Source of the DNA: an uncultured Chloroflexota bacterium
GTDB lineage: Bacteria; Chloroflexota; Dehalococcoidia; GIF9; AB-539-J10
Direction: 5' to 3'
Assembly (NCBI GenBank): GCA_903884455.1
Contig: CAISEW010000050.1
Location: 1-45,021, forward strand
Length of the DNA stretch: 45,021 nt
Shown: positions 1-45,021 of the stretch, piece by piece
How the letters are laid out: each line of letters starts with the position of its first letter
Position numbering within the stretch: the first letter of the stretch is position 1
The notes under the pieces: generated by a model
Seen by the model: only the letters and a program-made list of their open reading frames with translations
What the model was told of the DNA's origin: nothing
Databases searched by the model: none
Translations under genes and position numbers: made by a program

Positions 1-431
1 GTTCATTAGCGCTGAACGTGAAGGTAGTCCCGCAATCGCGACACTAGATTGACCTGTCCTTGAAAGTCATTGGATAACCTCATCTCTTCGATATTTTAGT
101 TAGAGTTCAGGCTACCCAACACTTAAGATAAACCAGAGGCTATTCTAAGAAGCTTGTAACAACCTAAACTGGAACCATTTATACTATACACTAAAGAGAG
201 TCTCTTTGTAAATTGTGTGTAGTTCCCCTGTACGCTAGTTACTTTTTACAGTGTGATTCTTCCCTTTGGAGTAACAAAATGACGAAATGTTACATTTGCC
301 TCATCAAGCCCAAACACATCCTCTTCACCCATAGTCGAGGCAGTCGTCATGAGCTTCCAAGGAATTCCCGAGGCACTTTGCTGTATTACCATCAGCGATT
401 GTTCTACAAGAGCAACCGGAATGTGTTACTC
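1..431. other. 431-base stretch without a recognisable gene
   Basis: No gene is recognised here. A short plus-strand frame from about 213 overlaps the end of the DUF1847 gene and has no ribosome binding site or familiar motif. On the minus strand, about 246-422 stays open for roughly 58 codons, but I recognise no family. The stretch may hold decayed coding sequence or the leader of a gene outside the window. Confidence 0.4.
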
Positions 432-1094
432 CTATCCCCCTTCAGCGGCTTTACCCCTCCCATAAGCTGCCGCAAACTTCATGCGATGGTATGGAGATAG
501 GAGAACAGCGCCTGGATTATTGCCGGTGACCATGTCTTTAGCCACAACGTAAGTGACAGGAGCCTTGGAACGCCTGATGAAAATAGTGTCATGTCCGACG
601 CATAGACCATATATGAAGTTCAGCTCCGTACCTTCTCGGTTCATAATCTCCGCTTGGGCTATGGGATTACAGCTTATGCCTAGTTGGTTTACCCATTCAT
701 CAGGTATTCCCGTCTCCTGAGGTTTCAACCCACCTACCATACAGGCTATAGAGACAACCTGAAAACCGGCTCTATCCAGAAAGCGGGCAAATTCTCTGCC
801 CTCCCGGATTAAGCCCACACATACAGCCAATCCCACCTTTTTGACACCCAGTTCCCTGGCAAACTCGATGCACTGTTGGACCCGAGACCAATCATAGCCC
901 CCTTTTTTGAGCACTTTGGCGGCAGCTAAATGGAACTTGCCAGCGTCGGGCTCAAGATATTGCCGTTTACTTTCTTCGATTAGGTCCAGGAATCTTTGCG
1001 CCTGGCAATATTCAGGAATTCCCTGGGGATACCGCTGCAAACACTCGTTGTTTTTGCACTGGTGACACTGGATTGTTTTAGTTTCTTTAGCCAT
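432..1094 (-). CDS. DUF1847 family cysteine-rich, putative metal-binding protein
   Basis: This 220-residue protein matches the DUF1847 family, whose members are short cysteine-rich proteins presumed to bind metal; their biochemical role is not established. Seen directly: an N-terminal cluster C10, C13, C18 and C30, further cysteines through the middle (AVCVGL, SIACMVGG, GISCNP), and the family-typical C-terminal segment GLCVGHDTIFIRRSKAPVTY followed by AKDMVTGNNP. The start is supported by a strong ribosome binding site, GGAGGG, just before the ATG. The gene is monocistronic here, with argC divergent from it. The regular cysteine spacing suggests a zinc or iron-sulfur site, but no ligand can be assigned from sequence. 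The family call is fairly sure; the function is unknown. Confidence 0.8.
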   Translation of the reverse strand: MAKETKTIQCHQCKNNECLQRYPQGIPEYCQAQRFLDLIEESKRQYLEPDAGKFHLAAAKVLKKGGYDWSRVQQCIEFARELGVKKVGLAVCVGLIREGREFARFLDRAGFQVVSIACMVGGLKPQETGIPDEWVNQLGISCNPIAQAEIMNREGTELNFIYGLCVGHDTIFIRRSKAPVTYVVAKDMVTGNNPGAVLLSPYHRMKFAAAYGRGKAAEGG

Positions 1095-1328
1095 TTTCCC
1101 TCCTTACCAGATAAATCTTTATACACGATACGGTTACTTAAGTGTATTAACAGGTTATTTAGAAACCTCAACCATTCCCTTGCTGCCAAGGCTGATTCTA
1201 TCTTCAGTTCTGGTCAAAGTCAATTAGCGCAATAAGGCGGTTCAATAATCAGTTTAAGAGCTAAGTCACCTGGTCGCCCTGAATATCCTTCAAGTGCACA
1301 AACTGTAGTATAATGCTTAGAACATACT

Positions 1329-2372
1329 ATGCCAAAAATAAAAGCAGGTATAATAAATGTCACCGGGTACATTGGTGCCGAACTGGCTCGCTTACTTTGC
1401 CAACATCCCCGAGTAGAACTCGTCACTGTTACCGGGAGAAGCGCAGCCGGGCAAAAATTAGGCGATGTGTTCCCCAACTTCGCGGGAACTAACTATATAA
1501 TAAAAGCCGAGCTTGATAGCGAAGTCGACATTGCCTTCTCAGCAATGCCTCATAAGAGCAGTGTAGACGTAGTACCATCTCTGCTAAAACAAGGAATCAA
1601 GGTTATCGATGCCAGTGCTGATTTCAGGTTAAAAAACGCTGGCGAATATCCCAAATGGTATGGATTTACTCATCCATCGCCCAAGTTACTGAGAGAAGCA
1701 GTTTTTGGCTTACCCGAGCTGCATCAGGAGGAAATCGCCTCAGCCTCACTGGTAGCAAACCCGGGTTGCTACAGCACCGGTGCTATCTTGGCCCTGGCAC
1801 CCATAGTCAAAGAAGGGCTTATTTACCCCGATATAGTGGTGGATAGCAAATCAGGCGTCTCGGGCGCCGGCAGAACCCTGAGCTTGACCACCCATTATTC
1901 CGAGACCAACGAGGACATCTGTGCTTACTCCCTTGAGGGACATCGCCATTTGCCTGAGATAGAACAGGAATTGAAAGCACTTAATCCATCATTTTCTCCC
2001 TCGATAACTTTCGTGCCTCACCTGGTGCCCATGACCAGAGGCATACTGAGCACTTGCTATGCCAGATTAAGAGACGACAAATTGCTCAAAGGCGCCAAGA
2101 CTGAAAAAAAGCTAAGCCAGATATACCGGGAATTCTACAAGCATGCCCCCTTCGTTCAAATAACAACCCAGCCTCCCCACACCAAGCATGTCTGGGGAAC
2201 CAACTTTTGCCTTATTTATCCCACTGTCGATTCGAGGACAGACAGGCTTATAGTTATTAGCTGTCTGGACAACCTCGTCAAGGGAGGGGCGGGGCAAGCA
2301 GTGCAAAATATGAATCTGATGTTTAACCTTCCTGAGACTACAGGGCTGGAAGCCTTAGCCATTTACCCCTGA
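1329..2372 (+). CDS. argC: N-acetyl-gamma-glutamyl-phosphate reductase
   Basis: ArgC reduces N-acetyl-glutamyl-5-phosphate to the semialdehyde with NADPH, the third step of arginine synthesis in the cytoplasm. The 347-residue length is normal. The N-terminal nucleotide-binding region reads GIINVTGYIGAEL (residues 7-19), where most ArgC proteins have a second glycine in place of N10. The catalytic cysteine is C147 in VANPGCYST, and the conserved histidine motif GHRHLPEIEQ lies at 204-213. The rest of the arg pathway is not adjacent; argF lies 27 kb away on the other strand. A TATAAT hexamer at 1309-1314 could be the -10 of a promoter giving a very short leader, but no convincing -35 accompanies it. 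Confidence 0.95.
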   Translation: MPKIKAGIINVTGYIGAELARLLCQHPRVELVTVTGRSAAGQKLGDVFPNFAGTNYIIKAELDSEVDIAFSAMPHKSSVDVVPSLLKQGIKVIDASADFRLKNAGEYPKWYGFTHPSPKLLREAVFGLPELHQEEIASASLVANPGCYSTGAILALAPIVKEGLIYPDIVVDSKSGVSGAGRTLSLTTHYSETNEDICAYSLEGHRHLPEIEQELKALNPSFSPSITFVPHLVPMTRGILSTCYARLRDDKLLKGAKTEKKLSQIYREFYKHAPFVQITTQPPHTKHVWGTNFCLIYPTVDSRTDRLIVISCLDNLVKGGAGQAVQNMNLMFNLPETTGLEALAIYP

Positions 2373-2383
2373 AATGTGGCGGA

Positions 2384-2495
2384 TTATTCCTGTGCCGGAA
2401 CTACTTTGGTTATGAGCCCTATTTCAGCTGCTTCAGCTTCACTGAGTCCTTGTCGCTAAACAGGATATCCATTGCCCTTTTTAGTACATCTTAGC
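2384..2495 (-). pseudogene. Decayed enoyl-CoA hydratase fragment
   Basis: Between argC and the histidine kinase, the minus strand encodes LSEAEAAEIGLITKVVPAQE followed by a stop at 2384-2386. This is the typical crotonase-family segment after the substrate-binding loop. Just upstream, in another frame, lies DVLKRAMDILFSDKD, which normally precedes it directly. A frameshift and an in-frame TAG separate the two parts, and no start or active-site region remains. I read it as the remnant of an enoyl-CoA hydratase gene. The match rests on motif memory rather than a search. Confidence 0.5.
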
Positions 2496-2601
2496 TATTG
2501 GAAGGATTACCAAAGGGCTATTTACAGTAGCTAACAGGGATGATATAGTGAAACCAGATGTAATTTAATCAAATATATTCAAGGCGAGTTATAAAACAGC
2601 G

Positions 2602-4542
2602 ATGGTAACTAAATCAATTCCAGCAGAAAGGCAGGATAAGAAAAGCCCAGCCATGTCCACAGGGTGGGAGGAGGTGGCTCAGGCTCTGTTGCGTAATGCC
2701 GGACTAGGGATATACATCATCCATGAAGGAAAGTTCCAATATGTTAACCCCGTGTTTCAAAATTTAACAGGCTATACCGAGGAGGAGCTATTAGGGAAAT
2801 ATTCTCTCGACCTCGTCCATTCAGAAGATAGGGAGATGGTCAGAAAAAAGGCGATAGAAAACCTGAAGAGTGAGAAGGGTTCTATTTCTTACGAATACAG
2901 ACTCGTGAAAAAGAATGGCGAGATAATATGGGTTCTGGAAGAAGTTACCTCTATAAACTATGGAGGGAAACGGGCTACGGTGGGAAGTTTTATGGATATC
3001 ACTGCTCGCAAGGAACTGGAGAAGGCTATCGGATATTCAGAGAAAAGATACCGAACTATACTGGAGAGTATGGAAGATGCCTATTTCGAGATTGACCTTG
3101 CCGGAAACTTCACCTTTGTCAATAATGCGGTGTGCCGCGATTTGGGATACTCAAGGGAAGAGCTGATTGGAATGAACTATAAAGGCTATACAGCTGAAGA
3201 GGATATCAAATCCCTATTTCAAGCCTTTAATGAAGTGTACCGGACCGGTGTGCCAAACAGGGGCGTCCCCTGGAAAAGCACCCTCAAAGACGGGAGCCAC
3301 GGGTTTGGCGAGACATCGATCTCTCCTCTGCGAAATAGCAAGGGTGAGATTGTCGGATTCTGTGGCATTACGCGTGACATCACCGAGCGCAAGCAGGCAG
3401 AGGAAGCACTGAGGCAATCAAAGGAGAAATACCGAACTGTATTGGACGAGATAGGGGATGCCTATTTCGAAGTGGACCTTAAGGGGAATTTTACTTTTGT
3501 CAATGACCAAATGACACAACATCTACAGTACTCAAAAGAAGAGCTACTGGGGATGAATTACAGGACTTTCACTGTCAAAGAAGAGATCAAAAACGTGTAC
3601 GAAGTTTATAATCAGGTCTATCGGACAGGTGAGCCTAGCCTGAGTTTTGGTCACAGGGTTATACGAAAAGACGGAACTGGCGGCTTTAGCGACGTATCAA
3701 TTTCTCCGTTGAAGAATGCGAAAGGCGAGATCTTCGGGTTTCGGGGCATTTCTCGCAACATCACCGCACGCAAGCGGCTAGAAGAAGAGCGCGAGGCTTT
3801 GCTCCAAGAAATAAGAAAAATCAACCAAAAGCTGGAGGAGGCTAACAAAGAACTCCAAGATTTTGTCTACATTGCCTCCCATGACCTGCGGGAACCGCTG
3901 CGAAAGATTTCTTCCTTCGGCACACTCCTTCAGGATTCACTGAAAGGAAAACTGGACGAGGACCAGCAGGAAAACTTTGAGTTTATGATAGACGGTGCTC
4001 GGCGTATGCAGGATATGATAGACGCTCTGCTTACTTATTGTCGGCTTACCACTAGAGCTAAGCCTCCCGAATGGGTGGATTTGAATAAGGTAATAGAGAA
4101 CTTAAAGAAGTTGGAGCTGGCAACTATGCTGGATGAAACGCGAGGGGTCATCCATGTTCCAAAGCCACTGCCGTCGGTTCAGGCCGACCCGTCTCAAATG
4201 CACCAACTCTTCCAGAACCTGATTGGGAACGGGCTAAAGTTCCATAAGGAAGGAATACCTCCGGAGATAATCATTCGTGCCTATGAGGTAGAGAACAATA
4301 TGATTCGAATAGAGGTGGAAGACAACGGAATAGGAATTGATGAGAAATACCATGGCCAATTGTTTACCATGTTCAAACGTCTTCATCCCCGGGAACAGTA
4401 TGAAGGGACTGGTATTGGGCTGGCCAGTTGTAAAAAAATCGTAGAGCGCCACGGAGGCAACATTGGAATAAAGTCAACCCCTGATAAAGGGTCGACATTC
4501 TGGCTTACGCTGCCCAGAGAAAGATACATTAAAGAGGATTAA
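2602..4542 (+). CDS. PAS-PAS-PAS sensor histidine kinase
   Basis: This 646-residue protein is a cytoplasmic sensor kinase with no signal peptide or membrane segment. Three PAS domains span about 28-140, 148-268 and 276-392, each ending in a PAC-like motif (GSFMDITARK, GFCGITRDITERK, GFRGISRNITARK). A short coiled coil (392-420) leads to the dimerisation and phosphoacceptor helix with H427 in YIASHDLREPLRK. The ATP-binding domain shows the N box NLIGNGLKFH, the G1 box EDNGIGID (573-580) and the G2 box GTGIGLA (602-608). The HisKA-ATPase half resembles phytochrome-type kinases. The next gene is an Rcp1-like receiver, its likely partner. PAS2 and PAS3 are clearly similar to each other and probably arose by internal duplication. 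The signal sensed is unknown. Confidence 0.9.
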   Translation: MVTKSIPAERQDKKSPAMSTGWEEVAQALLRNAGLGIYIIHEGKFQYVNPVFQNLTGYTEEELLGKYSLDLVHSEDREMVRKKAIENLKSEKGSISYEYRLVKKNGEIIWVLEEVTSINYGGKRATVGSFMDITARKELEKAIGYSEKRYRTILESMEDAYFEIDLAGNFTFVNNAVCRDLGYSREELIGMNYKGYTAEEDIKSLFQAFNEVYRTGVPNRGVPWKSTLKDGSHGFGETSISPLRNSKGEIVGFCGITRDITERKQAEEALRQSKEKYRTVLDEIGDAYFEVDLKGNFTFVNDQMTQHLQYSKEELLGMNYRTFTVKEEIKNVYEVYNQVYRTGEPSLSFGHRVIRKDGTGGFSDVSISPLKNAKGEIFGFRGISRNITARKRLEEEREALLQEIRKINQKLEEANKELQDFVYIASHDLREPLRKISSFGTLLQDSLKGKLDEDQQENFEFMIDGARRMQDMIDALLTYCRLTTRAKPPEWVDLNKVIENLKKLELATMLDETRGVIHVPKPLPSVQADPSQMHQLFQNLIGNGLKFHKEGIPPEIIIRAYEVENNMIRIEVEDNGIGIDEKYHGQLFTMFKRLHPREQYEGTGIGLASCKKIVERHGGNIGIKSTPDKGSTFWLTLPRERYIKED

Positions 4543-4555
4543 GGAAAGGAAGTGA

Positions 4556-4999
4556 ATGATGGAAGAATTAACACCGCTGGTCATATTACTGGTGGAGGAT
4601 GACCTGGCAGACCAAAAGTTAATTAAGATCTCTCTGAGAAACGAAAAAATTGCTAATGCCCTTTACACTGTACAGACCGGTGAAGAGGGGATGGATTTTT
4701 TGTACCGCCGCGGGAATTACAGCGATGGAACTCCTCAGCCTGATTTGATTCTGCTGGATTTGAACATGCCCGGGATGGGAGGAAAGGAATTTCTGAGGCT
4801 AATTAAAAAGGACGAAAGGTTGAAACAGATTCCCGTGGTTATCCTGACAACTTCGGAAGCTGAGAAAGATATCATAGACAGCTACAAGCTGCAAGCCAGC
4901 GGATATGTGCATAAACCGGTGACCCTGGAGGAATTTAAGGAAGCCATGAAGAAACTCGAGGCATACTGGTTCCTGCTTTGCAAACGAGTACCCAAGTAG
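4556..4999 (+). CDS. Rcp1-type single-domain response regulator
   Basis: This 147-residue protein is a stand-alone receiver domain. The acidic pocket is E14, D15 and D16, the phosphoacceptor is D68 in LILLDLNMPG, the conserved threonine lies in VILTTSEAEKD, and the lysine in GYVHKPV. The overall pattern, with a long insert around FLYRRGNYSDGTPQPD, is that of Rcp1/CheY-like partners of phytochrome-type kinases. It starts 13 bases after the kinase gene behind a purine-rich AAGGAAAGGAAG ribosome binding site, so the two are almost certainly co-transcribed. Because it lacks an output domain, it probably passes phosphate on or binds a target protein. Two adjacent ATG codons (4556 and 4559) are possible starts. 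Confidence 0.9.
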   Translation: MMEELTPLVILLVEDDLADQKLIKISLRNEKIANALYTVQTGEEGMDFLYRRGNYSDGTPQPDLILLDLNMPGMGGKEFLRLIKKDERLKQIPVVILTTSEAEKDIIDSYKLQASGYVHKPVTLEEFKEAMKKLEAYWFLLCKRVPK

Positions 5000-5004
5000 C
5001 ACCA

Positions 5005-5961
5005 ATGACACAGGAAATAAAACAACCACTGATTAAAATCCTCATCTGCGACGATGACCCGGCAGACCGCAAACTGGTCCGGACCTACCTGCAACAGATA
5101 ACTGGCAGGGAAATCGTGCTGCTAGAGGCGGGGCATACAGAGGAAATCCAGAACGCTCTGGATAAAGGTAGAATTGACCTGGTCTTGATGGATAATCAAA
5201 TGCCAGGGAAATCGGGGATGGAGTGGCTTGCAGAAATCGCAAAAAAACAACTTGCCCCCGTAGTCATGTTGACCGGGTCGGGAACTGAAGAAATCGTAGC
5301 ACAGGCCTTTCAAGAGGGAGCAATTGGTTACTTGCCAAAGGGCAGTCTATCCCTGGAAAAGCTAAAGAACATCATTGATGTTGCGCTGGATAAATGGACG
5401 CGGCTACAACAAGCTATGGCCGACAAGGAAAAGCTGGAAAAACTGGCAACCTTTGATTCGCTGACCGGATTGTACAATCGACGAGCAATTTTAGGCAAGC
5501 TACGTGAGCTAATCAATCTGGCTAATCGTTACAAAGAGGATTGCAGCCTGAGCATGCTGGACATCGACCATTTTAAGAAGGTCAATGACCGCTACGGGCA
5601 CCTCACTGGAGACGCAGTTTTAGAGGAAATTGCCACTTTAATTCGTCAGAATATCCGGGATACAGATATAGTCGGACGATATGGAGGGGAGGAGTTTATC
5701 ATTGTTTTGCCCAAAACCGTTTTGTCTTCATCTTGGGTTGTCGCTGAGCGATTGCGAACTATAATCGAGAAGGCTGAGATGAAAGACTCTGCCGGCAATG
5801 CATTTACTATAACCGTGAGTCAGGGGCTAGCCGGGTGGGAACGTGGTGAAGATGCCTACTCTCTTATTTCTCGCGCTGACGAGGCCCTCTACAAGGCTAA
5901 AGAAAAGGGGCGAAATCGCGTGCAAATTATGCTCGGTCCAAGCCTAAGAGACAAAATTTAG
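5005..5961 (+). CDS. Response regulator with GGDEF diguanylate cyclase domain
   Basis: This protein joins a receiver to a diguanylate cyclase, which makes cyclic di-GMP from two GTP. Counting from the ATG at 5005 (318 residues), the receiver spans 8-125 with D63 as phosphoacceptor in LMDNQMPGKSG. The GGDEF domain covers about 148-310 and carries an intact GGEEF (227-231), the GTP/metal motif DIDHFKKVNDRYGH and an inhibitory I-site RDTD (218-221) five residues before GGEEF. It should therefore be active and product-inhibited. A TTG at 4978 would add nine residues and overlap the previous gene; I prefer the ATG, which follows the preceding stop by five bases. It is the third gene of the kinase-receiver operon, linking sensing to c-di-GMP output. 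Confidence 0.9.
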   Translation: MTQEIKQPLIKILICDDDPADRKLVRTYLQQITGREIVLLEAGHTEEIQNALDKGRIDLVLMDNQMPGKSGMEWLAEIAKKQLAPVVMLTGSGTEEIVAQAFQEGAIGYLPKGSLSLEKLKNIIDVALDKWTRLQQAMADKEKLEKLATFDSLTGLYNRRAILGKLRELINLANRYKEDCSLSMLDIDHFKKVNDRYGHLTGDAVLEEIATLIRQNIRDTDIVGRYGGEEFIIVLPKTVLSSSWVVAERLRTIIEKAEMKDSAGNAFTITVSQGLAGWERGEDAYSLISRADEALYKAKEKGRNRVQIMLGPSLRDKI

Positions 5962-6048
5962 CCCAATTATAGCATCAACCCTATCCACTTACAGTGCACT
6001 CCCCACCCGTGAGGGAACTTGGCTGTTTACCGAATTCAAAATATTTTG

Positions 6049-6816
6049 CTATATAACAACACCACCATCTACAACCAGGACATGTCCGGTCACATAGCTG
6101 GAAGCATCAGAAGCCAGGAAAATCACAGCCCCCACCATCTCGTCAGGTTCAGCTACGCGGCGCAACGGAGTCCTATCCATAACAGCTTGTTCGATAGCCG
6201 GGTTGCTCCAGAGAGCTTCACTGAACCGGGTTCTGGTCAGCCCCGGCGCTATCGCATTCACCCTGATGTTATACTGGGCCCATTGCTGCGCCATCACTTT
6301 TGTTGCCATAATCACCCCAGCCTTACTTATGGAGTAAACCGGCAAAATGTCGGGGGTAATCCCAGCTACTGAAGCGACATTGATAATTTTACCCCCACCT
6401 TGCTCTTTCATCAGCCTGGCTACCGCTTGACTGAGAAAGAATAGTCCTTTCAAGTTGAGATTCATAATGGAATCCCAGGCACGCTCTTCTATGTCTATAG
6501 CCGAGGCCATGGTTGGGTTGGTACCAGCGTTATTCACCAGAATATCAATTCTGCCAAGCTCATCTTTTATCTTCGGGACCAGATTATTTATCTCCTCCAA
6601 CCTGCCCACATGTGTTGCCACAGCCATTGACCTCCGCCCCAATCCCTTTATCTCTTTAGCCACCTCCTCAAGGTCCGGCAATTTGCGGCTGGTTACAGCT
6701 ACGTCAGCACCAAATTTGGCAAGCCCCACAGCAATAGCCTTCCCGATGCCTCGACTGCCGCCGGTCACCAGAGCCACCTTGCCTGATAGAGAAAAAACAT
6801 TTGGGGAAATACTCAT
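6049..6816 (-). CDS. Short-chain dehydrogenase/reductase (SDR) family oxidoreductase
   Basis: A classical SDR of 255 residues. The Rossmann nucleotide motif is TGGSRGIG (18-25), the structural NNAG is at 95-98, and the catalytic set is S149, Y161 and K165 in the YSISK motif. The C-terminal VTGHVLVVDGG is typical of FabG-like and alcohol SDRs. R22 after the glycine motif hints at NADP(H), but this is weak. The ATG at 6816 is chosen because it follows a perfect AGGAGGTG; an upstream TTG (6834) would add six residues without a site of its own. The gene stands near thiolase genes on the same strand, so a role in 3-hydroxyacyl or related oxidoreduction is plausible, but the substrate is unknown. 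Confidence 0.9.
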   Translation of the reverse strand: MSISPNVFSLSGKVALVTGGSRGIGKAIAVGLAKFGADVAVTSRKLPDLEEVAKEIKGLGRRSMAVATHVGRLEEINNLVPKIKDELGRIDILVNNAGTNPTMASAIDIEERAWDSIMNLNLKGLFFLSQAVARLMKEQGGGKIINVASVAGITPDILPVYSISKAGVIMATKVMAQQWAQYNIRVNAIAPGLTRTRFSEALWSNPAIEQAVMDRTPLRRVAEPDEMVGAVIFLASDASSYVTGHVLVVDGGVVI

Positions 6817-6834
6817 TGCGCACCTCCTGAACAA

Positions 6835-7140
6835 GATTTATCAGCTTTGATAAAAGGCCGACACCAAAGTATATATTACAGATGGTGCGATACGCAACCT
6901 GAATAGCAGGTACTTATCCGACGTACCGGACATCTCGCTTCGCTCCTCACAATGACAAAGAGGAAGAGCTTTCTCCGGCCGAGAAGATAGCCATATAATT
7001 CTCCTTCCCCTAGCGGGGGGGAGTTAGAGGGAGGGGGAAAGCTCACAGAGTTCACCCTCACCCTAACCCTCTCCCATCGAGGGAGAGGGATTTCATACAA
7101 GATTATGGGGAAGACTATACTTTAACTTATTCTGTACATA
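6835..7140. other. 306-base intergenic stretch with repeats
   Basis: This stretch lies between the SDR and kinase-like genes. It holds a degenerate copy of the GTCATTGCGAG repeat near 6921-6957 (CGCTTCGCTCCTCACAATGAC) and a two-hairpin palindromic element at 7001-7091. The open frame across the second element is a translation of the repeat, not a gene. Confidence 0.6.
7001..7091. repeat. Two-hairpin palindromic repeat (family 1, copy 1)
   Basis: The element consists of a first hairpin around CCCCTAGCGGGGGG, a G/A-rich linker, and a second hairpin CCTCTCCC-ATC-GAGGGAGAGG preceded by TTCACCCTCACCCTAA. A closely related element lies in the opposite orientation at 11992-12070, and half of one occurs inside ade. 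It looks like a REP or BIME-type interspersed repeat. Confidence 0.75.
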
Positions 7141-8211
7141 TCATACATAGGATTCGGCAAGCTGGAAATAGCTCTGGGCAGCGGTGAACACCTTGGCCTT
7201 TTCCTCTTTGGGAATGTAGGGGTCGTCGAGCTTAAAGCTTTCCACCTTACCCCGGACGTAAGCCCGGTAGCACTTGTAGAAATTGAGCAATTTCAGGAGC
7301 TCTTCGTCATGGCTCAGTTCTACATAGGTATTTACCAGATGTCGGGAAAGACCACTCTGCTGATAGCGGTCTAAGTCCATAGCTAGAAAGGCGATCTCTG
7401 AAGCAACGTCGGAATATCGGAATCTGTCATTAAATTCAATGCAGTCGTAAATGCAGACCTGCCCGCTAGGGCTCGGCTCGCCTGCTGGAGTCATACGGCG
7501 AGCAGGCAGGCGGGTATCATCAGTGAAGCAAACATGGGCGGCATGAAGGTCGCCATGGCAATCCCTTATTTTTCCTTCTCTTACTCGCTTATCAAACAGC
7601 CTGGCGTTGTTTTTGATGAAATTATCGGTATAGCCTTTGATGCGCTCATATTTTGCTTTAGGAATGGTAAGACCAATATATTTCTCGGTTTGAGCGAAGT
7701 TTTCATCGGTATTTTGGCGTATAACATCCAACTTGCCGAAGGCGGCAATCCCTGGATTTGTTTCGGCTTTTTGGTGAAAGCTCACCAGCTTTTCCGCCAC
7801 CCTGGCCACCATTTTCGGAGTTACTAGACCCCGGGGCAAAAGCACATCCATCATGCGGTCTTGAGGCAACTGCTTCATTTTGACAGCGTACTCTATCGCC
7901 TTGCCTCGCCCTTCGATGCGAAGCTCGCCCTTTTCTTCGACAATCGGCACCACAGCTAAATAAGCATCGGGACAAAGGCGCCTGTTTAGTTTCAGTTCCT
8001 GACGGCAGAAGAAATGGCGTTTCTCCAAGGTAGTGTAGTCCAGATAACCTAGGTTGACCGGCTTTTTGATCTTGTATACATATTCGCCGGTAAGGAAAAT
8101 AAAGGACATCTGAGTCTGGACCAGCTCTATCTTTTGTGGTTTGTGGGGATAGGCCTGGGACTTAAGAAGGGCTTTAACTGTAGGTGGTAATATTGACACC
8201 GGACTTCTCAC
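7141..8211 (-). CDS. APH-fold (aminoglycoside phosphotransferase-like) kinase family protein, COG2187 type
   Basis: This 356-residue protein resembles the COG2187 family of uncharacterised APH-like kinases, many of which carry an added P-loop kinase domain that is absent here. Seen: an ATP-lobe lysine motif YVYKIKKPVNLGYLDYTT (45-61), the catalytic-loop-like CHGDLHAAHV (218-227) and the metal-binding-like IYDCIEFNDRFRY (254-266). The substrate of such proteins is unknown. The likely start is a GTG six bases after the stop of the upstream thiolase gene, so it is probably expressed with it. Residues 232-250 (TRLPARRMTPAGEPSPSGQ) look foreign: they are encoded by a nested palindrome and interrupt the usual short linker between the two motifs. 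Confidence 0.75.
   Translation of the reverse strand: MRSPVSILPPTVKALLKSQAYPHKPQKIELVQTQMSFIFLTGEYVYKIKKPVNLGYLDYTTLEKRHFFCRQELKLNRRLCPDAYLAVVPIVEEKGELRIEGRGKAIEYAVKMKQLPQDRMMDVLLPRGLVTPKMVARVAEKLVSFHQKAETNPGIAAFGKLDVIRQNTDENFAQTEKYIGLTIPKAKYERIKGYTDNFIKNNARLFDKRVREGKIRDCHGDLHAAHVCFTDDTRLPARRMTPAGEPSPSGQVCIYDCIEFNDRFRYSDVASEIAFLAMDLDRYQQSGLSRHLVNTYVELSHDEELLKLLNFYKCYRAYVRGKVESFKLDDPYIPKEEKAKVFTAAQSYFQLAESYV
7462..7518. repeat. Nested palindrome inserted in frame in the APH-like gene
   Basis: On the coding strand the segment contains CCTGCCTGCTCGCC, a short loop, then GGCGAGC and further on GGGCAGG, so that GCTCGCC pairs with GGCGAGC and CCTGCC with GGCAGG. The length, about 57 bases, is a multiple of three and the reading frame continues through it. 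It resembles an interspersed repeat captured by the gene. Confidence 0.55.
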
Positions 8212-8217
8212 GAATTT

Positions 8218-9513
8218 TCAGGGCCTCTCCCACACGGCTGCCATTCCTTGTCCACCACCAATACACATGGTTTCCAAGCCACGATGCAGATTTCTACGCA
8301 CCATATCGTAGATGATGGTGACTGCTATTCTCGCTCCGGTGCAGCCAATAGGATGACCCATAGATATGCCACTACCATGAGGGTTAACGTGGCCAAAATC
8401 CCAACCAAGCTCTTTCATGCACCCTAGTACCTGAGCAGCAAAGGCTTCATTAAGTTCAATAACATCCAAATCTTTATTGCCAAGCCCCGTCTTTTTGAGC
8501 ACCTTTCTTACTGCCGGCACAGGGCCTAATCCCATGTATTTGGGGTCTGTCGCACCGGAAGCCCAGGCTCTCAGGGTTGCCATAGGTTCGAGATCCAATT
8601 CTCTAGCTTTGTCTCGGGACATAAGCACTACAGCAGCCGCAGCATCATTAATCCCCGAAGAGTTACCGGCAGTGACTGTTCCGTCTTTTCGGAATGCCGG
8701 AGGAAGCTTGGCCATTTTCTCCATGAAAGTGTCCATAGGCCGCTCATCAGTATCAAAAACAATGGGCTCTCCCTTTTTCTGAGGAATAAGAAAAGGAACT
8801 ATCTCATCCTTAAATAAACCCTCCACTATGGCTTGGCGCGCCCGCACATGGCTAAGATAGCCTATCTCATCCTGTTGTTGACGAGTGAAACCATATCTCC
8901 TGGCGATTTCCTCTGCCGTATTTCCCATATGATAGCCGTAGAATATTTCCCACAATCCATCATAGACCATGAGGTCTATAATCTCTCCCCTGGCTCCCAC
9001 ATCCATGCGATAGCCCCAGCGAGCTTTAGGGAGAAGATAAGGGGTGTTACTCATGCATTCCATGCCTCCAGCGACCACAACATCGGCTTCGCCCAGCATT
9101 ATGGCTTCTGCTCCCAAAGTGATAGCTTTTAAACCTGAGGCGCAGACTTTATTCACTGTAAAGGCAGGGGTCTCTTTAGGAATGCCGGCGTAGATGCAGA
9201 CCTGGCGAGCTGTGTTCTGTCCTTGCCCTCCTTGAAGGACATTCCCCATAATTACTTCGTCAACCTGAACAGGATGCAAAGAAGAATCGTAAGCATAGTG
9301 CTTTTTCTCCAGCTCTATTATTCCATCAGGCTTGAGTGCGTCAGAGCCGTAACTGAGTAATTCTTCACCGGACTTCGGCCTTAGTCCTGCTCGCTTAAGC
9401 GCCTCTTTGATTACCGCAGCACCTAGCTCAACAACAGGTATATCTTTTAAAGAACCACCAAAGGCGCCGATAGCTGTCCGGGCACCACTAATGACAACTA
9501 CTTCTTTTTGCAT
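8218..9513 (-). CDS. Thiolase family protein (acetyl-CoA C-acyltransferase)
   Basis: A thiolase of 431 residues, which either cleaves 3-ketoacyl-CoA with CoA or condenses two acyl-CoAs. The nucleophile is C124 in VNKVCASGLKA, the conserved NEAFA is present, H387 lies in GHPIGCTGAR and the second cysteine is C417 in CIGGGQGMA. It is longer than the usual 390-400 residues because of an insertion at about 46-82 (between RAGLRPKSG and VQVDEVIMGNV), just before the strand that leads to the active-site region. An AAGGAG ribosome binding site precedes the ATG. With the downstream APH-like gene six bases away and a DUF35 plus SCP-x thiolase pair upstream, it belongs to a minus-strand acyl-CoA cluster. 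Confidence 0.92.
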   Translation of the reverse strand: MQKEVVVISGARTAIGAFGGSLKDIPVVELGAAVIKEALKRAGLRPKSGEELLSYGSDALKPDGIIELEKKHYAYDSSLHPVQVDEVIMGNVLQGGQGQNTARQVCIYAGIPKETPAFTVNKVCASGLKAITLGAEAIMLGEADVVVAGGMECMSNTPYLLPKARWGYRMDVGARGEIIDLMVYDGLWEIFYGYHMGNTAEEIARRYGFTRQQQDEIGYLSHVRARQAIVEGLFKDEIVPFLIPQKKGEPIVFDTDERPMDTFMEKMAKLPPAFRKDGTVTAGNSSGINDAAAAVVLMSRDKARELDLEPMATLRAWASGATDPKYMGLGPVPAVRKVLKKTGLGNKDLDVIELNEAFAAQVLGCMKELGWDFGHVNPHGSGISMGHPIGCTGARIAVTIIYDMVRRNLHRGLETMCIGGGQGMAAVWERP

Positions 9514-9606
9514 GCTCTAATCTCCTTCTATCAGAATTTCCGCTCAGCTAGTACAATCCAGATATCCGAGCGGAGCCAAATCGCAATCCAGCACTCTAAT
9601 GCAGGG

Positions 9607-10023
9607 CTACGAAGGTCTGAATGCCAAAAAGGTCGTCGAGTTTTCTCCTTCGCCGCTATGTAAGAACTCTACCTCAAGAGGAGTGCCAATTTTTATGGTT
9701 TCAGGCTTGTTGCCATCCACTCCCTCAATGCGAGCAACAACCCTTGCCCCCTCCTCCAACCCTACGACTCCACAAACATAAGGGTGTTTCCTATCGTAAC
9801 CTTCTTTTATCATGAATGGAGGGCCTATAGCTATGCAGGTGAAGGCAGCAAGCTTGCCCTTTCCTTTCATCTCAACCCATTCCATTTCAGAGCCATAACA
9901 CTTAATGCAAATGGAGCGAGGAGGGACGAAAAGGACACCACACTTCTGACACCGTGACCCCATCAGTTTATCTTCGCTGAGAAATTGCTCATAAGAAATA
10001 TCATTAAAGGGCCTTCCTTCCAT
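9607..10023 (-). CDS. Zn-ribbon / OB-fold (DUF35) acyl-CoA-associated protein
   Basis: This 138-residue protein has the rubredoxin-like zinc ribbon CQKCGVLFVPPRSICIKC near residues 25-42, followed by an OB-fold region (GKLAAFTCIAIGPPFM, HPYVCGVVGLEEG, EGVDGN, GTPLEVEFL). Proteins of this family partner thiolases and HMG-CoA synthase-like enzymes and are thought to help bind or channel acyl-CoA. That fits its position 16 bases after an SCP-x-type thiolase gene. The start is the ATG at 10023, preceded by AAAGGAG; a longer frame reaching 10149 would run into the upstream gene and has no supporting site. Confidence 0.88.
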   Translation of the reverse strand: MEGRPFNDISYEQFLSEDKLMGSRCQKCGVLFVPPRSICIKCYGSEMEWVEMKGKGKLAAFTCIAIGPPFMIKEGYDRKHPYVCGVVGLEEGARVVARIEGVDGNKPETIKIGTPLEVEFLHSGEGENSTTFLAFRPS

Positions 10024-10039
10024 TTGCTTTGTCTCCTTT

Positions 10040-11305
10040 TTATCTTCTTTCCAGAATGGTAAGCGTACAGGTACCCCCTGTCCCCCCCAGGCTCTGGGTT
10101 GCCCCGACTCGCAAATCCTTAATGGGAACCTGCCTTTCTCCAGCTTCACCCCTTAATTGCTTCCAAATTTCCACAAGTTGCCCTGTGCCTGTGGCCCCCA
10201 CGGGATGACCTTTGCATTTAAGTCCCCCCGAGGTATTGATGGGCTTGGAGCCATCCAATCTTGTCAAGCCTTCCTCTACCGCTTTATATCCTTCCCCGGG
10301 CTTGAAAAAACCCAGGTCCTCGATGTGCAGGATTTCAGCTATGGAGAAGCAATCATGCACCTCGGCAATTTGAACGTCTTTGGGCTTGAGTCCCGACAGC
10401 TCGTAAGCTTCTTGTGCTGCATATCTCGTGGCTTCAAAATAGGTAAGGTCTTCTTTGGCATGCAAGCCTTTGCCACTCCCCTGTCCTATACCGACAACAT
10501 ATAATGGGTTATCAGTAAAGTCTTTGGCTATCTTCTCTGCTACCAACAAAACACAGCTTGCTCCGTCGCTTATGGGGCAGCAATCATAGAGATGCATAGG
10601 CCAGGCAACCACAGGATTAGCCCTGGGATCACGGAGAAATTCCTTTTCATCTCTCCAGGCAGGTACAGGCTCTCCTTTATTTTTAGCTTTTTCAATTCTT
10701 TGATTCATAATATCGCGGATGGAGACATTAAACTGTGCCTTAGGATTGAGGCGAGCATTATTATGGCTCTTTATGGTGACATTCATTAGATGCTCCCGGC
10801 TGGCTCCATATCTGGCAAAATAAGCAGTGGCCATGGCACCAAAAACACCTGGGAAGGTAAATCCCGCTTTCACTTCGTAAGGACTAGCTGCCATTGCCAG
10901 TCCTTGTGTAACTTCCTCTGTGCTGCGTTTCGACATCTCCTCGACCCCACCAACCAAGACCACATCATAAAATCCTGAGGCTATAGCAAAAACCCCTTCT
11001 CTAAAAGCAAGTGCGCTTGAAGCACAGGCACCCTCCGTCCGCGTTGCCGGCTTCGGTGTAAGCCCGAGCAAATCCGAGATTATCGGCCCCCAGTGTCCTT
11101 GATGTACAAAAAAATCGTTCGTGAAATTCCCCAAATAAAGAGCATCAATATCTTTGGGGTCTATTCCTTTATCCACCGTGGAAAGCATTTCATGGAAAGC
11201 TTCAGCAAACAAGTACTTAGAGTCCTTGTCGCTAAACATGCCGAACTTCGACATCCCTGCACCCACCACAGCTACCCCCCTTCCCAATTTTCTTCGCCCT
11301 CGCAT
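10040..11305 (-). CDS. SCP-x-type thiolase-like protein
   Basis: A 421-residue member of the thiolase superfamily, of the non-specific lipid-transfer protein (SCP-x) type found in bacteria and archaea. The likely nucleophile is C94 in EGACASSALAFREG. The family-typical HDCFSIAEI motif replaces the NEAF of ordinary thiolases, and GHPVGATGTGQ carries the catalytic histidine. An AGGAGGTG sits three bases before the ATG. It is followed immediately by the DUF35 protein, a pairing known for this family in which the two proteins form a complex. The natural substrate is uncertain; an acetoacetyl-CoA or 3-ketoacyl-CoA role is likely given the adjacent classical thiolase. Confidence 0.9.
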   Translation of the reverse strand: MRGRRKLGRGVAVVGAGMSKFGMFSDKDSKYLFAEAFHEMLSTVDKGIDPKDIDALYLGNFTNDFFVHQGHWGPIISDLLGLTPKPATRTEGACASSALAFREGVFAIASGFYDVVLVGGVEEMSKRSTEEVTQGLAMAASPYEVKAGFTFPGVFGAMATAYFARYGASREHLMNVTIKSHNNARLNPKAQFNVSIRDIMNQRIEKAKNKGEPVPAWRDEKEFLRDPRANPVVAWPMHLYDCCPISDGASCVLLVAEKIAKDFTDNPLYVVGIGQGSGKGLHAKEDLTYFEATRYAAQEAYELSGLKPKDVQIAEVHDCFSIAEILHIEDLGFFKPGEGYKAVEEGLTRLDGSKPINTSGGLKCKGHPVGATGTGQLVEIWKQLRGEAGERQVPIKDLRVGATQSLGGTGGTCTLTILERR

Positions 11306-11366
11306 TTCACCTCCTGAGTAGGAAGTTATTTACAATTTTCCTACTATATCAAATTCTTGGGCTACA

Positions 11367-11882
11367 TTAAAGAATTATCTTGGGGCGGCACATATTACAA
11401 AAATGCGCCTCCTTCAAGTCAGTATCAGCCAGACTATTAGAAAAGTGCATGACACATTTGTTATTGGGGCAATGTCCCAGGCCGAAGGTATGCCCTACTT
11501 CATGAACTATCTCCTTGGTGGCTCTTTCCTGAAATAAAGCTTCGTCCGGAGCCAAGCCATAATATTCCTGCCTTAGCCGACACATGGATACGATTGTTGT
11601 TCCCGAGACCATATCAGCTTCACCAAATACGAAGTTAAGCCTGGGAACATAAAGGTCAACATCCGCTATACCTACAACCTTTTCCTCTCCTTCCGACTTT
11701 TTAAGAGAGGCCAGCAATTTTGAGGAAAAGTATTGCCTCCTCTCTGGATTATAGGCCTGGGCTAAATCGCTAAAACCTGCTTTTATTTCTACCGGACAAT
11801 GGAAAATACCGCCAACCCTATCCTTAAGCTCCTCCATTATCTGGTCAGGTATATCGCCTAATGGTTTAAGCGTGATCTTCAC
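11367..11882 (-). CDS. amzA: Archaemetzincin family zinc metalloprotease
   Basis: A 171-residue protein with the archaemetzincin signature: HEVGHTFGLGHC with zinc ligands H127, H131 and H137 and catalytic E128, followed by C138, C143, a methionine (M145) and the pair C162/C165 in CNMC. The four cysteines form the second, structural zinc site known for this family. The N-terminal GDIPDQIMEELKDRVGGIF segment is also typical. Archaemetzincins occur widely in archaea and patchily in bacteria; they are putative aminopeptidase-like enzymes and their substrate is not established. No signal peptide is visible, so it should act in the cytoplasm. A palindromic repeat lies upstream of its start. Confidence 0.9.
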   Translation of the reverse strand: MKITLKPLGDIPDQIMEELKDRVGGIFHCPVEIKAGFSDLAQAYNPERRQYFSSKLLASLKKSEGEEKVVGIADVDLYVPRLNFVFGEADMVSGTTIVSMCRLRQEYYGLAPDEALFQERATKEIVHEVGHTFGLGHCPNNKCVMHFSNSLADTDLKEAHFCNMCRPKIIL

Positions 11883-11991
11883 TTAATTTTTTGCTTGCGC
11901 TCTTCTCCCAAACAGTTTCCTGAGATTTTACCACAGACTGAGCAGCACATGATGCGTAAGTATAATTAACCACATAATCTTGCCTAAAATT

Positions 11992-12070
11992 TCTCGCCCT
12001 CGATGGGAGAGAATTAAGGTGAGGGTGAAATCCCCCTCCCTCTAACTCCCTCCCACCAGGGGAGGGAGAC
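11992..12070. repeat. Two-hairpin palindromic repeat (family 1, copy 2)
   Basis: This is the reverse-oriented counterpart of the element at 7001-7091. It shows the CTCGATGGGAGAG hairpin, AAGGTGAGGGTGAAA linker, then CCTCCCTCTAACTCCCTCCC and an ACCAGGGGAGGGAG hairpin. It lies between the divergent amzA and folC genes. The open frame running across it is repeat translation. Confidence 0.75.
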
Positions 12071-12126
12071 CTATAAGGAATTTTGTAACTGACTATAGTA
12101 CAATTGCTGGATATCGAGGCGAGGAA

Positions 12127-13446
12127 TTGAATTACAGTCAAGCGGAAAAGTATCTCAATAGTTTTACTAATTATGAACTGATTCTGGGCATAACTTATGC
12201 CCAGCCTGGTTACAGCTTAAAGCACGTAGAAGAGCTACTAAACCGTATGGGCAACCCTCAGTTGGCAGCCAGGACGATTCACATCGCCGGCACTAAAGGG
12301 AAAGGAAGTGTGGCGGCTATGATTGCTCAGGTCTTGAGCGCTTCAGGATATAAAACAGGACGGTATACCTCCCCCCACCTCCATAATTTGAGAGAGCGTA
12401 TTAACATAGATGGTAGTTCGATTCCTGAAGCTGAGTTTGCTGCGGCTATGGCTGAGGTCAAGCCTTTTATCGAATCAATGAAGCAAGACACTACCTTCAG
12501 GCAACTGACTTATTTTGAGGCATTGACTGCGCTGGCATTTGCTTATTTCCAGAAAAAGCGGGTGGACTTTCAAGTTCTGGAGGTCGGTCTAGGGGGCAGG
12601 CTTGATGCCACTAATGTAGCCAGGCCTGTAGTCTGTATTATTACTTCTATTAGCCTGGACCATACTCAGATTCTGGGTAACAGCCTGGAGGAAATAGCCC
12701 GGGAAAAAGCCGGCATTATCAAGTCCGGCTGCTGGGTGGTGCTTTCTCCCCAGCCAGAAGAGGCAGCTTCGGTAATCAGCAATATTTGTCGGGAGAAGGA
12801 AGCAAAGGTGGTTCAGGTAGGCAAGGATGTCACCTGGCGTAAGATAGGCGGTGACCTTCATCATCAATCGCTAGTAATCGAGAGTAGAACAAGCAAATAT
12901 CAAGTTAACATTCCTCTTCTAGGCGACTTCCAGCTTGAGAATGCGGCCACTGCCGTAGCTGTTTTAGAGATATTGGTCTCTATGGGCTTTGCCATCTCAA
13001 CCGCCCATATTGCTCAAGGGCTTGCCCAAGTTAAGTGGCCGGGGCGATTCCAAATTTTACAGCAACACCCTACGGTGTTGGTTGATGGTGCTCATAACGT
13101 GGCGTCAATGAAAAGGCTAGTCAATAATATCAAAGCATACTTCGCTCACAAACGGATTGTTCTTGTTTTCGGGACATCCTGTGACAAAGACATACCAGGA
13201 ATAATAAATGAGTTAGTCCCCCTCTCCCCTCAAGTTATAATCACACAGGCATCCCACTCCCGTGCTGCCCCCATTCCAACCCTGGTTGCCGAGTTTAGCA
13301 AGCGTGGTATTGAGCCTGAAACCAAAGAAACTGTAACCGAAGCCATATCCCGAGCTCTATCTCTGGCAAACAGGACAGACGTTATCTGCGTTACCGGCTC
13401 TCTGTTTGTCGTGGCGGAAGCGTTAGATTATTTCTCAGTGGGCTGA
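12127..13446 (+). CDS. folC: Bifunctional folylpolyglutamate synthase / dihydrofolate synthase
   Basis: FolC adds L-glutamate to dihydropteroate or to folates using ATP. The 439-residue length is normal. The ATP-binding loop is GTKGKGSVAAM (55-65), followed by the Mur-ligase-type region TSPHLHNLRERI, the EVGLGGRLDATN motif, ISLDHTQILG and the C-terminal-domain motif VDGAHN. The start is TTG at 12127, placed four bases after GAGGCGAGG. The frame ends in convergent overlap of 19 bases with the SWIM protein on the other strand. The downstream hpt and ade genes deal with purines, so the region has a nucleotide and pterin flavour, although no single operon is proven. Confidence 0.95.
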   Translation: MNYSQAEKYLNSFTNYELILGITYAQPGYSLKHVEELLNRMGNPQLAARTIHIAGTKGKGSVAAMIAQVLSASGYKTGRYTSPHLHNLRERINIDGSSIPEAEFAAAMAEVKPFIESMKQDTTFRQLTYFEALTALAFAYFQKKRVDFQVLEVGLGGRLDATNVARPVVCIITSISLDHTQILGNSLEEIAREKAGIIKSGCWVVLSPQPEEAASVISNICREKEAKVVQVGKDVTWRKIGGDLHHQSLVIESRTSKYQVNIPLLGDFQLENAATAVAVLEILVSMGFAISTAHIAQGLAQVKWPGRFQILQQHPTVLVDGAHNVASMKRLVNNIKAYFAHKRIVLVFGTSCDKDIPGIINELVPLSPQVIITQASHSRAAPIPTLVAEFSKRGIEPETKETVTEAISRALSLANRTDVICVTGSLFVVAEALDYFSVG

Positions 13447-13703
13447 GTTTCCATAGGAGAGACCAGGGCTTCCTTGGGTAACATCTTGCCTAGAATCTGC
13501 TGGAGCGCCATGACATGGCTACATATCTCCCACTGGGAAAAGAAACGGCAGGTACACTGCCATTTTCCATGGGCATAGCTTAGCTTATGGTCATCGTTCT
13601 CCCCACGGAAAACAGCGGTTAAACCTGAGAAAGTGACACGATCTGGTTCTTGAGCATACCTTTTGGCTTTTTCAATCTTCCCGATAAGGCTGGACCGCAT
13701 CAT
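13428..13703 (-). CDS. Small SWIM zinc-finger protein
   Basis: This 91-residue protein consists largely of one SWIM zinc finger: C50 and C52 in WQCTCRFF, then C61 and H63 in EICSHVMALQQIL, giving the pattern C-x-C-x8-C-x-H. SWIM domains bind DNA or proteins and are often attached to helicases or transposases; here the domain stands nearly alone. The 3' end overlaps the end of folC on the opposite strand by 19 bases. No function beyond zinc binding can be proposed. Confidence 0.75.
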   Translation of the reverse strand: MMRSSLIGKIEKAKRYAQEPDRVTFSGLTAVFRGENDDHKLSYAHGKWQCTCRFFSQWEICSHVMALQQILGKMLPKEALVSPMETQPTEK

Positions 13704-13802
13704 ACTCTCTTATTTTAAGTATACAACAGGGCACAGGAAAAGTCCAGCCTCCGTAACCAGATGCAATTATGCTATCATAATAGTTGGTTTGGAAATGATG
13801 TA

Positions 13803-14330
13803 ATGGTCTTTCAGCCGCAACCCAAAATTCTTATCAGCCGTGACGAGATAGCTAAAGCTGTAGACAGGCTGGCTCGTGACATTGAGAGGGATTATCAAGG
13901 TAAGCAGCCTTTGCTCATTAGCGTCCTGAAGGGGTCTTTTGTGTTTATGGCTGACCTTATTCGCCAGCTTGATTTGCCCCTGGAGCTTGAGTTTATCAGG
14001 CTCTCCAGCTACGGTGCTGCCAGGGAGAGTTCGGGCAAAGTGAGAGTAGTTCAAGGGGCCAAGACGCCTATAAAAGACAGAGACATTCTGGTGGTTGAGG
14101 ATATCGTGGATACTGGAATTACCATCTCTTTTTTACTCGATTACTTGAAGAAGAAGAAGCCCGCTTCGCTGAAGCTCTGCGTTCTAACAGACAAGCCATC
14201 TCGGCGCAGGGTTCCGGTACCCATTGATTACCTGGGCTTCACCGTGCCCAATAAATTTATCGTGGGATATGGACTGGACTTTGATGAGAGGTTCCGCAAT
14301 TTGCCCCACATATATACCTTAGAGGATTAG
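13803..14330 (+). CDS. hpt: Hypoxanthine phosphoribosyltransferase
   Basis: Hpt transfers phosphoribose from PRPP to hypoxanthine or guanine for purine salvage. The PRPP loop is LVVEDIVDTGIT, the early LISVLKGSFVFMADLIRQL segment carries the conserved KGS, and the C-terminal GFTVPNKFIVGYGLDFDERFRNLP is diagnostic. Starting at ATG 13803 gives 175 residues (MVFQPQPKILISRDEI), the normal length; an ATG at 13761 would add 14 residues unlike the family. The ribosome binding site is weak for either start. ade begins three bases after its stop, so the two form a purine salvage operon. Confidence 0.93.
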   Translation: MVFQPQPKILISRDEIAKAVDRLARDIERDYQGKQPLLISVLKGSFVFMADLIRQLDLPLELEFIRLSSYGAARESSGKVRVVQGAKTPIKDRDILVVEDIVDTGITISFLLDYLKKKKPASLKLCVLTDKPSRRRVPVPIDYLGFTVPNKFIVGYGLDFDERFRNLPHIYTLED

Positions 14331-14333
14331 GAG

Positions 14334-16064
14334 ATGAATTTAAAGAAGCTGATTTCTGTGGCTAGAGGGGAAACACCCGCTGATTTGCTCCTTAAAAATG
14401 CCCGGATAGTAAATACTTTTATCGGAGAAATAGAGCAAGCCGATGTGGCTATCTATGGCGATAGGATTGCCGGAGTAGGAGATTATGATAATGCCAAGGA
14501 AATTATCGATTTACAAGGCCGGTTTTTAGCTCCCGGGCTGATTAATGGACATACTCATATAGAAAGCTCTATGCTACACCCGGCAAGGTATGCTCAAGCC
14601 GTGGTCCCCAGAGGCACTCTAGCTGTGGTCACTGACTTACATGAAATCGCTAACGTTTGTGGACCTGAAGGTATAAAATTTGTCATGGATTGGGCACGAA
14701 AGCTCCCACTGGATATGTTATTCATGGCTCCGTCATGCGTGCCAGCAACCCATCTGGAGACATCAGGCGCTCAAATCACCTCCAAAGAAGTAAAGAAAAT
14801 TCTAGCCTCCCCCAATGTAATTGGCCTGGGAGAGATGATGAACTTTCCGGGCGTGATTAGCGGGGATGAAGAGGTTTTGCAAAAGATCGGCGCCTCTCAG
14901 GGCAAGGTTATTGATGGGCATGCTCCGGGACTCGGTGGCAAAGAACTGAATGCTTACTTATCCGCTGGCATCCTTTCCGACCACGAATCCACAACCCTGG
15001 AGGGAGGAAAGGAAAAGTTGCGCCGGGGCATGTACTTGATGATTCGAGAGGGCTCTTCAGAGAAGAATTTGGACGCTCTTCTGCTTTTGGTTACCGATAA
15101 TACCTATAAAAGATGCTTCTTCGTGGTGGATGACCGCAATTGCTCTGATTTACTTCGGGAAGGCGATATTGACGCTGTGGTCCGAAAGGCTATTGATAGA
15201 GGCCTGGAACCGGTCCGGGCAATTCAAATGGCAACGATTAACGCTGCCGAGTATTTCAGGCTTTATGATAGGGGAGCCATCGGCCCTGGTTATATAGCCA
15301 ACCTCATAACCATCACTGACCTGGCTAAATTAGAGATAGACATTGTGTTCTACCAAGGGAAGCTGGTGGCAAAACAAGGCAAGCTCTTGTTCCCCCCACC
15401 CCCTGTTACTCCGGAGCTAAGAGGCACGGTACGCATTAAGCCTCTTATGGGGAAATCGCTGAAAATTCCTCTCCCTCGAAGGGAGAGGTTAGGTGAGGGT
15501 GAAACCCCTGAGGAAAGCTACCCAGTCATCGAAATCATCCCCGGACAGATAGTCACCAAGAAGGCGGTGGAAAAGATAAAAGTTGTGGATGGGGTGGTGA
15601 TGCCTGACGTGGAAAGAGATATTCTAAAGCTGGTGGTGGTGGAAAGACACAAGGCTAGCGGCAACATCGGATTGGGACTAGTCAAGGGATTTGGCTTAAA
15701 GAAAGGAGCATTAGCCTCATCAGTGGCTCATGACTCCCACAACATAATAGCGGTGGGTACCAATGACTTCGACATTCTCAAGGCAATCGAGGAAATTAAT
15801 AGGCTGCAAGGCGGGCTGGTTGTTTGCGCCAACCTGGAAATTCTCGCTTCTTTACCCTTGCCCATCGCTGGCTTGCTTTCTCCCGAGCCGCTAGATGTAG
15901 TCGTGTTCCAGCATGAAAAAGTAGAGAAGGCTGCTGCCAGCCTGGGGAACTTGCCTCCAGCACCATTTTCTATCTTATCTTTCCTGGCTCTGCCTGTAAT
16001 TCCCGAACTCAGGCTGACCGATTTAGGCTTGGTGGACGTCAACGAGTTTAAGTTGATCAAGTAG
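14334..16064 (+). CDS. ade: Adenine deaminase, interrupted in frame by a repeat-encoded segment
   Basis: Adenine deaminase converts adenine to hypoxanthine, which the product of the gene just upstream (hpt) then salvages. The amidohydrolase metal motif is GHTHIESS (72-79, H73 and H75); further family motifs are VTDLHEIANV, DGHAPG, SDHEST and the C-terminal SVAHDSHNIIAVGTND. At 576 residues it is near the usual length. Around residue 380 the sequence KIPLPRRERLGEGET is encoded by half of the interspersed family 1 repeat (15467-15507), followed by an ordinary catalytic C-terminal part, so the insertion is in frame and probably tolerated in a loop between the two domains. The start ATG follows AGGAG closely after the hpt stop. 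Confidence 0.93.
   Translation: MNLKKLISVARGETPADLLLKNARIVNTFIGEIEQADVAIYGDRIAGVGDYDNAKEIIDLQGRFLAPGLINGHTHIESSMLHPARYAQAVVPRGTLAVVTDLHEIANVCGPEGIKFVMDWARKLPLDMLFMAPSCVPATHLETSGAQITSKEVKKILASPNVIGLGEMMNFPGVISGDEEVLQKIGASQGKVIDGHAPGLGGKELNAYLSAGILSDHESTTLEGGKEKLRRGMYLMIREGSSEKNLDALLLLVTDNTYKRCFFVVDDRNCSDLLREGDIDAVVRKAIDRGLEPVRAIQMATINAAEYFRLYDRGAIGPGYIANLITITDLAKLEIDIVFYQGKLVAKQGKLLFPPPPVTPELRGTVRIKPLMGKSLKIPLPRRERLGEGETPEESYPVIEIIPGQIVTKKAVEKIKVVDGVVMPDVERDILKLVVVERHKASGNIGLGLVKGFGLKKGALASSVAHDSHNIIAVGTNDFDILKAIEEINRLQGGLVVCANLEILASLPLPIAGLLSPEPLDVVVFQHEKVEKAAASLGNLPPAPFSILSFLALPVIPELRLTDLGLVDVNEFKLIK
15467..15507. repeat. Half copy of family 1 repeat inside ade
   Basis: The segment reads CCTCTCCCTCGAAGGGAGAGG followed by TTAGGTGAGGGTGAAACCCC, the same hairpin and tail as in the repeats at 7001-7091 and 11992-12070. 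Only one of the two hairpins is present. The frame of ade stays open through it. Confidence 0.75.
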
Positions 16065-16068
16065 AATT

Positions 16069-16089
16069 AACTCCGATGTAATCGGAGTT
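16069..16089 (+). terminator. Hairpin after ade, probable terminator
   Basis: Five bases after the ade stop lies AACTCCGAT-GTA-ATCGGAGTT, a perfect nine-base stem with a three-base loop, followed by TTTCCT. The T tract is short, so efficiency is uncertain. Confidence 0.55.
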
Positions 16090-16176
16090 TCCTATGCCGA
16101 TTCCGGTTAGCGATAAATCCATTTCCCTTTATTAATATCTTCGCAGTTGTCCGCGGGTCTCCGATCAGCCGCGCCT

Positions 16177-16578
16177 TTACACGTCGGCTGCAATCTCTTG
16201 TTGGGTGATTATCTCTTCTTTCGGATTTGGACCGTATTTATTGTCTCCAGGCTGGCTGTCCGTACAAGTGAGGACCAGAAACCAGATTGAGCCCGCAATC
16301 GGGATCAGATTTATCAACAAGTACCAACCGCTTTTCCCAACATCATGGAGCCGTCGAACCGATACGGCTAGCCCTGGAACAAAGACTGCGAGAGCATATA
16401 AAATAGATAATAGGCCAAGGCCAAATACTGCAAAGGTTAGTAGTCCGATGCCCAAGTCAATGAGAGAGGCCACAAGGCCGAAGATGAAATTGAAAAGAAC
16501 GAACATCCAGTATTCTTTCCTCCTTGCACGCCCGCTGAACACTGCATACTTTTTCAGCACTTTGATATACCAACTCAT
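16177..16578 (-). CDS. DUF805 family small membrane protein
   Basis: A 133-residue inner membrane protein of the DUF805 family (YhaH-like). The N-terminal YAVFSGRARRKEYWMFVLFN is the family hallmark, and VRRLHDVGKSGWYLLINLIPIAG marks the second conserved part. Hydrophobic segments are seen at about 25-45, 48-70 and 85-103. The family function is unknown. A promoter-like pair (TTGATA, 18 bases, TATAAT on the minus strand, 16689-16718) lies upstream. The gene is the last of four small minus-strand genes separated by attC-like hairpins, and DUF805 proteins are often found among accessory genes. Confidence 0.88.
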   Translation of the reverse strand: MSWYIKVLKKYAVFSGRARRKEYWMFVLFNFIFGLVASLIDLGIGLLTFAVFGLGLLSILYALAVFVPGLAVSVRRLHDVGKSGWYLLINLIPIAGSIWFLVLTCTDSQPGDNKYGPNPKEEIITQQEIAADV

Positions 16579-16688
16579 GTTACTTCTCCTTTCGCTCGTT
16601 TGTCGTTTTGTCGGACGGCAAGCGGGATATTCTCGCCGCCCAACATCTATTTTTATACCTATTTTCTATTCTCACTCTATAAGAATAG

Positions 16689-16718
16689 ATTATATAGGAA
16701 GGCAGTATTAAATATCAA
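16689..16718 (-). promoter_or_regulatory. Sigma-70-type promoter candidate upstream of the DUF805 gene
   Basis: On the minus strand TTGATA and TATAAT are separated by 18 bases, pointing at the DUF805 gene about 110 bases downstream. A GTTGGGC core-like site and an imperfect hairpin (16607-16644) lie in the leader. Confidence 0.45.
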
Positions 16719-16776
16719 GTGTGAAATATTAAGGATTTCCCCATTTAGATTGTGTTGAAATGTGAGGGATAATTCG

Positions 16777-16836
16777 GTATAACGTCAAGCATCACTGATG
16801 CAGCTCTGCCGCATCTGGCGGAGCGCATTGTTGGCA
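16777..16836 (-). other. attC-like recombination site B (GNAT cassette)
   Basis: Read on the minus strand this 60-base segment begins TGCCAAC, contains the imperfect stem ATGCGCTCCGCC / GGCAGAGCTGCAT around a six-base loop, and ends GTTATAC. Length, end motifs (close to RYYYAAC and GTTRRRY) and bulged stem resemble an integron attC site. The stop codon of the GNAT gene lies inside it, as is common in cassettes. Confidence 0.5.
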
Positions 16837-17331
16837 GCTTTTCTTTATATCATATGACATGAAGGTAACACGGAAAGGTAAATGCGGAAATTCCTTGCTC
16901 TCTCCCTCAACGAATCCGAGTCCCTTGTACCAGTTCTTCAGTTCAGTTTGCTCGGCAATGATTCCTATACTCACACGATGGACTCCAAGAAGTTCTGACT
17001 CCGACAACACATGATTAACCAGGGCTTTCCCAAATCCACATCTCCGGTGATCGGGAAGCACCGCGAGGCGTTCTAGATAACATACTTCTGGATTTGCCCG
17101 TTCGAGAGCAACACACCCTACAACATGGTTTTTATTTTCGATGGCGAAATAGGTAACGCCACGTTCCATATCCTTTCGAATCCAATCCACTGTGCAATTT
17201 GATGGATGGCGAGGGGCATTCTCTAGGGTCAAGCCAAAGCGCTCGGCAACATCTTGGAATGACCTTCGGATAGTCTCTGTCAAAACCCGGGTATCTTCTT
17301 TTGTACAAATACGTATCTTTGAACTCATCAC
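16792..17331 (-). CDS. GNAT family N-acetyltransferase
   Basis: A 179-residue acetyltransferase that should use acetyl-CoA to modify an amine. The core motif for the CoA pyrophosphate is LAVLPDHRRCGFGKALVNHV (the Q/RxxGxG/A loop), preceded by the strand VGCVALERANPEVCYLERLAV and followed by GIIAEQTELKNWYKGLGFVEGE. The substrate is unknown. The start is ATG at 17331 or the next codon at 17328. The last residues (QQCAPPDAAELHQ) are encoded by the attC-like hairpin, suggesting that the natural C-terminus is repeat-derived. GNAT genes are among the commonest cargo of integron cassettes, which fits the flanking sites. Confidence 0.88.
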   Translation of the reverse strand: MMSSKIRICTKEDTRVLTETIRRSFQDVAERFGLTLENAPRHPSNCTVDWIRKDMERGVTYFAIENKNHVVGCVALERANPEVCYLERLAVLPDHRRCGFGKALVNHVLSESELLGVHRVSIGIIAEQTELKNWYKGLGFVEGESKEFPHLPFRVTFMSYDIKKSCQQCAPPDAAELHQ

Positions 17332-17349
17332 TATTTATTGCTGACTACT

Positions 17350-17406
17350 GTCTAACGCCAAGATCAGAGGCGGCTGAAAGCCTTCCGCTGGATTGACTGG
17401 TTATAC
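17350..17406 (-). other. attC-like recombination site A (cupin cassette)
   Basis: On the minus strand this 57-base segment starts GTATAAC and ends GGCGTTAGAC, with GTTAGAC matching the attC R' consensus GTTRRRY exactly. Between them are the imperfectly complementary arms AGTCAATCCAGCGG and CCGCCTCTGATCT around a short loop. It lies 12 bases after the cupin stop and about 19 bases before the GNAT start. This is the best attC candidate in the window. Confidence 0.6.
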
Positions 17407-17417
17407 AATCATTGATC

Positions 17418-17786
17418 TTATACCCATTCAATCTTCTCAATTGTAATCTCACTTCGAACGTCACCAGTATTGGACACACCCTCCGGTTCAATAAGGATGG
17501 CTCTGTATCCATCCTCGGAAGAAGGCTTATGCTCGACTCCTTTCGGGATAACGATCATCTCCCCAGCGTGTACTTCCACCTTGCGCTCACGGAAGTTCAT
17601 AACAAGTGTGCCCTCCATGATAATGAATGTTTCGTCTGTTTCAGGATGGCTGTGCCAAATGAAATCACCTTTGAATTTCACGATTTTGAAGTCGTAGTTG
17701 TTCATCTTAGCGACCAAACGCACTGCGTAGTCACCGGCTGGCAACTTTCCGAACTTATCCGAAAGGTTGATTTTTTCCACGGTCAT
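17418..17786 (-). CDS. Cupin domain protein
   Basis: A 122-residue single-domain cupin. The first cupin motif is WHSHPETDETFIIMEG (44-59), giving metal ligands H45, H47 and a nearby acid (E49, D51 or E52). The second motif VHAGEMIVIPKGVEHKP (72-88) supplies H86. The fold can host isomerases, dioxygenases or simple binding proteins, so no reaction can be assigned. A strong AAGGAGG ribosome binding site precedes the ATG directly after the GTTATGC end of the upstream attC-like segment, which is a typical cassette layout. Confidence 0.88.
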   Translation of the reverse strand: MTVEKINLSDKFGKLPAGDYAVRLVAKMNNYDFKIVKFKGDFIWHSHPETDETFIIMEGTLVMNFRERKVEVHAGEMIVIPKGVEHKPSSEDGYRAILIEPEGVSNTGDVRSEITIEKIEWV

Positions 17787-17800
17787 TTTTCATCCTCCTT

Positions 17801-17847
17801 GCATAACGGGCAGCGTTTTCCACCTGGCATAGCCTGGGAATTGTGTC
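17801..17847 (-). other. Weak attC-like segment C (between ogt and cupin)
   Basis: On the minus strand a stem TTCCCAGGC / GCCAGGTGGAA is followed by CCCGTTATGC. The 3' end GTTATGC resembles sites A and B, and a second GTTATGC lies upstream of ogt at 18466-18472. The left end is unclear and the segment is only about 47 bases, shorter than usual attC sites. Confidence 0.3.
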
Positions 17848-17876
17848 TACCTCTCGATACTCTCCGCTCCCAGACA

Positions 17877-18431
17877 TCAAGGCTTGGTCTGCTTCGAAAT
17901 CTCCATCTGGCGGTCACATGCACGAGTATTGCTTCGCTCCAGCTCTAGCAATCGTCTCTTAACCGACAATCCACCACCATATCCAACAAGCTCTCCACCG
18001 CTTCCAATTATTCGATGGCAAGGGACGATTATGCTGATGGGGTTTGCCGCGTTGGCATTGCCCACAGCTCGAACAGCTCTTTCATTGCCTACATCTCTTG
18101 CTAGCTGTAAATATGTTGACGTATCTCCGTAGGGCACCTTCATGAGCACATTCCAGACGCTTTTTTGGAAGTCAGTCCCCACCATTAATACAGGAATGTC
18201 AAACTTTCTCCTAAGTCCCTTAAAATACTCATCAAGTTGCGTTCTCGTTTTCTCCAGAATTTCATCATCGTGTTCGACAAACTCGGCATTCAATGCCTTC
18301 TTGATCCTATCATCAACGGTTCTTCTCATTTCTCTGCTTCTGAAACCAAGCAAACACAGTTTGCCACAAAAAGAACCCAGTACGACTTCCCCAATCTCAG
18401 TTTTGTGAAGTTGAATGCTAATTTGGTTCAT
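17877..18431 (-). CDS. ogt: Methylated-DNA--[protein]-cysteine S-methyltransferase
   Basis: This 184-residue protein removes alkyl groups from O6-alkylguanine by transferring them to its own cysteine. The active-site motif is IIVPCHRIIG with C138, followed by GELVGYGGGLSVKRRLLELE. The helix-turn-helix part with the arginine finger appears as NERAVRAVGNANAANP. The N-terminal domain (1-85) has no zinc-binding cysteine set as in Ada, so it is of Ogt/MGMT type. It is the first of the four small genes in the cassette-like cluster. Carriage of a repair gene in such a cluster would be an adaptive accessory trait. Confidence 0.92.
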   Translation of the reverse strand: MNQISIQLHKTEIGEVVLGSFCGKLCLLGFRSREMRRTVDDRIKKALNAEFVEHDDEILEKTRTQLDEYFKGLRRKFDIPVLMVGTDFQKSVWNVLMKVPYGDTSTYLQLARDVGNERAVRAVGNANAANPISIIVPCHRIIGSGGELVGYGGGLSVKRRLLELERSNTRACDRQMEISKQTKP

Positions 18432-18511
18432 TTTTTCCTCTCTCTTTCCCTACTCATAACGGCGGGCATAACGACCCTGCGACGAGCGAAAGAAAGATGC
18501 TCTTGATTTCG

Positions 18512-18583
18512 GGGGACACTATGCTTAATTCCAAAGATTATGTCGCCTCATCATCTACATCAAGAGATATGTACGATGTCCCC
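18512..18583. repeat. Short inverted-repeat element with GGGGACA / TGTCCCC ends
   Basis: The segment starts GGGGACACTATGCTTAATTCC and ends GATGTCCCC, followed by TTAATT. The ends are perfect seven-base inverted repeats about 58 bases apart. Such ends recall non-autonomous elements mobilised by IS200/REP-type transposases, but no transposase is nearby. Confidence 0.4.
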
Positions 18584-18599
18584 TTAATTGCCAGAATTC

Positions 18600-19946
18600 T
18601 CACTTCTCTCTTGTGGCCCATAGTGATGAAGCATCGAAAGCTTCACCTTTGAGTTTGGCTTCTATGACCTTCTTTAATTCTCCTATGGGCACTCGAATTT
18701 GCGCCAGGCTGTCTCTTTCCCGAATGGTAACCTGCTTATCCTGTAAGGACTCAAAATCTATGGTAACGCAGAACGGGGTGCCGATTTCGTCCTGACGCCT
18801 GTACCTCCGCCCTATGCTTTGAGAATCATCATAATCGGTCACGAAGCTCGGGCATAGTTGTTTGAAGACCTCTTTAGCCAGAGGGGTTAACTTCTCATTC
18901 CTGCTTAAGGGCAAAACAGCTACTTTAATGGGAGCCAGAGAAGGGTGCAGGTGTAGGACTGTTCTCTTTTCTCCTTCGACCTCTTCTTCATCATAGGCAT
19001 CAACGAGGAAAGCCAGGACAGAACGGTCGACGCCAGCCGAAGGCTCGATAACGTAGGGAACGTACTTTTCGCCAGCCTCAGCATCATAGTAACTGAGCTC
19101 CTTGCCGCTATGCTTGGCATGCTGGGTGAGGTCGAAATCGCCCCTGTTAGCGATACCCTCCAGCTCCGACCAGTCCATAGGGAAGAGATAATCGATGTCG
19201 TAGCAGTCTTTGGCATAGTGGGCCAGTTCATCTTTGCCGTGCTGGCGCAGGCGAAGATTCTCCTTCCTGATACCCAGTTTGACATACCAGTCGAACCTCT
19301 CCTTGACCCAGTAGTCAAGCCACTTTTCATCAGTCCCGGGCTTAACGAAATACTCCAGCTCCATATGCTCAAACTCTCTGGTCCTGAATATAAAGTTGCC
19401 GGGGGTGATTTCATTGCGGAAAGACTTGCCTATCTGGGCGATGCCCAGAGGCAACTTCTTCCTGGAGGTGGTGACTACATTCTCAAAGTTAACGAATATG
19501 CCCTGGGCAGTTTCGGGACGGAGATAGACAAGGCTTGCCTCCTCCTCCACAGGACCCATAAAAGTTTTAAACATCAAGTTGAACATGCGAGGCTCAGTTA
19601 GTTCACCACTACATTGGGGACATCTCTGGCCCTCTATTGCGTCAGCGCGCCACCTCAGGTGGCAGGACTTGCACTCTACCAGGGGGTCTGTGAAATTATC
19701 AATGTGGCCGCTAGCAGCCCAGACTCCGGGGTGCATCATGATAGATGTGTCCAGACCTACTACATCATCACGCTCATGGACTACCGCCTTCCACCAGGCT
19801 TCTTTAACATTGCGCTTAAGCTCCACCCCCATAGGGCCATAATCCCAGCAGCTAGCTAAACCGCCATATATTTCGCTGCTGGGGAAAATAAGCCCCCTCC
19901 GCTTACACAGAGAAACGATTTTGTCCATATCCACTTTAGCAGGCAT
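18600..19946 (-). CDS. glyS: Glycyl-tRNA synthetase (single-chain, homodimer type)
   Basis: This class II synthetase charges tRNA-Gly with glycine. The 448-residue length and the motifs [21 protein letters not shown] (split as in the archaeal/eukaryotic-like type), [21 protein letters not shown] (motif 2) and the motif 3 region [14 protein letters not shown] identify the alpha2 form rather than the alpha2-beta2 form. A zinc site is suggested by [23 protein letters not shown]-terminal anticodon-binding domain begins near [10 protein letters not shown]. The start is supported by AAAGGAG before the ATG. The gene seems to stand alone, with a repeat-rich gap upstream. Confidence 0.95.
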
Positions 19947-20289
19947 CTTCAGGTCTCCTTTAAGCTTCTTAGCTTACCAGCTTTATGCATAGGCGTCAAA
20001 GGGGTATCCCCATTCAGTACCTGAGTGACACTTTCTTTCTGTCATTGCGAGGAGCCCCGATAAATCGGGCGACGAAGCAATCTCGGTGGGGCTAAGAGAT
20101 TGCCGCGCTTCGCTCGCAATGACGAAAAAAAGACGGGCTCGCAATGACACGGGAGGTTATTGCCGACATTACAAACATATAAAGTATCACCCAGCTATCT
20201 GGACTAGGTCAAGGGGATGGCAGGAAGCTGAGGGCTCAGCGTGGCAAAGGGAAAAGGTTCTGGAGGAGAGCGAGTCGCTGAACAACCTC
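19947..20289. other. 343-base intergenic stretch with repeat
   Basis: The stretch between clpC and glyS contains a repeat of family 2 (20041-20148). The remainder, about 20149-20289, shows no motif I recognise. A plus-strand frame running into clpC looks like a shadow. Confidence 0.5.
20041..20148. repeat. Family 2 interspersed repeat (GTCATTGCGAG ends), copy 1
   Basis: The left end GTCATTGCGAG (20041-20051) is matched by the perfect inverse CTCGCAATGAC at 20113-20123 and again at 20138-20148. Inside lie CCCCGATAAATCGGG and AGCAATCTC / GAGATTGC, so the element is a nested palindrome. A larger relative lies at 44039-44278. Confidence 0.75.
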
Positions 20290-22725
20290 TTACTTAGTCT
20301 TAGCCTTGGCAGCTTTCAGAGCCGCGAAGCTCAGGTTATCTTCCTTCAAGCTAATGGCTATCGTATCCCTTTCCTTAAACTCACCCTGCAATATCTTGGT
20401 CGATATAGGATTTTCCACATACTTCTGAATAGCCCGGCGTAAGGGGCGAGCTCCATACACAGGGTCGTAGCCTTTCTGGACTAACCAGGCTTTGGCTTCT
20501 TCATTTACTTCAAGCTGAATATTACGCTCAGCCAACCCACGTTCTACCTCACGGATAAGTATGTCAACGATGCTCTTCAAGTGCTCTTTAGTTAGAGGAT
20601 GGAATATGATGACATCATCTATCCTGTTGAGTAACTCGGGAAGTAAGTGTTCCTTTAAAGCGCTTTTCATATCGGTCCTCATTTTTTCTTCGTCGCCTTC
20701 CTCTTTACGGAGAAAACCAATTCCCCCACGCTGGAATTCCTTGGAGCCTAAGTTACTGGTCATGATTACTACCGTGTTTTTGAAATCCACGGTCCGGCCA
20801 TGCCCATCGGTAAGCCGGCCATCCTCCAGTAGCTGCAACAATATGCTAAGGACGTCGGGATGAGCCTTTTCCACCTCATCAAACAGGATGACTCGATAAG
20901 GACGGCGGTGCACTGCCTCGGTCAATTGTCCCCCTTCCTCATAGCCCACATACCCAGGAGGCGACCCGATAAGACGGGATACAGTATGTTCTTGCATATA
21001 CTCCGACATGTCCAGTCTTACCATGGCGTCTTCGTCGTCAAAGAGAAACTCGGCTAAAGCGCGAGCCAGCTCGGTTTTTCCCACGCCGGTAGGACCAAGG
21101 AAGATGAAGCTGCCAATAGGGCGTTTGGGGTCCTTGAGTCCGACTCGGCCTCGCCTGATAGCCTCAGAAACGGCAGTCACTGCCTCTTCCTGGTCCACTA
21201 CCCTCTGGTGAATCCTTTCCTCCATGTGAACCAATTTATCAGTTTCTGCTTCCATCATCCGGGAAACAGGTATGCCTGTCCACTGGGCAACCAGTTTGGC
21301 GATATCCTCCTCATCTACCACACTGTCAATTTTCTTCTCCTTTTGCCACTTTAGTTTGGCTTGGTTGTACTCTTGTTCCAAACGTATCCTTTCCGCTTTC
21401 AATTCAGCAGCTTTTTGATAATCCTGCCGTTGGGAAGCCGCCTCCTCCTCGTCACGCAGGTGCTTCATTTTTCGGTCCAAAGTTTTAACTTCCTCGGGAG
21501 CGCTTTCCATATCAAGACGTAGCCTGCTGGCTGCTTCGTCGATCAAGTCAATTGCCTTGTCAGGCAAGAATCTATCGGATATATATCTCTGGCTCAGCTT
21601 GGCAGCAGCCACAAGGGCGGAATCCTCGATCTTTATTTTGTGATGTGCTTCATATCGGGGACGAAGTCCTCGGAGCATCTCTATGGTGGCTTCTACGCTG
21701 GGTTCATCGAGATAAACAGGGCTGAAACGTCTCTCCAGAGCTTTGTCTTTCTCCACGTGCTTTCGATATTCATCCAATGTAGTGGCTCCGATACATTGAA
21801 TCTCACCACGAGCCAGTGCTGGCTTTAGCATATTACTGGCGTCAATTGCTCCTTCGGCAGCTCCGGCTCCTACCACAGTGTGAAGCTCATCAATGAACAT
21901 GATAACTTCACCGGCCGCCTGCTTGACTTCATCTAAAACTGCCTTCAACCTTTCCTCAAATTCCCCGCGGAATTTGCTTCCAGCCACCAGTGCTCCCATG
22001 TCTAAAGCCACCACCTTTTTCCCTTTCAGGGAATCGGGAACATCTTCAGCGGCAATCTTCTGAGCTAATCCTTCGGCAATAGCCGTCTTGCCCACGCCAG
22101 CGTCGCCAATAATCACGGGATTGTTCTTGGTGCGCCGCGAGAGTATTTGTATCACACGTCTAATTTCGTTTTCCCGTCCGATTACAGGGTCGAGTTTGCC
22201 CTGACGAGCTAACTCCGTGAGGTCATGCCCGTATTTTTCCAGGGAGCGGTATTTGCTTTCCGCCTGGCGGTCGGTAACTCGATGACCGCCACGGATTTTC
22301 TGCAAGGCTTGATAAATCTTTTCCTGGGTAACGCCAGATTCAGCTAGAATTGTTGCGGCTTCACCTCTGGTTTCCCCGGCAATAGCAATGAGCAAATGCT
22401 CAGTGCTGACAAACTCATCCTTGAGCCTGTCGGCCTCACGGTTGGCATTTTCCAGAAGAGCGGAAATCCGCGGGGTAGCATAAATTTGCGTTGCTTCATA
22501 AGCTATCTTGGGAAAACTCTCAAGCGTTGCTCCTATCCGTTTTTTTACCACATCAATATCCACACCTAGCATCTGTAATATGTCCTTAGTTATCCCCTTT
22601 TCCTGCTCCAGCAAAGCCAACAAGACATGCTCTACATCCCACTGGTTATGGCGATAGCGACGAACTAGCTCCTGTGAGGCTGCTAAAACCTCCTGCGCCT
22701 GTTCAGTAAATCTCTCTGGTTTCAA
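20290..22725 (-). CDS. clpC: ClpC-type AAA+ unfoldase
   Basis: An 811-residue double-ring AAA+ ATPase that unfolds proteins. N-terminal Clp repeats (1-145) lead to NBD1 with Walker A GDAGVGKT (207-214) and NBD2 with GPTGVGKT (544-551). The linker after NBD1 (about 412-470) is short and contains a UVR-like coiled coil ([13 protein letters not shown]); ClpB would have a middle domain of about 120 residues. A GIGF loop (668-671) in NBD2 resembles the ClpP-docking loop, which ClpB lacks. I therefore call ClpC, not ClpB. The start is TTG at 22725, preceded by AAGGAGGT that overlaps the end of hspR; a longer frame would overlap hspR. It is the third gene of dnaJ-hspR-clpC. Confidence 0.85.
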
Positions 22726-22729
22726 CTTT

Positions 22730-23092
22730 CTATACCTCCTTCCATTCTGCATCTTCTATTATGTCTTCTATTATGTCTTCTATTTCAGCTTCGGCAACTT
22801 TATTAATTTTTCTCTCCATTTCCTCAAGTTGCTGTTGCATGTCTTTCATCCTCTGCATCAACCTCAACGCCACCTCTACTCCAGCCAAATTAACGCCACA
22901 ATCGCTCATCAGAGCCTTAATATAGCGCAACCGGTCAACGTCTTCCTCCGAATAGAGACGGATATTGCCACTTGAACGTTCTGGCTGTACCAGCCCCAGC
23001 CTTTCGTAATAACGCAGTGTGTGAGCTTCTATGCCTATCATCCTGGCGGCTATGCTTATTACGTATCTTGGTCTAGATTCCCAATCCATCAT
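22730..23092 (-). CDS. hspR: MerR-family heat-shock repressor, HspR-like
   Basis: A 120-residue MerR-type regulator. The winged-helix part is YVISIAARMIGIEAHTLRYYERLGLVQPERS followed by NIRLYSEEDVDRLRYIKAL, and a coiled-coil dimerisation helix runs to about 105. In actinobacteria HspR represses dnaK, clpB and lon and is co-transcribed with dnaJ, so its place between dnaJ and clpC supports an autoregulatory repressor. No effector-binding domain follows the coiled coil. The C-terminus EIEDIIEDIIEDAEW is encoded by a 12-base tandem repeat (22752-22785). A GAGGTG ribosome binding site precedes the ATG. The stop overlaps the clpC ribosome binding site, suggesting coupled translation. Confidence 0.88.
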   Translation of the reverse strand: MMDWESRPRYVISIAARMIGIEAHTLRYYERLGLVQPERSSGNIRLYSEEDVDRLRYIKALMSDCGVNLAGVEVALRLMQRMKDMQQQLEEMERKINKVAEAEIEDIIEDIIEDAEWKEV

Positions 23093-23107
23093 CGTGGCAC
23101 CTCGCTT

Positions 23108-24094
23108 TTATGTGGGTCGCAGAGACCGCAATCTCTCAAATAGTTTTCTTTCCTCCTCGGTCAAATTGGTGGGCAGGACCACTTTTACTTTAGTAAACAT
23201 GTTACCATAAGCTGAATTACCTAAGTTTGGCATGCCCTTCCCTGCCAGGCGGAAAACCTTGCTGTTTTGAGTTTCCGGTGGAATTTTAAGAGATAGATTG
23301 CCATTCAAAGTGGGCAATCCGACCTCCCCACCCAACATGGCGGTGGCTAGAGGCACTGAGATTTCAGTGTAAAGGTCATCTACTTTGCGCTCAAAGAGTT
23401 GGTGAGGCAGAACCCTCACTACCAGATAGAGATCGCCTTGGTTGCCCCCGGCACGGCTAGGGCCACCTTCCCCGGCTATACGAATCCTCGAGCCATCTCT
23501 AACTCCCGCGGGAATCTTAACCTCCAGGCGCTTGGGAATCACTTTCCCACCGGCACCATTGCAAATAGTACAGACTCGATTGCCTACTCTGCCTGTGCCG
23601 CCACAAGCTGTACAGGGCTCCGTGGTCTGGAGCTGTATAACACGCGTAGAGCCATGGTAAGCCTCCTCAAGGCTCACCTCGATGGGAGACTCTATATCCT
23701 GACCGCGTTGTGGCTCACGCTTCATCCTGGAACCTATACCAGAATCGCCGAACAAGCTTGAGAAAATATCGCCAAAGTTGCTCAGGTCTCCATATTCGAA
23801 GGTTGTGCCACCTTTGCTAAAATCCCACCGAACTCTCTCCTGGCCTCCAGATTTAGCAAATTGCTCAGCATATTCCCATTGTTCCCCAAATTGGTCATAC
23901 TTCTTTCGCTTTTCAGGATTGGAAAGGACTTCGTAAGCCGCATTTATCTCCTTAAATTTTGCCTCAGCCGATTTGTCGTTGGGATTGAGGTCAGGATGAT
24001 GTTTGCGAGCCAAACGGCGATAGGCTTGCTTGATTTCCCTTTCTGAAGCATTCCTATTTACGCCTAAAATCTTATAATAATCCTTGTTTGCCAT
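23108..24094 (-). CDS. dnaJ: DnaJ co-chaperone with a reduced zinc region
   Basis: A 328-residue J-domain protein that should stimulate DnaK ATPase. The J domain (1-70) has HPD at 33-35. A Gly/Phe-rich linker and a C-terminal beta-sandwich region follow ([30 protein letters not shown]). The cysteine-rich region holds only C161, C164, C175 and C178, that is, two CxxC motifs instead of four, so it can bind one zinc at most. It leads the operon dnaJ-hspR-clpC, with a strong promoter 28 bases before the start. A second, complete DnaJ is encoded at 24932. Confidence 0.92.
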
Positions 24095-24121
24095 CTCTTT
24101 TCTCTACTGGTTTTGTCTCTA

Positions 24122-24150
24122 ATTATAAATTTGTTTACAAATGTTGTCAA
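24122..24150 (-). promoter_or_regulatory. Promoter with palindromic candidate operator upstream of dnaJ-hspR-clpC
   Basis: On the minus strand TTGACA and TATAAT are separated by exactly 17 bases, a consensus sigma-70 promoter. The spacer holds ATTTGT-TT-ACAAAT (plus strand 24129-24142), a perfect inverted repeat with a two-base centre. MerR-type proteins, including HspR, bind inverted repeats, so this is a candidate HspR operator. The known actinobacterial HAIR sequence is not seen. Confidence 0.7.
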
Positions 24151-24289
24151 ATATTTTTAACGGCTTTTGAGAAAACTTAACAACATTGTTTAACATACTT
24201 CTAATGCTTAGCTGAAACTGAGAGTGGGGCTCAGTAAAAAATTGAAGGCGGTGAGATAAACGGCTATAAATATAAAAGAGAGGAAATGA

Positions 24290-24835
24290 CTATTGGAGGG
24301 CCCCATTCTCGGACTTCAACAAATCGATGAACTGTCTTAAAATCCTCGCGGTAGCCCCCCAGATGATATGCCCTTCATATTCATAAGCATAAGAATCTTG
24401 CTTGAAATTGACTTCATCCATCAAAAATGACAGGGGAACAGAAAAGGCTCCCTTGACTTCTCTACCGTTGGTTTTCAAAGAGTGAGGATGGGTTATGAAG
24501 GCAACAAAAGGCGAAATAACATAGTTAGTGACAAAGGTCATGCTATCGTCAAGCTCCCCCAAAATTTCAATATCTTTAGCCTCTAAACCTATCTCTTCTT
24601 CACTCTCTCTGAGGGCTGTTTGGAGTAAGCTGGAATCAGATGACTCTTGGGTCCCGCCGGGAAAGCAGACCTGCCCTTTGTGAAAGACTACCTCATCGCT
24701 CCTTTCGGTAAACAGGACATGATATTGCCCTTGGTTATAAAAAAGAGGTATGAGCACTGCCGAAGCTTTAAGGTTTTCGCCGGTGATTTTCTTTGCCTTA
24801 CGATGACGGAGGATTTTTTCAATCTGTTGTTTCAC
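24290..24835 (-). CDS. Nudix hydrolase, CoA pyrophosphatase type
   Basis: A 181-residue Nudix protein. The segment VLFTERSDEVVFHKGQVCFPGG plus ALRESEEEIGLE is the form seen in the CoA diphosphatase subgroup, which cleaves CoA and acyl-CoA into phosphopantetheine and adenosine 3',5'-bisphosphate. The REXXEEIG core of the Nudix box is intact; the earlier position is D (SSDSS) as usual in this subgroup. In a genome rich in acyl-CoA genes a CoA-turnover role is sensible, but the substrate is inference. Confidence 0.88.
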   Translation of the reverse strand: MKQQIEKILRHRKAKKITGENLKASAVLIPLFYNQGQYHVLFTERSDEVVFHKGQVCFPGGTQESSDSSLLQTALRESEEEIGLEAKDIEILGELDDSMTFVTNYVISPFVAFITHPHSLKTNGREVKGAFSVPLSFLMDEVNFKQDSYAYEYEGHIIWGATARILRQFIDLLKSENGALQ

Positions 24836-24894
24836 GGCACTGTGATTATACCACCTCTCAAGACGTCAATTATTGCAAGTTCAGTAGCTAAAAG

Positions 24895-24923
24895 TTGTCG
24901 CACAAGCATTTAAAGGTTATACT
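24895..24923 (+). promoter_or_regulatory. Promoter candidate for the second dnaJ
   Basis: TTGTCG and TATACT are separated by 17 bases, and the ATG of dnaJ follows eight bases after the -10. The transcript would have almost no leader, although AAAGG lies directly before the start codon. Confidence 0.45.
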
Positions 24924-24931
24924 TAAAGGTT

Positions 24932-26011
24932 ATGGCGATAAAACAAGATTATTACGAAGTGCTGGGAGTGCCTCGGAACGCAAGCGATGAGGAAATCAAG
25001 AGGGCGTTTCGTAAATTAGCTTTCCAGTACCATCCTGACCGCAATAGAGAGCCAGGAGCCGAGGGGAAATTTAAGGAAATAAACGAGGCCCACCAGGTTC
25101 TTTCCGACCCCGAGAAAAGGAATAAGTATGATCGCTATGGCCGAGTAGACGTAGAAGGAGGTTTTCCCGATTTTGGCTTTGGTGGGCTGGGAGATATTTT
25201 TGAATCCTTCTGGGATGGTTTTGGCACCCTTTTTGGGCGGACTGCTCAGCGTGTTCCCCAGAAGGGGGACAGCTTACAAAGTCACTTCACTCTTTCCTTT
25301 GAAGAGGCAGTATTTGGCTGTAGTAAAGAAGTTGAAATACCACGCATCGAGTTCTGCCCTTCATGCCATGGCATTGGCAGCGAACCGGGGACAAATCCCG
25401 AGACCTGTCCGGACTGTCGCGGCACAGGACAAGTGAGGAGAGTTCAGCAAAGCATTTTTGGACGCTACACCAGTATCACTACTTGCTCTCGCTGTGGAGG
25501 TAGAGGCACTGTAATAAGCAATCCTTGCTCTCAATGTCAGGGAAGGGGAAGAATAAAGACGAAGCGCAAAATAAGGGTTCCTATTCCGGCTGGTGTGGAT
25601 GAGGGATATCGATTACGCTTGGATGGAGAGGGAAGTGCTGGCTTATATGGAGGCCCCCCCGGCGACCTCTATGTCACCCTTTCAGTAAAGCCACCCAATT
25701 TATTCCACAGAGATGGCAGTGACATTCTTTACGAGTTATCCATCAATTTTACTCAAGCTGCTTTGGGCGATGAGGTAAGAGTGCCATCTTTAGATGGAAA
25801 GGTGGACTTAAAAATACCCCCAGGAACTCAAAATGGGAAAACCTTTCGCTGTAAAGGCAAGGGGATCCCTTATGTTGATGGCAAGGGCAGAGGAGACTTG
25901 CTCGTCAAAATAGTCATAACAACTCCTCAACACCTGGATAAGAACCAGCGTCGTCTTTTTGAAGAATTGGCTAAGGTACTACCTCGGACTGAGCCGCCTA
26001 TAGACGTCTAG
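24932..26011 (+). CDS. dnaJ: DnaJ co-chaperone with complete zinc region
   Basis: A 359-residue type I J-domain protein. The J domain carries HPD at 34-36; the Gly/Phe linker follows ([15 protein letters not shown]). All four CxxCxGxG motifs are present at C142/145, C159/162, C185/188 and C199/202, giving two zinc centres. The C-terminal substrate-binding region includes [17 protein letters not shown]. It is not linked to grpE or dnaK here; it stands between a Nudix gene and the convergent gpsA, whose end is seven bases away. It is the more conventional of the two DnaJ proteins in the window. Confidence 0.94.
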
Positions 26012-26018
26012 TCCGGCA

Positions 26019-27005
26019 TCAGTAATGGTTTGCTGCCAGTTCCCTGAACTCAAACAATGCTTGGCTTGGGGACAAGCCTTCAAAAAGAATCCTATAAATA
26101 AGGTTGATAAGGGGTAATTTAAGCCCCTGGTTTTTCGCCAGCTGGTGGGCTGCCGCAGTGGTGGCAACTCCCTCGGCGACGTGGGGCATAGAGGCAGATA
26201 TTTCAGATAAAGAGCGCCCCTTAGCCAGTTCGTAGCCAACATAATGATTGCGGCTTAGAGTGCTGGAGCAAGTAGCTATCAAGTCGCCTAAACCGGCTAG
26301 ACCATAAAAAGTGCCAGCTCTGGCCCCCAAATTTACCCCCAGGGAAACAACCTCAGTCCACCCCCAGGCAATAAAAGCCCCCTTATAATTGTCACCTAAG
26401 CTTAATCCATCTATCATTCCTGCACCCAGAGCTATAATGTTCTTCAGGGCCCCGCCTAATTCAACTCCGATAACATCGTCGCTGGTAGATAGAAAAAATT
26501 TGGGCGACTCCATCAATTCCCTCGCTCTTTCCGCCAAAGCTATATCCTGAGCGGCAATGACCGAAGCAGCCGGGAGGCCTTGGGTAATTTCCCCGGCCAG
26601 ATTAGGACCAGAGAGAACACAAATTTGCCCTCTTAAGGAAGGAGCAATCTCCTCTGCCAGCACTTGTGACATCCTCTTACCACTATTTACTTCCAATCCT
26701 TTGGCGGCGCTCATCAATAGCATCGAATTAGTGAGATAATTCTTGGCTTGGCTGACATTTTCTCTCAACTTTTGAGAGGGGACCGCCCAGATTGCCAGGT
26801 CAGCTCCTTTTAAGGCTTCCCCAATGTGGCTAGTAGAGGAATAGCTACGCCGTCCTTGGTTTAATTTTTTGGCCTCAGCCTCGCTTCGAGCCCATAGTTT
26901 TACCGCTGCCCCTTTATCACTCAGCAAAACGCCTAAAGTATTGCCCCAAGAGGTATTGCCTATGATAGTAACTTTAAGGCATGGCATCTCGCACTTTTTC
27001 ACCAT
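26019..27005 (-). CDS. gpsA: Glycerol-3-phosphate dehydrogenase [NAD(P)+]
   Basis: GpsA reduces dihydroxyacetone phosphate to sn-glycerol-3-phosphate for phospholipid synthesis. The N-terminal nucleotide motif is IIGNTSWGNTLG, in which N replaces the usual G of GAGSWGT. Other family motifs are SAAKGLE, LSGPNLAGEI, GVELGGALKNIIALGAGMIDGL and GLAGLGDLIATCSSTLSRN. The start is ATG at 27005, which overlaps the plsY stop in ATGGTGA and gives 328 residues. A frame extending to 27146 would add an unrelated N-terminus inside plsY. Its partner plsY directly upstream uses the product. Confidence 0.93.
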   Translation of the reverse strand: MVKKCEMPCLKVTIIGNTSWGNTLGVLLSDKGAAVKLWARSEAEAKKLNQGRRSYSSTSHIGEALKGADLAIWAVPSQKLRENVSQAKNYLTNSMLLMSAAKGLEVNSGKRMSQVLAEEIAPSLRGQICVLSGPNLAGEITQGLPAASVIAAQDIALAERARELMESPKFFLSTSDDVIGVELGGALKNIIALGAGMIDGLSLGDNYKGAFIAWGWTEVVSLGVNLGARAGTFYGLAGLGDLIATCSSTLSRNHYVGYELAKGRSLSEISASMPHVAEGVATTAAAHQLAKNQGLKLPLINLIYRILFEGLSPSQALFEFRELAANHY

Positions 27006-27646
27006 AATTGGCGTTCCGTGCCTTGTCTTAAGCGTTTTATATTGTCCTGATGTTGGTAGACAAGCAGTGCGGTAACTACTAAACCATAAGCCAGATAGAT
27101 GAGAGGGAAATTGTACAAGATGGTTAAAGGTATCATTAAGCAACAAGCAGCTAAGGCTCCAAGAAGAGAACCAAGGGACATGTGCCGGCTGCGTAATGCT
27201 GCTATAGCTACAACTTCGGCACCGAATATACCCGCGGGAGGGAAAATAGCGAACAATGTGCCAAAATAGGCGGTTACCCCCCTACCTCCTTTAAACTTAG
27301 CAAATACGGGCCAGTTATGTCCTGCCACTGCGGCCAAGCCAGCTGCAACTTGGACTATATGCTCCCAATAAACTGACACGCCACCAATGGTTAAGACTCC
27401 GCTGCCGCTACCTATAATTACTGTGGCCAGCATGACTGCCCCAGTAGCCTTAACCACATCGAGAACTATGGTTAAAATGCCAAGCTTGGTTCCTGCAACT
27501 CTCATCAAATTAGTGGCGCCAGTCTTGCCGCTTCCATATTTCCTGATATCAACGCCACTCTTTAGCTTGCCTATTATCAATCCAAAGGGAATAGAACCAA
27601 GGAGATAAGCAATGACTACCACAGCAATAAATTCAGCTATCATCAT
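26999..27646 (-). CDS. plsY: Glycerol-3-phosphate acyltransferase
   Basis: PlsY transfers the acyl chain from acyl phosphate to glycerol-3-phosphate at the inner membrane, the first step of phosphatidic acid synthesis. The 215-residue protein has about five hydrophobic segments and the three PlsY motifs: SIPFGLIIGK, GSGKTGATNLMR and HNWPVFAKFKGGRGVTAYFG. It overlaps der by four bases at its start and gpsA by seven bases at its end, so the order der-plsY-gpsA is translationally coupled. Confidence 0.95.
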   Translation of the reverse strand: MMIAEFIAVVVIAYLLGSIPFGLIIGKLKSGVDIRKYGSGKTGATNLMRVAGTKLGILTIVLDVVKATGAVMLATVIIGSGSGVLTIGGVSVYWEHIVQVAAGLAAVAGHNWPVFAKFKGGRGVTAYFGTLFAIFPPAGIFGAEVVAIAALRSRHMSLGSLLGALAACCLMIPLTILYNFPLIYLAYGLVVTALLVYQHQDNIKRLRQGTERQLW

Positions 27647-28983
27647 GCTCTAACTTCCCTCTTTTTATTGATTTTGCGGGAGGCCTTGGTGAAAATTAAC
27701 TTCAAAGGAACGCCGCGAAAACCAAAGCCCTGGCGAAGCTTATTTTCCAAGTAGCGTTGATAGGAAAAATGAACTAGCTTAGGATCGTTAACTTTAAGAA
27801 TGAAAGTTGCTGGTCGAGATTCATCTTGAGAGGCTCGAGTAATGTGTAATCGCCTAGAACCTGTGCGGGGTGGGGGATAGCTACTTACTGCTTGTTTGAC
27901 TAACTCGTCAACTTCTGATTGAGGCAACCGCTTTTGTCTTTCCTTCCAGATTTCCCAGGCTTGGGGTAGAATCCTATTTATCCCCTGCCCTAGTTTGGCA
28001 GAGATGTAAATGATAGGTGTGTAGGAGGCAAATCTAAGTCTTTGCTCCGCATTTTGTTTGAACTCTTGTCTTTGTTCTCGGGGAACAAGGTCCCATTTGT
28101 TGACCACGAGCACCATGCCTTTTCCAACCTCAATAATATAGCCCGCAATATGCATATCTTGGGCGGTAATAAATTCACTGGCATCGATTAGCAACAAGGC
28201 AACATCGCAGCGGTTGATAGCCTGAAGGGCGCGAAGCAAACTATAATAGTCCACTCCGACATCCACTCTCCCACGCCGTTTAATCCCGGCGGTGTCGACA
28301 AGTAAGATTTCCTTGTCATCCCACCGAATTATAGCATCAAGTGAGTCGCGAGTCGTCCCTGGAGACTCATGGACAATGGCTCTTTCTTCCCCTAGCAATG
28401 CATTCAACAAAGTTGACTTGCCTACATTAGGTCGCCCAACGATGGCTAATTTAGCTTCTCCCGGCTCGGCAATACCAATAGGTTGTGGGGGCAAAGAAGC
28501 TAACACAGCATCCATCAAATCGTCTATCCCTCGATTATGGTGAGCACTGATAGCTATAGGCTCACCTATGTCCAAGCGATAGAAATCGGCCACCTGATTT
28601 GCTTGTTTGGTAGAATCTACCTTGTTTACTGCTAGTATGATAGGCTTATTGGCGGCGCGCAGTACATCAGCAATTTCTTCATCGGCAGCAATAGCTCCAT
28701 CTTTGACATCTACCAGAAAGATGACGACATCTGCTTGAGCAATAGCTGCTTCGACCTGCTGTTTGACCTTTTGTTCCAAAGACCCTTGTGGCTTTGCTTG
28801 CCAGCCACCAGTGTCAACCACGGTCAACTCCCGCCCCTGCCAGGAAACAAAAGCAAAAACGCGGTCCCTGGTAGTTCCCGGCAAATCAGCAACCACAGCT
28901 ATCTGCCTATCCGCCAGGCGGTTAAGCAAGGTGGACTTGCCCACGTTGGTTCTACCCACAATGGCTACAATAGGCCTGGTCAT
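27643..28983 (-). CDS. der: Ribosome biogenesis GTPase Der (EngA)
   Basis: Der assists maturation of the 50S subunit. The 446-residue protein has two consecutive GTPase domains, with P-loops GRTNVGKST (10-18) and GRPNVGKST (183-191), DTGG and DTAG switch motifs and NKVD / NKWD specificity motifs, followed by a KH-like C-terminal domain. The start overlaps the argF stop by four bases and its stop overlaps plsY, so the four genes argF-der-plsY-gpsA form one operon despite unrelated functions. Confidence 0.96.
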   Translation of the reverse strand: MTRPIVAIVGRTNVGKSTLLNRLADRQIAVVADLPGTTRDRVFAFVSWQGRELTVVDTGGWQAKPQGSLEQKVKQQVEAAIAQADVVIFLVDVKDGAIAADEEIADVLRAANKPIILAVNKVDSTKQANQVADFYRLDIGEPIAISAHHNRGIDDLMDAVLASLPPQPIGIAEPGEAKLAIVGRPNVGKSTLLNALLGEERAIVHESPGTTRDSLDAIIRWDDKEILLVDTAGIKRRGRVDVGVDYYSLLRALQAINRCDVALLLIDASEFITAQDMHIAGYIIEVGKGMVLVVNKWDLVPREQRQEFKQNAEQRLRFASYTPIIYISAKLGQGINRILPQAWEIWKERQKRLPQSEVDELVKQAVSSYPPPRTGSRRLHITRASQDESRPATFILKVNDPKLVHFSYQRYLENKLRQGFGFRGVPLKLIFTKASRKINKKREVRA

Positions 28984-29909
28984 TTGCCTGATACCTTGGG
29001 ATTTGACAACAGCTTCACCAGTAATGCCTTTTGCAGATGAAGCCTGTTTTCTGCCTGGTCAAAGACCACTGACCGGGGGTCATCTAGCAACCCTGTGGAA
29101 ATTTCTTCGCCGTGGTGGGCCGGCAGGGGATGCATGAACAAAACATCTCTTTTAGCCAAGCTTAATAATTTATTACCTACTTGATAGCCTGAAAAAGTAC
29201 GACGGCGTTTCTTTGCTTCAGCCTCCTGGCCCATGCTAACCCATACATCAGTATATATTATATCAGCGTCTTTGGCTGCTTCATAAGGGTCGTTGGTTAG
29301 CTGAATCTGGCTGCCGCTCCGAATAGCGAATCTTTTCCCCTGACTCAATACCTCCCCTTTAATTTCATAGCCTGGTGGAGAGGCGAGGTGGAAATTCATG
29401 CCCACTAGACAGGCAGAGAGAAGCAAGCTATTGGCCACATTATTGCCATCGCCAATAAATGCTAAAGTCAAGCCAGGAAGCCGCCCTTTCTTTTCATAGA
29501 TGGTGAGAAGGTCGGAAAGAGCCTGGCAGGGGTGTTCCAGGTCAGAAAGGGCATTAATTACGGGCACAGAAGAATTGCCAGCGAGAATGTGCAAAGTTTC
29601 CTGAGAAAATGTGCGAGCGGCAATGCCGTCGACATAGCGGCTGAGCACTCGAGCTATATCAGCCGCTGCCTCTCGTTTGCCCAAGCCTACCTCTTCTGGA
29701 GATAGATAGATACTGTGTCCGCCTAGCTGATACATAGCCATCTCGAAACTGACCCTGGTTCGCAAGGAAGGCTTTTCAAAGAGGAGAGCTAAGGTCCTTC
29801 CTGAAAGGAGAGGCGTCGCCCCCTCTTTTTTCATACGCCAGGCTTGCTCTATGAGGTGTTCAACTGTCTTACGGTTAAGGTCGGCTATTGAGAGCAAATC
29901 CTTTTTCAT
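28980..29909 (-). CDS. argF: Ornithine carbamoyltransferase
   Basis: The enzyme joins carbamoyl phosphate and ornithine to citrulline in arginine synthesis. The carbamoyl-phosphate loop is SLRTR (48-52), HPCQ is at 126-129, and the ornithine loop DVWVSMG (221-227) is typical of OTCases. The motif normally written HCLP reads HPLP here (260-263, HPLPAHHGEEI), lacking the conserved cysteine. The 309-residue length is normal. The SMG loop argues for OTCase rather than aspartate carbamoyltransferase, though substrate use should be treated with a little caution because of the HPLP. First gene of the argF-der-plsY-gpsA operon. Confidence 0.9.
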   Translation of the reverse strand: MKKDLLSIADLNRKTVEHLIEQAWRMKKEGATPLLSGRTLALLFEKPSLRTRVSFEMAMYQLGGHSIYLSPEEVGLGKREAAADIARVLSRYVDGIAARTFSQETLHILAGNSSVPVINALSDLEHPCQALSDLLTIYEKKGRLPGLTLAFIGDGNNVANSLLLSACLVGMNFHLASPPGYEIKGEVLSQGKRFAIRSGSQIQLTNDPYEAAKDADIIYTDVWVSMGQEAEAKKRRRTFSGYQVGNKLLSLAKRDVLFMHPLPAHHGEEISTGLLDDPRSVVFDQAENRLHLQKALLVKLLSNPKVSGK

Positions 29910-29982
29910 CTTTCGTCTCTCTTGATACTACTTCAGCGTATCACGTTTGTCAATTAGTAGAACACAACTTTACAACAAGCTC

Positions 29983-30031
29983 CAGAGTTGTCACCGAGGG
30001 TGGTAAACTACTTGAACTGTATTACAATGAA
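29983..30031 (+). repeat. 49-base partial duplicate of the following small gene
   Basis: The segment matches 30276-30324 with four differences in 49 bases, and keeps the same reading phase: RVVTEGGKLLELYYNE here versus RVVTEDGKLFELCYNE in the small gene downstream. The flanks do not match. It appears to be a remnant of a duplicated copy. Confidence 0.75.
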
Positions 30032-30062
30032 ACCAAGACCTGCCATTCAAGACGCATTACTC

Positions 30063-30086
30063 TTTATCCTCTCTTGAGAGGATAAA
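30063..30086. promoter_or_regulatory. Perfect 24-base palindrome upstream of the small gene and lrp
   Basis: TTTATCCTCTC and GAGAGGATAAA flank a two-base centre, an 11-base perfect inverted repeat. It is not followed by T residues, so a DNA-binding site seems more likely than a terminator, although a termination hairpin cannot be excluded. Confidence 0.45.
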
Positions 30087-30144
30087 CTAGACTGTTAGGC
30101 TTCATTGTTATGTCAACTATTTTGTGGTATACCGGTGTCAAAAT

Positions 30145-30363
30145 ATGGAGATAAAAGTGAAATGCTATTCGGGCTATGTCTATGCCGAAGAACCACGGTC
30201 TTTTGTCTGGCAAGAAAAGGAACTGGGAATAAAGTCAGTAGAAAAAGCCTGGCAGGAACCAAGCAAAAGGCTATTCAGAGTTGTCACTGAGGATGGTAAA
30301 CTATTTGAACTGTGTTACAATGAAGCAGATGACCGATGGTCTGCTGTTGAACTGGTACTTTAA
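30145..30363 (+). CDS. Small conserved protein, possibly DUF6504-like
   Basis: A 72-residue protein, MEIKVKCYSGYVYAEEPRSF and so on, with aromatic-rich segments (FVWQEKELGI, RLFRVVTEDGKLFEL, DRWSAVELVL) that suggest a small beta-rich fold resembling the DUF6504 family. No catalytic residues are evident. A GTG at 30124 would add seven residues. It lies nine bases before the Lrp-type gene and probably shares its transcript. A 49-base duplicate of its centre lies 290 bases upstream. Confidence 0.6.
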   Translation: MEIKVKCYSGYVYAEEPRSFVWQEKELGIKSVEKAWQEPSKRLFRVVTEDGKLFELCYNEADDRWSAVELVL

Positions 30364-30372
30364 GGAGAACTT

Positions 30373-30855
30373 ATGAAGGAGATTTTTGAAATTCTAGAAC
30401 AGAATGCCCGGGCAACTCCGGAACAGATTTCCACCATGGTGGATAAACCTGTCAGTGCGGTAAAAAAAATAATTAAGCAGGCTGAGAAAGATGGGACTAT
30501 TCTGAAATATAAAGCTATAATAAACTGGCCTAAATTAGAAAAGGAAGATATATGGGCTTTAATCGAAGTCCGAGTAACACCACAACGGGGTGTTGGCTTC
30601 GATGCTATCGCTGAGCGCATTTATCAATTCCCCGAAGTGTATTCTGCATATCTCGTCTCAGGCACCTATGACCTATCCATATTAGTGAGAGGCAAGAATA
30701 TGCAGGAGATTTCCAGTTTTGTCGCGGAGAAACTGGCTCCTCTAGAGCAGGTGCAAAGTTCCGTCACCCATTTTCTTCTCAAACGATATAAGGAGTACGG
30801 GGAAACTTTTCACCTTCCTAAGGAAACGAATAGACGTCTACCGATAACACCGTAA
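30373..30855 (+). CDS. Lrp/AsnC family transcriptional regulator
   Basis: A 160-residue regulator with an N-terminal winged helix (ILEQNARATPEQISTMVDKPVSAVKKIIKQAEKDGTILKYKAIINW) and a C-terminal RAM/AsnC ligand-binding domain (ALIEVRVTPQRGVGFDAIAERI, VYSAYLVSGTYDLSILVRG). Lrp-type proteins sense amino acids and often control adjacent metabolic genes; the next gene, one base after its stop, is an aminotransferase. An AAGGAG precedes the ATG. The palindrome at 30063-30086 is a possible target. Confidence 0.92.
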   Translation: MKEIFEILEQNARATPEQISTMVDKPVSAVKKIIKQAEKDGTILKYKAIINWPKLEKEDIWALIEVRVTPQRGVGFDAIAERIYQFPEVYSAYLVSGTYDLSILVRGKNMQEISSFVAEKLAPLEQVQSSVTHFLLKRYKEYGETFHLPKETNRRLPITP

Positions 30856-30856
30856 C

Positions 30857-32062
30857 ATGCTAAACACAAAGTCCCCTGCAACCGAAGCCCGGGATAACCT
30901 AATTTCACAAAAAGTGGCTACGCTTCCGCCATCAGGCATCAGGAAGTTCTTCGACCTGCTTTCCTCCGTGGAAGACGTTATCTCACTTAGTATAGGTGAG
31001 CCTGATTTCGTTACCCCCTGGCATATCCGAGAGGCAGGCATATATTCTCTGGAAAAAGGCTATACCATGTATACTTCAAACTCCGGCATGCCGGAACTAC
31101 GCCAGGAATTAGCCAGCTACCTGGAGCTTCATTACGGGGTGAGCTATCATCCCGAGCACGAAATTCTTATTACTACAGGAAGTAGTGAAGGATTAGACCT
31201 TGTTCTGAGAGCAATTATCAATCCCGGTGATGAGGTCATAATTCCCAACCCTTGCTATGTGGCTTATCCTGCCGACATCATTCTGGCTGGCGGCGTGCCC
31301 ATTATTGTTCCCACAAACGAAGAAACCAACTTTGTCATCAGGGCAACCGATATTGAAGCCAGGATCACGAAGCAGACGAAGGCTATTTTGATAGGTTATC
31401 CAGCGAATCCCACTGGCGCAGTCATGTCCAAAAAAGAGGCTGACGCTATTGCCGACCTGGCTAAAAAGCATGACTTACTGGTAATATCTGATGAGATATA
31501 TGCTCGTTTAGTCTATGGAGTCGAACATATTTGCTTTCCCAGTCTTCCCGGGATGAAGAAGCGTACCATCCTGATTAGCGGATTTTCCAAATCTCATGCT
31601 ATGACTGGTTGGCGTATTGGCTATGTGGCAGCCGACCACCGTTTCATCCAGGCCCTGACAAAAATCCATCAATACACCATGCTCTGTGCCCCAACGATGA
31701 CCCAGATGGCAGCTATCGAGGCCCTCAGAAACGGTGAGAACGATGTTGAAAAGATGGTTCAAGAGTACAACAGACGCCGTCGCTTCATGGTCAAGAGATT
31801 GAATGAGATTGGTTTGCCCTGTTTTGAGCCCAAGGGCGCTTTCTTTGCCTTTCCCTCTATAAAAGCTACCAGAATGAATTCAGAAGATTTTGCTGAAAAG
31901 CTGCTATTGGAAGAAAAAGTTGCCGTGGTCCCGGGCCTTGCCTTTGGACCATGCGGTGAAGGTTTTGTCCGCTGCTGCTATGCTACTTCGTTACCTAATA
32001 TCGAGGAAGCACTGAGAAGAATGGACAGGTTTGTAAGAAAGAGCAGGCTGAGGTCAGAGTAA
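30857..32062 (+). CDS. Class I/II pyridoxal-phosphate aminotransferase
   Basis: A 401-residue fold-type I aminotransferase. The Schiff-base lysine is K245 in ISGFSKSHAMTGWRIGYV, and PLP contacts include N184 in YPANPTGAV, D212 and Y215 in SDEIYARLVY; the carboxylate-binding arginine lies in FVRCCYATS. It resembles the aspartate/aromatic aminotransferase subgroup that often pairs with Lrp-type regulators. The amino acid used cannot be fixed. It begins one base after the lrp-type gene, so the two are coupled. Confidence 0.93.
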   Translation: MLNTKSPATEARDNLISQKVATLPPSGIRKFFDLLSSVEDVISLSIGEPDFVTPWHIREAGIYSLEKGYTMYTSNSGMPELRQELASYLELHYGVSYHPEHEILITTGSSEGLDLVLRAIINPGDEVIIPNPCYVAYPADIILAGGVPIIVPTNEETNFVIRATDIEARITKQTKAILIGYPANPTGAVMSKKEADAIADLAKKHDLLVISDEIYARLVYGVEHICFPSLPGMKKRTILISGFSKSHAMTGWRIGYVAADHRFIQALTKIHQYTMLCAPTMTQMAAIEALRNGENDVEKMVQEYNRRRRFMVKRLNEIGLPCFEPKGAFFAFPSIKATRMNSEDFAEKLLLEEKVAVVPGLAFGPCGEGFVRCCYATSLPNIEEALRRMDRFVRKSRLRSE

Positions 32063-32131
32063 TCAGCATTATTGATGAAGTATCAAGTGTGACCGCCCGC
32101 GAATGCCTTTCCCTAAGATAAAGATTCAATA

Positions 32132-33265
32132 TTAGAGACCTAATTCTCGAGCTACAATAGCACGTTGAAAATCAGCATCACCAAAAATTATCTCGGCGGC
32201 TTTTGCCTGCCTATAATATAGGTGTATGTCATGGTCCATGGTAAAGCCGATGGCCCCGAATATTTGGTGTGCTGATAGGGTAATTCGTCCATAAGCCTCG
32301 CTTGCCCATGCCTTAGCTATAGCTACATCTAAGGCAGCAGGAAGGCCTTCACTTACCTTCCAGGCTGCTTTATATGTAACAAACCGTGAACCGCTAACAT
32401 CCGTGGCCATATTGGCACAGTAATGCTGGATAGCCTGGAAACTACCAATAGGCCTGCCAAACTGCACCCTCTCCTTGGCATAATTAACTGCCATATCCAA
32501 TGCTGCTTGAGTGCCGCCAACCATCTCTGCGCATTTAGCCACCGTAGCTTTTTGGAGAACATCCTTTACTATCGGCCATCCCCCATCTCGTTCACCTACT
32601 ATGCTTTTCTCTGACACAGTCACATTATCAAAGACAACTTCACATTGCTTGTCACGTGCCAGAGTTTTAAGTAGAGTACACTTGACCCCCGGGCTTTTGG
32701 CATCTACAAGAAAAAGAGTGATGCCATTTTCTGGGTTTTTTGCCTGTTTTGTCCTGGCGACACACAGAATGTAGTCGGCAACATTAGCATTAAGGACAAA
32801 CAGCTTGGTGCCTTTGATGACATATTTGCCATTATGAGCTATAGCTTTGGTCTTGACTGATGCAGCATCATAACTAGCAGTGGGCTCAGTTAAGGCGAGG
32901 CTAAGAATCATTTCCCCACTGGCGATTTTGGGCAGGAACTCCATTTTCTGCTCTTCGCTTCCTGCTGTTAGTACAGTCAATCCGCCAAGGACTACGGTGG
33001 AGAAAAACGGGCCAGGAACGATATTGTATCCCATTTCCTCAAGAAGGATTGTCAAATCCAGGAAGTTACGTTCGCTGCCCCCATATTTTTCAGGAAACAC
33101 CAAACCCATCCAGCCCAGTTCTGCCATTTTGTGCCACAACTCAGAGGAATAACCCTGGTCACTCTCATCCAGTTGCCTGACTAATCGTTTAGGGCACTCT
33201 TTTTGTAAAAAGTCACGAGCCAATTTCTTTAACATTTCCTGCTCTTCGCTCAGACCAAGGTCCAT
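32132..33265 (-). CDS. Acyl-CoA dehydrogenase family protein (small subunit-like)
   Basis: A 377-residue flavoprotein of the acyl-CoA dehydrogenase family. FAD and substrate motifs include LALTEPTASYDAASVKT, VVFDNVTVSEKSIVGERDGGW and YAKERVQFGRPIGSFQAIQH. The length and pairing with the upstream 396-residue paralogue resemble the PimD/PimC pair of pimeloyl-CoA dehydrogenases and related heteromeric enzymes in which only one chain keeps the catalytic base. A GGGGGA ribosome binding site precedes the ATG. It is the last gene of a seven-gene operon with carboxylase genes; the acyl substrate is unknown. Confidence 0.9.
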   Translation of the reverse strand: MDLGLSEEQEMLKKLARDFLQKECPKRLVRQLDESDQGYSSELWHKMAELGWMGLVFPEKYGGSERNFLDLTILLEEMGYNIVPGPFFSTVVLGGLTVLTAGSEEQKMEFLPKIASGEMILSLALTEPTASYDAASVKTKAIAHNGKYVIKGTKLFVLNANVADYILCVARTKQAKNPENGITLFLVDAKSPGVKCTLLKTLARDKQCEVVFDNVTVSEKSIVGERDGGWPIVKDVLQKATVAKCAEMVGGTQAALDMAVNYAKERVQFGRPIGSFQAIQHYCANMATDVSGSRFVTYKAAWKVSEGLPAALDVAIAKAWASEAYGRITLSAHQIFGAIGFTMDHDIHLYYRQAKAAEIIFGDADFQRAIVARELGL

Positions 33266-33311
33266 ATTATTCCCCCTGTCTTATGAGTTCATTTAACATG
33301 CCGGGACTTAT

Positions 33312-34502
33312 TCACTTTCGCGGCAAGCCAAGACCTCTCATAGCGATGATATTGCGCTGAATCTCATTGGAGCCGCCGCCAACGCCAATCGAAAGTGAAC
33401 TAAGACACATGCGCATTATCCGTGCATTCATGACAGCCCATTTGGAATCTCTGTCCAGTTCTCCATAGTGGCCGAGAATTCGCATCCCGGCATTGGCTGT
33501 ATGCCGCATCACCTCGCTAATAAAAACCATCGACATAGATGACTCATAGCTGGGATGAAGACCCTTACTGAACATCCAGGCGATGCGATATGCCATCATG
33601 CGGGCAACCTCATTTTCCACTGCTAGCTGTGCCAGCTCGTTCCTGATTAGAGGGTCGTTGGCAAGAGGTTCTCCACTTCTCGTGGTTTCTTTAGCATACT
33701 TGATCAGTTCTTCAATGAGTCGTTGGTTTGCGGCAGCATAGCCTATAGAAGAGCGTTCAAAATCCAGAGCTATCACCAGTTGATACCACCCTTTGTTCTT
33801 CTGTCCTACCAGGCTTTCCTTCGGGATTCGCACATCGTCAAAGAAGACTTCGTTGAAAGAGTGACGGTTCAAGATGTTTATCAGGGGGCGTATAGTAATC
33901 CCCGGTGTCTTCATGTCCACAATGAATATGCTGATTCCTTCGTGCTTGGAAGCATCAGGATCAGTTCTAGCAGCAAGCCAGCAGTAGTCAGCAAGATGGC
34001 CATAGCTACACCATGTCTTCTGGCCATTAATCACATACTCATCACCAACTTCTACAGCGCGTGTTTGAAGCGAGGCAAGGTCAGAGCCAGCATTTGGTTC
34101 GCTATATCCCAGGCACAAGATTATATCCCCTTTGGCTACACTGCTTACATAATCTTTCTTCTGTTTCTCAGTGCCAAAGAGTATAATGGAAGGCGCCACC
34201 CAATTCACTGTAACTTCCACCTCGATGCTTAATGGAGCCCTGCTGTAAGCCAACTCCTCGGCAAGTATAAGTCGTTTCATGTGGCTAAGTTCCAGGCCTC
34301 CATATTCTTTGGGGTACGATGGCGCCAACCAGCCTTTCTGGCCCAATTTACGCTGAAACTCACGTGCAAGTGTCCAGGATTCCTCAGTTTCCTCCCAAAT
34401 TCCCGGATCAAGCTCAATCCACTTCTGCGGGATTTCTTGCTTAAGCCACTGGCGAACCTCTAGTCTAAATACTTCCTCGTCTTCGGTAAATTTGAAGTCC
34501 AT
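33312..34502 (-). CDS. Acyl-CoA dehydrogenase family protein (large subunit-like)
   Basis: A 396-residue acyl-CoA dehydrogenase with LCLGYSEPNAGSDLASLQTRA, EVFFDDVRIPKESLVGQKNKGW and the C-terminal GVGGGSNEIQRNIIAMRGLGLPRK. The length matches the PimC class of dehydrogenases for dicarboxylyl- or alicyclic-CoA esters. It probably forms a heteromer with the following 377-residue chain, 46 bases downstream. Start support is modest (GAGG about 12 bases before the ATG). An electron-transfer flavoprotein partner is not encoded nearby. Confidence 0.9.
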   Translation of the reverse strand: MDFKFTEDEEVFRLEVRQWLKQEIPQKWIELDPGIWEETEESWTLAREFQRKLGQKGWLAPSYPKEYGGLELSHMKRLILAEELAYSRAPLSIEVEVTVNWVAPSIILFGTEKQKKDYVSSVAKGDIILCLGYSEPNAGSDLASLQTRAVEVGDEYVINGQKTWCSYGHLADYCWLAARTDPDASKHEGISIFIVDMKTPGITIRPLINILNRHSFNEVFFDDVRIPKESLVGQKNKGWYQLVIALDFERSSIGYAAANQRLIEELIKYAKETTRSGEPLANDPLIRNELAQLAVENEVARMMAYRIAWMFSKGLHPSYESSMSMVFISEVMRHTANAGMRILGHYGELDRDSKWAVMNARIMRMCLSSLSIGVGGGSNEIQRNIIAMRGLGLPRK

Positions 34503-34538
34503 ATTGCTTAGCCTCTAGTCTGCAAATTACAATGGCCA

Positions 34539-34751
34539 TTACTCAATAATGGCAATAACGTCATCTTCGAGGACAGAGTCACCTTCCTTTACCCGGATTT
34601 CAACCACCCTCCCATTATGTGGAGACTTCACACGAATCTCCATTTTCATGGACTCGAGGATTACAATGGTTTCGCCTTCGCTAACTGATGCCCCATCTTT
34701 TACCAAAATTTTCCAGACACTGCCTGTAATAGGTGATGGCACTTCTGTCAT
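34539..34751 (-). CDS. Stand-alone biotinyl (biotin carboxyl carrier) protein
   Basis: A 70-residue biotinyl domain. The biotinylated lysine lies in [11 protein letters not shown] (EAMKM-type motif), with [19 protein letters not shown] before and [22 protein letters not shown] after it. It is not fused to the biotin carboxylase, which makes the complex three-part, as in some archaeal and bacterial acyl-CoA carboxylases. It sits seven bases after the BKACE gene and should carry carboxyl groups from biotin carboxylase to the carboxyltransferase, both encoded upstream in the same operon. Confidence 0.9.
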
Positions 34752-34757
34752 ATTGAC

Positions 34758-35639
34758 TTACTTTGCCTCTTTAGTCCTCTCCTCCGATTGGTACAACTTT
34801 AGGATAGCTCTAGCTTCTTCCACCGTTGCTGGCTCCCTGCCGATATCCCTTGCCATCCTTGCCGCCTTTTCCACCAGCGGCCCGTTTCCTTGAGCCATTT
34901 CCCCGGGTGACAAATAGAAATTATCCTCAAGGCCAACTCTAATATTTCCGCCCAGTGCTAAAGCGGTGCTTATCAAGAGCCATTGCTCTTGACTGATACC
35001 TATGACCTGCCAGGCTACTCCAGGAGGAACTACACTAGACACATGTGCCAGATTCCTAGCTGTGGCACCCATGCCTCCAACCACCCCCATTACGAGGCTG
35101 ACTTGAAAATTCTTAAGCAGTCCCATATCCATTAGAGGCAGAATGCTCTCCACGTGCCCTAGATCAAAGCATTCACATTCTGGCTTCACGCCATTCTGGT
35201 TCATGGTATCCAAAAAAAACATTATATCATCAAAGGGATTTTGAAAGACCACGGAGAAGACAAAGTTCCTCCGCTTCGGACTATATTTGGCATAGTTCAT
35301 TGTTCCCATATTCAATGCTGCAATTTCCGGTCTCAGCTCTCGAATATGACCTATTCTAGTATCCCTATCCACGCCGACAGCCCCTGTGGAGAAATTTATT
35401 ATAATGGGACACCTTTTCCTAACTTCTTTCATGATTTCTCGAAATATCTCTACTCTCCAGGATGGAGCGCCATCATATTCCCTGCCATGAATATGTACTA
35501 TTGAAGCTCCTGCATTGTAGGTTTTTAGTGCCTCTTCAGCAATCTCTTCGGGAGTATAGGGAATCCATTTGCACTGCTCTCTGTTAGCGGCTACGCCGGT
35601 CAGAGCAGCACTTATTACTACTTTGCCTGCTAATCCCAT
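34758..35639 (-). CDS. BKACE family beta-keto acid cleavage enzyme (DUF849)
   Basis: A 293-residue TIM-barrel protein of the BKACE family, whose founder (Kce) cleaves 3-keto-5-aminohexanoate with acetyl-CoA to give a CoA ester and acetoacetate. The zinc ligands are in the IVHIHGRE motif and the conserved Glu-Asp in RVGLEDNFYLSPGEMAQGN. GTMNYAKYSPKRRN and CECFDLGH are further family motifs. Substrate range in BKACE is wide and predicted from pocket residues, so the beta-keto acid is unknown. A strong AGGAGAGG precedes the ATG. Its presence beside a carboxylase and acyl-CoA dehydrogenases suggests degradation of a branched or dicarboxylic acyl chain. Confidence 0.9.
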   Translation of the reverse strand: MGLAGKVVISAALTGVAANREQCKWIPYTPEEIAEEALKTYNAGASIVHIHGREYDGAPSWRVEIFREIMKEVRKRCPIIINFSTGAVGVDRDTRIGHIRELRPEIAALNMGTMNYAKYSPKRRNFVFSVVFQNPFDDIMFFLDTMNQNGVKPECECFDLGHVESILPLMDMGLLKNFQVSLVMGVVGGMGATARNLAHVSSVVPPGVAWQVIGISQEQWLLISTALALGGNIRVGLEDNFYLSPGEMAQGNGPLVEKAARMARDIGREPATVEEARAILKLYQSEERTKEAK

Positions 35640-35658
35640 GATGGTGCCTCTCCTTTAT

Positions 35659-36444
35659 TTATTTTCCTTTCCACTGTGGTTCACGCTTTTCCAGAAAAGC
35701 GGTAACGCCCTCGGCTACATCCTCAGCCATCGTATTAATTGCCAGCACTGATGCCAGATACTCCAATGCCTTCTCATATTCCATGTCACGCATTGTGTAA
35801 AAGGCTCTCCTGCCCAGTCTTAAGATAGCCGGGCTTTTGCTGGTTATTTTCTTGGTGATTTCATCCACTTTTGCATCCAGTTGTTCTCTCGGCACAACAT
35901 GGTTTACCAGGCCAAGCTGTTGCGCCTCTCTGGCGTCAAGTCTTTCGCCAGTCAGCATCAATTCTAGAAGCCGTTTCGGAGCTGAAGTAGATCGGAGCAA
36001 GGTTGCCATAATCACATAGGGAAACAGCCCAACGTTTATTTCCGGCGTGCCAAAACGACAATCTTCAGCAGCGATCACTATATCACAGGCACAAGCTAAT
36101 CCAAGACCGCCTCCCAAAGCATGCCCGTTAATCCGTCCTAGCAACGGCTTGCGTAAGCCCTTGATCACCTTGAAAAGTTCAGCAAATCTCCTTTGTTCTT
36201 CGTGGCGGTCGAGTAAACTTGCTGTGGCGCTCATGGCTTCACCAAAGTCAGCTCCAGCACAAAATACTTTGCTACCAGCCCCAGTCAGCACGATGGCAAG
36301 AATGTTTGGGTCATCGTCATATTTTTTCAGGGCATCAAAAAGTTCGATTATCATAGTCGGTGATATAGCATTCCTTCGTTCTTCGCGAGACAAAGTAATT
36401 ATGCCTGCTTTGTCTTTTGTTTCAGTTACTATTGTCTGGTACAT
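35659..36444 (-). CDS. Enoyl-CoA hydratase/isomerase family protein
   Basis: A 261-residue crotonase. The oxyanion and active-site regions are KVFCAGADFGEAM and INGHALGGGLGLACACDI, where the first catalytic glutamate of rat hydratase is replaced by G; the second is kept in GTPEINVGLFP. This pattern is seen in methylglutaconyl-CoA-hydratase-like members, so hydratase function in a branched-chain pathway is possible but not proven. An AAGGAG precedes the ATG, 11 bases after the carboxyltransferase gene. It is the third gene of the operon. Confidence 0.88.
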   Translation of the reverse strand: MYQTIVTETKDKAGIITLSREERRNAISPTMIIELFDALKKYDDDPNILAIVLTGAGSKVFCAGADFGEAMSATASLLDRHEEQRRFAELFKVIKGLRKPLLGRINGHALGGGLGLACACDIVIAAEDCRFGTPEINVGLFPYVIMATLLRSTSAPKRLLELMLTGERLDAREAQQLGLVNHVVPREQLDAKVDEITKKITSKSPAILRLGRRAFYTMRDMEYEKALEYLASVLAINTMAEDVAEGVTAFLEKREPQWKGK

Positions 36445-36455
36445 TAGCTTTCTCC

Positions 36456-38027
36456 TTATACAGGATAGACCCCGTGCTTCCGGGGATGCCTGAATATCTT
36501 TTTGTCCTTGGTAAACTCAAGAGCCCGGAATAATACTCTCTTCGTTTCCCTGGGATCAATTACATCATCTATAACACCTGACTTGGCTGTTTTAAATATG
36601 TTAATCTGTGGTCTTATCTCATCGGCAAGGCGCGCTAACATCTCCTGCGGGTTTTCAGCCTCAGCAAGTTGCTTTCTGGCAAAAATGGATACCATACCCT
36701 CTGGTCCCATAACCGATATCTCAGCTCCGGGATAAGCAATCAGCAAGTCAGGGTCGAAGGCCTTGCCACACATCGCATAATACCCGGCACCATAGGATTT
36801 TCTGACGATCAGGGTAAATTTTGGCACAGTAGCTTCAGCAACTGCATGAATCAACTTGGCTCCGTGCCTTATTATGCCCGATTTTTCTGCCTTGGAACCG
36901 ACCATGAAGCCGGGAACATCAGAAAGGAAAAGAAGCGGGACATTAAAAGCATCACAAAGCCATATAAAGCGGGCGGCTTTATCAGCAGCATCAATATCGA
37001 TGACGCCTCCATAAAACATTGGGTTGTTTGCCACAATTCCAATCGAATAACCGGCTATACGTCCAAAGCTGATAATAATGTTTCTCCCCCACTTCGGCTT
37101 CATTTCAAAGAAGTAGCCATCGTCCACGATATATCTTATTAAATCGTGCATGTCGTAGGCTTCCCGCGCGTTGTCCGGGATAACATTCAATATGCCATCA
37201 TCAAGCAAGGCCATGGAGTCTCCTGCCCATTCCTTTCGCTGCGGCTTTTCTTCACAGTGCTGAGGAAAGAAAGAAATATATTCTTTTATAGCTTTAATAC
37301 ATTCCTCATCTGAATTCACCTCCAGGTCTCCACAGCCACTAATCTCACAGTGGATTTTGGAACCGCCAAGCTCGTCTTCAGTGAGTTTTTCCCCAATCAC
37401 CGATTTGACAAGAGATGGTCCACCTAAACCCATAAAACTCGTTCCTTTGACCATAGGCACGAAATCGGAAAGGCCGGGTATATAAGCAGTCCCTGCATAT
37501 CCTGGCCCCATCATAGCTGCGATTTGTGGGATTATGCCTGACATCAGAGATTCTTCCTTAAAGAGATAGCCTGTATTGGCAAATAGTGCCACTCTTTCGC
37601 CGCTAAAGCCGCCACCACTTACCCGGGCACCCCCAGAATCACTCAACCATATCATTGGTATTCTTTCTTTGAGAGCAATCTCTCTTATCCTGGTCACCTT
37701 GGTTTCGTTGACAATTCCCATAGAGCCGCCTCTCACTGTGAAATCGTAAGCGGCCACGGCCACGTCCCTAATGCGGACTCCGTCATTCAGTTTGCCACAG
37801 CCTGTAATGACTCCGTCAGCCGGCACAAGTTCATCCACACCGAACTCGCTACCAAGCATGCCAGTTTCAACGAATGTCCCCTTTTCAACCAAGAGGTCAA
37901 GCCTCTCCCTGGCAGTCAGTTTTCCTCGTTCACGTTGTTTTTTGACAGCCTCTTCACCTCCCATTTGCTTGATTTCCTCGCGGAGGCGTGCAAGGTTTTC
38001 AACCTCCTGTCTCATTTTGTTACTCAT
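36456..38027 (-). CDS. Acyl-CoA carboxylase, carboxyltransferase subunit
   Basis: A 523-residue carboxyltransferase of the PccB/MmdA/MccB family, which moves the carboxyl group from biotin to an acyl-CoA. Motifs include RERGKLTARERLDLLVEKG, the acyl-CoA oxyanion hole WLSDSGGARVSGG, GPGYAGTAYIPGLSDF and the biotin-side DVPGFMVGSKAEKSGIIRHG with YGAGYYAMCG. Propionyl-, methylcrotonyl- or another acyl-CoA could be the substrate. The ATG lies within the end of the biotin carboxylase gene (eight-base overlap) behind an AAGGAGGGG. Confidence 0.9.
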   Translation of the reverse strand: MSNKMRQEVENLARLREEIKQMGGEEAVKKQRERGKLTARERLDLLVEKGTFVETGMLGSEFGVDELVPADGVITGCGKLNDGVRIRDVAVAAYDFTVRGGSMGIVNETKVTRIREIALKERIPMIWLSDSGGARVSGGGFSGERVALFANTGYLFKEESLMSGIIPQIAAMMGPGYAGTAYIPGLSDFVPMVKGTSFMGLGGPSLVKSVIGEKLTEDELGGSKIHCEISGCGDLEVNSDEECIKAIKEYISFFPQHCEEKPQRKEWAGDSMALLDDGILNVIPDNAREAYDMHDLIRYIVDDGYFFEMKPKWGRNIIISFGRIAGYSIGIVANNPMFYGGVIDIDAADKAARFIWLCDAFNVPLLFLSDVPGFMVGSKAEKSGIIRHGAKLIHAVAEATVPKFTLIVRKSYGAGYYAMCGKAFDPDLLIAYPGAEISVMGPEGMVSIFARKQLAEAENPQEMLARLADEIRPQINIFKTAKSGVIDDVIDPRETKRVLFRALEFTKDKKIFRHPRKHGVYPV

Positions 38028-39366
38028 TTTTCCCCTCCTTTAATTTCGATATGAAATGAGTATCATAGTTCCCTGATTTGAATATCCCAGAATCAAAAGC
38101 TTTTCTGAGGAAAGGAATGTTGTTTTTGATACCTGTAATTTCATAGTTGTCCAGAGCATGTTGCATTCTTATTATAGCTTTGTTTCTATCTTTGCCCCAG
38201 ACGACTAGCTTGGCAATCAAGGGGTCATAAAACTGACTCACGGTGTCTCCAGCCTGATATCCAGAGTCCACCCTTATTCCCTCACCACGTGGTTCAATGT
38301 ACCTAGCTATGTTGCCGGGTGATGGATAGAAATTCTCCGAATCCTCCGCATAGACACGAGATTCAATGGCCCATCCCTTCCAACCCAAGCTGTCTTCTCT
38401 GAGCAATAAAGATTCGCCTGACGCAATTCTGATTTGCTGCTCAACCAGGTCAATACCGGTTATCATTTCAGTAATCGGGTGCTCTACTTGAAGCCTCGTG
38501 TTTATCTCCAGAAAGTAAAACTTCCGATGTCTATCAACGACAAATTCAACGGTGCCAGCATTTGTATAGCCAATTCTCCGAGCCAGGCGTTTGGCCGCAT
38601 GTTGTAGTTCATGCCTCAATTCAGCAGTAGCGAAAGGAGATGGTGACTCTTCAATCACTTTTTGATGCCGTCTCTGCACTGAGCATTCTCTTTCTGGGAA
38701 AGTAACCACGTTGCCGTCTTTGTCTCCCAGGATTTGGATTTCTATGTGGTGGGGTGATTCCAGATATTTTTCGACATAGACTCTCTCATCACCAAAAGCC
38801 AGTCTGGCCCGGTTTGTGGCTGTATCAAATGCTTCTGCAACCTCCTCCACTTTTCCCACCTTCATCATGCCGATCCCGCCACCGCCAGCCGATGCCTTGA
38901 AGATAACCGGGAAGGAAAGTTTAGCTGCCCACTCTTTGGCTTCTTCGACACTGCTCAATATACCACTCCCTGGCGGAATGGGTATGCCCAAACTGGTAGC
39001 TATTTCTCGTGAACGGTACTTGTCTCCCATTTTATGAATGACTTCGGAGCTCGGCCCGATAAATATCAGCCCCTTTGCCTCACACCTCTGAGCAAATTCC
39101 CACCGTTCGGACAAAAAGCCATATCCGGGATGAATGGCACTTGCGCCTGACTCTCTAGCCACTGCAATAATTTTATCTATATTGAGATAGCTGTCCTTGG
39201 GTTTAGCTTCCCCAATCCTCAGTGCCTTATCTGCCTCCTGGACGAACAGAAATTTCTCATCTATATCTGAATACACCGCTATGGTCTCGACACCTAATAG
39301 CTCGGCGGTCCTGATTATACGCCGAGCAATTTCTCCTCGATTAGCAATCAGTACAGATTTGAGCAT
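38020..39366 (-). CDS. Biotin carboxylase subunit of an acyl-CoA carboxylase
   Basis: A 448-residue ATP-dependent biotin carboxylase. The ATP-grasp motif is FKASAGGGGIGMMKV, with HHIEIQILGDKDGNV, the catalytic ERECSVQRRHQKVIEE, and YFLEINTRLQVEHPITEMITG. It is about 448 residues long and ends without the biotinyl domain fused in AccA/PccA types, matching the separate biotinyl protein downstream. As first gene of the operon it overlaps the carboxyltransferase gene. The upstream ribosome binding site is weak. Confidence 0.93.
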   Translation of the reverse strand: MLKSVLIANRGEIARRIIRTAELLGVETIAVYSDIDEKFLFVQEADKALRIGEAKPKDSYLNIDKIIAVARESGASAIHPGYGFLSERWEFAQRCEAKGLIFIGPSSEVIHKMGDKYRSREIATSLGIPIPPGSGILSSVEEAKEWAAKLSFPVIFKASAGGGGIGMMKVGKVEEVAEAFDTATNRARLAFGDERVYVEKYLESPHHIEIQILGDKDGNVVTFPERECSVQRRHQKVIEESPSPFATAELRHELQHAAKRLARRIGYTNAGTVEFVVDRHRKFYFLEINTRLQVEHPITEMITGIDLVEQQIRIASGESLLLREDSLGWKGWAIESRVYAEDSENFYPSPGNIARYIEPRGEGIRVDSGYQAGDTVSQFYDPLIAKLVVWGKDRNKAIIRMQHALDNYEITGIKNNIPFLRKAFDSGIFKSGNYDTHFISKLKEGKNE

Positions 39367-39788
39367 ACGCTGGTTTACTCAATGCGATAGTTTGGTATAA
39401 AAAGCAGCCCAGAATTCAACCCAAAAAAACCTTTACGAAGACTATCACGCAGTTCTTTACAGGAGGGTGGCAATCTGCCAAGTGACTAGAACCACAAGAA
39501 CTCCCCACCAAGGCTTTCGCTAACCTACAAATGTATCTTATTTGCTAGACTTCGTCAATATTCTGGGCAGGCTTCGCTACGTGATGCCACATACCTTATG
39601 ATACTACACCCCCACTGCCAAGCGTTTTTTGGGCTTCCTGTCGAGGATTACATCAACTTGGTAAATGAGTCAGCAATTTCGTGATGTGTAACAACGTTAT
39701 ATAGGCGACTCGACTTCTGTGTTTTTCTATGCTAGCATGCATGAACCACCCAAGCACTATGTGAATTTTCTCAGGAGGTGAATTAGTT
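39367..39788. other. Divergent regulatory region, 422 bases
   Basis: This gap separates the minus-strand carboxylase operon from the plus-strand reductase operon and must contain at least two promoters, none of which I can place confidently. It holds the perfect ten-base palindrome ATGCTAGCAT at 39729-39738, about 40 bases before the ribosome binding site of the plus-strand operon. No repeat-family member or gene remnant was recognised. Confidence 0.4.
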
Positions 39789-41132
39789 ATGGTTGTAGAA
39801 AAGGCAACAAAGACAATAAACCGGCTGGAATCAATGCACCCACTCAGGGCTAAGGTAAATGAAACATATCTGAAGAGTGTTGAAGCTATACAAGCAGGCA
39901 AACCTGCTGTCTGGGGTATGCTCAATTTTTACTATGGCGACCCCATCCTAAAAGCTATGGATATAGAAGTGGTCTATCCCGAAAATTATGGAGCTATTGC
40001 CGCGGCTACAGGAGCTGCCCAACAATACCTGGACCGCGCTGATGCCGAGGGCTTTCCCACCCACCTTTGCGGTTACAGCCTGACTACCCTCGGATATGCA
40101 TCCAGGATGATGAAAGAGTTGAAGGGACAGATACCCCCAGAGGCACCCATCGGGGGAATGCCCAAGCCCCTATTTCTAATGTCCTCGGCTGCTATCTGCG
40201 ATGCAAGGTACAAGTGGTTCCAAGCGCTGGGACGTTATATGGATGTCCCGGTATGGCCACTGGAAGCCCCTATCCCCGGCATCAAGGAATTTTTCATCGA
40301 AGGCTATTATGACAGAATGGTGAAACTGGGAGTCAAGCACCTAAGGGACTTTGTTGCTTTCGTGGAAGGCATGGTGGGCAAGAAGATGGACTGGGACAAG
40401 CTGGATAAAACAGCGGACCTCATGATAGAGGTTAACCGTGTTTGGCATGAAGTCAACGAACTGCGCAAGGCAAGACCTTGCCCAATGCACAGCCGGGACT
40501 TCTGGAGCGCTATGCCCGCTGCCCTGTTCCTGGCTGGCGACCTCGAGGATTCGCTGAGACTCTACCAGGATATGTACAAGGAGGTCAAAGATAGAGTCAA
40601 TAGCCATGTAGGCGCCATCCCCGATGAGAAATACCGGCTGGTATTCGCCGAGCTCCCCCCCTGGCATAGCCTGGCCTTCTTCGACAAGCTGGCTGAGAGA
40701 GGATGGAACTTCGTCATCGAGAGCGTCGGCTACCATCCACCTATACCCATGGACCTCAGCAAGGTCAGTGATCCACTGGAGCGCATCACTAAGTTCAGCC
40801 TCCAGTTCCTTGTCGGCTACTACGAAGATGCCCGGAAACAGAACGTGCTCGGCGGCACCACCGCCTATCCTTACCTGAAGTATGCCAGGGAATGGAAGTG
40901 CGACGGAGCGCTTCTTCATCCCCTTATCAGTTGTCGCAGCGCCTCTACACACCTTCCATACGTCTCAGATATGCTCATGGAGAAATTGAAGGTGCCCTCA
41001 CTGAGCATCGAAGGCGATATCGTAGACCTCCGCCTATTTAACCCGGAAGATGCGTTAGCCAAGGCAGAGCCATTCGAGGAAACTATGGAGCACTACAGAA
41101 AGATGAGAAAACAGGCAGGGTTCAACTGGTGA
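39789..41132 (+). CDS. 2-hydroxyacyl-CoA dehydratase / benzoyl-CoA reductase subunit, BzdO/BcrB-like
   Basis: A 447-residue member of the HgdA/HgdB/BcrB/BcrC family, iron-sulfur proteins that accept an energised electron and reduce the bound CoA thioester. Three cysteines in conserved surroundings, C94 (THLCGYSLTTLG), C137 (SAAICDARYKW) and C382 (HPLISCRSAS), are suited to cluster binding. The length is close to that of BzdO (Azoarcus) or BcrB. The start is supported by GGAGGT before the ATG. Together with the next three genes it makes a complete four-part set. Dehydration of a 2-hydroxyacyl-CoA is the alternative to benzoyl-CoA reduction; presence of two activases favours the reductase. Confidence 0.88.
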   Translation: MVVEKATKTINRLESMHPLRAKVNETYLKSVEAIQAGKPAVWGMLNFYYGDPILKAMDIEVVYPENYGAIAAATGAAQQYLDRADAEGFPTHLCGYSLTTLGYASRMMKELKGQIPPEAPIGGMPKPLFLMSSAAICDARYKWFQALGRYMDVPVWPLEAPIPGIKEFFIEGYYDRMVKLGVKHLRDFVAFVEGMVGKKMDWDKLDKTADLMIEVNRVWHEVNELRKARPCPMHSRDFWSAMPAALFLAGDLEDSLRLYQDMYKEVKDRVNSHVGAIPDEKYRLVFAELPPWHSLAFFDKLAERGWNFVIESVGYHPPIPMDLSKVSDPLERITKFSLQFLVGYYEDARKQNVLGGTTAYPYLKYAREWKCDGALLHPLISCRSASTHLPYVSDMLMEKLKVPSLSIEGDIVDLRLFNPEDALAKAEPFEETMEHYRKMRKQAGFNW

Positions 41133-41168
41133 AATAATCCAGGATTTCAATCTAACAAGGAGGCAGCG

Positions 41169-42335
41169 ATGTCAGACAGAAACAAAGGCCTCAGCAAGGC
41201 CCGGGAAATATATTTAAACTGTCCACAGAGAGCCAGGGAGCTCAAGGCAGCGGGCAAAAAGATAATAGGCTATCCCTGTGTCTACGTCCCACTAGAGATG
41301 CTTACTGCCCTTGATATTGTCCCATACCGGACATGCGGCAATATGAAAGAACCAGTCACTGAAGCAGACAGGGCTTTGCCTCATTCATTCTGCCCTATCA
41401 TGCGCAGCTGCCTCGATTGCGCCCTGAAGGGCAAAAACGATTTCCTTGATGGCATGGTTACCATTCACTCCAGCGACCCTCAGGAAAAAACGGCTCGCGT
41501 CTGGGAATCTTATACCAACTATCCCTACTTCCACTTCATAGACATGCCCATAACAGTCCGTCCCGAAGCCCTGGAATACTTCAAAAGCCAGCTAAACGAT
41601 TTCAGAAAAACTCTGGAGGCTTTCACCGGAAAGAAATTGTCCAAAGATAAGCTGGAGGCAGCTATTAAATCCCATAACCAGCAGCGGACTCTGGTGAGAG
41701 AACTATACGAGCTGACAAAGTCGTCTCCACCCCGTATCTCGGGAACGGAAATCGTTCAGGTGGTAAAAGCTCTGACAAGCCTGCCTGTAGTTGAAGGAAA
41801 TGACCTGCTAACTGAGACTATAAGCGAAGTCAAAAACCGTACCGCTGGACCGGAAAAGAAATCAGCACGTCTCCTCATATGGAGCAGCACCCTTGACGAT
41901 ACCGACGTCATGCAAGTATTCGAAGCTAAGGCAAATGTGGTGATGAACGAAAGCTGTGGCGGCATCAGGGCTTATAGAGCCGGCGTGAAATTCACTGCCG
42001 ACCCGCTGGAAGGGCTGGCCGACTACTATCTCAACGAAATCACCTGCGCCCGCACCTTCAGGCAGGCTACCCTCGGCGAGACCAGAAAGGATTATGCCAG
42101 AGACCTGCAAAGCCGTTTCGGCTATCTTAAAGGCATAATCAAGGAATGGAAAATCAACGGCGCCATAATGCTGCTCGTCAGGTATTGTGACCCCTTTGCC
42201 TTCGAAATGCCATCGCTCAAAGACTACTTCAACAGTCTCGGCATTCCCAGCACCTATATAGAATACGACTATACTACAGGAGCCCTGGCTCCATTGAGAA
42301 CCAGGGTCGAAGCCTTCCTTGAGACAATTAGCTAA
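41169..42335 (+). CDS. 2-hydroxyacyl-CoA dehydratase / benzoyl-CoA reductase subunit, BzdN/BcrC-like
   Basis: A 388-residue partner subunit in the same family. Conserved features are IIGYPCVYVPLEMLTALDIVP (C37), C56, the cluster C75, C81, C84 in HSFCPIMRSCLDCAL, NESCGGIRAY and LVRYCDPFAFEMP. The length matches BzdN (about 380 residues). It begins 36 bases after the first subunit gene with an AAGGAGG ribosome binding site. The two subunits should dimerise and bind two [4Fe-4S] clusters, or a double-cubane-type centre in some relatives, near the substrate. Confidence 0.88.
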   Translation: MSDRNKGLSKAREIYLNCPQRARELKAAGKKIIGYPCVYVPLEMLTALDIVPYRTCGNMKEPVTEADRALPHSFCPIMRSCLDCALKGKNDFLDGMVTIHSSDPQEKTARVWESYTNYPYFHFIDMPITVRPEALEYFKSQLNDFRKTLEAFTGKKLSKDKLEAAIKSHNQQRTLVRELYELTKSSPPRISGTEIVQVVKALTSLPVVEGNDLLTETISEVKNRTAGPEKKSARLLIWSSTLDDTDVMQVFEAKANVVMNESCGGIRAYRAGVKFTADPLEGLADYYLNEITCARTFRQATLGETRKDYARDLQSRFGYLKGIIKEWKINGAIMLLVRYCDPFAFEMPSLKDYFNSLGIPSTYIEYDYTTGALAPLRTRVEAFLETIS

Positions 42336-42358
42336 TAGCAACCCACCAGGAGGTCTGC

Positions 42359-43201
42359 TTGTACTTCGCCGGTGTTGACATAGGTTCCACCATGACCAAA
42401 GTCGTGCTCATGGACAAGAGCAGCAATCTACTTTCGGCCATCAAGGGCCCTACCGGTCCGGAGTATCGCCAGCTTGCCAACGAGGTTATGCGGCAGGCAC
42501 TGGAGCAAGCCAGCCTGCAGATTGATAACATCTCATATATCGTAGCTACGGGCTATGGACGGCTCAACGTCCCTTTCGCAGACCGCCAGATAACAGAGCT
42601 TTCTTGCCATGCCCGAGGCGTCTCCAGCCTTTTCCCTAACGTCAGGACTGCCATTGATATAGGCGGCCAGGATGCCAAGTGTATGAAAATTAATAACGGC
42701 AGGCTGATTAGCTTTGTTATGAACGACAAGTGCGCCGCTGGGACCGGCAGATTCCTTGAAGTAACTGCGGCTACACTTGGTATCAGGCTGGAAGACATGG
42801 GAGACATTTCCCTGAGAGCCACCAAAAAAATCCCGATAAGCAGCCTGTGCACTATCTTCGCCCAGCAAGAAGTGGTAGCGCTCCTATCCCGCGGTGAAAA
42901 GCTGGAGAACATCCTGGCCGGACTTCACGATGCCCTGGCCAGCCGCATAGCCGCGCTGGCACGGCGGCTCGGGATAGAGCCTGATTTAGTGCTCACCGGC
43001 GGCGTGGCCAAGAACACCGGCATAGTTAGGGCAATGAAAGAAAGCTTGGGCTGCGAAATCCTCGTTCCTGAAGAGCCGCTTCTCACCGGGGCACTTGGCG
43101 CTGCCATACTGGCAAAGGAAACCTACATGAAAGCAGTGGCAGTAGGTGAGGCCTTGCCCACAAAGTCACGGCGGTTAGAAAAACCCACCTTCTTCAGTTA
43201 G
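42359..43201 (+). CDS. CoA-substrate-specific enzyme activase, BadF/BcrD/HgdC-like
   Basis: A 280-residue ASKHA-fold ATPase that passes an electron to the reductase subunits at the cost of ATP. The first phosphate loop is GVDIGSTMTK, the second is DIGGQD (100-105), and cluster ligands are C125 in NDKCAAGTGRFLE and C164 in SSLCTIFAQQEV. LTGGVAKNTG is the adenosine motif. All are canonical. The start is TTG at 42359 behind GGAGGT. Length matches BzdQ/BcrD-type subunits. It should pair with the next gene product across a shared [4Fe-4S] cluster. Confidence 0.92.
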   Translation: MYFAGVDIGSTMTKVVLMDKSSNLLSAIKGPTGPEYRQLANEVMRQALEQASLQIDNISYIVATGYGRLNVPFADRQITELSCHARGVSSLFPNVRTAIDIGGQDAKCMKINNGRLISFVMNDKCAAGTGRFLEVTAATLGIRLEDMGDISLRATKKIPISSLCTIFAQQEVVALLSRGEKLENILAGLHDALASRIAALARRLGIEPDLVLTGGVAKNTGIVRAMKESLGCEILVPEEPLLTGALGAAILAKETYMKAVAVGEALPTKSRRLEKPTFFS

Positions 43202-43209
43202 GAGCACCG

Positions 43210-44004
43210 ATGAGCTGGTTTATGGGCATTGACATAGGCTCGGCATACAGCAAAGGAGTCATAATTAAAGACTTCGAGCTTGTTGCTTCACATATAATCA
43301 TATCTGGAGCTAATTACCGAACATCTGCCGAGGCCATAAGGACGGAGTTAATAAGAAAGGTCAACCTGACTCAGAATGACATAGCCAATACAGTTGCCAC
43401 CGGTTCCGGTGCCGACAATGTTTATTTTGCCAGCCAGAAGGCAAGCGATATAGTCTGCACTGCCAGAGGCATAAACAACGTCTTCTCGCAAGCCAGGACT
43501 GTAATCGATGTAGCCAGTCAATCCACCAAGGTAATACGGCTAAATGAAGAAGGAATGGTAACCAACTTCACTGTCAGCGAGAAATGTGCCGCCGGCGGTG
43601 GCCGCTTTATTGAGGTCATCGCCAACGTGCTGCGAATAAATTTGAGCGATTTTGGCCCGCTTGCAGCCATGTCAAAGACCCCCATCACATTTAGTACAGG
43701 CTGTGCTGTTTTCGGCGAATCTGAAGCCATCACCAGAATAAGCGAAGGCATCCCAAAAGAGGACATCGCCGCTGGTGTTAACAAAGCCCTGGCAAGCAAG
43801 ATTTCCTCACTGGTCAAGAAGCTTAAGCTGGAGGAGCCATGCGCCATCTGTGGCGGCGGTGCCCTCAACATCGCTCTCGTCAAGACCATAGAAAACGAAT
43901 TGAACGCCAACCTCCTGGTACCACCACACCCCCAGCTCATTACCGCTCTTGGCGCCGCCATAATCGCTACAACATCAGCGACTTTGGAATCGAGCAAAAA
44001 GTAG
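43210..44004 (+). CDS. Second activase-like subunit with altered phosphate motif, BzdP/BcrA-like
   Basis: A 264-residue paralogue of the preceding activase. It retains GIDIGSAYSKG, the cluster ligands C126 in SEKCAAGGGRFIE and C165 in STGCAVFGESEA, and GGGALNIALV. At 100-105, where its neighbour has DIGGQD, it reads DVASQS, so the two glycines and the final aspartate of the phosphate-binding motif are gone. The chain may have lost or weakened ATP hydrolysis while still sharing the cluster in a heterodimer. It starts eight bases after the previous gene; AGGAG overlaps that stop. Length resembles BzdP more than the 438-residue BcrA. Confidence 0.88.
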   Translation: MSWFMGIDIGSAYSKGVIIKDFELVASHIIISGANYRTSAEAIRTELIRKVNLTQNDIANTVATGSGADNVYFASQKASDIVCTARGINNVFSQARTVIDVASQSTKVIRLNEEGMVTNFTVSEKCAAGGGRFIEVIANVLRINLSDFGPLAAMSKTPITFSTGCAVFGESEAITRISEGIPKEDIAAGVNKALASKISSLVKKLKLEEPCAICGGGALNIALVKTIENELNANLLVPPHPQLITALGAAIIATTSATLESSKK

Positions 44005-44421
44005 AACTGCCTTGTAACATTGGGTAGTAATTTTCCGTGTCATTGCGAGCCCCGACAAGTCGGGGCGTGGCAATCTCATTGGCTAAATACCAAATCCCAA
44101 AATCCAATCTCCAAATAAATCCAAATAACAAAATCCTAAACGTTTTGAACATTGGTATTTGGATGAGACGAATTAAATCTTCCTTTCTTTTGTTTAGGAT
44201 TTGGTGCTTGGGATTTAGATTTTTTCCTCAGAGATTGCTTCGTCGCTCCCGATTCATCGGGGCTCCTCGCAATCATGAAAAAGAAGTGTCACTACGGTAC
44301 TGAACAAGGACAAGGTCTTGACAAGAGCTGATGTGGGTTGTAGCATTTTACCGCAGTCGATTTGTCCGAAAACGACTGACCAAACACAGTAAGCAGAGGT
44401 TTATCAAATTCGGAGGGGTAG
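44005..44421. other. 417-base intergenic stretch with composite repeat
   Basis: The gap downstream of the reductase operon is largely filled by the family 2 composite repeat (44039-44278). Plus- and minus-strand frames running over it are repeat translation. The remaining 140 bases before the secreted protein gene contain its GGAGGGG ribosome binding site and no other clear feature. Confidence 0.6.
44039..44278. repeat. Family 2 composite repeat, copy 2 (MITE-like)
   Basis: The left end GTCATTGCGAG (44039-44049) with CCCCGACAAGTCGGGG is matched at the right end by CCCGATTCATCGGGG and CTCCTCGCAATCATGA, the inverted end with a small insertion. The inner 140 bases are A/T-rich with AAATCCCAAAATCC-type stretches and partly complementary TTAGGATTTGG and TTGGGATTTAG. 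The overall shape, long inverted ends without a gene, is that of a non-autonomous element. Confidence 0.65.
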
Positions 44422-44715
44422 ATGAAAGTAATAATCACGAGTATTGTGGTAGCCATTATACTAGCCCTAATCTTTTCCCTGCCAGCTCTAGCCCAGGACA
44501 GCGGCACCATCACTATCACTATGACAGGAGCCAATGAAATTTCCATCAGCTTGGATAAAACACAATGGCCTCTCGGGAACGTGGCTTCAAACACAGAGTA
44601 TGAGACAAGCCCGCCGATAGAGTGGTGCACTTTGACCGTAGAGGGCAATTGTAATGTGAACACCTTTATTGTGGGAGATGATGCTAAATGGGATTGTGGT
44701 GTCGCAATAACATAG
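44422..44715 (+). CDS. Short secreted protein, possibly truncated
   Basis: A 97-residue protein with a clear signal peptide (MKVIITSIVVAIILALIFSL, cleavage likely after PALA) and a mature part rich in beta-type sequence (GTITITMTGANEISISL, SPPIEWCTLTVEGNCNVNTF). It ends abruptly at KWDCGVAIT. From memory, proteins with this start in related genomes continue for another hundred or so residues, so a frameshift or premature stop is suspected. GGAGGGG precedes the ATG. No function known. Confidence 0.6.
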   Translation: MKVIITSIVVAIILALIFSLPALAQDSGTITITMTGANEISISLDKTQWPLGNVASNTEYETSPPIEWCTLTVEGNCNVNTFIVGDDAKWDCGVAIT

Positions 44716-44826
44716 AACTTTTGCCCTTCAGGGTGTGCGTTTGAGGTAACAAAACAGGCTATTGTTAATTATCTAAAAACGCCGAGATGAAGGCTCATTT
44801 GTATGCTTTTCTGCGGTTCACCTCCA

Positions 44827-44847
44827 GTTCATGTTGGGTTCATGTTG
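44827..44847. repeat. Direct repeats GTTCATGTTG upstream of the last gene
   Basis: GTTCATGTTG occurs twice, at 44827-44836 and 44838-44847, eleven bases apart, about one helical turn. It lies about 70 bases before the last start codon and could be a binding site for the regulator encoded there. Confidence 0.4.
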
Positions 44848-44916
44848 TTGTGATAAGGTTGATTGGCGTCGTACAAACAAGAAACAATCCAGTAAGATAA
44901 TAAGGAGGAGCTAAAT

Positions 44917-45021
44917 ATGGTGGTAAATTCTGAATCGAAAAATACAGTTTTGAGATTGTGGCTTCTGTTGCACCGAGTCCGCGACGTATTTTTTACGTGC
45001 GAGGATTCACTATTTGCGGAA
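44917..45021 (+). CDS. Start of a probable MarR-type regulator (cut by window end)
   Basis: An ATG at 44917 follows a strong AAGGAGGAG and opens a frame of 35 codons that runs off the window (MVVNSESKNTVLRLWLLLHR, then VRDVFFTCEDSLFAE). The helical LWLLLHRVRD start resembles the first helix of MarR-type winged-helix regulators. Only the N-terminal part is visible, so the family is a guess. Confidence 0.5.
   Translation, partial: MVVNSESKNTVLRLWLLLHRVRDVFFTCEDSLFAE

Follow-up and report, generated by a model that had tools for sequence, protein, structure and literature searches.

The ade gene and the repeat within it

The window analysed here, a stretch of 45,021 nucleotides, is contig C50 of G000, a Dehalococcoidia genome of 1.56 Mb that is 99.5% complete in 63 contigs. 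Relatives are denoted by other G-numbers and come from a family sample of 52 genomes; a genus sample comprised 20 genomes. As far as records show, all are metagenome-assembled genomes (MAGs). From these genomes, the stretches surrounding search hits were analysed. The window carries an intact ade gene (Table 1), and the closest ade genes among named relatives likewise belong to Dehalococcoidia MAGs. The product matches the TIGR01178 profile with 603.6 bits against a cut-off of 472.5, and consists of an Amidohydro_1 domain (PF01979, residues 65–345) and an Adenine_deam_C domain (PF13382, residues 405–573). The protein keeps the metal-site motif HTHIESS along with other invariant residues. An AlphaFold (AF2) model has a mean pLDDT of 87.9 and a pTM of 0.90, and aligns with structure 3nqb at a TM score of 0.90 (Foldseek). 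Between congeners, dN/dS in ade is 0.07–0.14, which indicates that the gene is under purifying selection, and we predict adenine deaminase activity for the protein. A pseudogene was ruled out because the reading frame is intact, the family score is high and dN/dS is low.

Within ade, at about 15463–15510, lies the in-frame segment AAAATTCCTCTCCCTCGAAGGGAGAGGTTAGGTGAGGGTGAAACCCC. It falls in the linker joining the amidohydrolase domain to Adenine_deam_C and encodes KIPLPRRERLGEGET. A sequence-only reading of this DNA had named this peptide, which occupies exactly residues 377–391, and had rightly described the frame as open and the downstream part as intact. In the model of Ade, the insert forms the main loop of low confidence: pLDDT falls below 50 at residues 137–139 and 382–391 only, the latter within the insert.

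Table 1. Features of the window discussed in the text.
Feature	Position	Strand	Remarks
ade, adenine deaminase	14334–16064	+	576 aa, intact; TIGR01178 equivalog
Repeat-derived insert in ade	15467–15510	+	Encodes (K)IPLPRRERLGEGET(P), residues 377–391; 83–95% match to genome copies
Hairpin of PLPR element in ade	15468–15488	+	CCTCTCCCT CGA AGGGAGAGG; inverted match I6
Intergenic PLPR copy	7051–7093	-	91% identity to ade segment; inverted repeat I6
Intergenic PLPR copy	11987–12034	+	83% identity to ade segment; D2
TGTCATTGCGAG-family intergenic copies	20040–20149	+	I2, I4; family appears as SLRAKRSNL in ade linker elsewhere
TGTCATTGCGAG-family intergenic copy	44038–44081	+	Repeat comparison within window

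The segment belongs to an interspersed repeat, here called PLPR, that comprises a hairpin plus a tail of about 40–45 bp in all, with the core CCTCTCCCTYGANGGGAGAGG, a short spacer and GGTGAGGGTGA. Its hairpin in ade has a 9-bp stem and a 3-nt loop (RNA minimum free energy −20.8 kcal/mol, z −2.44). As had been claimed, hairpin and tail recur between genes. There are about 10 good copies in G000, including C47:7766–7813 (92% over 46 nt, E = 6 × 10−13) and C63:15630–15669 (95% over 40 nt, E = 4 × 10−12), with further matches on C41, C19 and C16. Of the two intergenic sites proposed within the window, the one at 11992 was correct, but position 7001 belongs to a different, G-rich repeat that adjoins the actual copy. 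The family is present in 16 of the 20 genus genomes. Read in all six frames, the element is open in three; one yields the ade peptide and another a peptide in SecA.

Other repeats also occur in the window. The sequence CCCCCTCCCTCTAACTCCCTCCC lies beside both intergenic PLPR copies, at 6991–7038 and 12031–12078, which suggests composite elements. A 49-nt direct repeat (29983–30031 and 30276–30324; 92% identical, 293 nt apart) lies upstream of an open reading frame at 30373.

Empty and refilled linkers among relatives

The insert is missing from the ade linker of five congeners (G013, G018, G007, G001 and G011) that are 83–91% identical to G000 in ade, and the codons flanking the empty site are retained in all five. 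The empty linker reads, for example, SLKIAAADETYPVIEI versus SLKIPLPRRERLGEGETPEESYPVIEI in G000; in nucleotides, a segment of about 44 bp in G000 stands against about 11 bp in G018. The PLPR segment is therefore an insertion in frame, as the sequence-only reading had proposed. That reading had also said what would speak against it, namely a similar peptide at the same place in homologues free of the repeat; comparison of the homologues ruled this out. The insert also occurs in the ade of G017, G006 and, in more diverged form, G015. An assembly artefact was rejected, since separate MAGs carry it.

The same linker is home to different repeat families in relatives, an aspect absent from the earlier reading. 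Here we found SLRAKRSNL, CHSEPRGNRGEES and RPSPNKVGGGEGL, with SYQL 16 residues upstream. LSLRAKRSNL and its variants occur in G002, G009, G008, G019 and other genera. A long form in G016, SLRAPIVSGRSNL, belongs to the TGTCATTGCGAG family, which matches dozens of places in G000. G014 carries SLRAPSRPCHSEPRGNRGEESRWSGQALPG, including a CHSE part that has copies in G016 and G009; no second copy of this long insert was found within G014 at E = 10−4. An own-genome, multicopy source was established for RPSP and SYQL, while the other inserts were matched to copies in congeners. Thus RPSPNKVGGGEGL, the insert of G033, has 53 matches of up to 96% in that genome, where its RPSP source family is multicopy, and SYQL, found in the ade of G022, G045 and G025, has a multicopy source family in all three carriers.

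Among 47 homologues more than 66% identical, all ade indels of at least two residues fall at residues 361–391, which are also among the least conserved stretches. On an ade tree built with the linker masked, the linker states require at least nine changes. A single clade of the four PLPR-bearing sequences is rejected (p-AU = 3.6 × 10−5), and monophyly of those from G000, G006 and G017 is borderline (p-AU = 0.056). Note that such counts of state changes are compatible with fresh insertion and with linker transfer by recombination alike. On a different contig, G025:C139:3207–3341 weakly matches ade residues 345–394 and contains a stop; it is possibly a stray linker-like fragment.

Repeat peptides in other proteins and known repeat systems

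Ade is not the only protein with such peptides. In the SecA of G000 (C19), SPHLTSPLMGEEKGEGEE is the PLPR repeat read from the opposite strand relative to ade. This type of insert is common to G000 and G005 and absent from the other congeners aligned; a search of phage records for its source gave no match. A second spot about 40 residues downstream holds VIASEAKQS-type and CHSERSEES-type peptides (G037, G044, G038, G036 and G045). TrpE of G005 holds ASLPRKKRLGEGE, and GlgB and PurH of G033 hold other repeat peptides; these are single cases in relatives, placed outside or between domains by Pfam domain positions. The repeats had been taken for an ongoing source of protein insertions. That they are a general source is supported by SecA in G000 and by TrpE, GlgB and PurH in relatives; "ongoing" is borne out as turnover between species and not as present activity in G000.

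Several further observations concern SecA and phage genes. A PLPR copy lies in the stretch 3′ of secA in G003, G004, G009 and G000, at an apparently conserved position. In SecA of G011 (L172, C219), the motor region is longer by about 160 in-frame residues, added at query residue 345/346, and no repeat is obvious among them; SecA of G018 (L173, C63) is expanded in its wing domain by a different, long stretch that looks helical. In G000, C41 carries in-frame peptides of the TCATTGCGAG family, such as SLRGAQRRSNL and SLRAERGNL, several of them in a phage portal gene (PF05133) and several in an open reading frame close by that has no Pfam match (about 44–54 kb; L075 965–2494, L012 1051–2265).

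In-frame insertion of repeats is already known. The Rickettsia palindromic elements (RPEs; Ogata et al. 2000) are described in a review (PMC2229807) as palindromes of 105–146 bp in an obligate intracellular alphaproteobacterium, located between genes and in frame in conserved genes; at least one host protein, gmk, is cited there as shown to be translated and active. The repeat of G000 is of this kind, being an interspersed palindrome that is multicopy between genes, lies in frame inside conserved genes and has empty sites in homologues. Compared by description, it differs from RPEs in its length, in its host (Chloroflexota) and in that several families share one site. The sequence-only reading had held that such insertions are known in few bacteria, with Rickettsia as its example. 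This does not stand, because a 2013 report describes REPs inside genes of many species (PMC3733652): GTAG and CGTC REPs are 20–40 bp hairpins found inside open reading frames of known proteins, and flexible linkers were suggested as one reason why they may be tolerated. The same report describes different REPs at about one site in Xanthomonas recB, whereas in ade a single linker has received four or more repeat types across the sampled family. Since RPEs and intragenic REPs are established, the case of G000 belongs to a known phenomenon.

The PLPR repeat is nonetheless assigned to no named REP or RPE family, because it carries neither REP tag and G000 has no detected Y1 transposase. GTAG, CTAC or CGTC lay near the hairpin in 1 of 54 collected copies, with overlapping loci counted repeatedly, and the CGTC end tag is absent. 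A second family has TGTC in 56 of 64 copies and CGTC in 6, and would therefore be at best CGTC-like; CGTC repeats are recorded in five phyla, Chloroflexi not among them (PMC3733652). A profile search detected no RAYT-type transposase (Y1_Tnp, PF01797) in G000, while 11 of the 52 family genomes had matches. This lack is not decisive alone, because RAYTs can be lost (PMC3733652). With regard to the marks of a MITE (terminal inverted repeats and a target-site duplication), the element consists of a hairpin and an asymmetric tail, and comparison with the empty ade site revealed no target-site duplication by eye. Literature searched by repeat sequence gave nothing relevant. The small dispersed repeats of Nostoc, which are cyanobacterial and have other sequences, resemble PLPR in being very small, apparently mobile hairpins that are also found inside genes.

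Origin of the insert and its significance

We consider it likely that a REP-like interspersed palindromic repeat was inserted in frame into ade, most probably by untargeted insertion filtered by tolerance. Several different families of short hairpin repeats would have dispersed among the genomes of this group of Dehalococcoidia, a single family, and insertions within genes would survive only where the frame is kept and the protein tolerates added residues at that site. The loop of about 45 residues between the two domains of Ade may be such a place, so that inserts would have arrived there, been exchanged and been lost again many times as the family radiated. The enzyme has stayed under selection for function. 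SecA may have two such tolerant spots. Both the mobilisation mechanism and the neutrality of the insert are inferred.

Several points count against this explanation. The repeats have no transposase linked to them, G014 lacks a second copy of its long insert, and the TrpE, GlgB and PurH cases were judged by domain positions. Moreover, all four PLPR inserts have one junction, one orientation and one frame, yet G015 stands apart from the other three on the tree. Such agreement would seldom arise from plain random insertion; it could be explained by shared ancestry blurred by recombination or by target preference. It is possible, though we doubt it, that PLPR entered ade once and was then passed from species to species as homologous recombination exchanged the linker segment. 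In its short spacer and its loop type, the G015 insert resembles that of G000 and not most other copies in G015, and monophyly of the remaining three is rejected only borderline; on the other hand, the frame requirement alone would favour the same spacer length, and for the remaining families in the linker separate arrivals are needed in any case. A single entry of PLPR is compatible with untargeted insertion of those other families. If the linker were instead a preferred DNA target, with entry around TCNCTGAAAAT (which resembles TCGTATAAAAT before several intergenic copies) or by microhomology, recurrence would follow from targeting rather than tolerance. The PLPR inserts of G000, G017, G006 and G015 begin at the same nucleotide, those of the TGTCATTGCGAG family begin within about 3 nt, and CGTATAAAAT or a close variant precedes several intergenic copies. 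We nevertheless regard targeting as quite unlikely, given that the RPSP insert is displaced by about 10 nt downstream and SYQL by 16 residues upstream, the flanks of 45 copies show a weak consensus beyond position −6, and by eye the SecA, TrpE, GlgB and PurH sites have no motif in common and no target-site duplication is apparent.

Selection for the peptide or for the mRNA hairpin, for example for Ade domain movement, stability or expression, seems to us highly improbable. The linker is repeatedly refilled, and between the inserts of G000 and G017 there are two synonymous differences and none that is non-synonymous; yet relative to G000 there are 2 non-synonymous changes in G006 and about 4.5 in G015, the peptides at the site vary in sequence and length, close congeners have none and the loop is of low confidence in the model. 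Decay of the hairpin in G006 (z −0.67) makes a function at the mRNA level unlikely in our judgement. We also think it unlikely that ade residues 361–391 and the two SecA spots are true hot spots, where families swap by targeted or recombination-driven exchange and form a standing source of linker sequence in essential proteins.

Elsewhere, repeat-derived peptides have mostly been described gene by gene in single genomes. The ade linker is filled, refilled or empty across dozens of related genomes, and its empty-site alleles remain close to the filled ones. Neutral tolerance can therefore be tested directly against targeting or benefit. With G000, in which no REP-type transposase is detectable, the phenomenon is extended to Chloroflexota, and the ade linker offers a natural, replicated experiment on genome debris turning into protein.
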